NCBI GenBank assembly: GCA_023897205.1
Contig: JAHWDD010000001.1
Location: 372,001-436,000, forward strand
Reading direction: 5' to 3'
Origin: Exophiala sp. HKRS030
Taxonomy: Eukaryota > Ascomycota > Eurotiomycetes > Chaetothyriales > Herpotrichiellaceae
Length of the DNA: 64,000 nt
A program made the translations under genes and the position numbers. The number at the start of each line of letters is the position of its first letter. The stretch's first letter is position 1. Shown here one piece after another: positions 1 to 64,000 of the stretch. A model generated the notes under the pieces. The model made no database searches, was not told the DNA's origin, and saw nothing but the letters and a program-made list of their open reading frames with translations.

Positions 1-1231
1 TGGCCTTCCCAAGGGGTGCGCCTTCACACTCTCCAGAGTCTGGCTGATGTGCGGACACTGTATGCCCATCTGTGACGGCCAACCTGGCGTGGATCAATGG
101 TACAACAGCATGCCCCTTTACCACGGCACCGGCGGCATCTCGAGTTCGACCTCCCTGATCCAGGGTGTCAGCATAGCTCTTGCGCCCAAGTTCTCCGTCT
201 CACGGTTCTGGAACGACATCCACGACAGCGAGAGTACCTTTTTCATCTACGTCGGCGAGACGGCGCGGTACTTGCTCAACGCCCCCGCCCATCCTCTGGA
301 GCGCAAGCACAAGCTGCGTGTGGCGTACGGGAACGGTCTGCGACCCGACGTGTGGACCAAATTCCAAGACCGCTTCAACATTCCCGAGATTGGCGAATTC
401 TTCAACTCCACAGAAGGCATGTTCACATTGTTCAACTACGACAAGGGCCCCTTTTTGGAGGCGTGCGTGGGCCACCACGGACTGATTCTCCGGAGGGCGC
501 TGCAGAACGTCTACATCCCCGTCAAGATCGACCACGAGACCGGCGACATCTGGCGAGACCCCAAGACGGGCTTCGCGCAACGTATGCCGTACGAGGAAGG
601 CGGCGAGATGATCGTCGCGGTGCCCAGCAAGCAGGCCTTCCAGGGCTACTGGCGCTCGCAGGCTGCGACGGACAAAAAATTCTGCACCGACGTCTTCAAG
701 AAGGGCGACATTTACTACCGGTCAGGCGATGCGTTGAGACGAGACGCCGACGGACGCTGGCATTTTCTGGACAGACTAGGCGACACGTTCAGATGGAAGA
801 GCGAGAACGTGTCGACGGCCGAGGTCGCGTTGACCATTGGCCAGTACCCTGGTATCGCAGAGGCGAACGTCTATGGTGTGCTCGTGCCCAACCACGAGGG
901 ACGTGCTGGTTGTGCCGCCATCCATCTAGACCCGAACTACACGGGCGCACCTGTGAATTGGGACGACCTGCTCAAGTTCACGAGGGCGAGGCTGCCGCGG
1001 TACGCGGTGCCGGTGTTCCTCAGGGTCGTGAAAGCCAGCACACACATACATAACCACAAGCAGAACAAGGTCCCGTTGAGGAAGGAGGGTGTCGACCCGA
1101 ACCTGGTAGGAACCGAGGTGAAGGAGGGCAAGGATGATGTCTTTTTGTGGATCCCTCCAAAAGGGGACGGCTATGTTTCCTTCAGCCGAAAGGACTGGGA
1201 ACTGTTGGAGAGGAAGGAGGCGAGGTTATAA
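1..1231 (+). CDS. Very-long-chain acyl-CoA synthetase / fatty acid transporter (FATP/Fat1 family), 5' partial
   Basis: This is the 3' part of an adenylate-forming enzyme. The family activates long and very-long-chain fatty acids to acyl-CoA with ATP, and can couple this to uptake. The frame is open from base 2, so the start lies outside the window. The first visible residues, GLPKG, are the end of the AMP-binding P-loop motif. Other markers are YNSMPLYHGTGG, a FNSTEG segment, YRSGD, and DRLGDTFRWKSENVST, the FATP/VLACS signature that separates this family from ordinary acyl-CoA ligases. The last three residues, ARL, fit the PTS1 peroxisomal targeting consensus, so a peroxisomal pool is likely (inference). 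The visible part has no intron. It converges with the DUF1295 gene 252 bp downstream. Family is confident; substrate chain length cannot be read from sequence. Confidence 0.93.
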   Translation, partial: GLPKGCAFTLSRVWLMCGHCMPICDGQPGVDQWYNSMPLYHGTGGISSSTSLIQGVSIALAPKFSVSRFWNDIHDSESTFFIYVGETARYLLNAPAHPLERKHKLRVAYGNGLRPDVWTKFQDRFNIPEIGEFFNSTEGMFTLFNYDKGPFLEACVGHHGLILRRALQNVYIPVKIDHETGDIWRDPKTGFAQRMPYEEGGEMIVAVPSKQAFQGYWRSQAATDKKFCTDVFKKGDIYYRSGDALRRDADGRWHFLDRLGDTFRWKSENVSTAEVALTIGQYPGIAEANVYGVLVPNHEGRAGCAAIHLDPNYTGAPVNWDDLLKFTRARLPRYAVPVFLRVVKASTHIHNHKQNKVPLRKEGVDPNLVGTEVKEGKDDVFLWIPPKGDGYVSFSRKDWELLERKEARL

Positions 1232-1483
1232 TATACTTGCCATCTACAAACCACCGTCTAATCCAGCTACTATGTGATGACTATACCGAACACGATGAAA
1301 GGGAAATTGGTAGATACAAGTACGAGTGCGGGAGATATATCTCCCTGACGTGTTTGGAAAGCAGAATTAGATCTCTTTAGAGATAGACGATGGATGATTC
1401 ATGTGCATACACCGTAGGCAGAGTTGGGGGAAATAAATACATTACTTTCTCCATTCCAACAGTGCAGTCGCTAGTGGTGGTTA

Positions 1484-2626
1484 TCATCGGTGTCTATTAT
1501 GATTCACCAACCCATCTTGACTTTCCTCACGTCCTCTTGCTTCTTCTTCATCTTCTCCTTCTTCTTGTCTTTGCCGCCGCACGCTGGCCTGATCGACATG
1601 CTTTTCCGGGTCAAACACGTACATCGGCCATTCGAACCCGACGGTCCGCTTGATCGCCGTGGGTAATCTGACCCAGATCCCAGGCGGCAAGGGGATGAGA
1701 ATACTGGTAGTGTCCAACCAGGCCTTGTGTCTCGTCCAACCGTCCCCTTTGGGTCCGTCCTTTTCAAACTTTTTCTTCGCGCCGGGGCGTTCTTGTAACG
1801 TCAGTCCGGACACGAAGAGCAACAGGAGCGTCAAGAACAGGGCCCCCAGGAGACTCGCGTACTGTGCCGCGTAGGCTCCCGACCCCGACGGTACGTGGCC
1901 GTAGGCACTGGGCGAGATGGCCATTGTGAAAATGGCAAACTGTACGACAATCTCACCAAAGTAGTTGGGATGTCTGGACCAAGAGAACAAGCCGACGTCA
2001 CACGTCGCGCCTTTGTTGTCAGGGTCGCACCGGAACCGATACTTTTGAACATCGGCAACGGCCTCGACCAGAAACCCGACGGCGAACATGATGACGCCCG
2101 CAATGTCCGCGGCAGTGCCGAATGTCGGGGCCGCGTACGCCGTGACGCGAGGAGAGTTGAGGATCGTGACGGGGAGACTCACAGTCCAAACCCACAGGGC
2201 TTGAAAGGTCCAGAAGCCCAAAAATGGGAAGAATCGTGACCGTTTGTCGTCGAAGCGGGTGTCGGAACCCGTCTTGAGGATTCGAAACAGTAAAAACCCA
2301 GAGAGACGAGCCGCCCACGCCGCCAGACAGAGGGCCGTCAGGATCTGGCGGGCCGTGTGCGTGGCCGAGAGTGAGAGTGTCAGGACACAGAGAATGATGA
2401 AGTTTGTACCTCCTGCGAAATCTGGAGAGACGTAAAGGTTGTACGTGTCAGAATATCACCAATGACTGCACAAAGTCTTTGAAAAAGTCACGGAGTCAAA
2501 AAACGTACCTGTCAACTTGTCGAACTGACAAGTGTAGGCGATGGAGAATCCGAGAAGTTGATATCCGACCGTCACCAGAAATGTGATGGCAAGATAGTAA
2601 TCGTCGAGGACATGATGGACAGCCAT
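1484..2626 (-). CDS. DUF1295 / steroid 5-alpha-reductase-like integral membrane protein
   Basis: Two exons, 2509-2626 and 1484-2421, joined by an 87-nt intron, give 351 aa. The junction restores the conserved run DKLTDFAGGTN, which fixes the splice. Several hydrophobic helices follow, then the family hallmark near the C-terminus: DVQKYRF, then LFSWSRHPNYFGEI, where the RHPNYFGE core is the DUF1295/isoprenylcysteine methyltransferase-like signature. The tail is acidic then basic and probably disordered. The frame is open to 2722, but the codon there is TTG; the first ATG (MAVHHVLDDYYL) is at 2626 and is preferred. The family is predicted to be ER-membrane oxidoreductases, and the substrate is unknown. 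Proximity to the acyl-CoA synthetase hints at lipid metabolism (inference only). Confidence 0.88.
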
Positions 2627-3381
2627 TTTCTGATCGAGGCGTTGGACGGTGTGAACGAAAGCAACCTTGTCTTCAAGTTGTTTCACTTCATATGTGGTGG
2701 TGGGAAACAGCGTCACTGACAACTCTGTAGTATGCTGGATCTTTCTGCATCAACAACGATCGTAGCAGGTTTGACCTGTCGATTCGATGTCGCTTGATTT
2801 TAAACGGACGTTGTTCCATGCACAAGGATGTAGAAGTGCCACGACCAGGATTTTTTTCAGATCTTGTCGCGTACACGGACGAACTTACCTCAAGTCGTGG
2901 CTTAGCCACGTCTTGTACCATACTTCCATGACACAGGCATGTGCTCATAGCTTGTTCTACACCTCATCAAGAGATCTTGACCGTGCGTCGCATCGCATCG
3001 TTTGTGCTGTGAATCTCCAAACAATGATGACGTCGTAGATTTTTGCGGGAGATCGAAACGTTCCCGGAGGAACTGTTGATCGCACCGTCTTCGCCTTTCC
3101 GAGTAATGATGAATGAGTAAGCGTAGCCTCGCCAGCCTTGACGATTTAGGAGTTACCGAACTATGTACAGGCACTCCTTAGGCCCCTATTCACTGCCCCG
3201 TCTACTGGGGAGGACACTGAGATGAAAAAGTCATTTTGTTGATTAATTTTCAAGTTGAGAGATCCATTTGTAACCAGTTTAGGGTATCGCTATTACTACA
3301 TGATTCCATCAAGTCTAATCGCCGCGCTCAAATACGCCCAAACAAACATCGTAGAGAAAAGAACTAAGTCGATGTAGTAAC
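2627..3381. other. Intergenic, 755 bp; no gene seen
   Basis: Upstream region of the DUF1295 gene and downstream of the SDR gene. It holds only short overlapping open frames without family features, and no repeat or RNA gene that I can support. Confidence 0.6.
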
Positions 3382-4551
3382 TCAGTACCCGGCCTTTTTG
3401 AGTTCTTGCTCGGTCCAATCCCACAGTTTCTTGCCTGCCTCGGCGTCCGTTGCCCATTTGTTGTTCTGTAACTTCCCGACGGGGGTGTAATACTGTCCAT
3501 TCTTCAGCTCTTCCTTCTTCGCACCGGCCGAAAGCCACAAGGTGTTGAATGCTCCCGCCTCGATGGACTGGAAGATAAGTGGGCCGATCAACTTGGATCC
3601 GTACCTGACGAGCGGGTTCGTCTGGGAGTTGGCGGCATACAGGTCTGTGTGGATCATACCAGGGTGCAGCGACACGGCGGTGAAAGCTGGATACCGACGT
3701 GCGAACTCGGCCGCGAACATGATGTTTGCTGCCTTCGAGGCCCCGTAGCGTGCCCATGGGCCTTGAGCTGAGAGCTTCTCCGTCGATAGGATGGTGTCGA
3801 GCTTGGGACCAAGGTTCCACGCCTCGGACGAGAGCGAAATAACTCGGACGTCTTGGTTGTATTGATTTGCCGTCTTTTGAAGCAACGGGAGAAGAAGCTT
3901 GGTCAGCAGAAAGTGGCCGACGTGGTTGGTGCCCAGCTGGATCTCCTGTCCCGAGGCAGTCTTTCCGGCGGGGACGGCCATGATGCCGGCATTGAGAATC
4001 AAGATGTCAAGTCTGTCGGTGCGACTGGCCACTTGGTCGGCTGCTTTGTGGATGGACGGCAAGGAAGCCAGGTCGAGTGGTAGGAACTCGATGTCGACAC
4101 CTTGCGGGATGCTGGATTTGATGGAAGCAATGGCTTCGTTGGCTTTGGCTTCTGTGCGGGATGCTAGGAAAATCTTGTGCGGGTTGTGCTTTGCGAGCTG
4201 GAGGACAGTTTCTTTGCCCAGGCCAGCATTGCCTCCAGTAACGAGGATAACCTTGTCGCTGAGACTGGGGATGTCCTTTTCGGGGTTGAATGATTTGCTG
4301 GTGTTGAATGGCCACATGTTGACAAGACCAGGGAAGAATATTTCAATGGCGGTCAAAGGATGAGTTGCGTATGGCAAGGCTAGCCCTGTAGCTAGATAGA
4401 AGAAATCTTGAAGGTTCGAGAGGCTTGGAAGTATCGCTTTGTCTGTGATGCTGGGTTTCTGGGTTTCGTTGTTGGATTGTCCATCCTTTTGTACCTCGTC
4501 GACCTCCGTGTCCTTCGGGACTCCTTGGGTTGATGATGGTGGTGGCGCCAT
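3382..4551 (-). CDS. Short-chain dehydrogenase/reductase (WWOX/retinol dehydrogenase-like)
   Basis: Single exon, 389 aa, starting MAPPPSSTQG (the upstream in-frame TTG at 4554 is ignored). A classical SDR Rossmann fold begins near residue 105: VILVTGGNAGLGKE is the TGxxxGxG NAD(P) motif, ILNAGIMA is the NAG motif, and YGASKAAN is the catalytic YxxxK. The preceding ~100 residues are unusual for a minimal SDR: a polar start, then a hydrophobic stretch (FFYLATGLALPYA, IEIFFPGLVNMW) that could anchor it to a membrane. It resembles fungal WW-domain-oxidoreductase-like SDRs, which carry no WW domain and whose substrates are mostly unknown. It is transcribed in the same direction as the metalloreductase upstream, 439 bp away. 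Confidence 0.9.
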   Translation of the reverse strand: MAPPPSSTQGVPKDTEVDEVQKDGQSNNETQKPSITDKAILPSLSNLQDFFYLATGLALPYATHPLTAIEIFFPGLVNMWPFNTSKSFNPEKDIPSLSDKVILVTGGNAGLGKETVLQLAKHNPHKIFLASRTEAKANEAIASIKSSIPQGVDIEFLPLDLASLPSIHKAADQVASRTDRLDILILNAGIMAVPAGKTASGQEIQLGTNHVGHFLLTKLLLPLLQKTANQYNQDVRVISLSSEAWNLGPKLDTILSTEKLSAQGPWARYGASKAANIMFAAEFARRYPAFTAVSLHPGMIHTDLYAANSQTNPLVRYGSKLIGPLIFQSIEAGAFNTLWLSAGAKKEELKNGQYYTPVGKLQNNKWATDAEAGKKLWDWTEQELKKAGY

Positions 4552-4990
4552 CAACGCAAGAATGTCTTCCCGTCTCCTCTCGATAGCCTACGTGCATAGA
4601 GTCCAAGAGACATGTGTTACCTACCTTAGTAATCTAGTAAGGACCACTTGTTTACGGACATAGCCTAAACAAAGAAATGGAGAGTCGGGGAGTGGTGGAC
4701 GTAATAGAAGGCCCTGGTCGGTGCGGAGAAAATCCAGGGCCGGTGTGACCAATGAGGCGATTTTGCATTACGGCCGCAACCCGGACAAGATCAACTGGTC
4801 ATCCATCCACCAACTACTTCTTTCGTTGGCTTATGATGCGAGACTAAACAACAACTGCAGGACAGAATACAGAGTGGTGTCTGCTGTCCCCCAGCTCTCA
4901 TTCGTGGGTATCATCAAATCATATTTGTCCTTCGTCAGAACTCCTGTTGCTATGCTAAAATGACAAACAATACCTTGGCACTGTCACAGT
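4552..4990. other. Intergenic, 439 bp; promoter side of the SDR gene
   Basis: Between the SDR start and the metalloreductase 3' end. No additional gene and no clear motif seen. Confidence 0.55.
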
Positions 4991-7057
4991 CTAGTAACAG
5001 AAACCCTCCACGTGAAGATATATCCCCTGAGCGCCGGTTCCTTTATGCACCGCTCTTTCATCCGACAACGCAACCACACTTCGTCGCACATCATCCTGTA
5101 GACCCTGTGGTCCACAGACCACCACTGCGCTTTCTCCTTCCGCCTCCTCCAGGACTTTTCTGATGATACTTCTAGGTTTTGGCCGACCAGCCACCATTTT
5201 AAGGCGTTGTGTAGGTACAATTGCCTCTGAAGCATCCTTCTCATTGATGGAGGAGGAGGAAGAGGATTCTGCACTTGATGATGCTGCACAGCAACAACAT
5301 GTTTTTGGTTGCCCATCCTCGTCGACGGTGCTTCTGCAGCAACAGGTTCCGTCAGATCCGCAACCATCCTGGACGTCTTCGTTGGAGGCAACCGAGCGGA
5401 CATCAACCTTTTCATCTGTGACTTTTTCCTTTGCCGTTGCGGCCTGTTTGGTCTGAAGAGTGGCAATCTCTGCGGTGCCATGTGCCGATGGCTCACATAT
5501 TGCCTCACTATTGGATGCTTCCAATTTATCGTCACAAGTCACGTAGATGCTGAGGTCAAGCTCCTTGTCCGAATGGCCGTCATGTCGCCGGACTTCGTCA
5601 ACGTCCATCAGTGCGGTTTCCAACTGTTTCTGAAACCAGGACACTCGATCGCGAGCTTTCACCACCCAAATAAATCGAATACGCTTCGTAACAATGCCAG
5701 AACCAAGGACACCAGTCTTCCACCGCTGTACGATGTCGCGCATTAACGGTACTGTGAAAGTGGCACCAGTACTGCCGGCAAAGAGACAAATGCTATCAAA
5801 CTGACGCAAGGGTCTGATTCGACCATATGGACCTTCGACTCCAACAAGCTTTTGTCGGGTGACAGGGAGATCTTCGTGACTTGGAAGGCCCATGCCCTTT
5901 TGGGCGAATCGATGGAAGCGTTTTGTACCACCTCCTTTTGCTTGTACTAGAAATTCCAGCTTCTCATCAGACTGGATCGAGGCAATGCTGAATGGATGAC
6001 TCTGCAAAGGGACCACCGTATGGCAGGAGAGGAAAACGTGTTGTCCCGCTGTCCACCTCAGAACCGGCTTGTCGATAGTAATTCGCGTTATGTTTCCTGG
6101 CAGGGGCGTCAAAGTTGCTCTGTTTGCCCACAGCCAGTCCCTTCCTGGCAGCTGTCGATGGAAGAAGGAAAAATTGGCGAAAAGCGTGATAACAAATCGG
6201 AGGACTCGATCGAAGAAGAAAATCGCAACACAAGCCCAGACATAACCCGGGCCATAGTCGACATGGATTATCACGCACCCGATAAATCCAGAAAAAAGGA
6301 TGAGATGAACGACGAGGAAGACCTCGTAACTCAAGCGCCGCATTGGTGCAAAGGAGGTCGCCACGATGGCAGTCAAGATGCACCAGGCAGCAAAGCCAGT
6401 TTGTGTCATATTGTCTGTGGCCAGCTTCACTTTGATGTAATCGTAGCGTGCCCAGCTTCTGAACCAGAATCCAAGATGGAAAGTAGCCGTCAACCAGAGA
6501 ACCCGGGCCACCCATCGATGCAACCAGCTGAGGCGTTCGTAGCCGACGCCGGACAGGAAGCCAATAATGTTTTGCTTTCCCGCGAGAAGGAATATCAGAG
6601 GAAGCTGTGTTTGAGCCATGCATCCACACCTGTAGGCGATGTTCTCCCAACTCCATTGATCCGTGGTGTCGTATCTATAGAAGCAGAACACACAGACGGT
6701 GATGAGATATGACAGGACCACAATGACCTTGCCTAGAGGAGGCGAGCGGATTTTAAGCCATCCAAGTTGATAAGTTGGAAGTGAAGAAGCATTGATCTCG
6801 CGACTAATGGCTGTCATTGTGGCGTAAAAGGCCCAGAGGAAAGACTTTGGTTTCGCATCAAGGCTTCGCTGTCGTTGCCAGAGGAGGATATGGTCAAGAA
6901 TATTCAGAAGGGTCGCGAAAGCAATGACAGAGCCGATGACCACCCAGAACATTTTCTGCATGTAGAAGTAGCCTGGGACATTGTTCCCAGCGCTCATACT
7001 TCCCATATCCATATCCCCCATATCCCCGCCATGATCATGTCTTGTGAGAAGAGACAT
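4991..7057 (-). CDS. Ferric/cupric reductase (FRE-type metalloreductase) with Met-rich N-terminus and Cys patch
   Basis: Single exon, 688 aa, ATG at 7057. The family moves electrons from NADPH through FAD and two hemes across the plasma membrane to reduce Fe(III) or Cu(II). Multiple membrane helices span about residues 35-300. The bis-heme histidines are visible as H180/H194 and H251/H265, both with Hx13H spacing. FAD motif HPFSIAS is at 354-360; NADPH motifs are GPYG at 409, GSTG at 428 and CGPQG at 648. Two oddities: residues 7-22 are Met/His-rich (HDHGGDMGDMDMGSMS), like a Ctr N-terminus, and residues 566-590, inside an insertion in the NADPH domain, hold eight cysteines (C, CCC, CCCC). 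A Ser/Glu-rich low-complexity run follows. It shares a 981-bp divergent promoter with a Ctr copper transporter, so a cupric-reductase role is favoured (inference). Confidence 0.95.
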   Translation of the reverse strand: MSLLTRHDHGGDMGDMDMGSMSAGNNVPGYFYMQKMFWVVIGSVIAFATLLNILDHILLWQRQRSLDAKPKSFLWAFYATMTAISREINASSLPTYQLGWLKIRSPPLGKVIVVLSYLITVCVFCFYRYDTTDQWSWENIAYRCGCMAQTQLPLIFLLAGKQNIIGFLSGVGYERLSWLHRWVARVLWLTATFHLGFWFRSWARYDYIKVKLATDNMTQTGFAAWCILTAIVATSFAPMRRLSYEVFLVVHLILFSGFIGCVIIHVDYGPGYVWACVAIFFFDRVLRFVITLFANFSFFHRQLPGRDWLWANRATLTPLPGNITRITIDKPVLRWTAGQHVFLSCHTVVPLQSHPFSIASIQSDEKLEFLVQAKGGGTKRFHRFAQKGMGLPSHEDLPVTRQKLVGVEGPYGRIRPLRQFDSICLFAGSTGATFTVPLMRDIVQRWKTGVLGSGIVTKRIRFIWVVKARDRVSWFQKQLETALMDVDEVRRHDGHSDKELDLSIYVTCDDKLEASNSEAICEPSAHGTAEIATLQTKQAATAKEKVTDEKVDVRSVASNEDVQDGCGSDGTCCCRSTVDEDGQPKTCCCCAASSSAESSSSSSINEKDASEAIVPTQRLKMVAGRPKPRSIIRKVLEEAEGESAVVVCGPQGLQDDVRRSVVALSDERAVHKGTGAQGIYLHVEGFCY

Positions 7058-8038
7058 GATTGTCGAGTAGTGGAATGGTCAGAACACCACAATGCTCTCC
7101 TCCAGGTGTTGTCATACAAAAGGACCGCCGTTCAAAGAAGCAATCACCACAAGGGGGTTTCGTCCCTTAATGCCATAGACGCCGTCAAGTACTTGATATT
7201 TGTCGTAGCCCCTAGACGAAGACTGGTAGGATAGGCCGGTCTTTGGATCTAATGGCTCGTGAAATAAAACAGGACTCTGAGCAAGATATGACGGTGTAAT
7301 CTTCTTTTCCTGATCGTAGGTGAGAATAGAAACCTCAAAGCTCAGAGAATCCTGCCAGGGAAAACGTGCTCTGTGCAAACGGCGGCCGAAATCGAGGTCC
7401 TGTATGGAAAAAGGATCAATCGGGACCAAGGAAATCCACCGGGTCAGCAACTGAAGGGGCAAATGGAGGGCGCGAAAATGAACAAAAAAACATGCTCAAG
7501 TCCAGACGCGCCTCTCACCACCCATCGCATGAGTGTCTTTACGGAGACAAAGAACAGGGGAAAAGTGGTCGAGTGGTGGACTGTGCATAAAGCGGATTCT
7601 TCATGCGCCTCAACCGCAGCTAAAACCTGTGAAGCCGACAAACTTGCTCGCCAAGAACTTGCTCAACTCTGGTCGCCCTCAAGACTTCACAAAGCCAAAG
7701 CAAGTCAGATCAGTGAAGTCTGTGTCGAAGTGGACACTCGATTGCCGACCCAGACACATGCCTCTTGTCGATAACAATAATGTGGACACGCCGAATCCTA
7801 CTTGGTACTGTTGACCGGTGAATGAGTACGCGGTCGATCTTCTGTAACATGCTCAACCTTTGACTCTGTCGACCATCATTAACACAACAGCCTGCAACCT
7901 CTTGAACAGCAGGATCCTAACAATTGCACCACGTATACTACTCGTACGGATTCAAAATCACTACCTTTACAACACAGCCAAACTTCTCATCACCTCCTCC
8001 TCAACCCAAAAACCCCCGAAGAAACATATTCCATCACC
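7058..8038. promoter_or_regulatory. Divergent promoter between metalloreductase and Ctr, with repeated TGCTCA words
   Basis: This 981-bp region must hold the promoters of both genes. The hexamer TGCTCA occurs at 7493-7498, 7660-7665 and 7850-7855 on the plus strand and at 7278-7283 on the minus strand. CGTGCTCT is at 7365-7372. The S. cerevisiae Mac1 core is TTTGCTC and the reported A. fumigatus Mac1 site is TGTGCTCA, so these are candidate copper-fist sites (inference). An open frame at 7112-7462 (minus) lacks an ATG start and is not called. The last 100 bp before the Ctr start are CA/CT-rich, as usual for a fungal leader. Confidence 0.5.
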
Positions 8039-8631
8039 ATGTCGCACTCAATGTCCGGCATGGGCCACATGGACATGACCTTCTTCACTGGCCACACCAC
8101 TCCTCTTTACTCAAACTCATGGACACCATCTTCTGTAGGAGGCTATGCAGGCACCTGTATTTTCCTGATCCTTCTCGCCATCATGTTACGACTTCTCTTC
8201 GCGGCAAAGGCACTCTGTGAACAGCGATGGTTGGCTAGTGCGCAGAACCGACGTTATGTGCTTGTCCGTGGGAGGTCAACGGAAGCCGGCAGGATCGATC
8301 AGGATCCTGACGCCAAAACCGGCTCGCTGGTGACAGCGAACGGGGTGGAGGAAAACATCAAAGTTATACAAGCATCGACTGGAGCAGTGGTGCCTTTTCG
8401 ATTATCTGTCGATGTCCCTCGTGCTTGTCTTACAACCCTCATTGCCGGTATCTCATATCTACTGTAAGTCAAAGCAACTGTTTTACGAGGTGTCGACCCT
8501 ATCTGACTTCTTACAGCATGCTGGGTGTTATGACCATGAACGTGGGCTACTTTCTCTCGGTGCTGGCGGGCGTTTTTGTTGGCGAACTGGCTGTGGGCAG
8601 ATATGCTCAGATTGATGAACATTTACATTGA
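8039..8631 (+). CDS. Ctr-family copper transporter
   Basis: Two exons, 8039-8463 and 8517-8631, with a 53-nt GTAAGT...ACAG intron, give 179 aa. Ctr proteins form trimeric plasma- or vacuolar-membrane channels for Cu(I). The N-terminus is a short extracellular Met/His segment (MSHSMSGMGHMDM), followed by TM1 (about 36-56), a cytosolic loop with basic residues, and two closely packed C-terminal helices. The hallmark MxxxM of TM2 is M143-M147 (MLGVM), split from TM1 by the intron, and the GxxxG of TM3 is G160-G164 (GVFVG). The tail ends in EHLH, so histidine rather than the cysteine motif of some Ctr proteins may receive copper (inference). Length and topology fit the family. It is transcribed divergently from the metalloreductase and co-directionally with the BIM1-like gene. 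Confidence 0.95.
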
Positions 8632-9402
8632 GCGACGCTTAATGATACTCGTATATTTTGTAGCCAAAAGCTCAAGAGCCCTGATAGAGGTTGCTTGACA
8701 GAAGATTCGTTTTGCAGGCCTCGTCTTACTAGTCGTTGTGGTTGCCCTTGTTGGGGTCTCCGGAGACCCGTCATTCTCACTATCCTCATTTAGAATCGGT
8801 ATAGCTCTTGGGAAATCAAATTGATGATTGTATGACACACGCACGAATATTCATCTCGGCAGATTCATTCTACACTCTGCTCATTCCACTTGTGCCGCTA
8901 CACGGGTGTCTATCACCAGCCTTCGAAGGGAATGTGATGTGGAGCTCTCGTCGACCCCTGGCGAAATTCGAACCCCTGTTCCCGCGCTGTCAAGCTAATA
9001 ACCAAAATAATGTGAGCACGTTTTCGCTCTCCACCACAAAATGTGCTCTTTCCAACCAACGACTTCAATACTGTACGTGCCTTCCGCTTTGCATCAAGGC
9101 TTGAAATGAAGAAGAACAGGTAAGCTTCGACAAGCAAGCGAAGCTCCGGCGCCATACTAACAGGTAAGCCACCACTTTGGCGGTCTGAAGGGCACTATAC
9201 GGATACCTACCTAGGTACCGGATTTGTCTAGACTTAATGCTCCGTTGCTGCACGCCCTGACATACTTCTTCGTTCCTTCGTTCTGTGCTTTTGCCCTCCA
9301 TTAAACTACCCAGTTCTTCCCTCTCTTTCTGTACCTCAACCTTCTTCAAATCTTGCCCTAAACACTCAGGTCTACTGATTCTTCATCGACACATACGACA
9401 CA
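8632..9402. promoter_or_regulatory. Upstream region of the BIM1-like gene with TGCTCA/TGTGCTC words
   Basis: This 771-bp interval carries TGCTCA at 8878-8883, TGAGCA (the reverse complement) at 9013-9018 within TGTGAGCACG, and TGTGCTCT at 9042-9049. They match the words in the neighbouring metalloreductase/Ctr promoter and lie 350-520 bp before the BIM1-like start. TACCTAGGTA, a perfect 10-bp palindrome, is at 9208-9217. The last 100 bp form a CT-rich leader. Copper regulation is inferred from these words and from the gene context. Confidence 0.45.
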
Positions 9403-10162
9403 ATGGTTCCTCAAACACTTCTTGCGGCCCTCTCGCTGCCTCTGCTGGCCACTGCTCACTTCCACATGCTGTACCCAACCCCGCGCAGCAATGTCGAGGA
9501 TACAGAGCCTACCTTCCCATGCGGTGGTCATCCAGTCTCTGAGAACCGGACGCTGGTCTCGGAGTCGGTTATCCCAGTAGCTCTGCAGATGGGCCACGAT
9601 CGAACTGTCATTCAGATGCTACTTGCATTGGGCAACAACCCTGGCGACAACTTCAACATCACTCTCGAACAGACCTTCCAGCAACAGGGCGAGGGTGATT
9701 TCTGTTTGCCTACGGTCAAGATCCCTGCCGACTCGAACATCACCGACGGCACCAATGGTACTCTGCAGGTGATCACTGATAACGAGGGCGGTGGCGGTCT
9801 CTACATCGTATGTTGTCTCCTTAGATATGTTTGGATTGCCGTTGACTAAAGAACTTGTCTAGTGCGCCGACCTCACGTTCACATCGGCTCCCACGGTCCA
9901 ATCCCTTCCAAGCGCTTGTACCAACGGCACGGGCGTCACGGCCTCCCCACTCTCTTCTATCGTCAATGCCAATGTGACAAATGGAGACGGTTCGCCTCAG
10001 GGCGGCTCGGGTTCTGGATCGTCTTCAGCCTCGGGCAGCGCAACTCCAAGTGCTACGGCGAGCGCTTCATCCAGCGCCAAGACTGGCAATAGCGCTGCCG
10101 TATTGACCGCTGGTTGGGGCGTCTTGGGTGCTGCGGCCTTGGGAGCGGTCGCTCTGATGTAA
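9403..10162 (+). CDS. BIM1/X325-like GPI-anchored extracellular copper-binding protein (LPMO-like fold)
   Basis: Two exons, 9403-9807 and 9863-10162, with a 55-nt intron, give 234 aa. Residues 1-18 form a signal peptide ending LLATA, so the mature chain would start at H19 (HFHMLYP). An N-terminal histidine that ligands copper is the defining trait of X325 proteins. A second conserved-looking histidine is H65 (MGHDR). Paired cysteines (C40, the FC in GDFC, the CADLTF segment after the intron, and SACTNGTG) fit a disulfide-bonded secreted domain, with several NxS/T sites. A Ser/Ala/Gly-rich linker and a hydrophobic C-terminus (VLGAAALGAVALM) indicate GPI anchoring. In Cryptococcus, Bim1 cooperates with Ctr1 in copper uptake (established knowledge). 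Here it sits directly downstream of a Ctr gene, which supports the same role. Confidence 0.88.
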
Positions 10163-10398
10163 TGATGTAAGATGACGAGGAACAGAAGACAAAACACTCA
10201 AGTTTGCGAGCAGTACTGGAGTTGCAGACACAGTTCACGACCAGACCATCTCCAACAAATAACTTTCTTCGTTTGGGATCTGCTTACACTGCCGACACTA
10301 CCATGCAGAGTCTTTCAAGAATGAAAATGACTGACGAAGCGTCAAATTTCCAATAAGAATTGATCTCCAAAACATCTTCTGTTGGACTAATGTTGTAC

Positions 10399-11271
10399 TT
10401 AAGGCCATGTCTCAACCAAATTCCACTCGCCTATAGTTTCACTTGGTTGTCTACCACCTGGCCCACCGACTTCCTCTGACAATGTCCAGATCTGTCTTTT
10501 GGCGTTGGCTGGGTCGGTCAGGTCCACTGCCTCAACCTGTTCCGGTGTGATTATGCAAACTCGGAAATTCTGCCTCGCCAGTGGTTCATCGGAAAGATGT
10601 CCTGCCTTTTGGCCCAGCCCTTCTCCTGCTTTTTCATCCTTGCCTAAATCTATTGCTTGGCCGGGTTCGGGGTTCTTAAAGGAGCCTCTCATCATAGGCG
10701 AGAGATTCTCAAAGTGGTTCTCGGTCTCACGCTTCCATGACCAATCCTTATTCTTCTCCGCGTGACCGTTTTTTGTTCGCATATATCGACCGAGCTCGGC
10801 CTTGACAGTGACGGTCCCCGAGTTCTGTGCTTCCTCGCCGCCTTCAATATCATCGGGCCCAATGATCCAACATTTCCCCCGTATACGCCATTGGGTCATT
10901 GTGTCCTTGACCCAATAGACTGCCTCCACCGGCCCACCTCCTCCAGAACCTGATCGGGACTGTGCTAGATCTCCTTTGCCCTTGCCGGTGGCAAATATGT
11001 CGAATGTCTTTCCCATGCGGGCGTCCGTGGTGAAAGTTGGACAATCAGATTCATAGATGGCAGGATTTTTGGGAAGTTTGTTATGCTCATTCTCGGGCAA
11101 AGTCGCCCAGAAGCCACGAAAGATACAGGTTCGCACACGGGGCAGACCATCTTTCGTGACCGTTGCAAGCATGAACTCCGCTCCCGATCCACGATTGCCA
11201 GCACTCTCCTCAAGGTGTTCCTGGAATAGTTGCTTCCATGGCGCCGTGGTGGTCGCGGTAGGATGAGACAT
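10399..11271 (-). CDS. Pyridoxamine 5'-phosphate oxidase-like FMN-binding protein (Alr4036 type)
   Basis: Single exon, 290 aa, ATG at 11271 (the frame extends ten codons to a GTG, which is not used). The N-terminal half reads like an Alr4036-type PNPOx split-barrel: APWKQLFQEHLE, then FMLATVTKDGLPRVRTCIFRGF, then SDCPTFTTDARMGK, and a downstream VYWVKDTMTQWRIRGKCW strand. These are the positions where family members contact FMN. The middle part is extended by low-complexity Gly/Ser and charged residues. The C-terminus ends in a typical WNLVETWP. Family members are linked to vitamin B6 or flavin-dependent chemistry, but the reaction of this subgroup is unproven. It converges with the BIM1-like gene (236 bp) and is divergent from the Dbf2 kinase. 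Confidence 0.85.
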   Translation of the reverse strand: MSHPTATTTAPWKQLFQEHLEESAGNRGSGAEFMLATVTKDGLPRVRTCIFRGFWATLPENEHNKLPKNPAIYESDCPTFTTDARMGKTFDIFATGKGKGDLAQSRSGSGGGGPVEAVYWVKDTMTQWRIRGKCWIIGPDDIEGGEEAQNSGTVTVKAELGRYMRTKNGHAEKNKDWSWKRETENHFENLSPMMRGSFKNPEPGQAIDLGKDEKAGEGLGQKAGHLSDEPLARQNFRVCIITPEQVEAVDLTDPANAKRQIWTLSEEVGGPGGRQPSETIGEWNLVETWP

Positions 11272-11936
11272 GGTGGAAGCGAGGCGGGTTAAACGACTCA
11301 CTGTTCTGGATGCCAGAATGAAGGCGATGTGGATGTATTTTCTGGTGTGCCCTTTTTTTCAATCTTTGTCAGGTCATTTTATCCCTTCTATACCCGACCT
11401 AAGAGACTGTTATTGCTGGTCCATGACGCGCTGATTCTCTTGTTGAAATCATTGCCCTAGGAAGATGACGTCGGGCAGCATCAATCTGAATTCGGCGAGG
11501 TGCGGGTAATTACCTACAAGACTGAAGAGGGTGTGGCTCGAGTGCCGGGACGTGGCTTGTGCGGGCTTATCAAGCGGAAGCCTTGTCCCGCCCGGCGACC
11601 CTAAAGCGCGTTCCTGGCGAGGCTGAAGGTAAACTGTGGCTTGTATCTTTGTTGCCCGGAAACACCATGAGTAAATTGAGGCCAGGCCATACACACCATG
11701 GTTGACACTAGCAGGCATGTTCTCCTCTTGAACGGTCTGCTCTAGTCCTGTTCTTGTTCGCATGCGTAGTTGGGCTTCAAGATACTTGCACTGCATCTAC
11801 CTTCATTAGACACTGGGTCGGAGTTCTGAAGGTGTTGGTCAACAAACGCAGTCCATTGCCCTTCACTGCGCGGAAAGGGCGTCCGCGAAAACATCCTGCC
11901 ACAGTCACCAAAACATTATCCTCGTCCAAAACACAA
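11272..11936. promoter_or_regulatory. Divergent promoter region, PNPOx-like gene and Dbf2 kinase
   Basis: 665 bp between two starts. No recognised motif. The frame of the kinase stays open upstream of its ATG back to 11754 but begins at a non-ATG codon and carries no conserved residues, so it is treated as leader. Confidence 0.5.
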
Positions 11937-14014
11937 ATGGCTGTTGCCAATACACCACTCTCTCCAACATCACAAAAAGACCTCAACATGGTCATGCCTA
12001 TGCCTCCTCCTCTCTTGCACACTCGTTCGGGCAACGAGCTGTACGATCGCCCTCAAACCCCGACCACACCGGGTGGAAATCATGGATTCACCAGTCCGGT
12101 CCAGACACCTCAGGGCAGTCCGAGCAAGAAACAACTTCCTCCTGGTGCCAATGACTTGCCAAATGTCTTTGAGAATGCCATGAAACTGGCTCCTGCGTCG
12201 CCTACCAAGACTCAGCCCTTGTCGCCCACCAAACAAGGCCTTTCACTCGGCACCGACAATGTCAACAGAGACCCCTTCGCTGACCACAACAATCACAACT
12301 ATGGCCGTTCTGAGAGTCCCACACGTCAGTCAAACAAGGAAAATGCACCAGCCATGAGGTATGGAAAGGACATCCAGCAAAACCACGCTGCACTGTCTCG
12401 ACAGGAGCAATACCAGCCAACTGAGTCGAGAAAAACAATTACACGTGGCTTGACCACCGAAGAGATGCAGAAGCTACAACTACCCAAGGTGAAGCGTCTT
12501 GCAAATGTGACTCAATTGTGTAAGTGACCATGTCTGATTGAACTCTTCCGCTTCTAACTTGACTAGACTTTCTCGACTACTACTTCGACCTCCTTTCTTA
12601 CGTGCACAACCGTCAGTCTCGAGAAACTGCCTTCAAGGCCTCTTTCCCAGAACCACCTGAGACCCCGAAAGAAGAATACGATGCTGCTTTGCACAAATAT
12701 CTCGGCCGTGAACGTGCCAATTTGCGAAAGCGTCGGACTCGTCTCCGCCATGGCGATTTCCAGATCTTGACACAGGTTGGCCAGGGCGGCTATGGTCAGG
12801 TCTATCTGGCCCAAAAGAAGGACACACGCGAAGTCTGCGCCCTCAAGGTTATGAGGAAGAAATTACTGTTCAAATTGGATGAAGTCAGACATATCTTGAC
12901 CGAGCGAGACATCCTGACCGCTGCTAAATCCGACTGGCTTGTCAAGCTGCTCTACTCGTTCCAAGACGATGAACAGATCTATCTTGCCATGGAATACGTC
13001 CCAGGCGGAGACTTCAGGACACTATTGAACAACACTGGCGTTCTACACAATCGACATGCTCGTTTCTACATCGCAGAGATGTTTGCTTGCGTTGACGCCC
13101 TTCACACCTTGGGCTACATTCACAGAGACTTGAAGCCGGAAAATTTCTTGATCGATGCTACTGGCCACGTCAAGCTCACCGATTTTGGTCTTGCTGCTGG
13201 TATGCTGAGTCCCATCAAGATTGAAAGCATGAGAATCAAGCTCGAGGAGGTCGGAAATACCCCAGTGCCTTTTGGCATCACACCAGTTGAAGATCGATCA
13301 GCCGACCAACGACGTGAGGGATACCGTTCTTTGCGAAAGAAGGACATCAACTATGCCAAGTCGATTGTCGGCTCTCCAGACTACATGGCCCCTGAGGTTC
13401 TCAAAGGGGAACAGTACGACTTTACCGTTGATTACTGGTCCCTGGGATGCATGTTGTTTGAAGCACTTGCAGGATACCCTCCTTTTGCTGGTGCGACAGT
13501 TGATGAGACCTGGCAGAACTTGAAGAGATGGCAACGTGTTCTGCGAAAGCCAATCTACGACGATCCAAACTATTTCCTCAGCAAGCGCACCTGGGATTTG
13601 ATCACTCGTCTCGTGGCGGCCAAGGACAATCGTTTCAAGAACATTTCAGAAATCCACAAGCATGAGTACTTTGCCGAAGTTGATTTCAATGCACTCAGAG
13701 AGCAAAAGGCACCGTTTGTGCCCGAGCTTGACTCTGAGACCGATGCTGGATACTTTGACGATTTCAGCAATGAGGCCGACATGGCCAAGTACAAGGAAGT
13801 GCATGACAAGCAGCGAGCTCTTGAAGACATGGCCGAGAGAGACGAGAAAATGGGCAAGAGTTTGTTCGTCGGATTTACTTTCAGGTATTTATCTTTCACC
13901 TTTTAGCAAGTGAGCCAATACTGACATTGACTACACAGACACCGTAAGCCAGATACAGAGGCAAGCCCACGAAAGCGAATTGAGACGGACGGCACATTCG
14001 GAACAATGTTTTAG
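11937..14014 (+). CDS. dbf2: NDR/LATS-family protein kinase Dbf2/Sid2 (SidB), septation initiation network
   Basis: Three exons, 11937-12519, 12567-13884 and 13939-14014, give 658 aa. Sid2/Dbf2 kinases act at the septum and spindle pole body, with a Mob1 partner, to trigger cytokinesis. The first ~190 residues are disordered and rich in SP/TP sites, consistent with CDK control. A Mob-binding helical stretch (YFLDYYFDLL onward) precedes the kinase domain near residue 259. Visible motifs: VGQGGYGQVY (glycine loop), CALKVMRKK, YIHRDLKPENF, LTDFGLAAG, a long insert before the activation segment, and AKSIVGSPDYMAPEVL, which is Dbf2/Sid2-like rather than Cbk1-like. The hydrophobic motif FVGFTFRHRK spans the last intron, which confirms that splice. 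C-terminal TMF ends the protein. Assignment to Dbf2 over Cbk1 is confident. Confidence 0.95.
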
Positions 14015-14543
14015 TTGCTCAAGGATGGTGCATAGACCGTTAGCACCAGGGTTTCGAGGAGCCAGGGTCTAGGCGAATTCTGGACACCAGGATCAGGAAT
14101 CGTTTGCGCAGAGCAGTCACGGAAACTCCCGTCTTGTTGAATTGGGGAACGGCGTTGGGATCGCATATTGTGGTCGAGCAAACTATGACTTCCAGGGGTT
14201 TCGGTTACTATTACTTTCGTGTACGTGCATGTAATGTGGGATGACAGAAATGATGCTCAGGCCATGCAGTGAATGTTGGTATGAATGCGGATTGGACTCG
14301 GAATTGGTCTTGGTTGCGGATAGAGATCATCAAGTGCAAGAGGTGTAAGTACCTTGGTAGTACTGGCATGGCCAAGGTAGAGCATTCAACTATTGGACTG
14401 TTTTCAAGTGAACCAGATGAGTTCTAGTGTTTTGTCATGCCCTACTAAGTTTCTATCTATGCAAGATTTTTTCTTCTTCGCTAAACTGTCATGTCCATTT
14501 CTTTGATGTTCCTCGTTCGTCGTCAATACATTTCTTGGTCTCA
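14015..14543. other. Convergent intergenic, 529 bp
   Basis: 3' regions of the Dbf2 kinase and of the reductase on the other strand. No gene seen. Confidence 0.6.
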
Positions 14544-15665
14544 CTACTGCTTGAAGTTCCTCGCATACCCAGGCCACTGCCTCTCAAAGGCCTCGACGGT
14601 GTCCAGGATGGACTTGTCGTAGCGGATGAAGCTGTCGGCACCGCCCAGGGCCTTGTGCGCCTTGGTCGAGACCAGACTGCTCTCGCCCTCGACGAAGCCA
14701 TAGTCGGGCGGGGTGTAGCCTTGGCCAGGGTTGCCGACGACGATGTCTCGTCCGGGGAATTTCTCGCGCAACAAATCCGCGGCGGCCTGGGGGGGTGCTT
14801 TGCCCATGGACAGCAGGTACCGTTGTCCGTCGCTCCGGTCGGGGTGTTCCATGGCCCAGACGTGCATGCGGGCCACGTCTCGGACGTCGACGTAGCCGGC
14901 CCCGCCGATCTGGGGAGGGAGTTGCTTGTCGCCGCTCCAGATCCGCCACACCGGGAGGAGGGTCTCGTTCAGCCCCTGGGGGGACTGGGGCCAGGACACC
15001 GGCGGGCCGGTGACGACCGCCGGCAGGACGGACGAGACGGCGAATCGGGGTTGGTGTTCCGCCACCCAATCCCAGACCGCCCTTTCCGCCGCGGCCTTGG
15101 ACGCCCCGTAGGCCACGAGGGCGGAAAAGTCCTTGCGGGCGACGGCCTCGCCGCTCGTGTTCCAGTCGGCCTCGGTGTAGGCGTGGTCGGGGGCCTGTCT
15201 CCACCTGTCCACCACGGCGGCGACCGAGGAGGTGACCACGAAAGACCTCAGGGTGGTCGTCGTCGTCGTCGACGACGACGACGACGAGGCGTGGGCGAGG
15301 GCCGAGTTCAGGATCGACAGGTTGCCGCCCACGGCGGGCCTGAAAAAGTCGTCGACGTTTGTCAGGGAAAAGTCGACGGGCGAGGCGGTGTGGATGACGG
15401 CGTGGACTCCACGCACGGCCGAGTCGAACGCACCCGGGGCGGTGATGTCGGGGACCACGGCGTGTTCGTATCGCGAGTCGTGACCCTTGAACGCACCCGA
15501 CAACAGATGTGTCTGGGTCGCGGAAGACCTCGACGTTCCCCTGACCTTGTACCCCTTTCGGAGGAGTTGGACGCCGATGTGCGTGGCAATGTACCCGTTT
15601 ATACCGGTGATGAGAACAATCTTGTCCTCGTTGGCCGCCGTCACGGCGGACGACGGTGGTGACAT
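14544..15665 (-). CDS. NAD(P)-dependent epimerase/reductase (aldehyde reductase, dihydroflavonol-4-reductase/Gre2-like)
   Basis: Single exon, 373 aa, ATG at 15665 (an in-frame TTG lies upstream). This is an extended SDR: IVLITGINGYIATHIG is the N-terminal TGxxGxxG Rossmann motif, VRGTSRS follows, AVIHTASPV is the central strand, and YGASKAAAE is the catalytic YxxxK. It resembles fungal Gre2/YGL157-type carbonyl reductases (methylglyoxal or aldehyde reduction with NADPH); the substrate is inferred. A Ser6-Thr6 tract (around residue 130) is encoded by a perfect 30-bp trinucleotide palindrome and interrupts the usual strand spacing. Third codon positions are very GC-rich, which creates long antisense open frames. 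It is divergent from the TatD gene. Confidence 0.88.
   Translation of the reverse strand: MSPPSSAVTAANEDKIVLITGINGYIATHIGVQLLRKGYKVRGTSRSSATQTHLLSGAFKGHDSRYEHAVVPDITAPGAFDSAVRGVHAVIHTASPVDFSLTNVDDFFRPAVGGNLSILNSALAHASSSSSSTTTTTTLRSFVVTSSVAAVVDRWRQAPDHAYTEADWNTSGEAVARKDFSALVAYGASKAAAERAVWDWVAEHQPRFAVSSVLPAVVTGPPVSWPQSPQGLNETLLPVWRIWSGDKQLPPQIGGAGYVDVRDVARMHVWAMEHPDRSDGQRYLLSMGKAPPQAAADLLREKFPGRDIVVGNPGQGYTPPDYGFVEGESSLVSTKAHKALGGADSFIRYDKSILDTVEAFERQWPGYARNFKQ
15256..15285. repeat. (GTC)5(GAC)5 perfect palindrome within the reductase gene
   Basis: Five GTC units followed directly by five GAC units form a 30-bp perfect inverted repeat with no loop. On the coding strand it specifies Ser and Thr runs. 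Confidence 0.95.
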
Positions 15666-16891
15666 GGTGGGCGACGATGGCGACGACAACGGCGAAGAGG
15701 GTGATTTTTCTTCAGCGGCAGCAGTAGCGAGAATGGGTGACTGTGGTGATCGACTTCTACTCCGACTGAGGGATCGTAGGTAGAGGTGAGAAAGTCTCTT
15801 TGAGGTCTCTATTTTGGCGACTTTGGGGGGGGGTCAGGGCCTTTCGCTGGGGGCTTTGTTTTTATATACAGTCAGGGTAGGTTCAGGTATCTGGGTACCG
15901 GTACAAGTACGAGGTGTAATGTACGATGCTCGTTGATGTTTGACCAAGGAGTTTGGGCAGATCTCGTTTATCTCATCCGGAGACTCGGTTGTTTCTTTGG
16001 GACCGCAACGCCGGTTTTAGCTGCTCCGTAGAGGTAAGGATAGATGGAGGCCCACAAGAGTGGGGGGCAAGGAAGTTCTCCCGACTTTGAAATGTTGTAT
16101 TTTTTAAAGATTTATTGATTCAATTCATCCGTAATCCTGTTGTCAAGTGAAAAGCGTGCTGCCGTGATTGTTTCAACCCAGCCGACTGATTCCGTATGAC
16201 TAAAGGTTGAAGTCTCCCGACAACGAGAGATTACTAAACTGGAGGGCCCGACGTCAATCTCAATGTTTAGCAATTACGATGGCGGAATTGTCTAGACAGT
16301 CCAGTCTATACAGGAGACATGTAATCCGCCTTGAGGCTCTTTTTGACACGTGTGACGTAGATACACCCATTACTTGTAGCACATGAGTTTTTATAGCACA
16401 ATACGGAGTAGAAAGACTGCCAGCGTTGATTTTGGTAGATATTTAGTAAAGTGGCCGTCATTCTACGTCAGGCGAGACCAGAAATGGCCAATCTCACCGT
16501 AACTTCTCCGTCCGCACGTTTCGGTCTGACGGAGTGTTTTATTTCCATCGTCATTTTTTGTCCAGTTCACATTCCCAACGACGTGGTCTCTTGATTGTGC
16601 TGCATTCCGGAGCGATATCTTGCCGCTCAATTTCGATGCTGCCACGAGTTCAGAATTGTTTCAACAGTAGTATTGCCAAGGCCCATAAGACTTCACCGTT
16701 CCGTACGAAGCGCAGCGCCCCTGGGTTACTTTTGTTTGGTAAGGGAGTTGATTCGAAGGTGGCCTTCGAGCAATATTCAAATTGACGGTAGTTTGACACT
16801 TGACACAGATCGCGAATTCTATGCATGGGCAGGTAGACGCTCGTTGACTGTCCGACAACGATCCTCGTGGTCAAGGTCAATTGGGAGCACT
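15666..16891. other. Divergent intergenic, about 1.2 kb
   Basis: Upstream regions of the reductase and TatD genes. One TACGGAGTA copy lies at 16402-16410. A T-rich stretch is near 16097-16115. Small open frames at 16463-16978 lack family features and overlap the TatD leader, so none is called. Confidence 0.55.
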
Positions 16892-17966
16892 ATGGCTGAG
16901 AGGAGGCCTCTGAGGTATGCGGACGTGCGTCGACCAAGGCAAAGGGCCATTTTTGTCAACGTGGCATCGATTCACTGACGGAAAGAAGCACAGATCGGCA
17001 TCAATCTAGGAGATCCCGTCTTTCGTGGAGAGTATCACGGAAAAAAGGCACACGAAGATGACCTCGACGATGTGATTGAACGAGCCGTGGCTGTGGGATG
17101 CACCAAATTCATGGTCACGGGATCCAGCTTGAAAGAGTCTCAACATGCCGTCCAAATCGCAAAGCAATACCGTAGGTGGAAGTCCCGGGAATTGAAAAGT
17201 CCCAATATCTCTCTCTGACCTGACATGGACACCAGCTGGCAAATGTTACGCGACGGTCGGAATACATCCTTGCTCGACGCAAGACTTTGACACCCATCCC
17301 GGTGGGCCCGAGGCATTAATTCGAGACCTTCGAGCACTCGCCATCGAAGCAAAGAACGATGGCTATGCTGTCGCTTTTGGCGAGATCGGTCTGGACTATG
17401 ACCGACTGTTTCTGTCGCCCAAAGATGTCCAACTCCGATATTTTGAACTCCAACTTGATTTGGCCGAAGAATTGCGAATGCCACTCTTTCTGCACTCGAG
17501 GGCATGCAACGAGGATTTCGAGAGGATTCTTTCAGCACGACTGGACAAGCTTCCCAAGCGTGGACTGGTGCACAGCTTCACCGGCACGGTACCTGAGATG
17601 GAGTCACTGTTGAAGCTTGGATTCGACATCGGGATCAACGGCTGCAGCATGAAGACCGGAGAAAACCTCGAGGCGGTCAAGGCTGTCCCTCTAGAAAGAC
17701 TACAGATTGAGACGGACGGCCCATGGTGCGAGATCAGAGCGTCACATGCATCATCACAGTACCTGAAGGACGGCGGCCCGGCAGTGCCAAAAGCGGTGAA
17801 GAAGGAAAAGTGGCAAAAAGGGTTGATGGTCAAGGGACGGAACGAACCAGCTACGATTGTCCAAGTGGCACATGTGATTGCACGGGTAAAAGGTGTCTCG
17901 GTGGAAGAAGTATGCGAGGCGGCATGGAAGAACTCGACCGAGATGTTCGTTCTGGGGACTTGTTGA
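16892..17966 (+). CDS. TatD-family metal-dependent deoxyribonuclease
   Basis: Three exons, 16892-16924, 16994-17171 and 17236-17966, give 313 aa. TatD enzymes are TIM-barrel metal-dependent exonucleases acting on DNA ends, linked to repair and apoptosis-related DNA degradation. The first exon encodes only eleven residues (MAERRPLRYAD). Its junction restores RYADIGINLGDPVFRG, the standard start of eukaryotic TatD proteins. The second junction restores YPGKCYATVGIHP. Metal-site markers are GEIGLDYDR, FLHSRAC, LVHSFTG and ETDGPW. The C-terminal part has a Lys-rich insert after the last metal aspartate, common in fungal members, and a family-typical helix (ISVEEV-like VSVEEVCEAAWKNSTEMF). Length is normal for the family. 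Confidence 0.93.
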
Positions 17967-18659
17967 GGTACACTCGACAGTTATCAAGGCCGAGACTTGT
18001 TAGCGTCCAAGTATTCGTATCATTGAGGTCATCTGAGCGACTTTCGGGGGAGAGGGAGTTGTACGAGTAAACGAGTAGAATAGAAAGATATGGACACTAG
18101 AAGATAGAAGAAGCATTTCGTTTTGCCATCTGTTGTTGTTGTACCTCACGGATCCTGTCGGACGCAGGTGTGTTGTTGTTTAGTGATGAGGGTGGCTTAG
18201 TCATTGCCTCTTTAATCCTTGACGCGTAGAGTTGAAGTGACGTGACGTGACGTGATGGGGGCGAGGAGTGTACAAGTCCAATAGGTGCCTGCTATCGTTA
18301 TCGTATTCGCATTCGTACCATTAAGGTACGGATATCTATGTACAATAGTACGGAGTATTCACCTGAGTTATGTTTCATACTCTGCACTCCGTATATCAGG
18401 CAGCAAAGAAGATATTTTTGCTTTGCATCTGGGATTTTCTACCGAGTACTCTTTGGCACGTCAAAGACTCATCCGTCTGCATAACTCTGACTCCCCATAT
18501 TTTTTACCAAGGCAGCCACTTCAGATCTTCACCCTCGTACTCCGTATTTCCACGTAAAATCAATGAGCACGTGCTTCTCTTCCCGTGTGCCTTGGTCTCA
18601 TGAAACTCTCTCATGCCACTAAATTCTTTTTTCCTTGTGGCTTCTTTACATTAATTACT
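17967..18659. other. Intergenic with clustered TACGGAGTA words and a TGACG tandem
   Basis: No gene seen. TACGGAGTA is at 18349-18357, ACTCCGTA at 18386-18393 and TACTCCGTA at 18538-18546. TGACGTGACGTGACGTGA is at 18238-18255. Confidence 0.6.
18238..18255. promoter_or_regulatory. Tandem TGACGT array (CRE/bZIP half-site-like)
   Basis: Three TGACGT units in a 5-bp-period tandem. TGACGT is a bZIP/CRE-type half-site. It lies about 270 bp past the TatD stop and 1.25 kb before the phosphatase ATG, so its target is uncertain. Confidence 0.3.
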
Positions 18660-19504
18660 ATTCGGTACCGACGTCTCTCTCTGTGTGTGTGTCTCGTACG
18701 AGCAATTTTCAAAGTCTCCGCGTCGGCTGCTTTCACACTTTCTGATTGATCCATCTCTCTCTCTGTCCCTCATCCATCGAATTTTCTTGTGTTTTTCCCT
18801 TTTCCTACTAGTTAGAGCTCTTCCTCGACCTGGTTCGTGTCGTTCAGAAAAACATCTCGCCACGAGACTCACACTCTCGCCGTCTCTTTTTCTCTCACTC
18901 TCGCACTGCTGCTCCCGCAGAGCCGCTTTCTCTAAAACACCATGCCTCGAATCACTCTCCAGTGTTGTCGAGACCGTTTCAGGTCGAGATGAACTGTCTC
19001 ATTCTAAACCTCGACACCAAAACACGAACCTCACACTTTTCCTTGGTCGAAACAATATACATCCTCTTTTACCTCCCCCACAAGTGAGCTTCATTGTCTG
19101 GTTCTGCGGCTCGGACGACCATCTTCCTCTCCAGCTGGATCAGCTCTACCGTATCTTCCATCGGTACCATCACTCCATACCGGCAAAATGTTCCTCTAGA
19201 CGCGTCGAAGACGCTTTTCTTTAAACCTTTCGTCTTCTTGGGTCCAGTTCAGAAACGAACTCTCAGGTCCTCACCACCATCCTCGACACCATCTCCGCCC
19301 ACACATCCACAAAACTTGTCTCTCGAGGACCTTTTCCCTTCTCATATATATCTCCTTCCAGCCTTCTTTTCGTCGGTCTTGAATTTCCTCCTAACAAAAT
19401 TCACACATCGTCACCCGAGTCGAAATTCGCCGTAAACCGTCACCTTGATTACAACAAGTTTTCAAACGGCTTCTTACGATAACAAAGAAGCCACCACACC
19501 GAAA
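18660..19504 (+). promoter_or_regulatory. Long pyrimidine-rich promoter/leader of the Siw14-like gene
   Basis: About 840 bp of CT-rich sequence with several CTCTCT runs leads to the phosphatase ATG. Such tracts are typical of fungal core promoters and long 5' leaders. An intron in the leader is possible but cannot be fixed from sequence. Open frames here start with non-ATG codons and are rejected. Confidence 0.45.
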
Positions 19505-20305
19505 ATGTCGGTCCAAACCCAAGATCTACAGGAAGTGCGTGCCAGTGTGGAAGCTGCTGCGGATTCTCTCGCGGCTCTTGACGTCTCTTCAACCCCCATC
19601 AGCAATCAGGACGACAAATCCCAGCCGCCAACCCCAGATGGATCGGGACGCCCAGCCAATTTCCAAGTCATTGCCCCCGGCCTATTCAGATCCAGCTACC
19701 CTCTGTACGCCCACTTCGACACCCTGTCGGATCTCGAGTTGAAGACCATCATCACCCTGGTTTCTTCGCCCATCCCGTTCGACTATGCCAACTTCATCAC
19801 GTCCAACGGCATCACCCACTACCAGATCCCCATCCAGGCCAACAAGGACCCCAAGGTCTACAGCCCGGACGGAACCGTCAACAAGGTGCTGAACCTGATC
19901 CTCGACCCGTCCAACTACCCGATGCTCATCCACTGCAACAAGGGCCGCCACCGCACCGGGACCATGGTCGCCTGCTTCCGCAAAGTCACCGGCTGGACCT
20001 TGGAGGATTGCATCGAAGAGTACGAACGCTATTCCAAGCCAAAGGACCGGCCCTTGGACAAGATCTTCATCGAACGTTACGACGCCAACACCTTGAAAGC
20101 CCTCGCCCTCGAAAGAGGCTACGTCGGCGGCATTTGGCGAGCACCGGTGCGATCCTCCACCAAATCGTCCGTCTACACCAACAATACCCTCGAGACTGCC
20201 ACCACGAGCGACGACTCCGAGTGCCCCCCGAACGACTACCAAGAGCGGGTCAAGAAAGAGAATGACGCCATCCTCGAATCCGCCAGACGCTGGTCGTACA
20301 AGTGA
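19505..20305 (+). CDS. Siw14-like plant-and-fungi atypical dual-specificity phosphatase (PFA-DSP)
   Basis: Single exon, 266 aa, ATG at 19505 (the frame extends 20 codons upstream to a TTG). PFA-DSPs include S. cerevisiae Siw14, which removes the 5-beta phosphate of inositol pyrophosphates, and the Oca proteins. The catalytic CX5R loop is IHCNKGRHRTG, with C144 and R150. The upstream landmarks APGLFRSSYP and the strand TIITLVSS match the family. The first ~50 residues are disordered. After the loop, DCIEEYERYSKPKDRPLDKIFIERY follows the family pattern. The C-terminal 60 residues are Ser/Thr-rich. A Siw14-type activity is likely because a complete CX5R is present, unlike some inactive Oca paralogs, but the substrate is inferred. 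Confidence 0.92.
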   Translation: MSVQTQDLQEVRASVEAAADSLAALDVSSTPISNQDDKSQPPTPDGSGRPANFQVIAPGLFRSSYPLYAHFDTLSDLELKTIITLVSSPIPFDYANFITSNGITHYQIPIQANKDPKVYSPDGTVNKVLNLILDPSNYPMLIHCNKGRHRTGTMVACFRKVTGWTLEDCIEEYERYSKPKDRPLDKIFIERYDANTLKALALERGYVGGIWRAPVRSSTKSSVYTNNTLETATTSDDSECPPNDYQERVKKENDAILESARRWSYK

Positions 20306-20342
20306 CCGTTCCGTCGTTGGCATCAGGTACCGGGTGTACACG

Positions 20343-20401
20343 ACAACAACAACAAACAACAACAACAATTGACATACGAAGAACAACAACAACAACAACA
20401 T
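20343..20401. repeat. CAA trinucleotide microsatellite, two blocks
   Basis: Interrupted (CAA)n at 20343-20369 and again at 20382-20401, just past the phosphatase stop and so probably in its 3' UTR. Confidence 0.9.
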
Positions 20402-21057
20402 TGCACGGCTGCACCGGATCGATTCATTATCACATCAATCCTTGGCTCTGTCAAACCCAGAGCATCCATCGGAACAGCAGGCCAAATGCGATGAATACAG
20501 TAGGGGGGAGGACATGGAGGTAACATCGGAGAGTTGGATCGGTGTGGCCAGAAGAGTTTTGAACACAGAAGGACCAGGGAGTGAACAGCTTCGAGAGACA
20601 GAGTATAGTCATGGGTATGGGTGGGTCACGAGAACTGAAAGAAATTCGGTCTGGTTTACCCGCCAGAGAGTGGTTCCTGTCGAACTGAAGCTGGAGAGAG
20701 TTCTGCTTGGTCTCGATCGGAAATGCGGTGGCAGCGAGTAAGGAAAGAGGGAAGAAGAAAAGGACAAAGGCATGTTATTTGCATGCTCTTTTGCAGCTCC
20801 TTTTCCTTTGGCATTTTTGTATTTTTTTTTGTCTTTTTTTTTGCATCTTGTGAAAGGGCAGGGCAAAGGCTTTGGAAAATGCATCATGCATGACACCTTC
20901 CAAAGGTGATGTGGCTTATATTGTGTTTTTTTTTTAAATTTGGCACAACATAGGTACTTGTAAGATACGGGTATAGCCACTTGGGTAGGCAAGTACTTGG
21001 GGGCAGGCAATGATCTGTCTCGTGAATGCAAAAGGAAAGAAAATTTCAACTCTGTCC

Positions 21058-21155
21058 TTGATCTTTTTCTTTTCCTTTTTCTTTTCCTTTTTCTTTTCCT
21101 TTTTCTTTTCCTTTTTTTTTAATTTTTTTTTAATTTTTTTTAAACCTTTTTAAAC
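21058..21155. repeat. Pyrimidine tandem repeat (CTTTTCCTTTTT)n and T/AA tract
   Basis: A 12-bp unit CTTTTCCTTTTT repeats about four times, followed by T8-10 runs separated by AA. It is a polypyrimidine low-complexity block between two convergent genes. Confidence 0.9.
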
Positions 21156-21435
21156 CGAAGCTCTGATATGTACCAAGATACAACAAACCTGTAGACTGGC
21201 TAGACCGTCAGAATATCGCTGGACCGTATTATATCACACCTGGTGTTTACTCAGCAGTATCAACCACCCAATCTCGGCGAAAAACAGCATATATCTGTAT
21301 ACATTCCTGAACGCTTCTTGTGTGACACCACTCGAAGCCGGCGTCACATTTACTCTACTCTGTTTATTTCAGGGAACAAAACAAATAAGCTTTCGGCAGG
21401 AGCTGGACCTTTATGTTTATATATATTGAATATCA

Positions 21436-24288
21436 TCACAAAGGTGGTCCAAATCGATCACAATCCCTGAGGCATCTTCTCAACACCCTCGAGACATTTT
21501 CTCGATCGTTCGTATCTTGCGTCTTCCACAGTCTGCGGACCGTGGCCCAGACTTGTTCGACCTTTTTCCGGTCCCCCGTGCACACCGTGTAGGCGCGCAG
21601 TAACCAACATATCAGCGGCCTCGTGGCTTGGACTTGGTGTTTTGACGTTATCGAAATAGGTCTCGTATCTCGCTCGTCTTGCATGTCCTGGTCTTGCATG
21701 TCCTGGTCTTGCTCGCGGTCTTCGTATTGGCCGTTATGATCTTGCCCTTCGTAGTGCGGACCCTGATATTCTCCTTCATGTTCACTTCTTTGCTCTTCTA
21801 AATGCCCTGATTCATCATGCTGCCGGTGCTGTTGGAAAGCAGGATCGATCACTTGACTAGGCGACGGTAAAACGTATTCGCCTTCTTCTCGATCTAAAGC
21901 CGCGTCGCCGAGAGGGTAGTATGTCTCTTGTGTATGTGGAAGCGATTGTTTGGTAGTGTATGAGGAGGATGGCGACGACGACGACTTGAACAATGCCCTT
22001 TTCTGTTCTTCTTCCTCATCAAAGAGCTCGGCGTGAACGCGCTCAATGTGTTTGCGGCGTTCTCGAGGAAACACTGCCAGATCTAGAACAAACTCATTCC
22101 ATGTGCTAAGCTTCTTCATAGGTGTTGGGCGTGTGGGATCAGACGTGTGCTCAGGGGATCGCTCGATTGCCTCGGACGTGGGCAATGTGGCATCGGCATC
22201 TCTCGAAAACTTGCCCCTTGAAGCAGCTTGCCCGGCTCGGATGGCGTCTTGACATGCTTTCCAGACCAGATCCAGCCGTTGATTATTCCAGGACGCATCA
22301 GGGTCTCGAGTGGCTCCATGCAAGGCAAATCCTTTGAACAACAACTGGAAGAATACGCTCTGCATGGGTAGGTTGAAGAGGGTTTTCATCTCCTCGAGCA
22401 AGACTGTGATCCGGTTGAGGTTCCCAGAGACATTGACATGGTGAGAGATCATGGTGCGAAAAGTGACATGATCAGGAGTAAGTGGCATTGCGTCCTGTAG
22501 CTGTTGGTGTTGTTCGGGAAGTATATCCTTCAACCTCGACGCCTTCAGCAACACCCTCTTCAGATGATTGGCTGCTAGTTCATGTTCGATCACTTCCCCT
22601 CCAGGCAACGGATATCGTCTGTACAAGACAGTCTGACCATCGTCCCGTCTGCCTCGTCGCAGGTTTTCTTGGAGGCTTTTCATGCGTTCATATATCTGCT
22701 CCGCAGCAGTTGGCTCTTGTGCGTTGTACAAAGACGCAATCACGCAGTTGAGCACCAGAGTATCAATAATCTCGCCAGCATCTACAAAATCTCGATAAGC
22801 TTTTCGTACACCGTCTCCATCGGCTCGCAATCCATGGTAGTAGATGACACTTACGCGACCGAGCCGGTTCAGACGAAGGCCACGGTCATGCATCTCCTTC
22901 AACACCATCTGCGCCAGGGGATACTTGTTGGCTCGGACTGCAATATCGAAGAGGATGTTGAGAGTTACATGATGGGACTTGACGCCTGCCTCGTGTTCCA
23001 TCCGTCTCCATATTCGAAAGGCGGCGTTGACTTCTGATTGAGTGACCTTTGCGAATGATCGTCCAGCTAGGTAGATGGCCGAAGCCCATTCAGCCCTAGT
23101 GACTGGTACATCCGCCCTTTGCGCATCGTCAATCAGTGAGAGATACCTGATCATCGACTTTTCGCTCTTTTGCCATGGAGTTGCCATGCGTTGTAAGAAA
23201 ACCCGTACTATACCTCGGGGCAAGAATGCCATACCAGGCTGCGGTAGCCTTTTGTAGGCTTTGAACAGCTCTGCATTGCTGGAGTGGTTGTCCAGTAGTA
23301 AATCAACAAAATCCTGGGTGACACTGACTTCCCGTAGTTGACGTGAAAGCAGTCTTTCCTCGACCTCTTTTAAAGGCGATTTGTAGTCTTCATCATCGTT
23401 ATAGAACTCCGCAAATGCTTGTGGTGGAGCAAAGTCCTCTGACAACTTGAACGCATAATCCTCCAGCAGCACGGGTGTTGGAGAAGCATCAGGCGACTCG
23501 GGGTCGAACCGTCTGTGGTTGGTATAATAGTACAAGTCAACCAATGCCTTGTAATCATCCCTCGACAGAACGACCTCCGGAGGTGGTGGTGCGGGCTCGA
23601 TTCGAACGGGTGCGTGCTTTGTCGACTCGGCCAGTTTGGACTTCATTTGAGCCAGTTTATTCTCAAGTTTCCTCACAGAGTTTAGAAGTTGCACCTGTTC
23701 CTCAAGCTGAGATGCCGACCGCTCTTGCTCCTCCTGCTCATGCTCCTTTTTGTCTGCCTCTTCCCTCACAGGTTCTTGTCTCATTTCGTCCATCTTGTCC
23801 TGAAGCACATCCAAATCATGGAAGAACCCCATCGGCAGGCGGCTTTTGGCGGCGAATTCAAAGGTATTATCATCGAAAAAGTCCTTCACACGATTGGCTT
23901 GTCTAGGCCGTGCTTGTGCTAATCGAGACGTGGTACTCATGTTTCGACAGCGAGCCTGGAAAGATCTTGCGTCTGCAGGGTGGCGGCTATATGTCCTGTG
24001 ACCGTCCATCGCTCGGATGGCAGCTCCTCCATTGCCTGAGACGCCCTTTGATTGATCTCGAGAGTTCTTTCTGGCTCGGTGGCAGCTTGTGGCGTGCGCC
24101 AATGCGCCGTAGAACATCGACTCGAGCGACTGTGCATCTTGTACTCGCAGGGCCGTTGATACATTACGGGATTGGCGGCAGGTAGTCAGACGGCTCGACG
24201 GGAAAAGGAAATCGCAAAAGGCTAGAGGAGACGTCGAGGTCGTATTCTGAATGCTTCTGCACCCTGCAAACTTCGAAGGCCGGTGCAT
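21436..24288 (-). CDS. Mitochondrial pentatricopeptide-repeat (PPR)-like protein
   Basis: Single exon, 950 aa, ATG at 24288. The N-terminus is Arg/Ser-rich with almost no acidic residues, as in a matrix-targeting presequence. A Glu-rich coiled coil (about residues 180-240) follows. The middle part has tandem helical repeats readable as PPR-type, for example TLNILFDIAVRANKYPLAQ, MVLKEMHDRGLRL and LVLNCVIASLYNAQEPTAAE. The C-terminus contains a low-complexity insert with two QDQDM-type repeats and then helices. PPR proteins bind organellar RNA and help its processing or translation. The exact ortholog was not recognised. It is divergent from the mS23 gene across 379 bp, a plausible mitochondrial-function pair. 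A further short open frame at 24222-24464 in another frame could mark an unplaced first exon or a uORF. Confidence 0.8.
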   Translation of the reverse strand: MHRPSKFAGCRSIQNTTSTSPLAFCDFLFPSSRLTTCRQSRNVSTALRVQDAQSLESMFYGALAHATSCHRARKNSRDQSKGVSGNGGAAIRAMDGHRTYSRHPADARSFQARCRNMSTTSRLAQARPRQANRVKDFFDDNTFEFAAKSRLPMGFFHDLDVLQDKMDEMRQEPVREEADKKEHEQEEQERSASQLEEQVQLLNSVRKLENKLAQMKSKLAESTKHAPVRIEPAPPPPEVVLSRDDYKALVDLYYYTNHRRFDPESPDASPTPVLLEDYAFKLSEDFAPPQAFAEFYNDDEDYKSPLKEVEERLLSRQLREVSVTQDFVDLLLDNHSSNAELFKAYKRLPQPGMAFLPRGIVRVFLQRMATPWQKSEKSMIRYLSLIDDAQRADVPVTRAEWASAIYLAGRSFAKVTQSEVNAAFRIWRRMEHEAGVKSHHVTLNILFDIAVRANKYPLAQMVLKEMHDRGLRLNRLGRVSVIYYHGLRADGDGVRKAYRDFVDAGEIIDTLVLNCVIASLYNAQEPTAAEQIYERMKSLQENLRRGRRDDGQTVLYRRYPLPGGEVIEHELAANHLKRVLLKASRLKDILPEQHQQLQDAMPLTPDHVTFRTMISHHVNVSGNLNRITVLLEEMKTLFNLPMQSVFFQLLFKGFALHGATRDPDASWNNQRLDLVWKACQDAIRAGQAASRGKFSRDADATLPTSEAIERSPEHTSDPTRPTPMKKLSTWNEFVLDLAVFPRERRKHIERVHAELFDEEEEQKRALFKSSSSPSSSYTTKQSLPHTQETYYPLGDAALDREEGEYVLPSPSQVIDPAFQQHRQHDESGHLEEQRSEHEGEYQGPHYEGQDHNGQYEDREQDQDMQDQDMQDERDTRPISITSKHQVQATRPLICWLLRAYTVCTGDRKKVEQVWATVRRLWKTQDTNDRENVSRVLRRCLRDCDRFGPPL

Positions 24289-24667
24289 ATGACCGCAGGC
24301 ATATTCTCACCGAAGGTCCCTACGGAGGCGAGAAGAGCCTTGGATGTAGGGGTGTTCGTCGAGGGAATGAGATTCAGGGCGTTCTTTGTGCTGTGTAGTC
24401 GTAGTAAGACAGACCTCCGTCTCATGGTCGGCAGAGTGGAAAATACATAATATGGAATGGGCATCCTCTTAGCGCGACTTTTTCGCCGCAGCCCTTTCGG
24501 AGCTTTCGAATTATTTCGACTTGCTCAAGCAAGACAGAGCATCAAACCCCCTACCACGTTTCCGCCCGTCTACATACAATGCGATAACCAAAGGTCAGAT
24601 CTGCCCAGCAAGCCTAATTGAAATCTTTCTCCTCTTCTATCAGCTTCCCACCACCTCCCTGTCCGCG
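24289..24667. promoter_or_regulatory. Divergent promoter of the PPR-like and mS23 genes
   Basis: 379 bp between two starts whose products are both predicted to be mitochondrial. No specific motif was identified. Confidence 0.45.
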
Positions 24668-25522
24668 ATGGGCCGCCTGGACCTCACGGCGATCAACGTC
24701 CGCAAAACAGTCCTCCAGAACATCGCATCCGGCAGAATATCAACGACGCCGATCTGGACGGACGTCGTTCGCGACGTCCCTCCGGCACAGATACTGATCC
24801 GGCAACAACCTCAAAAACACCGATTGACGAGAGTCCGCACGCGAACGCTGCCCAACGGGAGGACCGAGCAATACGCACAAGTGACGGAACCGAAAAAGGC
24901 CAGGTCGACCAAGACGCAAAATTTGTTTACGCCGCGACACCTCCGGTACGAGGAAGATGAACTACGAAAAAGCTTCTTCAACGACCACCCTTGGGAGCTG
25001 GCCCGGCCGCGGGTCGTACTGGAAACGTCCGGGGACCAGTACAGGAATGCGGACTGGTCGAAGGGGGTCCAGCAGCCGGGGATAGCACTGTCGGGAGAGT
25101 CGGTGGTCCAGAGGCAGCTCTGGTTGCTCGAGAACGTGCCCGACATCACCGTCCCTCAGGCCTACGACGTTGCCCGAAAAGAGTTTTACGCCCTGCGACG
25201 GTCGGAGGAGATTAGGAACAGAATCGCGGCGGAAGAGGCGAGACACATGGGCGCCAGGTTCGGCAAGTCCGCCATCCAGGTCAGCATGGGCATCGAGAAC
25301 GACATGTACAACGACTGGGACGCGTGGGCGCGGCAGATGGTCAACGAGCAGACTCAACGTCTGGCGGCCTTTTCGGGGACCGTCATGGCCTCGGAGGAGG
25401 ACGCATTGAGAGACGTCAACAAGGCTGAAGAACAACGTCCTCCAGCGGCACCGATCGGCGCCGGTGTGTTTGCTCAACAACAGAAAACGGACGCCAGGGC
25501 GCAAAGGAACGATGCTGCATGA
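24668..25522 (+). CDS. rsm25: Mitochondrial small-subunit ribosomal protein mS23 (Rsm25 / S25)
   Basis: Single exon, 284 aa. The frame extends upstream to 24521 through a non-ATG codon; the ATG at 24668 gives the family start MGRLDLTAINVRKT. The protein matches fungal mitochondrial 37S component Rsm25/mS23: TPIWTDVVRDVPPAQIL, then an Arg-rich segment, then LRYEEDELRKSFFNDHPWELARPRV and VPQAYDVARKEFYALRRSEEIRNR. The internal sequence RYEEDELRKSFFNDHPWEL is the most conserved core of the family. The C-terminal ~50 residues are disordered. Size fits the family. Its divergent partner is a PPR-like gene. Confidence 0.92.
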   Translation: MGRLDLTAINVRKTVLQNIASGRISTTPIWTDVVRDVPPAQILIRQQPQKHRLTRVRTRTLPNGRTEQYAQVTEPKKARSTKTQNLFTPRHLRYEEDELRKSFFNDHPWELARPRVVLETSGDQYRNADWSKGVQQPGIALSGESVVQRQLWLLENVPDITVPQAYDVARKEFYALRRSEEIRNRIAAEEARHMGARFGKSAIQVSMGIENDMYNDWDAWARQMVNEQTQRLAAFSGTVMASEEDALRDVNKAEEQRPPAAPIGAGVFAQQQKTDARAQRNDAA

Positions 25523-25825
25523 TTCCTGGAGGTACATTTTTGGCCTGCCCAATCAAGTTTGGGGCTACAATTGTACTGCGTAAATGTGTATTCAAACAAC
25601 TAAAGCTCCAAGGAGGACGGGCATTTCAATATGAGAGCTTGTTTTATTATGATACCAAAAACGAAACCTGGACACTTTTGACATTATCCTCCCCTCATAA
25701 AAGAAGTCCGTGTTGCGTGAAAAGGAGAAAATAAAACAAGGTCTCTGAGACACCGATTTCTATCTCTATTTGTGTTACAACGTAGTAACAATTTACATAG
25801 ACCCAGTTGTCGTGTCAAGGAAAAT
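25523..25825. other. Convergent intergenic, 303 bp
   Basis: 3' ends of the mS23 and argininosuccinate lyase genes meet here. It is AT-rich and no gene is seen. Confidence 0.6.
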
Positions 25826-27223
25826 TTATTCGAGCAACTTTTGAATCCTAGAAATCTGTTCCTCGACGCTCTTTTTGCTCGTCCCACCCAGGACCGTCCT
25901 CTTCTCGACGCTGGCCTCGTAGTTGAAGGCGCCCATGACGTCGTCGCCGAACCTGGGGTCGACGCCCTGCAGCTGTTTCAGACTCAGTCGGTCCATGGGC
26001 TTGCCCTCCTTCTCGGCCAGGGCGACGACGCGGCCGCTGATGTGGTGGGTCTCGCGGAAGGGGACGCCCTTGCGGACCAGGTAGTCGGCCAGGTCGGTGG
26101 CGAGCATGTCCGGAGTGAGGGCGGCCTTCATCTTGTCAGGGAAGATGGAGAGGGTCGACAGGACCCCGGTGGCGATCTGGATCGAATCGGCCGTGGTCTT
26201 GACGCCGTCGAGCATGGGCTCGAACGACTCCTGGAGGTCCTTGTTGTAGGTCGAAGGGAGGCCCTTGACGCTCATCATCAGGCCCGCCATGTAGCCGAAC
26301 ACGCGGCCGCTCTTGCCCCGGAGCAGCTCCAGCGAGTCCGGGTTCTTCTTCTGGGGCATCAGGCTGCTGCCCGTCGAGTAGGCGTCGGCGAGCCGGACGA
26401 ACCCAAACTCGGCCGTCGAGTAGATGATCAGGTCCTCGGCCCAGCGCGAGATGTGCTGCATGAGAGTCGCGGCCCACTGGAGCGTCTCGACGACGAAGTC
26501 CCGGTCGGCCACGGCGGCCATCGAGTTGTTGATGATGCCCTCGAACCCCAGCTCCCTCGCCATGGCCTCGCGGTCGATGCCGAACGGGTTGCCCACCAGC
26601 GCGCCCGACCCCAACGGGGACCTGTTGACGCGCTTGATCACCTCCCTCAACCGCTCGAGGTCCGACGTGAAGACGCTCCCGTAACTCAGGAGCCAGTGCG
26701 ACCAGCGGATGGGCTGCGCCCGTTGGAGGTGAGTGTACCCCGGCATCAAGGCGGAGATTTCGGACTGGGCGCGAGACGTCGTCACGCGGAGCAGAGAGAC
26801 GAGGTGTCGTTCCATCTCCCTCAGCTGGTCGCGCAGCCACAGCCTCATGCCCGTGCCGACCTGGTCGTTGCGGCTTCGTCCCGTGTGCAGCTTGCCCGCG
26901 ATCTGCGTGCCGATGATCTCGCCCAGCCGCCGCTCGTTGGCCGTGTGGATGTCCTCGTCGACGCCGGGCTTGATCTCGAACTTGCCACTCTCCCACTCCG
27001 AGAGGACCTCCCCGAACCCCTTTTCGATCGCGAGGAATTCGTCCTGGGTCAAGATGCCGATCTTGGCGTTGGCGCGGGCGTATGCTATGCTCCCTCGGAT
27101 GTCCTGGGCGTAGATGGCCCGGTCAAAGTAGATGGACTCGTTGTACGACACCATCAGAGGGTCGAGGCCGCCGGTGAAGCGACCCCCCCATAGCATGTTG
27201 GCGTTGGGTTTGGATTCCGACAT
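25826..27223 (-). CDS. ARG4: Argininosuccinate lyase
   Basis: Single exon, 465 aa, ATG at 27223. It cleaves argininosuccinate to arginine and fumarate, the last step of arginine synthesis. The fold is the aspartase/fumarase superfamily tetramer. Visible markers: [10 protein letters not shown] at the start, [10 protein letters not shown] (conserved region 1), [10 protein letters not shown] (region 2, catalytic His), and the signature [13 protein letters not shown], whose serine is the catalytic base. The length is normal and the frame complete. Codon third positions are so GC-rich that the opposite strand is open over nearly the whole gene; that antisense frame is rejected. The next gene in the same direction is fumarase, which can consume the fumarate made here. 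Confidence 0.98.
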
Positions 27224-27798
27224 GGCTGTTTGATGTTGTTGGTCTGGAGATATGGGGTGAGAGTCTGTGGAGAATGTAGCTCAAAAACTTTTTTGAACTC
27301 CCCAGATTAGACGTTCTAATCTCAATGATAAGCGACGAGACCTTTGGGGGGCAGAGAGAATGCGACGATGGAGCTATGCACCAGATAGACTGGTACTTCG
27401 AGAATGGAACATTTGTTACTGAGTCATTTGCCGTTTACTTTTATCTAGCGACGAGCAAAAAGTTCCCCATCGACGCCCGGATAACTTGCCTGTCTGGGGT
27501 GACCACTTTAGGTTAGTTGTCTCTATCCGATAGGAATAAGTAGCATCGCCTAACGTTACAGACACTAATACGGATACTTGTACAATCGTCTTCTACTTGC
27601 TTCAAAGCCCTCTGGAAGATATATCCAGACTTATATAGAGTAATATAATGCTTGGCCATGAATCTGAGGCCAGCCGGAGCATCGGTATGATCCTAGTCAA
27701 GCAAAGAAAGAAAGACAAGTGTCAGTTGTACATTGAATGTGTTCAAAAATCCATTTTGGATACTCGAAAGAGCTCAAATATGGTACAAAAGTTTAAAT
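27224..27798. other. Intergenic, 575 bp, between argininosuccinate lyase and fumarase
   Basis: Promoter side of the lyase gene and 3' side of fumarase. No gene or clear motif seen. Confidence 0.55.
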
Positions 27799-29527
27799 TT
27801 ATTTCTTCTCCTTGGGGGCCAACATCAGTTCTGGTCGGACATATTTGTCAAAGTCTTCAGACGAGAGCGCCTTCAATTCCATAGCCGACTCCTTGAGTGT
27901 CAAACCCTTCTTGTGAGCGTTCTTGGCCACCTTGGAAGCCATGTCGTAACCGATGACTGGATTGAGACAGGTGACAAGCATAAGACTGCGAACAAATTAA
28001 TATTAACTTCGAAATCAATAGTACGTCAGAGTCATACCTTTCGTGCAGCAAAGTACCAATTCTCTTCTCATCGGCCTGTAGTCCTTCCACCAAGTGTTCT
28101 ACAAATCCGTTCATGGCATCGGACAGAATTCTCGAGCTGTGAAGGAGGTTTCGGATCATAAGGGGCTTGAAGACGTTCAGCTCAAATTGACCACTGAGAC
28201 CTCCAACGGTGGCAGCCGTGTGGTTACCCATGACCTGTGCAGCCACCATAGTCATAGCTTCACACTGGGTTGGGTTGACCTTCCCGGGCATGATACTGCT
28301 GCCGGGTTCGTTCTCGGGTAGAACCAACTCGCCGAGACCGCAGCGAGGGCCGGAGCCAAGGTATCTGATATCGTTGGCAATCTTGAAGAGACTGACGGCA
28401 AGAGTGTTGAGGGTTCCAGAAGCCTCGACGATGCTGTCATGAGCGGCCAGAACCTCGAACTTGTTGGGAGCAGTGATGAACTCAGTGCCAGTCATCTTGG
28501 TGACCTCTTCGGCTATTCCTTCCGCAAAGCCCTTGAAGGTGTTGAGCCCAGTACCGACGGCCGTACCACCTTGAGCTAGTTGCCGGAGGTGTGGTAGAGA
28601 TGCCTGAATTCGTTCCAGGTTTCGATCAAGCTGGGCGACGTAACCACTGAACTCCTGTCCCAAAGTCAAGGGAGTGGCATCCTGCAAATGCGTTCGACCG
28701 ATCTTGATGATCTTGTCAAATGCCTCCACTTTCTTTTGTAGAGCATCTCGCAGGTTGGTAAGAGCCGGGATCAGTCTTTGTTCGAAGTCGAGGACAGCCG
28801 CGATGTGCATGACGGTCGGGAAGGAGTCGTTCGAGCTGGCAGACATATTGACATGGTCATTGGGGTGGACAGGCTTCTTGCTGCCCATCTGTCCGCCGAG
28901 GATCTCAATGGCACGGTTAGAGATGACTTCGTTAGCATTCATATTGGACTGGGTGCCGGAGCCGGTTTGCCAAACGACGAGAGGGAAGTGGTCAATCAGC
29001 TTGAGCGCAGCCACCTCGGCGGCAGCTTGTTGAATGGCTTCTCCAACCTTGGGATCTAGGAAGGCTTGTCAACCCTGTGTACTGAGAATATACAGCTCGG
29101 GCTACTTACCGAGTCCATAGCGCATGTTCACCGTAGCAGCTGCACCCTTGAGGATACCGAAAGCTCGCACGACACCCTCCGGCATGCGGTCTTGTGGCTG
29201 ATTGATCTTGAAGTTCCCCAGAGACCGCTGCGTCTGTGCACCCCAGTATTTATCTGAAGGTACCTCGATAGGTCCGAAGGCATCCGTCTCCGTTCTCGTA
29301 GAAGCCGCCATGTTTCTCGTTGTGCTGAACGTCCGGTAGGAGCTTGGGGAGGTGCTAAAGGTCGCCGGAGAAGGTCTTCGAGAGGCTTGCGAAGGATAAG
29401 AGCAGGAAAGTCTTTGGGCCGGTATTCTCAAGCTTTGGCTACTCCGCACTGCTTTAGATGCATGTGACAAGGAGGATTTTGCTGAAGTCGGAGTCTTGAC
29501 CGAGGATGAAAGTCGGCCGAGCATCAT
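27799..29527 (-). CDS. FUM1: Fumarate hydratase, class II, mitochondrial
   Basis: Three exons, 29110-29527, 28038-29055 and 27799-27985, with 54- and 52-nt introns, give 540 aa. It hydrates fumarate to malate in the TCA cycle, with a cytosolic pool in DNA-damage responses. The first ~70 residues are Ser/Arg-rich with no acidic residues, a clear mitochondrial presequence, followed by M73 ([16 protein letters not shown]) that could start a cytosolic form. Core motifs: [42 protein letters not shown], and the signature [13 protein letters not shown]. Both splices restore conserved text: [12 protein letters not shown] and [16 protein letters not shown]. The end APKEKK is typical. It lies tandem with argininosuccinate lyase and an AIF-like gene. 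Confidence 0.97.
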
Positions 29528-30047
29528 GGCGAAGAGGACGAATAAATAGAGGAAAAGACTACCACAAGACGCAGAAAGAAGTTAGATCTATGTAGGGCAA
29601 ACTATTTCTCGCGATCGTCAAAAACATTGAAATGCGCTGAGTAGAGGAAATGGGCGAGAGAAAGCCATGGACCTCTCCATTGGTTCCCTGCCGGCCCCGA
29701 TCCGATAAAGCTGGAGCTCCAGAAAAATATTATGTAGTCGTCGGCAAATATCGCGACAACAGGGGGCAGAAGCATGAATAAGCACCCTCTGTCATTCCTG
29801 ATTCTCCCGGTGCTGGTCATGTCTCTGGACCATGTATTTCAAGGTGTACTACAGTAATAAAAGTGAGAAAGATTTTGGGAGCTCCGGAATCTAATGGTAT
29901 GATGCCCGATTATAAACAGCTTCTATGCAACTATCAAACGCTCAAAGTCCTCCCTGCAGGTCTGCCTTTCGCACCCGCTGACAAGACTGGGTATCTCTAT
30001 ACAAAATCAAAGCCAAAGTTCTCGACATGCTACACTGACGATATAGA
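29528..30047. other. Intergenic, 520 bp
   Basis: Upstream of fumarase and downstream of the AIF-like gene. No gene seen. Confidence 0.55.
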
Positions 30048-31248
30048 TCAGGCGTTGCCCTCAATTGTCTGAGCAGCCTTGCCAATCATGAAATCCTTGG
30101 CTTTGGCCATCTTCACCATGAAACTGGGCAGTTTGTAGCCGAATGCAATACCAACACCGCCCTGCGAGCCAATTGGCACGAACTGCATGTCACTTGTGAT
30201 CTTCTTGTATACCTTCTTGGTCCGAGGGCCGGGAGCTGGGAAAATGGATCAGCGCATGTTTAAAAGTTATGGATAGGTGGAACTTACTCGCTCCTGACAG
30301 ATCCGATCTGAGGGTTTCCAAGAAAGCATTCTTTGCGAAGCCAATGTCGAAGGCAGCGCCATCGGAATAGCTAGCGACGGCGCCAAAACTGTAGACACCA
30401 GTGACACCAGGAACGTCCAGACGAAGTGTGTGAGGATCAGTCTTGACCTGGTTGCGATCGTTGAGCCACTCCTGAGGGACAAACTTGCTGTTTGGCTTGT
30501 CGCCTGTGGCTTCAATGTAGATGTCGACCGTCTTGGTCTCGCCGTTGCTCAGCTTCAAGACATCCTTGCCGTCTTCCTTGGTGTGCTCGACAACTTTGAC
30601 ATTGTCGTTGATGACTTTGACACCCATTTTCTCAAGTCGCTGTTGAGCATCGGTGCCCATCTTCTTGTTGTGAAGCCTAGGCAACAAGCTGGTGCTGCCC
30701 GAGAGAATTGTGATCTCCTTCGTCTTTCCGTACGTCTCGCCAAACTCGCCGGCGGTCTCAACACCAGCAGCACCACCGCCCGCGATCAATATCGTCTTCG
30801 CACTTGGGATCTTCTCGTGGACGTCGTTCAGGGCAGCTTTGAGGGCTTCTGAACCGTCTGTGACTGTCCAGAGGGGAGTGTTGAAGTTGGTGCCAGAGGC
30901 AATGACGAGTGAATCGTAGTGGAGGGCAGCAGAGGTACTCGTGTGGACGGTCTTGGTCGCAGGATCGATTGAGGTGACATACGCCTTGACGAACTCGTAC
31001 TGTTCAGGCCCGTAGCTCTTGAAGTAGGGAGCGATTGGCAGCAGCGCCTTTTCGAGAGGCAGAGATTCGGGGTTGGCGATGACTCGGGGGGCACCAATCT
31101 TCCAGTAGAACTCCTCGTTGGGAGCAACTTGGACGACCTTGTACTTGTCCTTCCCACCCAAAGAAGGAATAACAGTCTTCAACAGACCCTGAGCCGCAGT
31201 GAGGCCGGCGAAGGAGGCGCCGATGATGACGATCGTGTGGGTAGACAT
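30048..31248 (-). CDS. AIF/FSP1 (AMID)-like FAD-dependent NAD(P)H oxidoreductase
   Basis: Two exons, 30288-31248 and 30048-30235, with a 52-nt intron, give 382 aa. The N-terminal FAD Rossmann motif is VIIGASFAGLTAA, with the first glycine pattern slightly degenerate. The NAD(P)H motif is ILIAGGGAAGVETAGEFGE near residue 160. A second FAD motif is GVYSFGAVAS, a variant of the usual GD motif with alanine where aspartate is expected. After the intron, a basic segment (RTKKVYKKITSD) and GSQGGVGIAFGYKLPSFMVKMAKAKDF follow, matching fungal AIF-like proteins related to FSP1/AMID. Those enzymes reduce quinones or act in cell death. There is no mitochondrial presequence, so lipid-droplet, ER or mitochondrial outer-face location is possible (inference). 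The absence of the usual Asp is worth noting. Confidence 0.87.
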
Positions 31249-32293
31249 GGTGTTGTTGGGGGTTGGAGAGAAGACGGACGGGTCAAGATGAAATTAAACA
31301 ACTAAGAAGAATTGAACGTAGACACGGTGTAAGGAGTATGTATAGGACAATGGAATGAAACCCTCAGGTGAGAAAAGTGCAGGGCTGACTTTTTTGAGGA
31401 TTGGTTAGGGGTGGAGCCTCGTTGATTGTCGTCTGTTGTTATGGTTTCGGGCACCGGGGATTGTTTTGTGGTGGAAGCAATAAAGTATTACGAGGTCTCC
31501 GTGTCCGTATTCGTATGTTGTAAGACGCGGCCACAGGGGGTCAACTTCTTATTATATATCCCTGGCGGCCTTACTCCGTACCTGAGGAATCTCGTCTGGT
31601 CTTCTGCTGCTTGTCTACGCCCACTACTTTGCTTTCTGCCTATCCTCCCGCTTACAAAACCATTGCGCTGATGATTGAAAATTTTCGCAATTTCGTTGGC
31701 AAGCCAATATTCCACGCGCCCCTTGGGACGCGATTGCGACCCGCGTTTGATTGGCTGAGATGGTCCGTAGCCTTGGATTTGATGCTCCAGGTCACGTGCA
31801 GTGTCCTCGGAGTCGTGTAGTCCAGTGTATTTCTCGGGCGAGACATCTGTCCAAGGGTAAATGGACCATGACCGTGCCCACCACATTTAGTAATCCAGGT
31901 TTTCGCCTACTATACTACTTCTCTGCTCGCAAATAGCGCCGATCGGTGCGTGGGTTCTCTTGCCTCAGTCGAGAACACCTTCTGACCATCGTTCTGATTG
32001 TTTCGATGGACAGAGCGTTCGGAATATTGCCTTACCTAATCGGAAACAAAAAACTCATAGAAAGCCGAGATGAATGGCAGAAGCTTAATAGGTAGTTAGG
32101 ACTTTTAATCGGCGACCTGCTTCTGGAGGGATAAATGTACAAGCATATTTGATTATGCTACATTGCATAGTCAACGAAAACAACTAGGGTATCTCTCATA
32201 AGGAACTATATTACATGTCATGCCACTCTCCACTTCCACTTCCCCTCGATAGCTCATGTGTCACAATAGTATACTCGGTACAGACTCAATCCC
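31249..32293. other. Intergenic, about 1.0 kb
   Basis: Promoter side of the AIF-like gene. One TACTCCGTA copy is at 31572-31580. No gene supported. Confidence 0.55.
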
Positions 32294-32677
32294 CTATGGA
32301 TGAGGGACCCAGCCAACAGTCTTGCGCCATCCATGGAATGGTCTTGTCTTCTTGGGTGCGCTCTCAGATTCGGACGCGGATGATTCGCCCTCAACACTGT
32401 GTCGTGGCTCTTCGACGGGAGCGGGAGCGGCATCGGTTGTTGCGCTGTCGTTCTCGGGCAGAGCGGCAGAATTCTTCCTTGACTCAAGTCCTTCGGCAAC
32501 GATGCTGTGACGGCGGGTGGACTTGCTCTCGCGGCGACCATCTCTGGTCAGGTGTTTGCGGTAGAACTCGGAATGTTTGATGAGCCAAGGTTCGAGCCAC
32601 GATTCCGCAGCATATGGATTCGTCCTGCTGGTACCAGCGGGCTGGTCCATGGCCATGCCATTGAATCCTTCGGCCAT
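32294..32677 (-). CDS. Small Ser-rich hypothetical protein, 127 aa
   Basis: Single ATG-started open frame. The N-terminal half (SWLEPWLIKHSEFYRKHLTRDG) is amphipathic and could fold. The middle has basophilic kinase-like sites (RRHS, RKNS) and a Glu/Ser-rich acidic stretch. The end is strongly patterned, KKTRPFHGWRKTVGWVPHP, with regularly spaced tryptophans. I do not recognise the family. Codon use resembles neighbouring genes and the composition differs from random intergenic frames, so a real gene is more likely than not. Neighbours offer no functional hint. Confidence 0.5.
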   Translation of the reverse strand: MAEGFNGMAMDQPAGTSRTNPYAAESWLEPWLIKHSEFYRKHLTRDGRRESKSTRRHSIVAEGLESRKNSAALPENDSATTDAAPAPVEEPRHSVEGESSASESESAPKKTRPFHGWRKTVGWVPHP

Positions 32678-33775
32678 GTCGACAGATTGATATGTGATGG
32701 TTGCGAGTTGGTTTTGCGATTGGGATTGTCTAGTGAGGGTTGAATATCGTTGAGGTTTGATTGGTCGTTATATATCACTGACGGTATCTAAAGATGTCTT
32801 CGTGAGAAGGGAAAGAGGCGGATTTTTCAGGCATACTTATGCTGTTCGGCTGATGACCATAAGACACACGACGCCGTCAAAAAAAGGCCTCAATGACGTC
32901 GACTTTGATTCTATGCGTCGCCGACTCGGATTCTATTCGCGTGTTCAGATGGTCCCGAAATCCGGTGAGTCCGGGGTATGGTAAGCATGATCTGCAGGTA
33001 GGGCCAGTGAGGGAACTGTAAACATGCATACGCAAGGCTGGAACGCCGAGGCTGCGGCCGTAGAAAGTCCTAGATGGCGCAATGTTGTGCACAAGGGTCC
33101 TGGAATAAGCTGCTCAAACCCTCGACGGAAGTGTTCGGATGCGTGGCCAGTAGGAGGTTTGCTGAGTCTCAGGAAGATTCCGAGCCTATTCACCATACAC
33201 TGCGATGATGAAAAAATGCCGCAACGTGCATTGACGATATACTTCGTGATGCTCACGCAGGATTGCGTGTCGGATGTAATCCATCGATTGAAGTCTTGTG
33301 ATGACTTACCTGCTGGCTCTTGCAACATCATCAAGACAGCCCGTTCCGAATCATCTAGCATTTACAAAGCAAAAGAAGTTGCGCCTTGGAAATCACTTCT
33401 CACCAGCGTCTTTTGCTTCAGATCAAGGTTCTAGCTGAGACAGAGTCTTGCGCTCTCTTGATGCGTCTGTGTGTCTGCTGAGGGGATGCAAGGGAGAATG
33501 TTATTGAATGCGTGGAAATCGAAAATGTCGCGAGGCTGACCATGACATCATACCATCTGGAAATCCACGCTTGCCCCCTTTCGGTGTCTGCACAATTTCA
33601 AAAGACTCTGAGCCTTTTTTTCTGTTTGATATTGCCAATGCTCTGGAGCATACGGAGTTCTCTGTACGATTACGAGTTCCATCGAGTGTTTGTTTCGGTT
33701 TTGCCTAATGTTATCCCTTGTTTCTAGTTTGACGTAATTGTCTCTCTTTTCCCCGGACCTCAAGAGCAACCCCCC
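32678..33775. other. Intergenic, about 1.1 kb
   Basis: Divergent space between the small Ser-rich protein and the SET gene. One TACGGAGT copy is at 33651-33658. Small frames at 32945-33434 and 33508-33727 show no features. Confidence 0.5.
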
Positions 33776-34635
33776 ATGTCAGTTAATGATGCTGATGATG
33801 AAGATGCTCGACAACCGCTGTCGAGAGCGAATGGCCTCGTCCTGGTTATGAACACTCCTAAAGGTGGGTTAGTTACTATATCCCAAGATGAGTTGCACAC
33901 GTCTATAAGCATCCCCTTATCTGCAATGAGGCATCTCGCTCCCATTCTCAATCGAAAGTTGTGATTTATACTGGCATTCTTGCTTTGGACGCCCATCCAC
34001 TACACCTGACCCAACTTGGCTATAAGGAAAAAGATGCACCCTGACAAATATCTCTTTTTTCCGATCATCATCTAGGTCGAGGAGTTTTCGCAACCCAAGA
34101 CATATCCAGGTCCACCGTCATAGATGTATCTCCGGTTCTAGTTTTCAGTCAAGAGGAAGTTGAAAAGCACACCCAACATACATGCTTACAACACTACACT
34201 TAGTAAGTTCCGCATATTATACTGTACTCCCGGGGGGGGTTTTTAAACGGGCCCGAACAGATATCCCCATGGTGTATCATCATCAGATCAGGCCCACAGT
34301 GCTTACTTCTCTGACCTTTGTTTTTCAGCTACTGGCCTTCCAAATCTGGCAAGACAACTACCCAAGCCCTGGCTCTCGGACTCGGCTCCATGTTTAACCA
34401 TTCCACCCGGGCTCAGAATGTCGGTTGGAAGCGCAATTTTGAGACCGAGGTGATTGTTTACACGGCCCTTCGAGACATCAAGGCCGGAGAAGAGTTGTGT
34501 ATATCTTATGGTCACGCTAGGTTATGGTTCGAGGATGCCGACGCCAACAACAACGACGACGACGAAACCGATTCGAACGACGACAAAGATTTGGCGGAGA
34601 TCGAACTAAGTGGGCTGGGAAGGATGGAACTATAG
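33776..34635 (+). CDS. Compact SET-domain protein (putative lysine methyltransferase)
   Basis: Three exons, 33776-33863, 34076-34202 and 34329-34635, with 212- and 126-nt introns, give 173 aa. The first junction restores PKGRGVFATQDIS, the start of a SET domain (KGRGVFA type). The second gives HYTYYWPSKSG. Core catalytic landmarks follow: GSMFNHS at 91-97 is the NHS pseudoknot element, and DIKAGEELCISYG at 121-133 contains the GEEL motif and a SET tyrosine. There is no post-SET cysteine cluster. The C-terminus is a short Asp/Asn-rich acidic tail. It resembles small fungal SET proteins whose targets, histone or other, are unknown. Introns are longer than others in the window, so the model needs transcript support. 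Family is confident, exact exon edges less so. Confidence 0.8.
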
Positions 34636-35856
34636 TAAACACCCAGTTTACTCGAGGTTCTCAAGGTCCATAAATACGTGCAGCATCGAACTGTTGCTTC
34701 GCCTTTCTATGGACATGACTCGGGTTGGCGACGAGAACGAGTTGCCACTATCGAGGTATAGCACATCACTCTGGCCTGAGCAAGGAGCAAAGGATCAGAT
34801 CTTTCAAATCCCCATACGGGCCGGCCGACGGATCAACATTTCCTCCGGTTCACGCTTTGACTTGACTTTGAGGGACCCTAAAACGTCTACTTATTACATC
34901 TTATTGCATGGGGCGGGTGGGGCTATAGAGGCAATGACTGTACCATGGCTTCCCCGGGGATTCGGGGCTTATCATGGTTGTGGTTGTCTCTTTTTTTGAA
35001 CCCCGGGGTCGATGAGTAAACAAATATTTATTTCGTTTCCTCGACCCTTTTTTTGCTTGGAAAAGCCGAGGACATACGGAGTACCTATATAAAGGTTGCC
35101 TGCCTGTACCGAATACGAACGAGTACATATCATTCACCGTTATGTTTCCATTTCCCCATCCCCCCCTCTCTTTTCTACTGTAAGACCAAACGTCTGTGGC
35201 TTGCCTTCCCGAACACGAATACGAACGGAAAAAAATGAGGCGTTCCGGGGAACAAATGATTCGCTTTGGGGTCAGCTCAGCTACAGGTTGACCGCCCACA
35301 AAAAGACCAAGACGACATACCAAGACGGCTTTCTCAAAAGTTCCGTTTTACCAAATGAGTGGTTGGGAATGAAACTTTACGTCGAATACGAAACCGTCCG
35401 ACACACACACATCTCACGTACTCGTATCCACACATTGCAGGCAGTGACCAGGACATGGGTATGTGAGCCACGGGAACAAGAAAATGTTTGTTTAGACGAC
35501 AAATTTTTTTTTTTTTGGTTTGAAACAATATTTTCGATTCTTCCCACACGCGGATATGTATAAGTATCAGCATCATCATGTGTGTCTGTACCTATATAGG
35601 TACACACAAGATGCCACACCACGGCACTCACTCTCGGGTCCTCCAAACGTTGTAAATCAACCATGGCCCACTTTCCCGTTTTGACGGTTCTTTTCCGAAC
35701 TCGCTCGACGGTGGGATACGACGAGAGGATTTGGTCGGTCGGTCAGCAACACATAAAGGTCGTGCCTCCACCAGCACCACCACCTCGACCCGCCGAACCG
35801 ACACAAACCCTCCCTAAAAGAGGGCATGGTTTCCTCGGAAGACCAAAAACTTTCCC
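34636..35856. other. Intergenic, about 1.2 kb
   Basis: Between the SET gene and the MFS transporter 3' end. It contains TACGGAGTA at 35075-35083 and an 18-bp perfect palindrome at 35587-35604. An open frame at 34610-34999 lacks an ATG start and a recognisable domain and is not called. Confidence 0.5.
35587..35604. repeat. Perfect 18-bp palindrome TGTACCTATATAGGTACA
   Basis: Self-complementary over all 18 bases, about 250 bp past the MFS stop codon (gene on the minus strand). The function is unknown. Confidence 0.9.
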
Positions 35857-37810
35857 TTAATGCATCACAACAGCGACATGGTCATCCATGTACTTGTCGA
35901 TATTGCCCAAAAAGATACTGGATATGATGGCGATACCACCGAATGCGATACTGGTCAAATACACATACTTGTAACTCTCGGCGTAGGCGATTTGGCCAGC
36001 AAGCACAACCATTTCGTACGCGGTCTCGTTGCCGGCGATACCGGGAATTTCCTTGATGCCTTCGAGCAGACTGGCGCCCGTGAGCTGGATGACCTCGGTG
36101 ATGTAGGTCTCGTTGGTGATGCCCAACTCCAACGCCATGGTGCCGCCGATGTACTTGACGGCGTTGGGGACGAACTTGTTGATAAAGACGTTGTAGTAAA
36201 CCGTGTAACCGATGCACCCGCCGATCACGCGGATCGAGAGAGTCAGGGCCGCCACCGTCGCGATGATGTCGTCGGGACAGATGATGGTCGTCATGATACT
36301 CGCGGGGACCACGATGCCGCCGATGCCCAAGCCGCCCAGGACCAAGAGACCCCAGAGGGTGTTGAGGTTGAACCGGGTGCCGCATGCCAACGCGCCGCAT
36401 CCCGCGGTCATGAGAACGGACGAGAAGATCATGAGTTCGCGGTTGTGGCCCCGGAACACGGACAACAGCCACAAGACGATGCAGGCGCCCGCGAGGATGC
36501 TGAAACCGATGGGGATACCACGGATGCCGACACCGACGGGGTCGTGGCCGTAGACGTTGAACGCCTGCGTCGGCCAGAACATGATGACGCTGAAGAAGTT
36601 GGCGCCTGAGATGGCGGTGATGATTAAAGTGAGTGTCAGGATACGGGCTTCTTGCTTCATGCGCGAAGGAAACATGGGGAACTTGGCGAACTTGATCTCC
36701 CAGATCGGGAACAGAATGAAGAGGAAAACGGCGCCAATGATCAACGGCGCCAGCACGTGGGCGTGGCTCCATTTGTACTGGTATCCTCCCCACTGGAGAC
36801 CGGCGAGGAAGAGAATCATGCCGATGATGGAGAGACCGCCGCCGACAAAGTCGATTTCGCCAATGATTTCCTTCCTGCTGAGGCCACGGCTGTTGGGGCG
36901 GGGAGGTGGGAAGTAGAAGAGGAGAGTCCCCCCGAAGCCGACGCATGCCCAGATGCCGCAGAGCAGCGTGCAATAGCGCCAGCCGGCGTGGGACGCGATG
37001 AGTTGGGCCCAGAGCACGGACGGGCAGAATGGGATGATGGTGAACACCAGGATGGCGACGTATTTGCCTCTTTTACGGGTCGGCGCCAGTTCCGAGGTGA
37101 CGGCCAGAGAGGTGAGTTCGCAAATGCCAGCGCCAACGCCGGAGAAAGCCATGCCCACTGTGCGCGTACATCACATGTCAGAAGGTCTGGAAAGCGCAAT
37201 TTCAAGAGGTTGACTTGTGGCAACGCGGCAACAGTGAAAGTATAGGTAAATTTGAGGGGAGCTGACTCACTGATAAAGACGTTCATGGTATGTGCCGTCC
37301 CGCAGATGATCATGGCGATAATGAGCAGGGTCGAGCCCCCAAGGGCGACATAACGTCTGCCGATGAGGTCTGAGATGGACCCGACAAAGGGACAAATGGC
37401 AGCCAAGGCGAGGAGGTAGGCCAGGACGAACCAAATCCATCGATCGACACCACCGATATCACCGTAAATGTACGGCGGGATGCCACCGAGGATGTACACG
37501 GGGATTTGAGAACCGGTCCAGAGGAAAGCCATGGCGACGAGACTCATGATTCTCTTGAACGTCATCTAGGTCTTCTTGTCAGGACACAACGGTGATCGAA
37601 CAACTGGCTTAGGGAATGGCCACTTACAGGAGGCTCATGATCGTGGTCCTCGTCGTCGCCGTACGTGCGCAGGCCATCCTTTTCATAATAGCCTGGATGT
37701 CCCGGGACTCTTTCATTGGTATGGATCTGTTCGATATGCGACGCCGGGTCCTTGTCCACGACGGGAGGCGAAGCATGGTCGCTGGAGCTATCGTCGTGTT
37801 GCGTGGCCAT
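35857..37810 (-). CDS. MFS transporter, TRI12-type drug/siderophore:H+ family
   Basis: Three exons, 37628-37810, 37271-37565 and 35857-37157, with 62- and 113-nt introns, give 592 aa. The start is MATQHDD; the frame extends 15 codons upstream to a GTG. A ~60-residue acidic/His-rich cytosolic N-terminus leads to about 14 predicted helices, the usual number for the DHA2/TRI12 group. The MFS A-motif region is DLIGRRYVALGG, and GVGAGICELTSLAVTSELAPTRKRG is the TM4-5 region typical of TRI12-like and siderophore importers. The second splice restores VFIMGMAFSG. The group contains toxin efflux pumps and ferric-siderophore importers. No secondary-metabolite genes lie nearby, so the substrate is unassigned. 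Confidence 0.9.
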
Positions 37811-40504
37811 GTTGGGCAAAACGAGGAACAACGAGCTACCGAGAAAGTGGTTCACAAAGGTCTTCGGTGACCACGATCCTCTGCTAACGAGAGCGCGCGA
37901 GAGACACGGCTTTCTTTTTCGGTTTGGCTGGCCAGCAGATGGATGCGAAAGAGCAGAAGAAGTAGTGGTAAGGGATGTGAATCGAGAGAGATGGGAAAGG
38001 GGAATGGAAATGGAGAACGGAGGTGTGAGAATCTGGGGGAGAGAGGGATTGATAGATGTACTTGCCGAAGAGGCAGAAATGGTCAGAAAGATCGACTCAG
38101 GATGGATTCATGCTTTTGAAGTTAGTTTCTGTGTGGTGCGAGTGTAGATAAGTCTGGTACTCGGTGGGTGGTTGGACGACTACTTCGTACGGCGTCGCCC
38201 CGTGGGGAGGAGGCGGCGCCAGGTCGAGAACCTCAATTCAGCCAGTTGGGTGATTTGAGTGACCAGTGGAGTGGATTTGGGGCCCCCGTCGTGGTTCGGG
38301 CGAGTCTAACGAGTTACCAGACGAGGAAGCGAGAAACGTAACAGTCAATGTGGCGATCAGACCAGGGATGAGGCACGTAGATTATCTTCGTAGCAGTGTG
38401 TGGGAGCCATGGCCATCAATCATGATTGCATCCAGTAGATAACTCCGTAATGAGCGTATCCGTTTCGAACTAGTTGATCCTCCCGACCAAGTGTATTCGC
38501 TGATGTGCGGGCTACTCGAAAACCATCAACGCTTCCCCCCGCATCGGTGGGTGGAGGCGAAGGAGAGAGGGCGAGAGAGAGAAAGGAGGGAGGGCGGATA
38601 CTCACTCGTACCACACTACCTACCAAATGGTTCATTGACCAGTACTCCGTAAGGGCGTGTCGGAATTAAATCAAAGACCTAATGTGAAATGGATGGGACG
38701 GGGCGTGATTGTCGTGGCCAGCACTACTGTGACTTACTCCGTAAACGATGCATTCTTTGCGAGCCACGTTCCTACTCGAGCCTAAAGAGACCAGGGGGCT
38801 CATTATTGAACCAACGATATCAACAAGGGATTTTGATTGAGTCTTCTGTGAAAGCTGGGGTGGTGCGAATGGCAATCTGCAGATTAACGTACTCATCTGG
38901 TCAAATGACACTTGTATCAATCGTATGCGAATTGTTCACACAATGTGTATACCTAGTCGAACCTATCTCAGGTGATCAATTGAGCGTGTTGCACCCTTGA
39001 AATGACACCTGTCTAAAGAATGTCCGCTACCAAGCAATAGCTTAGGGAGGTCAAGCCTATCCGCGCATGGGGTACAACGGCCCAAGTACCTACCTAACCC
39101 ATAAGTTTTACGGGGTACGGAGTTCTGAGCCTATAGGCTTCCCCGGGTTACCCAGTAGATCTACGGAGGGCATTTGTCACCGCCTGATCTGACGGTCGCT
39201 GGGGGGGTTCAACGACGGTGACTCGGATGGCGTGGGATCGAAAGCCGAGAATCAATACTCCGCTCAATGCCTAATGCTTTTTGTGTAACTTGTACAAAGT
39301 TTCAATATCTAATTCTACGAGAGCACGGTAGTGTACATGCGGTGCATCCCGTGCATACTCGTCCAAGAGGTGGTCGCTGACAGCCACGGACTCCCCGGAA
39401 TCTAAAAGGAGCCAACACCAAGTTTAGGGCGCTAGGACCACGGTCAAAAAGCAAATTCCAAGGCTGGACTCAGGTAAAGGGTGCGGTGCAAGTCCCTCTT
39501 CGATATCTCGGGTATTGACATCTGGTGTCCGTCCATGCAATATTGATCCACTTCTCCGCAGAACACTTGGACAGTTGCCGGTAACTCGTACCTAAACCAG
39601 TCCCTTAGCCGGCAGGATACCGAGGCATCCCATCCAGCCACGACATGAGGACACAATAAACCGTAGGGATCTGGACAATTGATGGTGATAGGTGCAATGT
39701 TTACCCCTGTAGTCGTCTAGGGCCCAGGAATCTGGTTGTCAAGGTTCAACAGTAGAGTTCCGGAGCCTGTAAATGTAACAGTAGAGCGCACCGGGATTCG
39801 ATCGAGTTGTGACAATGCCGTGCCCTCGATATGTCTGATCAATGCTGACTCGCTCGACTGCGTCAGATGTCTCTAAAGATGAGTCCGGTTGGCAAATATG
39901 CTTTTCACAATCCATCCATACCATGTGGACACACACCACGTCTGGCCTGACAGCCCGGTATCGTTTTCCACATAGGGGTAATCTTCCGTGGTGTATGCCC
40001 TCATGAGAAGCTAAAAGAAACGTGGAGGACTTCATGTTCCTCGGCTCTTTTCATGCACGTCGGGAAAAGATTCGTTTATCGTGCCATGCCCTCGACCACG
40101 ATCTCTCCACGACTCCGCATCCACCGCCTGAGTCGTCCATTTTTACCACCGGCATTATCACATCTTTATCATGTCCGGTCAATGCTCAAACACATCAATC
40201 CCTCCAGGTCGAGCGTACAAGGCGACGTACAGCACAGGAGAGTGCTAGTCGATCACTGTTTTTGGGTTGAGCGTTGGCTATCACTCGACCGCTGTTTCAG
40301 TGTGGATCGGCGTAAATGTTCTGGACATGGCGGAGGGAGATCTCAAAGGTCTTAGATCATGCTGAGCAATCTGACACTCTAGTCATTAAGTCTTCGTTGC
40401 GCTTGTGTCCGACCACAGTGGCGAGTACCAGTCTCTCATTGCTTACTGTGCAAACTCTGTAAGTTCCAGCCAACATTGCACTCCTTCGCAATGGAGTCTA
40501 GAAC
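37811..40504. other. Gene-poor stretch, 2.7 kb, with four TACGGAGT words
   Basis: The longest interval without a supportable gene. ACTCCGTA/TACTCCGTA copies lie at 38442-38449, 38643-38651 and 38735-38743, and TACGGAGT at 39116-39123. Several short frames (for example 38689-39000 and 39739-40035) lack domains. A lineage-specific gene or a non-coding RNA cannot be excluded. Confidence 0.5.
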
Positions 40505-41587
40505 TTAGAACAGCGGAGGATTGCGCGTAGTATCCTCGAATGCATTCGCCGCCGGGACTGCGACATCCATTTCACCAAACGCATGTATGTTGGGAATAGC
40601 TTTCAGGCTTTGTCTGTCAAACATGGAAGCACCAGCTATCGTTTGCGCATTGCCAGATTGCTCGCCCTGCTCAGGTTTCCCTTGCCAGTTGCTCGCTACC
40701 TCGACGCTTATCGGCCCATCCAAGTACATCAGTATCGGCGTTACGTGCACTGATTTATGGTGTTCTTTGACACTAGGCTGCACAATTGTTGGAGGAACGA
40801 AGATGCTATACACGTCGCCGGGCCGCATTGGTCTGAAGAAAGAAACATTGCTGAACTGAGCAGTCGCAGGTCCAAGTTCCGGGTGATGCATTTGAAGGTG
40901 CTGTTGGACGCTTTCGTGCAGGAGAGACATCGTCATACCGCCGTGAATCTAGAGAGTCATATTAGCAAGCTGTGTAACAACGATTCGCGGCCAAACATGT
41001 CCTACCGTGTCAGGCCAACCCTCTACGCCGAAACCCAGAAAGAATACCATCATGGTTATAGGCTGCGAAGGATGTTTGAAGACCTTCATTGTTACACCGC
41101 GTGTGCCTGTAAGCTTCTCGCCTACCAGGTGTTCACCCCTGACGGCGCCATTCGAGCGGCTCGCATAGAAGTTCTCTTCGGTCCAATTCTGCTCACGTAG
41201 ACCCTCGACCAGAGGGTGCACCTCGAGTGTCTCCTTTATTTCCTCGCATAACTCTTGATCCTCTTCAGAGCCAGGCTCGAAGGGTGGTTGCAGGTACTCC
41301 CAGCTGATCAAAGCTGTGCCTGCGATTGCGCCGAGGGTGAAGAAGAGATCCGCCCAGAACACCGATCTGGCGAAGCGCCAGAAGAGTGAGGGCCCTGTGG
41401 GAGTTTTGACAATTTGTGGGGTGTATGCTCCTGTGTACGGTGTCGTGTCGGGGGCAGGCATTTGTCCTGGAGTCTGGAAGTATTCTTTATGAGGACCATG
41501 TTGGCCGTGTTGTCCTCGACGCTGCCACGGCGAACGTCGAGATGCCCGGCAAGCCTGACGCCAAAGCGCCGGCCGTAGCGCTTGCAT
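40505..41587 (-). CDS. Hotdog-fold thioesterase (PaaI/THEM4-like), probably mitochondrial
   Basis: Two exons, 41006-41587 and 40505-40948, with a 57-nt intron, give 341 aa. The N-terminus (MQALRPALWRQACRASRRSPWQ) is Arg-rich and lacks acidic residues, a likely mitochondrial presequence. A hydrophobic segment (FWADLFFTLGAIAGTALI, about residues 75-95) suggests inner-membrane anchoring. The thioesterase core runs from about residue 170: FFLGFGVEGWPDTIHGGMT, where the intron falls between T and I, and this HGG element is the hotdog active-site helix start. SFFRPMRPGDVYSI follows. The family hydrolyses acyl-CoA thioesters; acyl specificity is inferred only. The arrangement resembles fungal mitochondrial THEM4-type thioesterases. 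Confidence 0.87.
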
Positions 41588-42271
41588 TGAGCTGTGATCA
41601 AGTGGATTGACAAAGACGTAGAGTGCAAACCTCTTTGGCGCTGTTGTGGAAGGTTGTACTTAGTCTTTCGAACAAGGCTGCGCTGAACCCTATGAACCTC
41701 ACGAGCCTTGGCGACACGAAGAGTGATTTCTGTACGTACCAGACAGAAACGACCTACGCATGAGTGTCGTAGACCGAAAACAGAGCAGAAAAAGTATCTA
41801 CACTATTCTACTTCGAATTTGTATAGGCAACTGTGTATCGATACCTGGGAAAAAAGCTCGCTCGAAGCGGCACCGCAGTTACACCAGCTTATATTCATTG
41901 GGAGAACCGAATTTCGAACATGCGTCTAGTCCGATTCACATTTGCACACGTCACAAGCGAACACAGGGCACAGATGACAGAGAGATAGTAGATTTGGCAC
42001 AGGCATACTGTATTCTTAATGTACGAGTACCAGCCGAAACGCCTTCTCCGAGTATCATAAGAGATCCCATCTTCAAGCCATGTATGACTCGCCATGCTCT
42101 AGGGAAATCCAATCCCGGGCCACCATGTGAAATGCATACCGGACTATCAAGACAATCGGTATGTCCTCCGTTCATTTGTGCACGACCATTTTTCATATCG
42201 TGCCCTTGGATACGATGCGTTGCAAAACTCTCCAGTCTAGACCATCCACTTCCCCTGCTCCTAGTCGTTTC
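41588..42271. other. Intergenic, 684 bp
   Basis: Upstream of the thioesterase and downstream of eS30. No gene supported. Confidence 0.55.
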
Positions 42272-43069
<798 letters not shown>

Positions 43070-44870
43070 TCATTGCTCAAGTTCATCTCTGGTTGGTAAG
43101 TCAATGGCTTTGTACAATAGAATAAGGGCAGATGCACTTTCGCCACCACCGGAAAGGGCCATGATCCGTTCAGTATCAACTTCGCTGACTTTGTCATCAT
43201 TGAACCACCACCATTTTCCATCCTCTTCCATGCGCTTGCCGCCAGGTGCCTGGGCATCATCAACAAGCTTACCAGCCTTCTTGACGTAGCTGGTGTAGTG
43301 TCCACTATCAGCGCTTGCGCCTTGATGGGTGATGACACCCCTCAACTCGTACAAGCCAGACTTGTTGGCACCGGCATCATCTGCAAGTTGTTGGTTGATC
43401 AAGGCGTAAAGCTCTTTCTTTGCCTGCTTGATGGATGCGGCTCGCTCGGCTTCATATTCGGCGTCGGTCTTGTAAACGTCCATATCACCTCCTTCCGGCT
43501 CCTTCTCTTTCGAGTCCTTCTTGTCTTTCTGTTCTCGAAGTTTGGCGATGGGAGCTGCTTCTTTCTCTTTCAGAGCTTCATCGTGCTTGCGATCTTCTTC
43601 TTGCTTATGCCGAAGCTTTTGTCGCTTGCGGGCCCTCTCCACATCCTGTTCATCCTTCCGAATGTCACGGACTTTGTCGCGAACAGGGATCAATCGTTTC
43701 CTCAGGTCATCTGTGCAGAATTCCACGGCGTCCATTTCCTCTGGAAAAGTCACCTTTTTCAAAATCTTAGCTTTCTTTTGGACGTCCTTCTTCCAGAAGA
43801 AGCGCACAAAATGGACGGTTAGGTATTTAGGTAATCGTGATACTCTGGAAGTCTTGGTGTAGATGGCATTGCGATCAAGCGTCGGGGAGTTCTTCTCGAT
43901 CTCTTCAGTCAGGCCGGCCAATAGACCATCGCGAAGGTGATTGATAGATTGATCGATGTGGCAATCAAGCTTCAAAAACACATCGTCGGCCTCGACAACA
44001 GGTTCATTCTCCGCAGCTTCTGTCGGTGGGGCGAGCGATGAGTGGAAAGCGCCGGCCATATAACGATCGATGAAAACAACTTCTTTCTTGGCCTTGTTTT
44101 CTTCGGAAGAGCTCTTCTCTGTGATTTTCAGATTCTGTCGCAGTTGATGAATGATTTGAGACCAGGCTTCTTCAGCATCCTGCTGTGCAAAACCGGCTCC
44201 ATTCTTTGCTCTTTGGGCAAATTGAGGATATATCACTCGTAGAGCGTTCCAGAACATCAGAGGAGCAAGACTTCTTTGAGTGTTCGACATACGGCTGTAG
44301 AGATCCCGCAGCTGTCCCGTCAGGTCGTTCGACGCACCCGTAGCGCCGAGACCAAGCCTGCTCATTTCGTCACTGTTACTGCGAACGTCACTGTGGTCGG
44401 GATTGTATGCTTTTAACTCGTCTTGCATTTCTGGTATGCTTCGTAGAACTTGTAGGGTGGAATTGAGATAACAGGTATTGCCCAGATTCTCAAGACCAGC
44501 AGGTGTAGCACCTTCCTGAGCAGCTGCCTCGGCTTCGGTCATGTCTTCGAGGAATCGAGGCTTCTCAACCGGCGCAGCCAGTGAGCTTCCCTCAGAGGAA
44601 GCCGTCCCCAGCATAGTAAAGATCTGACCAGGTTTGGCATTGAGTTTTGACAGATCAGTGTCATCTTTTAGTTTTCCACCTTTTATTAAAATTGATTGTC
44701 GTTGGGGCTCGACACCAGTCAGAGAAAAGAGTTGCAACTTGAGCATTTCACCGTTGGAGGCTGTGTCGAGATCGACATTGTACTTTTTGCCCTGGTGTTT
44801 GATGACAACTAAAGATCGTTAGAAGAGAAAGTCAGGTAGAGAATGTTAACTCACTTGGAATGGTCGCCAT
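43070..44870 (-). CDS. UBP6: Proteasome-associated deubiquitinase Ubp6 (USP14)
   Basis: Two exons, 44855-44870 and 43070-44808, with a 46-nt intron, give 584 aa. The first exon encodes five residues plus one base; the splice gives MATIPIVIKHQGKKYNV, the start of the N-terminal ubiquitin-like domain (about 4-78) that docks on the proteasome base. The USP domain follows with the catalytic box GLENLGNTCYLNST (C118) and the His box DSGHYTSYV. Intervening elements include QQDAEEAWSQ and FVRFFWK. A Lys/Glu-rich coiled segment (about 370-440) is inserted in the catalytic domain, as in fungal orthologs. The enzyme trims ubiquitin from proteasome substrates. It is divergent from ARPC4. Confidence 0.97.
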
Positions 44871-45364
44871 CTTGCGTGGGAGATGAAGGAGTGCAGAGGT
44901 CGTGAAACCGAAGAGAGAATGTGTGTTATGAAGAATTGGATGGAAGTGTTCTTTTGAATGGTGGCGGGCGTGCAACGAGCAGTCAACAAGGCTGCGACTG
45001 GCGCAGGCAGGAAGGCTTGCGACGAGCCGGGGGTGTGTCAGGCACAAGGCAATATGTACTCCGTGTGGAAAGGGTCTAAGTAAACACTATCTGCCTTTGT
45101 CAGACAGAAATGCCCCGCCAAGATGCCCGCAACAGCCTGTAAGATGACGGTGCCTCGACAACTTGATAATACTCGTAATCCAACACCGGTCAACGCGGGA
45201 CAATTCAGCCAACACTTTACCTGACTTACTCGCTTTTTGCATATCCCCAAATACCTTGGGCTCATTCACGAGTCACACCTGGTCAAGGGAGTTCATTCTC
45301 ACCACATATCAGCTTCCATGTGGCGTTAAACCCTTCCGATCCCCATCCACGGACCGCATTGAAA
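44871..45364. promoter_or_regulatory. Divergent promoter, Ubp6 and ARPC4
   Basis: 494 bp between the Ubp6 start and the proposed ARPC4 ATG. TACTCCGTG at 45057-45065 is a one-mismatch copy of the dispersed word. No other element was identified. Confidence 0.4.
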
Positions 45365-46071
45365 ATGGCATGCCTACTCTGTTGGACATCCAGAACCATG
45401 ACACTTGCTGATCTGTTCACAGTCACAATCTCTGCGTCCTTACCTCCAATGTGTTCGGTCTTCCCTCACAGCCGCCCTCGCCCTCTCGAATTTTGCCTCT
45501 CAAGCCTCTGAAAGACACAATGTGCCAGAAATAGAAGCTGCCAGCTCGCCAGAAGTCCTGCTCAACCCGCTGACAGTCGCGCGAAACGAGAATGAGAAGG
45601 TTCTCATAGAGCCAAGCGTCAATAGTGTGCGAGTCAGCATACGAATCAAGCAAGCAGACGAGATTGAGAACATTCTGGTCCATAAATTCACACGGTTCCT
45701 GACCCAAAGGGCCGAGTCCTTTTTCATATTGAGGAGAAAACCAGTCAAGGTACGCCATTGGAGGGCCTGCCAGGAGTGTTTTCTGACTGAAATAGGGCTA
45801 TGATATTTCGTTCCTGATCACAAACACCCATACTGAAGAGATGCTCAAGCATAAGCTGGTGGATTTCATTATTCAGTTCATGGAGGAAGTCGATAAAGAG
45901 ATCTCCGAGATGAAGCTCTTTGTATGTGGGAGTTGTATTGCACAACCGCAGATCAGCTAACTTCGTGTGCAGTTGAATGCCAGAGCTCGATTCGTTGCAG
46001 AATCCTTCTTGACCCCAGTATGAATATCCCAGCTTGGAGCGCCCCTTGCTAACAGTCAATAGTTTGACTAG
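45365..46071 (+). CDS. ARC19: Arp2/3 complex subunit 4 (ARPC4, p20/Arc19)
   Basis: Clear exons: 45423-45749, 45796-45921, 45973-46017 and 46063-46071 (the last encodes only Phe-Asp-stop). They join in phase 0 to [74 protein letters not shown] and FD, the full ARPC4 sequence. The start methionine is not in frame with exon 45423. The best candidate is the ATG at 45365-45367 as a one-codon exon, followed by a 55-nt intron with a non-standard GC donor (ATG, then GCATGC) and the normal acceptor at 45421-45422; that yields 169 aa, the family length. Gene identity is near certain, exon 1 is not. ARPC4 holds the Arp2/3 core that branches actin filaments. Confidence 0.9.
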
Positions 46072-47045
46072 AAATGCTATCTGCAAGGATTCTGGTTCTG
46101 CAACACCACCTGTCGTAACTCAGCGAAGTTTCGAACACAGAGCAATGCCAACTTTACCAAGGTTGCTTGCAGATATGTCTGGGTGCACAAGGCTGCGGCT
46201 CATGGATTGTGCGCCCCTGAGATCATGCAACTACCACGCATTGATGGATATATGGTTGCGGTTGTCTGTTGCCTAAACACAACCTCTTCATACAGCTCCT
46301 TCTGGCGGAATGACGTATCAACCTGACTCATGAGAATAAATATGAAGATTTCATCTTGCTGCATACAAGCAACTCTTTGTCCGAACCCCTGTTGTTGATT
46401 GATAATGCCCGTTCTGCGGGCTTTACTGACTGGCTTTGGTTTTCCACCCCCATTGCAGCTTTGCAATGGCACACAAAGAAGCATTTTGGAAATCTTATAG
46501 GGGTTCTTGGGTTTAGTGTCGATGTGGTCTCTGTTCCAAGAAAAGAGTCGAACCACTCAGCCATACGAGCTAGGCTTGTCCATACCTTCGGAAAGATATC
46601 ACTGCAGCAAACTCAACTCATTCTTCCAGATGGATAACATCGACGCAATAGAGAGACAATCACGAAAGAGATTCTCTTGAATTGACAATCGGCCTTAATA
46701 TACTCCGGCTTCCGTTGTTTGATTGACGGGCAATCAAATGAGGCTTCTTTCCGCCCAAATCGTGCAGCCGAGAAACAGTATTCGCTCACCACCTTCGCGA
46801 TTCAGCCTCATTTGGCTGTGGGTGAGAAACAGGACACGAGCCTGTTTTCCACACCGCCCACGTAAGTGTTCACTTCACGTTCATTGACATTGTACACAGT
46901 ACAGCATGTCTTCTGTTGAGTTCACTTCTCAACCTTTCCTGTCATCAAATTCTTCTTTCCCATCTTATCACATATTTTTTCCATTCCATTCTGTGCTCTT
47001 AGAATTATCCTCAGTTGCTTGCGGTGACCTTGTCTCCAGTTCACC
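46072..47045. other. Intergenic, 974 bp
   Basis: ARPC4 3' region and promoter of the RRM gene. A 14-bp tRNA A-box-like word lies at 46551-46564 on the minus strand (see findings). No gene is supported. Confidence 0.5.
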
Positions 47046-50000
47046 ATGGCATCGAACTTGGCTCCGTCGAAGCGTAACGCTGTAGGCACTGCTACAGAGG
47101 ACCCAGGACCGCTCATTGCGGATAGCGCAGACACGATTTCAAACGACCGTCACAATAATACACTCCAGGACGAGACCCGCGCTGAGAACAATAGAGGCGC
47201 TGGTTCTCACAACAGCACAATTGAACCTATTCACGGTATTGACCAAAACAATAGGGTCCAGATCCATCCTCCCATGACTTATTCAACGAGAATTACTACT
47301 TCCTCTGGTGTTACGCCTTTGGTAGTAGCTAGTGACATGCCTGCTCCCACGCCAAATCTGTCTCAAAATCCTGGCTGGAACCAACCTCTCACCAACACCG
47401 TCAACTTCTACGACCCCGACAACACTTTCATGCAAGTGCCAGCTTACTATCCAGGAGCAAGCATGGAGTCCGTTGTCCCCTTCGATCCCTCCTCGAATGC
47501 GCCGTTTACAGACCGAACACAAGCCTATCTGCCTCGGGGTCATGGTGTGATTAAGATCAAGAATGTAAGTTCATGACACTCAGTTTCTTGCGCACCGTCT
47601 ACCTGAATTTTCGAGTTATTGATGAATGTTGATAACGTGGTCTCGATATTGGGCATATGCGGAACGACAAAATGCAATTGTTGTTGAAAGTTGGTGATAG
47701 ATCGGCTGAAGACCAGAGATGGAACACCTCTATGACAAGAGATATTACGATTCATTGCATTCTCTACTTTCGCAATCATTGATATATGCTGACCATCAAT
47801 CTGTCTAGATCCCCTATGGCCTCACCATGGCAGAGGTACAACAATTCATCTGCAAACATGTCCACGTTGAAGATCTGCTCAAACCGCATGAAGAGGGTTT
47901 CCCCATCCACATCATCATGGAACGTTCAACTGGCAAAACCATGGACGCCTATGTTGAAACAATCACTCCATTGATCGCAGCTCAAGCATGGGAACATGGC
48001 TTTGGTCTTGCTCGCATGCGTCATCCAAAACTCGGACAACGTCATGTCACTGTCGAATTGAGCGACCAGGCAGAGTTGATGCGAGACCTGTTCCCCAGAG
48101 CCCGCTGTGTTGTTTGGGATAAGGAAGAGCCTAGCGTTCCTCGTGTCATACACACGAACGATATCTACACTTCTGGTTTCAAAGGCTTCTTCACTGCTGA
48201 AGAGATGAACGGTGTGATTCGACACGCTGAATATCCGCAACGTGTAAGTCTCGTGCTCTTGACCTCAAGCGAAACTTTACTAACTTACAAAGTCTCCGTT
48301 CGCTATGCGTAGCTTTCAACGCACCTTTGAAAGCACTATCAGTACGTTGTACAAGGTATGGAACGCCACCACGTTGTTAAATTGTTTTACTGATGAGTGC
48401 TAGTTTCCTTGGTATGCTGTTGACTTGTATACCTTGCAGCAGCGCGACACCCTCTTCAAGACGTACACTCGGCAGTTGGAGATTTTGATTCTGAAGGTTG
48501 ATCCTGGCTCTCAAATCCCTCGTGAAGTTGGACTCGACAACAAGTTGCTGATGGACTTCTTGTTCGCTGGCATGAACTGTGCTGGCTTTTCAGAGCGACA
48601 GAAGGCTTTGATCGCTGATGCATCTCTTCGAGTTGGTCCGGGAATGCGCATCAGCATTCATGCCCGCAACTGGCCCTTTCAGACTCTTTCTTCCAACCCA
48701 CCAATGCTATCTGATCAAGACATTGGTATGTGGTTCGAAGTTCTGAATCTAGGCGTTACTGCCTTCGAGCGTGAAGGTCGAGGAGATATCGGTGTCCGAC
48801 CGCACCTGGAAGTCATCCGTGACAACAATGGCTATCTGTTGTTTACCTACACCGAATCTGGGGCCAATCTTCCCCGCAAGACCTTTTCCCGGATGGAAAG
48901 CAAGGTATTGACCACTTTGATGCGCAAGGGCTGGTCTAGTTACATGAGTCAGCTTGGTATTGCTCCTGGCTTCGGCCTTGATCCTAATGTATTTGGAGAC
49001 GACGTGCTCGAACCAGTCTACGATGCCGAGGATGACATGTTCCAGGACGAAGAGGAGGGCCATACCGTGGCTGGCGAGAAACGTATTGAATACACCGATG
49101 AAGAACGCTTGGAGGCGTACCAGAAGGTTTTGGCCGATATCAAGAGAGAGGAGGGCGCAATGCTCATGGGACAAATTGATCGCTTTGCCAATCGTGGCTA
49201 CGCAAATCCTGATTCGGGTCTTGCTGAAGGCATGACGGCTTTGGACATTGGCTCTGGTCGACCCACGCACCGTGGTACACTCAATCCCGAGTCAACCACT
49301 TTCACACCACGACTCACCAGCGCGAATATGGGCGGCTTTCCACGATTTGGACCAGCACAGGACATTAACCCACCCTACATGCTCAATCCCACCCAAGTCA
49401 CCAGTTCGTCACATACCAACACAGGTCACCAGAGCACCAACAGTGGCCTAGTCTCGGGTCCGGCTCCTGCTCATACCTCGGTGCGTCGCGATGTTAGCAT
49501 GACCACTTCTATGAGTGATCCGGATGACGTTCCTACGCCAGCTCGAGTCTACCCTCCAGCGCACCCAGATGGCAGCCCGCCTCTTAGGAGAATTACGACT
49601 AGATTGGAGAACACGGTCAGAACAGAGTCTATGGTAGTCAGCCCTCAGCACTGCGGTGTGGCTTCGCCCTTGCCCACTTTGCAAAACTTGCCACCAGCTC
49701 CTGCTGGTATGGTTCACCCCCTACCTGACAAGCCACCTGCTGTTGTCATGCCGTCTATTGGTCGACCGAATTCAGCTCGTGGAAAGAACAAGGGCACTGT
49801 GTCTGGTATGACATTTGGCGTTCGTCCAGAGATTGGACGTGGAGCTATCGGCCGTGACCCACGTTTGTCTACTGGCATGAGTGGAATGGGCGCGGGCGTG
49901 ACTATGGGTGCTGGCATGTATGGTTCAAGCTCTTCATCTCGTCGATCCAGCGAAGGCTATGGCATTCCTTTTGGCAATGCTGCGCTTGCTGCTGTCGTCC

Positions 50001-50254
50001 GTGGTCGATCTCCTGGTCAATTCGACGGCCCCAACCGTTCCAATGCTTCCACCCCAACCTTGAATCTGGGCATTGGAATGACTGGCTTGTCCCCGATCGG
50101 AGCCGATCCAAACGATCTGATGGTTCAGTCAGACCCTCCACGTCCCGGAACTCATGGCCGTGCTCAATCCCAATTGAACATCTCTGATGTTATCAACGAG
50201 GAAAGCGAAGAGAATGAGGTGGCTGACCACGGTAAGGGTCGCATGTACTACTGA
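47046..50254 (+). CDS. RRM-type RNA-binding protein with long disordered C-terminus
   Basis: Four exons, 47046-47564, 47809-48243, 48293-48355 and 48404-50254, all phase 0, give 955 aa. The first intron is 244 nt, the others about 48 nt. The first ~170 residues are disordered (Asn/Pro-rich). GHGVIKIKNIPYGLTMAEVQ, spanning intron 1, is an RNP2-like strand opening an RRM-type domain. PIHIIMERSTGKTMDAYVE and RHVTVELSDQAELMRDLFP are later RRM strands. A helical region with FPWYAVDLYTLQQRDTLF and a conserved ~250-residue segment follow. The C-terminal ~350 residues are low-complexity with SP/TP sites and RGRSP-like runs. I recognise a fungal RRM family without a specific named ortholog. A role in mRNA metabolism is inferred from the domain. 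Confidence 0.8.
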
Positions 50255-51098
50255 TCGAAATGCCGATCTCGTACCGAGACAGGTCCAAGCATTAACGGAT
50301 GAAAGATTGAGTGCTGTGGAACGAGGCGGATGTCACTCAGACACTCTGTCTTGGTACAGCAATAGATTGCACACTGGAGATGACGAAAAAAAGGGGCTAG
50401 ATGATGAGAGACGACAGAAGAAGTCGAGTTTTGCATCGAGAACTCTTTCAATGGTTCAACGAGTGACATGGATAGATAGTGATGCACAGAAGTAGCAGAA
50501 ACAATTGACATGCAGCGTCGCGAATAGCTATTCGCCGATGCAGTCTGTACAGCAATTCCATACCGGTAGTAGCTAGCGCGAAGGGTTCTTGACTAACTCA
50601 TCCTCGGGAGGCAGTACAGTATTGTAGTGAGAGAATAGAGTAAGGCCTTCGAGATCGAGATTTGGCATCTCGGAAACAGGGAGAGCGGGTAATAAATCTG
50701 TCTGACAGGAGCAGTATCGTGGCGTCCCTGTGAAGAATTCATCGTCAGACGATCCTCTACTCGAGATCATATATGAATCACGTGAGACAGAGCTACTTGA
50801 CTAGGCTTAGCTTGGCTCGGTACTTGTATCTGCGAGATGCCGTGAGTGGCTGGTAAAATACCTGGGAGTCTTGGAAGTCACGGGACTCCACGGTAATATC
50901 GCCAACCCCGGCAATACGAGGATTCACATACTGTACGGAGTGTTGCAAGCCTCCTCGTTCACCCACTCATCCACTCACCTCCACTCTCATACTGCCTCGA
51001 TCCCTCCTCCTCATTTCTCAAGAAATCACTTCCCCTCACTCCGCAATAATCGCAGTCCAGTCCTACGCGTGCGCCCAAGCCCAGAGGCTTCGAATACG
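50255..51098. other. Intergenic, 844 bp
   Basis: Between the RRM gene and the C2H2 regulator. TACGGAGT is at 50934-50941. A CT-rich leader with CTCAC runs covers 50950-51060. Confidence 0.5.
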
Positions 51099-53979
51099 AT
51101 GGACATATCGCCTTCGTCCAGTGCTGGAGGTAGACTGAAGCGGAAACAGTCTGGCAATAAGTCGAAGACTTTACCGTGCCCGCACTGTCAACGACTCTTC
51201 GCTCGACTGGTATGACCTCTTGTTCAACCTCATCCCGCGCTCCAATCTTGGAGTCTACCTCGGTCGCAAGCTAACTTGTTGTCGCGCTGCACAGGAACAC
51301 CTTCAGAGACACATTCGAACCCACACCAAAGAAAAGCCTTTCGTCTGCGAGATCTGTTCAAAATCCTTCGCGCGAAGCGACCTTCTCGTGCGCCATGAAA
51401 GACTCGTCCACCCTGGTGAAGAAGAGCAGCATACCACGCGGAAGTCTCACAAGCATCATCTCATAAATGCCAACAATGCCGCCAAAGCTGCGGCTCAAGC
51501 CGTTCAGCAGGCCCAGCAGGCGCAGTCTGTCTCTTCTGATCCGATCGAAATGGCTCCGCAGCAGAACCAACCTCTGCTCTCACCACATGCTACAGAGGGA
51601 AGGGGGATGATGGACATGCTAGATCCTCAGCTGATGCAACCGGCAAATGGCATGCACTCGGTTGATGGCATCTCATCGCACCAACAGCTGGGTGCTCCGC
51701 CACTTGATCCGTCCTGGGGTTATGACCTGAACCTGCTATCGCATGCCGCTAGTCATGTAGCTTCCAGCGGCCAAGATCATTTCATGTCGGGCATGCAGAC
51801 ATCTGCACAAGAACCTCTCCACGAACCACTACAGCAGATCATGCCTCCTGTCTCGGAAGGACAGTACCAGCCACGTATGCTGACAGAAGGTTACGGCCAG
51901 CCAACCTCAATGTTTGAGCCTCCAGATCTAGGCGACCCAATGCAAGACTTTACCGTCTTCCTCGACAGTGTGGGCCTGTCGTCGGAATGGTATGCTAGCA
52001 TGTTCGGTGATCAGGCTGACAACTACCATTCACCCGAAATTCCACGCGATCATCTCAACATATCTAGACCTAATCTGAATGGTGAGCCTCCCATCGACAG
52101 CAAACTTAGCCTGCCCCAAGATGAATTGAGCACTTTCTCCCGTTTTGGTTCGAGGTTGCCATCCCTTCAGCCAGAGTCTAAAGAGCCTGATTCGCATCGA
52201 CCAGAGCCGCGAAGTTCAATCGAAGAAGCCGAGGCGACCAAAACCAAAGCGACTTGGGACATCTCCGATTTTGATCGATCGGCTTTTGTCTCCAAACTGG
52301 CTGGCTTTGACAGTGTCATGCCCAAAGGCTTCATCCCTCCCTCCAGACATTCTCTCTCGCGTTACCTTGCCGGATATGTGAACGGCTTCCACGAACATTT
52401 ACCTTTCATCCATGTCCCGACGCTGCAAGTAGCTGGCAGTGCTCCAGAATTGATCCTAGCTTTGGCCGCCGTAGGCGCCCAGTATCGCTTCGAGAATAGC
52501 CGAGGCATAGAGCTCTTTTACGCCGCGAAGGCTGTTGTTCTCGAACAAGTGCGGCGGCGAGACGATTCAGCGAGCTCTCATCTATGGAATAGGCCACGGA
52601 CCGGATCTATGGCCCAGTCCCCTGGTGGAGGCTTCACGGCACAGAGCCATTCCAGCAGTCCTTTCCAGAACGTGACACCTGGGTCTCCTTTCATCACCGA
52701 TGGCAAAGAGCAAATGGAGTCTATACAGGCGCTGTTATTGTTGACCGCCTTTGCGACTTGGGAACGGCACACCGAGCTTCTCAGAGAAGCTCTCGCCTTC
52801 CAGAGCACTTTGGCTCGTTTGGTCCGTGAGTCCGGACTTGCAAGCCCCGAGATCGTGCAATCTCCTGAAGATCTTACTTGGGAAGAATGGATCAAGATTG
52901 AAGGCGACAAGAGGACGAAGCTTATCGTCTATTGCTTCTTCAACTTGCACTCAATAACATGGAACGTGCCGCCTCTCATTCTCAACTCCGAGATCAAGCT
53001 CAACCTGCCCGACCCTGCCAATGAATGGAAAGCTGCCTCGGTCGAGCAGTGGAAGAAGCTACGAACTGACAACAATGCTGTCGAAGTACCATTCCAAGCA
53101 GCTCTCACTCGACTATTCAGTACTCAATCTCCAGGCCCCATTACTCCCATATCTCCACTTGGAAATTACGTTCTTGTCCATGCCCTCATCCAGCAGATTT
53201 TCTTCGCTCGGCAACTTTCACTCGCTTGGCCTGGCGTGGCCGGTTCAAGCCTACGTGTCGAAGACATCGCCGTCCTCGATCGAGGCTTGCGGGCGTGGAA
53301 GGCAGGCTGGAAACGGACGCCCGAGTCCAGTTTAGATCCGCAAAATCCCAACGGCCCTGTTGCTTTCACCTCTACGGCCCTCCTTGGTCTAGCATATATC
53401 CGATTACACGTGGACATGGGTCCTCTCCGCCACCTTGAAACGAGAGACGCCACCCAAATCGCCACGGCTCTCCTCAACACACCCGATATCCGTCGCGACC
53501 CTCGCCTGACCCCTGCCCTCTTGCATTCCGCCCACGCCCTTTCGATCCCGGTCCGTCTGGGCATCGACTTTGTCGCTCGCACGCAGACATTCTTCTGGTC
53601 GATCCAACATTCCCTGTGCAGTCTCGAATGTGCGTTCCTCTTGAGCAAGTGGCTGGCCGTCCTGTCCAGACTAAAGTCCGAAGGCGGCGCTCCCGTCACG
53701 GAGCACGAACGGAAACTGCTCCTGTGGGTGCGCAGCCTTCTCGACGAGACGGAGATGACTGTTCAACTCGACGGCAACGCCAACGACCACACGGTGCTGA
53801 ACGAAAGTCGGGCCCTGCTCGACGACACCCACAAGATGTGCACTTTGAGCGTCGCGGTCGTGCGGGTGTGGAGCAAGACCTTCAAGGGCAACACGAGCTG
53901 GGCGATTGTGGACATGATAGGGTCCGCGTTGGAGTTGTACGCGGACATGTTGGAGCAGGAGATGTTTGGGCGGATCTGA
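51099..53979 (+). CDS. C2H2 zinc-finger transcription factor with fungal-specific regulatory domain
   Basis: Two exons, 51099-51209 and 51295-53979, with an 85-nt intron, give 931 aa. The intron splits the first finger: [11 protein letters not shown] then [10 protein letters not shown], residues 27-47. Finger two is [22 protein letters not shown], residues 55-76. Tandem C2H2 fingers near the N-terminus plus a fungal_trans-like C-terminal half (for example [23 protein letters not shown], and a run of helices) match the ADR1/Klf1-like class of filamentous-fungal regulators. A nuclear-localisation run ([10 protein letters not shown]) precedes the fingers, and residues ~95-330 are Gln/Pro-rich and disordered. 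Target genes cannot be read from sequence. There is no adjacent biosynthetic cluster. Confidence 0.93.
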
Positions 53980-55890
53980 TTGGTTTTGTTCTGATGACGT
54001 TTCATGATGATCCATGACGGGTCATGGTTTCACAAGGTCCAGATCCGAGGGATTGTCATTGTTTGATGAGGAAGCATGGCAGGGTCACGTCCATGGTCCA
54101 TCGAGTGCGAATGAATGTTTGTCACCGATAAAGGGTCAAAAAGAAACGCCAAATGAACGCATTTGAGAAAAGTAGCGACGATCACGCAAATGGGGACGGG
54201 AGGCTTTTGAAGGGGGGAGCCTCGAAAGAGAACAAAGCGAAGGAAAACACGATGCAACATTTGCTTCCCCCCCCTGGCCCCCGTTTTTCGTTTCTCCCAC
54301 TTGTACGGGTGCAGGTTGCAAGGGTACGTTACGGGAATGTCTGCGACGGCCTTGTCCTCCGTCGTCGTCATCATTACTACCACCACCACCGTAACCGTTA
54401 CGATGTCGAGGTTTGTTTTCTCTCGATGTAGACTTGTCACGTTTTCATGTCGATAAATTATCATCATTACACAGTAGTCTTTTTTTTCTACCTGTCCTAC
54501 CCTACGGTAGCTACAGTGTTTCCGTGCTTGTTTTTGCTTGTCACTACATGTTTCTGCTCCTCGAGACACACCCGAAGCACCAACAGGAGGGGGGTTTGGG
54601 GATAATATTTCCCAGAACAGGACCGACGAAAGGAAAAAGACGTACCTGATATGTTGTCCATGTGTTTAGCTAAGTACAGCAACAAACGACGAAAGATATT
54701 CAACAACATTTCTCCCTTCAATTTCTCACATGATGGTGTTTCTTTGCGACTTGTACGTGATTGTTGTACTGTACGTGATGATGCTCTTTCGTTCGTCATG
54801 AGCAATCAACCTACGTCTTATTCGACAATCTGCTCCTCTCCACACCCTTTTCGCCCGGTACTGTCTCCCCCGAGTTCGAATTCGACCGTCACCACCCACG
54901 AGCACCGGCGTTGATAGCTTCGACGACAATCCCCACATTCGATGGCCGAGTGGTTGAGGGTATTCCGAGAGGAGCAGGCTCACCTGAATGTCATCATTCT
55001 GCAGAGCAGCCAAACCGTCACGGCGATGCTGTACCCCCAACTCGAGATACCTTGGCACATGACCACAAACTCCAAATACTCACCTGTTTCCCCATTGCGC
55101 AACGGAATAAGAGTTCTGTACATTCCCGCGAGGTACTGGCCAGCAAGAGTCGGCCCGGAGGGGTAAAGAGTACAATCAACAAGGGAAAGAGGGGGGAGTC
55201 TGGGGAGGAGGAAATGTATCCAAACTGTTTCGAGGGTGATCATCATTTTGGAATCTCCATAAAAGGAGATCCCATCAGACACCAAAACGAGAACAGCACG
55301 TGGACGAGGTTGATATTGTTCAAGCGACTTCAATGACAAGCAGAACCCGATTCAATCCCACGACGAGATCCGATCTGATGTCTGTAGAAGTGCAAGACGA
55401 CGGGATTGATGGCGTCCGACTCCTGCAAGTGAGGCACAGCGTGACAACTCTCCGAAGGAAGTATCGTCTCTGGCGTTGGTGGCAGAGAGCCGGACGGATA
55501 TCCTCCAAGGTGACCCTTCCACCCACACATCCTGAGCACAGAAAACAAAAACAGGGGGATGGGGCAAGACTATAATGTTTAGTATGGTTTTGTGCTTTTC
55601 TTTCAAATTTTTTTGGGCGGTTCAGAACACGGCGTCCCATGTCCGTCACCTTTTTTTTGGAGATTTGGGTGAGTGTGCCGAAGCCAACTCGTGCTCAGGG
55701 TGTGTGGATGACCGGTACCTTTTCCTGCTCCTGCGCATTACACAACCCCCCCGGTGAAGCTCCAGCGTCCTGGAACCCACGGCCACCAAGCCAGCATCCG
55801 GACAACAGTGATGCCCCACTGAAGCCTTCAGACAGACCTGCGCCATTCCTCCGTCAAACACCATGTCGCCATTTGTGCATGAGGTGGCAC
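53980..55890. other. Intergenic, 1.9 kb, no supported gene
   Basis: 3' side of the C2H2 gene and of the basic hypothetical gene. It contains many short frames on both strands, with GC-rich and T-rich patches. A tRNA A-box-like word is at 54942-54955. No frame is convincing; a short lineage-specific gene is possible. Confidence 0.45.
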
Positions 55891-56946
55891 TCACTTCAAA
55901 GCTATCCCGTCTAGCAAAGTAATGAAGTGCATCTGACCCCCAAACATGCCGCCAGAGAGGGCCAAGTAGTCGTAACCACGTTGGTCCTGCTCATGGCGCC
56001 AGTCTTCTCCAGAAAGGGGGCGGACCCTGTTTCTGGAGCAAATGCACACTTCCTGACGGCAGCATTGGTTGGCGCCCCATTGCCGGTACTGTTTCCAGTA
56101 TTTGTCGTCAGGAACTCTAAACTCGGCCGTTTCGGCTCGAGGGCCTTCGTCCTCCTCCTTTGTACCGTCGGAGACTACAAAGCGCACCTTTCGCTCCGGT
56201 CGGGATGGAATCCCTTCCTTCGCAGTCTGCACTTGCTCCGCTTCCCCAGGGATATCGGCACGATGCTTCAAGGCCGAGCGCCCCGGAAGGACGGCTCGGA
56301 TAGCCTTGAGCGGCTTCGGCTTCATACTACCCTGGATCCGCTTCACGAGACCCTTGGCTACACCGGAGGCCTTCCGGCCAACAGGAGTGCTTTTGCCGAC
56401 TCCTTTGTCCTCAGGCTTCCCGCCATTAGCATCAAGAGCCTTGCTACGTCGTATCTGCGCTGAGGCAGACCGTCGCATAGCAACCAACTTCTTGACGCGA
56501 ACGGGAAGCCGGGACTTGAAAGTCTTCTCCCCTGTGACGGCGGGAGACACGGCGTTTGACTTGCCCTTTCCATGCACACCTTCGCCAGCAAGTGGACGAG
56601 GTTGGCAAGAACGGGACAGACCACCTTTAAGACCCACCCAACGGGGGATCCTAGAGACCGCAGCCGAAGCTTTGGAAAGAAGGGCCTTGGCCTGCTTCTT
56701 TATGGTACTGCCCGCCCAGAGCTCCCCGGAATCACACGAGCTGGGTTGAGAAGGTGGCAGGTCCGAGACAATTGTCGCAGTGGTATTCTCTGGTAGCTTG
56801 GGGGCATCCATGCTACCAGCGAGACCAGATGAAGAGGAGGCTTTTGACCGTCCTCGGAGCTTGCTTCCGGTCAACCAAGGCCGAGACCTGGTCTCCCGAG
56901 CTTGCCTCCTCAGGTCGAAGTTGATGGACTTGACTTCCACACCCAT
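55891..56946 (-). CDS. Basic, mostly disordered hypothetical protein, 351 aa
   Basis: Single exon, ATG at 56946. The protein is rich in Lys, Arg, Ser, Gly and Ala, without a transmembrane segment. Clusters such as RRQARETRSRPW, KKQAKALLSKA and RVKKLVAMRRSASAQIRRSK suggest nucleic-acid or nuclear binding. The C-terminal third differs: SRPERKVRFVVSDGT, then FRVPDDKYWKQYRQWG with aromatic residues, then a short Cys patch (CCRQEVCIC). RKVRFVV is a KVxF-like docking motif of the kind that binds PP1 phosphatase (inference). I do not recognise the family. The frame is long for this composition and has an ATG start, so it is probably a real gene, perhaps lineage-specific. Confidence 0.55.
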   Translation of the reverse strand: MGVEVKSINFDLRRQARETRSRPWLTGSKLRGRSKASSSSGLAGSMDAPKLPENTTATIVSDLPPSQPSSCDSGELWAGSTIKKQAKALLSKASAAVSRIPRWVGLKGGLSRSCQPRPLAGEGVHGKGKSNAVSPAVTGEKTFKSRLPVRVKKLVAMRRSASAQIRRSKALDANGGKPEDKGVGKSTPVGRKASGVAKGLVKRIQGSMKPKPLKAIRAVLPGRSALKHRADIPGEAEQVQTAKEGIPSRPERKVRFVVSDGTKEEDEGPRAETAEFRVPDDKYWKQYRQWGANQCCRQEVCICSRNRVRPLSGEDWRHEQDQRGYDYLALSGGMFGGQMHFITLLDGIALK

Positions 56947-57080
56947 GGTGTATGGTCAACCTGTAGAACAGGCGTTAGTCTAGAATCCAATGGATCAGGT
57001 TGGATCCATTGAAGCAAGAGAAAACAAGAATGACATGAAGCCATGAAGCAGAGAGCTCGTTGAGAAACAGCAAACAAGAA

Positions 57081-57422
57081 TCAAGGGGGGAGGTTGGGTT
57101 GAGAGGGCTCCTTGGGGATAATGATGGGCCGATTATTGAGTAGGATATGTGGATGGTTGGCATCGTAGTTCCAGGAAGCATCTCCCTTGAGTGGAGAGTC
57201 TGTCTCAAGATAGGTGGTTATGTAAAACGGGGTCTTGAAAGGTCTTCCTTTGGGAAGCATGCTCAGTGGAGGGTATAACAAGGAATGAAGGTGTTCCTGA
57301 AGTGAAGAATGATTCTTGAAAAGAGGTTGCTTGTATGATGAGGGATTCCAGGAACCAAAGTAGCTCAGAAATGAGAAGGCTGAAAGTGATAACCATGAGA
57401 GTGAAAGTGTTTGGAAAGACAT
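57081..57422 (-). CDS. Possible small secreted protein, 113 aa
   Basis: ATG-started frame whose first ~25 residues (MSFQTLSLSWLSLSAFSFLSY) are hydrophobic, like a signal peptide, followed by a Pro/Ser/Lys-rich chain without cysteines. There are no known domains. It may be a chance frame or part of a transcript with 57575-58661. It lies 134 bp past the start of the 351-aa gene on the same strand. Confidence 0.25.
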   Translation of the reverse strand: MSFQTLSLSWLSLSAFSFLSYFGSWNPSSYKQPLFKNHSSLQEHLHSLLYPPLSMLPKGRPFKTPFYITTYLETDSPLKGDASWNYDANHPHILLNNRPIIIPKEPSQPNLPP

Positions 57423-57499
57423 ATTGGATTTTGTATTGTGAATGAGAGAAACTCATGGATAATGATACTGGAAGCAATTCTTTGTCTTTGAAAGGGCCA

Positions 57500-58661
57500 T
57501 CAGCGGCATTTGGGCAATGCCCAGGCTATGGGACATTGGGACCGGAGTGTGAGAGTAATAGAGAGGGCAGGATGTCACGCAATGCTTGAAGGTATGTTGG
57601 GAGCACCTTGTGCAGCTTTCCGTGGCAAACGAGTGTGTTCAGGGCAGGCATCCTGTCCAGAACAACCACAAGCAAGCGATGAAGAGCAACGACATGGTAA
57701 CTCACCAACAACCTCAAGCTTCTTGTCTTCTAAAAATTCCACCTCTCGAGTATCGGAAGGATCGTTGTCTGTACACAGTAAGCAGTATCTCGATAGCAAT
57801 AGAAGTTAGCAGAGCAATGTGGATATACGCACTTGAGGAAAGAGAAAAGAGGAGATCAGGAGGGCAGGGCGAGGCATTTGTAGAGACCATGTCTGCTCGT
57901 TGTTGACATCCGATGGGGCTGCCTTCAGACGGGAAACAAAACACATGACAGCTTGCACGTATTGACTTTTGCCGGAGCCCTCGCAAACCCCGAGCGAATT
58001 GGTGACAGGTGGGACTGAAGGCCCAATGGTGACCACAACGAAGTCGGGAGGAAGGGTGATTAGGAAATAGGATCTTCAGGCAGGGTGTGACAGGCAGAGT
58101 GTGGGCGCCAACAAGGTCAGAAGAGGCAATGATATCTCCATGGAGCACATCACGAGTGAACAGGATCCCGCGATGGAGTGAGCATGATGACTCTTGTGTG
58201 TTGGAGTATTGCTTTTCCTGACCCAGCAACCGATTCAAATTCTCGTCGAAGGCGAGTGCGTGATTTGTAGATGCCGGGTGGGTTCGAGGATCCGGAGGGG
58301 TCGGAGGAGTGGCGCATTTGCGATGTTTTCGGGGCTGGTTGAGACGTAGTAGTCCAGCCGGGTGAGGTGAACAGGGATAGAGACAGTCTTGTTGAAGTCG
58401 AGCCGAGAGAACGGCGATGAAAGTTTCGATTGAGGCTTGTAGGAGTGGGCGAAGGAATCCAATGTGTTGATGATCATGACCAGCGCAGCGCAGGCAAAAC
58501 AAACAAACAAACCAGAGATGGTGGAGGCGAAGACAGAGAAGTGTGAACGTGTAAACACCCAACACCAACAACAATGCAGGGTCAATATACTCGTGGTTCA
58601 TATATTGCCAAGTAGCCATCGACTGCGTGGTACATGATATCCACGCGTAGAGAGTAGGCAT
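57500..58661 (-). other. Unresolved candidate locus with intron-like sequence
   Basis: On the minus strand, an ATG frame of 315 codons (58661 to 57714) begins with two hydrophobic stretches (YIDPALLLVLGVYTF and HLWFVCLFCL). Splice-like sites exist: a donor near 57837 (GTGCGT), a CTAAC branch-like word and a TGTACAG acceptor near 57774 would switch the frame to NNDPSDTREVEFLEDKKLEV. A second donor GTGAGT and acceptor GGACAG follow within 80 bp. The central part of the 315-codon frame looks unlike a folded protein. Exons cannot be fixed, so no CDS is claimed. Confidence 0.25.
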
Positions 58662-59598
58662 GCACTAGACAAATTTCTTTTTCCGTATTCTTTTCAGAAA
58701 AACAAGGCAAAATCTGCAGGCAAAATACAGTACACAGAATTCTTCAAAACGCAGTCAACAGAAATCTTTGCCAACACACTGTTAACGACACTCACTTAAC
58801 CCGTCAAACGCGAGAGAAAAGCGCATGAGGGCGAGCAATACCAGACAGCCAACAATTCCACGAAACAAAACAGTCAGATGCACATGCTCATTACTTAGAA
58901 TCTACAGTAAAGTAGCCAAAGATAATGCATGTCCTTGATTGATTGATCGTGATTGCTTTTGCTGGCCTGTTCCATTGCTTCTTTGCTCTTCAAGAATCTT
59001 CAGACAAGCCACTCCATAGCCCTTAGTCCGTAAACCATTAGTTAAAGTAGACAACGTTCAGTGAAACGACAAAGTCAGAAAATCCCCATGAGATCTCATG
59101 AGACGGGCGCGAGGGAGAAAGAGAGAGAGAGAGAGAGAGAGCGGTCAAGAGAAGAATGTAACAGTGTAATTAAGAACTCTCAGCGATGATAAATAACTTG
59201 AAAACAATTGCCAAATTAGGACGTTAATCTCGCTGTTCTACGGAGTATGCGTCGAGCACTCCAGAGTAAACTACCCAGATAGGTTTATTGATATTCTATT
59301 CAAAGTCCCCGATAAGATGATCGAGGCTCAAGTATGATGACTACCATGACCTTTTAGCGAGGCACTAAAATAATTCATACCGCGTTGTCCCAGAGCGCTT
59401 GAAGAATGCTTCTCTATTCCGATTCTGTGTAATGCACAATTTGCTTCCGTCGCTAAGATACACCTCATGCTCATGCCATGCTTAAGCACCGACTGTCGAC
59501 TATTCTTGATGCTTCTAACCATGCCTTCTGCTGGTTGCAACCATGCATTTTCTACAATCAGCCAAAACCTATCGGCACACTCAAATTTGAATACATCT
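58662..59598. other. Intergenic, 937 bp
   Basis: Contains a (GA)10 microsatellite at 59121-59141 and TACGGAGTA at 59239-59247. No gene seen. Confidence 0.55.
59121..59141. repeat. (GA)10 dinucleotide repeat
   Basis: Uninterrupted GA dinucleotides in intergenic sequence. Confidence 0.95.
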
Positions 59599-62500
59599 TC
59601 AGATAAATGCGGGACTCCCTTCGACCGCACTCAGGTCATCTTCACTTGTGCTTTTTGAAACCTTCCGACTCTTGAGAAAGCTACTTACCATTCTGCGGCT
59701 GCCGAAAAGACCCAGTACTTTCGAAGTGCCTCGACCTACAGCCGATTCTGCCAGTTGTGCCACAGTTGGCTCATCTCCCTCTGGCCCCGACGTGTTTCGA
59801 GACGGAGATCCCCCGATACTTTCAGGTATTGGTCGAGCGACGCTAAGTCTGGAATTTCCCATCGGATCTGGGTGTCCAGGTGTTCTTTTCCCTAAGTACG
59901 TGCTATCGAATGGTCGATTGTGAGGAGGGACATCCATGTTGAACGGCCGGCTGAGTCGCGCCACGAGCTGGTTCTTCGCTCTTTCGCCGGGACTGTCCTC
60001 GAACCTGTCCGGTGTACTTGATATTGATTTCTTTTCGCTCTGGGGAGTTGAATGTAGTTCTTTGTAGGATCTCATTGTCATTCTACTGGCTCGTTGCCTT
60101 AGTCGAGCACTCGTATTGCGGGCCCCATACGCCTTGTGAGACTTTTCAGCGCTTGAATTAAGGATAGACTTTCCTTCGTCAGTGGGAATGTTCTCCTTGT
60201 TGTTGTTGTCTTGCAGGACGGAAAGTTGGCTTTTTTTCTCCTGCAGGATCTTCCGAACCCTACCAGGACTGAACTTCCTGAGGCCGACATCGATCTTCAC
60301 TTCGTCCCCAGTCTTGTTCGAGATACTGTTCAACACGCCGCAGCTAGATGTCTTCTGAACCTCCTTGCGACGTTTTCGCACGCTTATGGTTGTCACCGGA
60401 CTTGGTGTACTGCTGCTGGTTATCGCTCTAAAGCCCTGTGTAGGGGTGCGAAAGGTGATCGTCGTACAGCTCTGTTGGGCCTCGTTCGAATCGTTCTCGA
60501 GCCCATCTTGTGTCTGTCCACGCACGTGGCTGGGATCTTGCCTTTCTGCTCCAGCCGTCATTGCAGTGAGTGTCTCTGACCATGGGTTCCATTTAGAATT
60601 TTGCGGAACCGACGAAGATGGGTTAATCTCTGGGCTGTTATCCGAGCTTGTGCGCATATGTCCCCGAGAGGCGGCTGATGTGGTACCCGGGTCTCCAGCG
60701 TCTCGTCGATGCACATTACCTAGATCGTCCGAACTGGCAATTGGCGGTGCATATTGTTCATTAATGCCTCCATTTGTTGTTCTCGAGTAGATACTCTCGC
60801 TACTGAAGCCAAAGCGAGGACGACCGAGATTGGAGTTTCCAGCCTTAGCATTCACAATCACACTGCCAGCATCTTCTGAATTTCTTTCTGAGTTCCTGAT
60901 GGAAGTCCGCCCGGTTTTCTGACGGCGTCTCTCGGTGAGCAGTCGCTTGAATGGACTTGGAGCAGTAGGCTTTTGCTCACTGGAGAATGGAAAGAAAGTG
61001 GATTGTAACTCTTCCATAGCCAATCGTTCCTTTCGATTTTCTGCGTCGAAATTTTCTTCCGGTACACCCATTTCGTTATCGGTTCGGTGCCATGTATACG
61101 ATGCCGTACTGACCTTTCTCCGCTGCTCATCAGGAGGAGTTGTGACTCTTATGGCCAAGGAAGATTCGCTACACACCGTCCGTATGGTTGGTCGTTCCAT
61201 AGATGCACGAGACCCGTTGTTGCTATTGATATTCTCGAGGGCGATACGAGTAGTTTCCATTTCGGCTTCTTCCTGACTAATACGCTTGATAAGAGCCGAA
61301 TACACACGGTGGCTATCAACAGGGGGTAGTAGCTGGCCATCATCCGACACTGTCTGTAAAGGCTCTCTGAAAACCTCCACCCCACCAATATGTCGGCCTG
61401 CCGAGGATGATGGCTGATGGGGTCCTCCGTCCTCTTTGATAACAGACAGTCTGTTGCGGTCGATGGGTCCAGATCTTAGACTAATAGACCCTGCTACGCT
61501 AGAGTCTGTCCAGCTGGTGACTCTAGAGCGACCAGCTGAATGTAGAGACTCTCTGCTAGCGGTAGGCGGAAGTGTGCCGGGGACCTGATCAAGGTCTTCG
61601 AGCAATTCCTGCTCAACCTCACTGGGACCACAAGCTCTTGCCTGTATAGTTCGGGATATGTCAGGAATGAGATAGGAATCAAAGGCGCTTGAGCGCCCAA
61701 CATCGATGCCGAGATCCGGGAAGTAGTAATCTCGACGATCAAGTTGCTGTGGAGGGATTGCCCGTTTGCTAGAGACAGACTTGCCCAATATCTTCCGGAA
61801 GTGGCTTCGGAAAGAAGCCGAGAAAGATCTCTTACGCAAACACGGTTGTGGCCCTGTAGGGAGATCTGCTGGCATTGGAGGAGGCACTAGCGGTGTAGGG
61901 GTCTTAGCCGCAGTCGTAGCTACATCTTCTGATCTATCAGCTCTCTTTGGTCTTCTTTGGCGTTGTGTCGATTGGATTTCTTGTATTCTCTGAAGTTCCA
62001 TATCGTCAAGAAATTGAGCCCGCGCCATTTGAACTGCTTCTTCTCGCATGCCCCATTCGTAGTCAGCACATGGTCGCCTGGTGTTTGTGCTTTTAGGACG
62101 TAGGAACGGAAGGGATCGTTTGAGCCGGACTCGAAGATTGTTCGTTTGAAGGACAGCTGAGCTTGTTACGCTCCTGAGGGATCGATTTCTAGCACGAGGA
62201 GTCGGCCACGAGCTTTGTTGACTGATTGCACCGTTGCCACGAGGTACGAACATAGATCTTGCCTTCCTTAACCTTCTATACGACGAAGGCAAAGCGCCAT
62301 ACGTCTCCACTGACGCGCTATCGGGATAAAGAGAGGCATGACGGGGTGCATCAATGTCTTCGTTATGGCCATGGCGATGGAGAGGTACTGGGATGCGTGT
62401 GGGTGTTGATGCACGTAACGTCTTATTTGCGAGACCTTGTCCAGGCTTGTATTGTCGAGATCTAAGCAAGTTGCTTGTTCTGGTGCTATGTTGCGAATTG

Positions 62501-62883
62501 GCGTCTTCGTCTCGTCGCTTCCTGGCACTGCTATCAGACCGACCGACTTCAGAAGATGACTGCGCGCTGTGTCCTGCCATAGCTCGCTCTGCAGCTATAC
62601 AAGCAGGGTCATGCTTCGACCGTTGCGAGTATTCCTGTCGATACTGTTCCCATTTTTCTGGCTTTGAAGTGACCTTGCGATAAATCTTTCTTGCGTGGTC
62701 CTCCCAATGTTGTACTGTCGTGCGATCGAGGTCGCTGGGTTTGAAAGGTTCGCCACCGCCGCGATAGTACCCGTTATCCCATGCTTCTTTCCAGACCTTG
62801 TACAAAAATTGGTGTTTAGCATCCCAGCATGGAAACATACGAATTGGAGAGGGTGGTTCAATCTTTGATAACCTGGCCTGCAT
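59599..62883 (-). CDS. Large, mostly disordered hypothetical protein, 1094 aa
   Basis: Single exon from an ATG at 62883 to a stop at 59599. The first ~75 residues look ordered and conserved-like: MFPCWDAKHQFLYKVWKEAW, then DLDRTTVQHWEDHARKIYRK, rich in Trp/Tyr/His. The rest is Ser/Arg/Pro-rich, with many basophilic kinase sites (RSxS/RRxS) and SP/TP motifs, and probably disordered. Short conserved-looking islands include DRRDYYFPDLGIDVGR and FGSRRMVSSFLKSRKVSK at the C-terminus. Such architecture is common in fungal scaffold or polarity proteins, but I recognise no domain and assign no function. The long uninterrupted frame makes it a confident coding gene. Confidence 0.75.
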   Translation of the reverse strand: MQARLSKIEPPSPIRMFPCWDAKHQFLYKVWKEAWDNGYYRGGGEPFKPSDLDRTTVQHWEDHARKIYRKVTSKPEKWEQYRQEYSQRSKHDPACIAAERAMAGHSAQSSSEVGRSDSSARKRRDEDANSQHSTRTSNLLRSRQYKPGQGLANKTLRASTPTRIPVPLHRHGHNEDIDAPRHASLYPDSASVETYGALPSSYRRLRKARSMFVPRGNGAISQQSSWPTPRARNRSLRSVTSSAVLQTNNLRVRLKRSLPFLRPKSTNTRRPCADYEWGMREEAVQMARAQFLDDMELQRIQEIQSTQRQRRPKRADRSEDVATTAAKTPTPLVPPPMPADLPTGPQPCLRKRSFSASFRSHFRKILGKSVSSKRAIPPQQLDRRDYYFPDLGIDVGRSSAFDSYLIPDISRTIQARACGPSEVEQELLEDLDQVPGTLPPTASRESLHSAGRSRVTSWTDSSVAGSISLRSGPIDRNRLSVIKEDGGPHQPSSSAGRHIGGVEVFREPLQTVSDDGQLLPPVDSHRVYSALIKRISQEEAEMETTRIALENINSNNGSRASMERPTIRTVCSESSLAIRVTTPPDEQRRKVSTASYTWHRTDNEMGVPEENFDAENRKERLAMEELQSTFFPFSSEQKPTAPSPFKRLLTERRRQKTGRTSIRNSERNSEDAGSVIVNAKAGNSNLGRPRFGFSSESIYSRTTNGGINEQYAPPIASSDDLGNVHRRDAGDPGTTSAASRGHMRTSSDNSPEINPSSSVPQNSKWNPWSETLTAMTAGAERQDPSHVRGQTQDGLENDSNEAQQSCTTITFRTPTQGFRAITSSSTPSPVTTISVRKRRKEVQKTSSCGVLNSISNKTGDEVKIDVGLRKFSPGRVRKILQEKKSQLSVLQDNNNKENIPTDEGKSILNSSAEKSHKAYGARNTSARLRQRASRMTMRSYKELHSTPQSEKKSISSTPDRFEDSPGERAKNQLVARLSRPFNMDVPPHNRPFDSTYLGKRTPGHPDPMGNSRLSVARPIPESIGGSPSRNTSGPEGDEPTVAQLAESAVGRGTSKVLGLFGSRRMVSSFLKSRKVSKSTSEDDLSAVEGSPAFI

Positions 62884-64000
62884 ACTGAAATATATCCAAA
62901 AGGTGAGCTGCTCAGAGGGAGGATAGCATACTGCGGGAAAAGAACTGCAGACGAGTAGACTGGAGGGTGAAAAGTGAATGTGGCAGACAATACGACTTTG
63001 CAGTATGACAATATGTGAGTTGGAAGTTGCGTGTAGGCACAGGCATCTTCGCCGGACAGGCAGCCCCAGCCAGCTTTTCGTAGGGTTGAGTAAGTGCTGA
63101 TGCTGGAGTCGATTGTGCCTGCCTCTCGGCCTCTTTCAGCCTCTCGAGGGAGAATAACATTGTCAAGAATGAAGTCAGTAAAAATAACAACAATGTAGTT
63201 TAGCTTCACGTTCGAGACCACCTCTATCAATATCGTCTCGCTCATATGGCGTGAGAAGTGTCATATTCTCCCATCGCCCCCCCCCCCCCCATTTTTTTCT
63301 TCCGACAGGTGTGTTTACCTGCAATTCATTGTCCATTGTCCCACCACCGAAATTGAGGAGGTTGAGAAGTATTCAGCATCTCGTATGGATCCTTATGAAA
63401 CAGTCAATGCTGCATGGTCTGTATCTTCAGTCAACGTTCCGTATGAAGTGGTTTAGTAGTGTGTAGATCTGGAATGGCACGAACACACCATCAAATGAAA
63501 TGGCCACAGCCATGACATGCTTGTTCTTTCATGCACCCTTCAGGGCATGATCCAACAGTAGGCGAACATTCAACGGCTAACGCTTGACAAGCTACTAAGA
63601 AAACAATTCTGCAAGCAATGCAGCTGCCAGCGGCGACACACTCATTCCGCCTCAACCGAAGCCATCGGCAAATATCCTTGGGACAGGTACTTGTAGGAAG
63701 GGTATACGGTACAATGATCCGTTGTGGCAGAGGTTTATGTTTGTCAGTGGAAGGGGAAAGATCGTGAGATCATGACTTCTAGGTAGGCGTCAGGAAGAAA
63801 AGAGGGATGTGCCGCTCAGCAGTCACTTTCACCACACCTATCAGATCAGAGATGGATCAGGATGGAAGAAAGTTCGACAAAGCGCACGGTAAGCATGTGA
63901 AGTGGTAGGACTACCATGAATCGAGTCACGATGTCCCCCGTGCGGTCGAATCGTCAGTCGAGCGGCTGTGCATAGCCAAGCCATGGAGAGAGCAAATGCA
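62884..64000. other. Terminal intergenic region, 1.1 kb
   Basis: Upstream of the 1094-aa gene and continuing past the window edge. A C14 homopolymer is at 63277-63290, followed by a T7 run. No gene supported. Confidence 0.5.
63277..63290. repeat. C14 homopolymer
   Basis: Fourteen consecutive C residues; the length is prone to assembly error. Confidence 0.9.

What the first reader, a model, noticed from the sequence alone, without database searches (positions are those of the whole stretch)
4991..10162. Putative reductive copper-acquisition island: metalloreductase, Ctr transporter and BIM1-like protein side by side
Three genes that act in sequence on extracellular copper are contiguous: a bis-heme reductase (Hx13H twice), a Ctr channel with MxxxM and GxxxG, and a secreted, GPI-anchored X325/BIM1-like protein whose mature end is a histidine. 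Bim1 is known to work with Ctr1 in Cryptococcus. Physical linkage of all three in an ascomycete suggests a co-inherited, co-regulated module. I do not know whether this linkage has been described.
Basis: partly seen in the sequence, partly recalled or inferred. Interest (0 to 1): 0.8.

Follow-up and report, generated by a model that had tools for sequence, protein, structure and literature searches.

The report
Conserved fungal copper-uptake gene trio
In a black yeast (Exophiala oligosperma or very close), a surface metal reductase, a copper channel and a cell-wall copper-binding protein are neighbouring genes; the same trio has been reported side by side in Aspergillus fumigatus, so this is a conserved copper-scavenging set rather than a new system.

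Summary
In detail: FRE (4991-7057, -), CTR (8039-8631, +) and a BIM1/X325-like protein (9403-10162, +) are contiguous, with the families and motifs claimed. The copper-uptake reading is well supported, but the linkage is not new. Sugui et al. 2008 reported three adjacent, co-induced A. fumigatus genes, a GPI-anchored protein, a copper transporter and a metalloreductase, and deleted them together. Reductase-CTR pairing is reported in 110 of 127 species. I found no held paper that names the trio with BIM1; the two founding BIM1/X325 papers are not held. Locus tags show the trio, or two members at trio spacing, in seven named genomes of Capronia, Exophiala, Rasamsonia and Penicillium. Four Mac1-type TGCTCA cores lie in the FRE-CTR promoter; BIM's own upstream region is weak. 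Four of seven CTR loci in this assembly have a divergent reductase; one of six BIM loci is beside a CTR. Less expected: the reductase has a cytosolic Cys cluster (CCC in 119 of 120 listed proteins; in none of 22 other reductase-family genes read) and a Met-rich N-tail. New member of a known kind.

The parts
4991..7057 (-). FRE: bis-heme FAD/NADPH metalloreductase, 688 aa, no intron; Met-rich N-tail and Cys-rich insert
   Evidence: Pfam PF01794/PF08022/PF08030; two Hx13H pairs; 100% to E. oligosperma Frp1; AF2 model with seven long membrane helices by my reading of the helix list
5210..5524 (-). Codons for the disordered insert of the NADPH domain (residues 512-616), holding the CCC...CCCC cluster
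   Evidence: pLDDT under 50 at 511-616; CCC invariant in 33 of 33 aligned rows, present in 119 of 120 listed proteins
6989..7057 (-). Codons for the Met/His-rich N-tail of FRE (residues 1-23), predicted disordered, inferred extracellular
7058..8038 (.). Shared FRE-CTR divergent intergenic region, 981 bp, with four Mac1-type TGCTCA cores at 7278(-), 7493(+), 7660(+), 7850(+)
   Evidence: 4 found, mean 0.63 in first-order Markov sequences, P(>=4) 0.0037; all four fit DHNTGCTCA (by eye)
8039..8631 (+). CTR: Ctr-family copper transporter, 179 aa, exons 8039-8463 and 8517-8631
   Evidence: PF04145 E 6e-39; MxxxM and GxxxG; 100% to PV06_00133
8632..9402 (.). CTR-BIM intergenic, 771 bp, TGCTCA cores at 8878(+) and 9013(-); only 9013 fits DHNTGCTCA (by eye)
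9403..10162 (+). BIM: BIM1/X325-like histidine-brace copper protein, 234 aa, exons 9403-9807 and 9863-10162; presumed mature N-terminus His19
   Evidence: PF20238 E 7e-34; LaX325 6ibh by sequence E 5e-8, 6ibi by fold E 1.6e-9

Best explanation
A conserved copper-starvation uptake island. The GPI-anchored BIM1/X325 protein in the cell wall captures Cu(II) with its histidine brace (His19, His65, Asp138); the adjacent reductase passes electrons from NADPH through FAD and two hemes across the membrane and reduces Cu(II) to Cu(I); CTR carries Cu(I) in. FRE and CTR are transcribed divergently from one promoter with Mac1-type sites and BIM follows CTR with its own upstream region, so all three would be switched on by a Mac1/MacA-type copper-fist activator when copper is low. 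Shown here: gene identities, order, motifs, BIM fold match, recurrence of the order in other genera, sites in the FRE-CTR promoter. Inferred: secretion and GPI anchoring, enzymatic activity, substrate, copper hand-over, Mac1 control in this species, inheritance as a unit from a common Eurotiomycete ancestor.
For: Families and motifs. Consecutive locus tags BIM/CTR/FRE: A1O1_08352/53/54, A1O3_03354/55/56, VTN77DRAFT_5960/61/62; CTR/BIM PV06_00133/134 and N7475_003906/907; FRE/BIM two apart PV08_04577/79 and N7461_008592/594. 14 of 45 BIM proteins on contigs of 5 kb or more share a contig length with a listed CTR or FRE (the script printed 15, I drop P0016 on a 1-kb contig). A. fumigatus Afu6g02800-02820 adjacent, co-induced, deleted together; MacA binds TGTGCTCA motifs in the ctrA2 promoter (review); ctrA2 is down 4.85-fold by copper. 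F. oxysporum Mac1 binds DHNTGCTCANNN sites in the shared promoters of ctr3/fre9 and fre12/ctr1b, and ctr3 plus fre9 overexpression rescues a mac1 mutant under copper limitation. TGCTCA: 16 in the 1 kb upstream of the four paired CTRs against 3.4 expected, 2 upstream of the three unpaired. In P. destructans two of three BIM-like genes and three reductases rise when copper is withheld. C. neoformans Bim1/Cbi1 works with Ctr1.
Against: No expression data for this species. BIM's upstream region has 2 TGCTCA cores, one off consensus; by hand calculation about 0.65 expected, P about 0.14. 2.1% of 981-bp windows in the 64 kb hold four or more cores. In C. neoformans the purified protein is said to lack the redox activity of sugar-modifying enzymes and its specific role in Ctr1 uptake is called unclear. 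The A. fumigatus triple deletion gave menadione sensitivity and no defect on iron-limited medium; no copper-limited test appeared in the passages I saw. One study reports Afu6g02820 more strongly up in wild type than in an aceA deletant under copper, not a simple copper-starvation pattern. In P. destructans both CTR tags lie away from the BIM-FRE pair. E. sideris and R. mackenziei show adjacent CTR and FRE tags but no BIM in the BIM list, which may be absence or a limit of the search.
Confidence: 0.82

Rival explanations
1. Only the divergent reductase-CTR pair is the functional unit; the BIM gene is a neighbour kept by synteny and works mainly in cell-wall chitin/chitosan upkeep.
For: Pairing is far commoner for FRE-CTR: 4 of 7 CTR loci have a divergent reductase, 1 of 6 BIM loci is next to a CTR; 110 of 127 species have the pair. 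BIM's own promoter sites are weak. Cbi1 affects cell-wall chitin/chitosan in C. neoformans.
Against: Joint induction of all three in A. fumigatus; trio tags kept from Capronia to Rasamsonia; two of three P. destructans BIM-like genes induced on copper withholding; Bim1 acts with Ctr1.
Confidence: 0.2
2. The island serves iron or oxidative-stress metabolism and copper is only a cofactor supply for it.
For: A. fumigatus triple deletants are menadione-sensitive and the genes rise with normal more than with CGD neutrophils; Afu6g02820 rises with overexpressed hasA, which the authors place in an iron-centred regulon.
Against: The same deletants grow normally on iron-limited medium and are not more peroxide-sensitive; two of the three proteins belong to copper families; menadione sensitivity would also follow from starving copper-zinc superoxide dismutase (inference).
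Confidence: 0.08
3. The conserved Cys cluster of the reductase is a lipid-attachment (palmitoylation) or structural site rather than a Cu(I) sensor.
For: Runs of cysteines in disordered cytosolic loops are often palmitoylated (recalled).
Against: C-x(3-7)-CCC-x(8-30)-C-x(0-1)-C spacing in 104 of 120 listed proteins, in a polar, glycine-rich context, looks more like a metal site; not tested.
Confidence: 0.3

Closest known systems
Aspergillus fumigatus Afu6g02800-02810-02820 (GPI protein, ctrA2, metalloreductase), Sugui et al. 2008, PMC2481287
   Same: Same three kinds of gene, adjacent on chromosome 6; co-induced and deleted as a block. P. destructans BLP3 was annotated after AFUA_6G02800, which ties that gene to the BIM1-like family.
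   Different: Eurotiales versus Chaetothyriales; gene orientation there not checked by me; the GPI protein is not called BIM1 or X325 in the passages I saw.
AnctrA-AnfreC pair of A. nidulans (AN3208 is AnfreC), PMC7705104
   Same: Metalloreductase and CTR share a promoter region to which Mac1 binds; 110 of 127 screened species have a reductase beside the CTR.
   Different: BIM1 has 0 occurrences in that paper's text.
F. oxysporum ctr3/fre9 and fre12/ctr1b divergent pairs, PMC11563359
   Same: Divergent pairs with Mac1-binding sites with a TGCTCA core between the genes.
   Different: The third gene beside ctr3 (FOXG_07771) is listed as a SAM-domain protein, not BIM.
C. neoformans Bim1/Cbi1 with Ctr1, PMC9258870 (the original 2020 paper is not held)
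   Same: Same protein family and presumed role with a CTR.
   Different: A functional partnership; in the passages I saw there is no statement on genomic linkage.
P. destructans VC83_03095 (BLP2) and VC83_03096 (metalloreductase), PMC12113139
   Same: BIM-like and reductase genes with consecutive tags, both up when copper is withheld.
   Different: The two CTRs carry distant tags (VC83_00191, VC83_04814).

Membership tests
X325/BIM1-like copper proteins (PF20238) | Pfam BIM1-like domain above the curated cut-off | tested here: met
   117.8 bits against cut-off 27
X325/BIM1-like copper proteins (PF20238) | Mature N-terminal His plus internal His and an Asp near copper | tested here: met
   His19, His65, Asp138 align with the LaX325 chain; H65 invariant, H19 and D138 at 90% or more of 31 rows, the window's own among them. 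That X325 has an Asp ligand is from PMC10952591; which Asp is my inference. Signal-peptide cleavage judged by eye.
X325/BIM1-like copper proteins (PF20238) | LPMO-like beta-sandwich fold | tested here: met
   AF2 model mean pLDDT 74.6; the four best Foldseek hits are LaX325 chains (6ibi, 6ibh), best E 1.6e-9, TMt 0.78; true LPMOs follow only at E about 2e-3
X325/BIM1-like copper proteins (PF20238) | GPI anchor | tested here: inconclusive
   Ser-rich stalk and C-terminal helix 223-233; no GPI predictor run
X325/BIM1-like copper proteins (PF20238) | Binds copper and supports CTR-dependent uptake | not testable with these tools
   Needs experiment
Ctr copper transporters (PF04145) | Ctr domain, membrane helices, MxxxM and GxxxG | tested here: met
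   134.4 bits against 25.3; three hydrophobic segments, M143-x3-M147, G160-x3-G164
FRE metalloreductases | Ferric_reduct, FAD and NAD domains and two Hx13H heme pairs | tested here: met
FRE metalloreductases | Reduces Cu(II) | not testable with these tools
   Needs assay
AnctrA-AnfreC type divergent copper-uptake pair | Head-to-head reductase and CTR with Mac1-type sites between them | tested here: met
   981-bp intergenic with four TGCTCA cores
AnctrA-AnfreC type divergent copper-uptake pair | Mac1 occupancy and induction at low copper | not testable with these tools
   Four copper-fist matches exist in this assembly; which is the Mac1 orthologue was not worked out
Afu6g02800-02820 trio | BIM-like, CTR and reductase as immediate neighbours in relatives | tested here: met
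   Locus-tag numbers in seven named genomes: three with all three tags consecutive, four with two of three at fitting spacing. Apart from the window's assembly no fungal genome was read.

The most novel reading that the evidence does not exclude
The island reductase is a copper-dedicated, self-regulating subfamily: its CTR-like Met-rich extracellular tail binds the Cu(I) it makes and passes it to the CTR encoded beside it, while the disordered Cys cluster (C...GxCCC...CxC) inside its NADPH domain senses cytosolic Cu(I) and stops electron flow when copper is sufficient. BIM1, reductase and CTR would then be a physical relay at the cell surface.
Probability: 0.25. Interest if true: 0.7.

Novelty: new member of a known kind. 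Interest (0 to 1): 0.4.

Why it matters
How BIM1 hands copper to CTR, and what reduces it, is open (PMC9258870 calls its role in Ctr1 uptake unclear; a review writes 'Fre?' for the A. fumigatus reductase). A conserved neighbourhood names a candidate reductase for each such CTR and BIM, and the published A. fumigatus triple deletion becomes readable as loss of a complete copper-uptake set. The conserved Cys cluster and Met tail of the reductase give direct, testable handles on feedback and copper hand-over.

Tried and rejected
Biosynthetic-gene-cluster or metallophore cluster: rejected; the flanking genes I scanned are ordinary (DUF1295 protein 1504-2455, SDR 3385-4587, pyridoxamine oxidase-like 10402-11271, kinase 12563-13906, epimerase-like 14544-15833).

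Linkage by chance: rejected (and locus tags).

BIM linkage as a general rule inside this genome: rejected, 1 of 6 BIM loci is beside a CTR.

Linked BIMs as one clade against all others: not supported as such. In a tree of 30 of the 62 listed BIM proteins plus 4 of 5 other BIM loci of this assembly, the Chaetothyriales group that holds the linked copies (98/99) is sister to the other Chaetothyriales copies (99/99; the join 83/87), and the Eurotiales BIMs form another branch (93/98). This fits duplication after the split with one copy staying in the island, but the join is below the starred level, and Colletotrichum and Blastomyces have long branches.

The genome collections offered are prokaryotic apart from the window's own assembly; I used locus-tag numbers and equal contig lengths. 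The CTR list is 120 of 1416 hits, the FRE list 120 of 891, the BIM list 62 (only 7994 candidates scored), so absences are not scored.

Own-genome reductase control: 23 stretches read; 22 genes matched the FRE profile (several are NADPH oxidases by look), L046 gave no match and is dropped; seven further loci were not fetched. Unspliced frames were read, some without the NADPH part, so a cluster or tail on another exon could be missed. None has CCC, two have CC; no frame has more than 4 Met in 25 residues, the window FRE has 6.

A stretch of a copper-fist locus (L049:1-400) gave no family (frame not checked), so the Mac1 orthologue was not identified.

Papers: the two founding BIM1/X325 papers of 2020 are not held, so I cannot exclude that one of them mentions the neighbours. 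Searches for the linkage in print. For the Met tail and Cys cluster: only. Papers were seen as search listings and found passages; of PMC12113139 also the outline with its abstract.
Full report
What is there. The window is Exophiala oligosperma (Chaetothyriales) or a near-identical strain: the BIM protein is 100% identical to PV06_00134, the CTR to PV06_00133 and the reductase to the entry named Frp1 of E. oligosperma. Three intact genes fill 4991-10162. FRE (4991-7057, minus, 688 aa, no intron) has the three domains of ferric/cupric reductases and two Hx13H pairs. CTR (8039-8631, plus, one intron, 179 aa) has the Ctr domain, MLGVM and GVFVG. BIM (9403-10162, plus, one intron, 234 aa) has the BIM1-like domain, matches the solved X325 protein of Laetisaria by sequence (E 5e-8) and by predicted fold (E 1.6e-9), and keeps His19, His65 and Asp138. 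The flanking genes scanned look unrelated to copper.

Is the linkage more than chance? In the window's own assembly (59.8 Mb, 50 contigs) there are seven CTR loci (10 matches), six BIM loci (7 matches) and 30 loci of the reductase and NADPH-oxidase family (32 matches; my grouping). Four of the seven CTR loci have a divergent reductase within a few kb (window, C14, C2, C23). With uniform placement this has a probability of about 2e-9 (27 loci assumed) or 3e-9 (30 loci). One of six BIM loci lies beside a CTR, the window's. The assembly may hold more than one genome (I recall about 38 Mb for E. oligosperma), so the other loci may not all be from the same organism; GC of the stretches is similar, 0.48 to 0.54.

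Conservation. Three named genomes have consecutive tags for all three genes (Capronia coronata, C. epimyces, Rasamsonia byssochlamydoides). E. oligosperma and Penicillium sp. IBT 31633x have consecutive CTR and BIM tags; E. spinifera and Penicillium sp. DV-2018c have FRE and BIM tags two apart. These seven are the genomes in which I saw tags for BIM and a partner on a shared contig length. Capronia is in Chaetothyriales and Rasamsonia in Eurotiales. The second BIM of C. coronata, A1O1_05990, is unlinked. By equal contig length, 14 of 45 BIM proteins on contigs of at least 5 kb share a contig with a listed CTR or FRE, 3 of them with both; 23 CTR-FRE contig matches were found, against 81 listed CTRs on contigs of 20 kb or more. 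Equal length is a proxy and the lists are capped. E. sideris and R. mackenziei show adjacent CTR and FRE tags without a listed BIM.

Already in print. Sugui et al. 2008 state that Afu6g02800 (putative GPI-anchored protein), Afu6g02810 (copper transporter) and Afu6g02820 (metalloreductase) are adjacent, list log2 differences of 11, 8 and 3 in hyphae with normal versus CGD neutrophils, and deleted all three; the deletants were menadione-sensitive, not more peroxide-sensitive and not impaired on iron-limited medium. Afu6g02810 is ctrA2. AFUA_6G02800 is the name under which P. destructans VC83_07867, the BIM-like BLP3, was annotated. The A. nidulans paper reports the CTR-reductase pair with a shared Mac1-bound promoter region, and a reductase beside the CTR in 110 of 127 species. 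So neither the pair nor the trio is new; the BIM1 identity of the third member in this place, and its spread over Chaetothyriales and Eurotiales, I found in no held paper, but the two founding papers are not held.

Regulation. F. oxysporum Mac1 binds DHNTGCTCANNN and A. fumigatus MacA binds TGTGCTCA. The FRE-CTR region has four TGCTCA cores against 0.63 expected (P 0.0037), all fitting DHN by eye; however 2.1% of same-size windows in the 64 kb reach four. In the 1 kb upstream of the four paired CTRs there are 16 cores (3.4 expected, Poisson 6e-7), upstream of the three unpaired CTRs 2 (2.55 expected); upstream of six BIMs 14 (5.1 expected, P 0.0008), 11 for the five without the window's (P 0.004). 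The grouping was made after seeing the data, some start codons are approximate, and the 1 kb upstream of the window BIM runs into the CTR gene. The BIM intergenic itself has two cores, one fitting. Four copper-fist matches exist in the assembly.

The reductase. Of the 120 listed proteins (one is the window's own), all have CC and 119 have CCC after residue 430 (the exception is P0233); 117 have CCC followed by CxC or CC, 104 the full C...CCC...C(x)C pattern. The cluster sits in an insert of 94-161 residues (85 of 120 measurable) with 6.0% Cys against 1.8% elsewhere. CCC is invariant in 33 of 33 aligned rows. Of 22 other reductase-family genes of this assembly, including the CTR-paired ones on C14, C2 and C23, none has CCC and two have CC (unspliced frames). 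The N-tail averages 22% Met against 1.3% in the rest; 91 of 103 tails have MxM or MxxM, 17 proteins without a measurable tail being left out. Met tails of the other reductases could be judged only in unspliced frames: none has more than 4 Met in 25 residues, the window FRE has 6. The model (mean pLDDT 69.4) has both segments disordered and, by my reading, seven long membrane helices, which puts the tail outside if the FAD/NADPH domain is inside; the simple hydropathy scan found six segments. The listed proteins are the best-scoring relatives, so the conservation counts describe this subfamily.

Mechanism and confidence. Capture by BIM, reduction by FRE, import by CTR, induced by a Mac1-type factor: 0.82 for the island as a copper-uptake set. 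The hand-over steps are inferred. The sharper idea of a self-regulated, Cu(I)-binding reductase is open at 0.25.

Noticed in passing
window 5210-5524 and 6989-7057 (-): The FRE has a conserved Cys cluster (CCC...CCCC) in a disordered insert of the NADPH domain and a Met-rich N-tail. CCC is in 119 of 120 listed proteins and in none of 22 other reductase-family genes read in this assembly as unspliced frames.
   Followed up: partly
L021 and own contig C23 (78.6 kb), about 9-31 kb: A CTR at 26979 is flanked by reductase genes on both sides, in a run of four reductase loci and one CTR within about 22 kb.
   Followed up: partly
own assembly G000: The assembly is 59.8 Mb in 50 contigs, larger than I recall for E. 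oligosperma; a mixed, hybrid or duplicated assembly is possible and would affect paralogue counts.
   Followed up: no
L024 (C3:2616000-2625900) and L026 (C3:1512000-1521900): Two BIM paralogues about 45% identical to the window BIM each have four TGCTCA cores in the 1 kb upstream, though not next to a CTR.
   Followed up: partly
P0048 (Blastomyces gilchristii) and P0051 (Phlyctema): BIM-like proteins are annotated as 'expression library immunization antigen 1', so a fungal antigen name covers this copper-protein family.
   Followed up: no
P. destructans VC83_03095 and VC83_03096: BIM-like BLP2 and a metalloreductase have consecutive tags and are both induced by copper withholding; the word 'adjacent' does not occur in either of the two papers searched for it.
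   Followed up: partly
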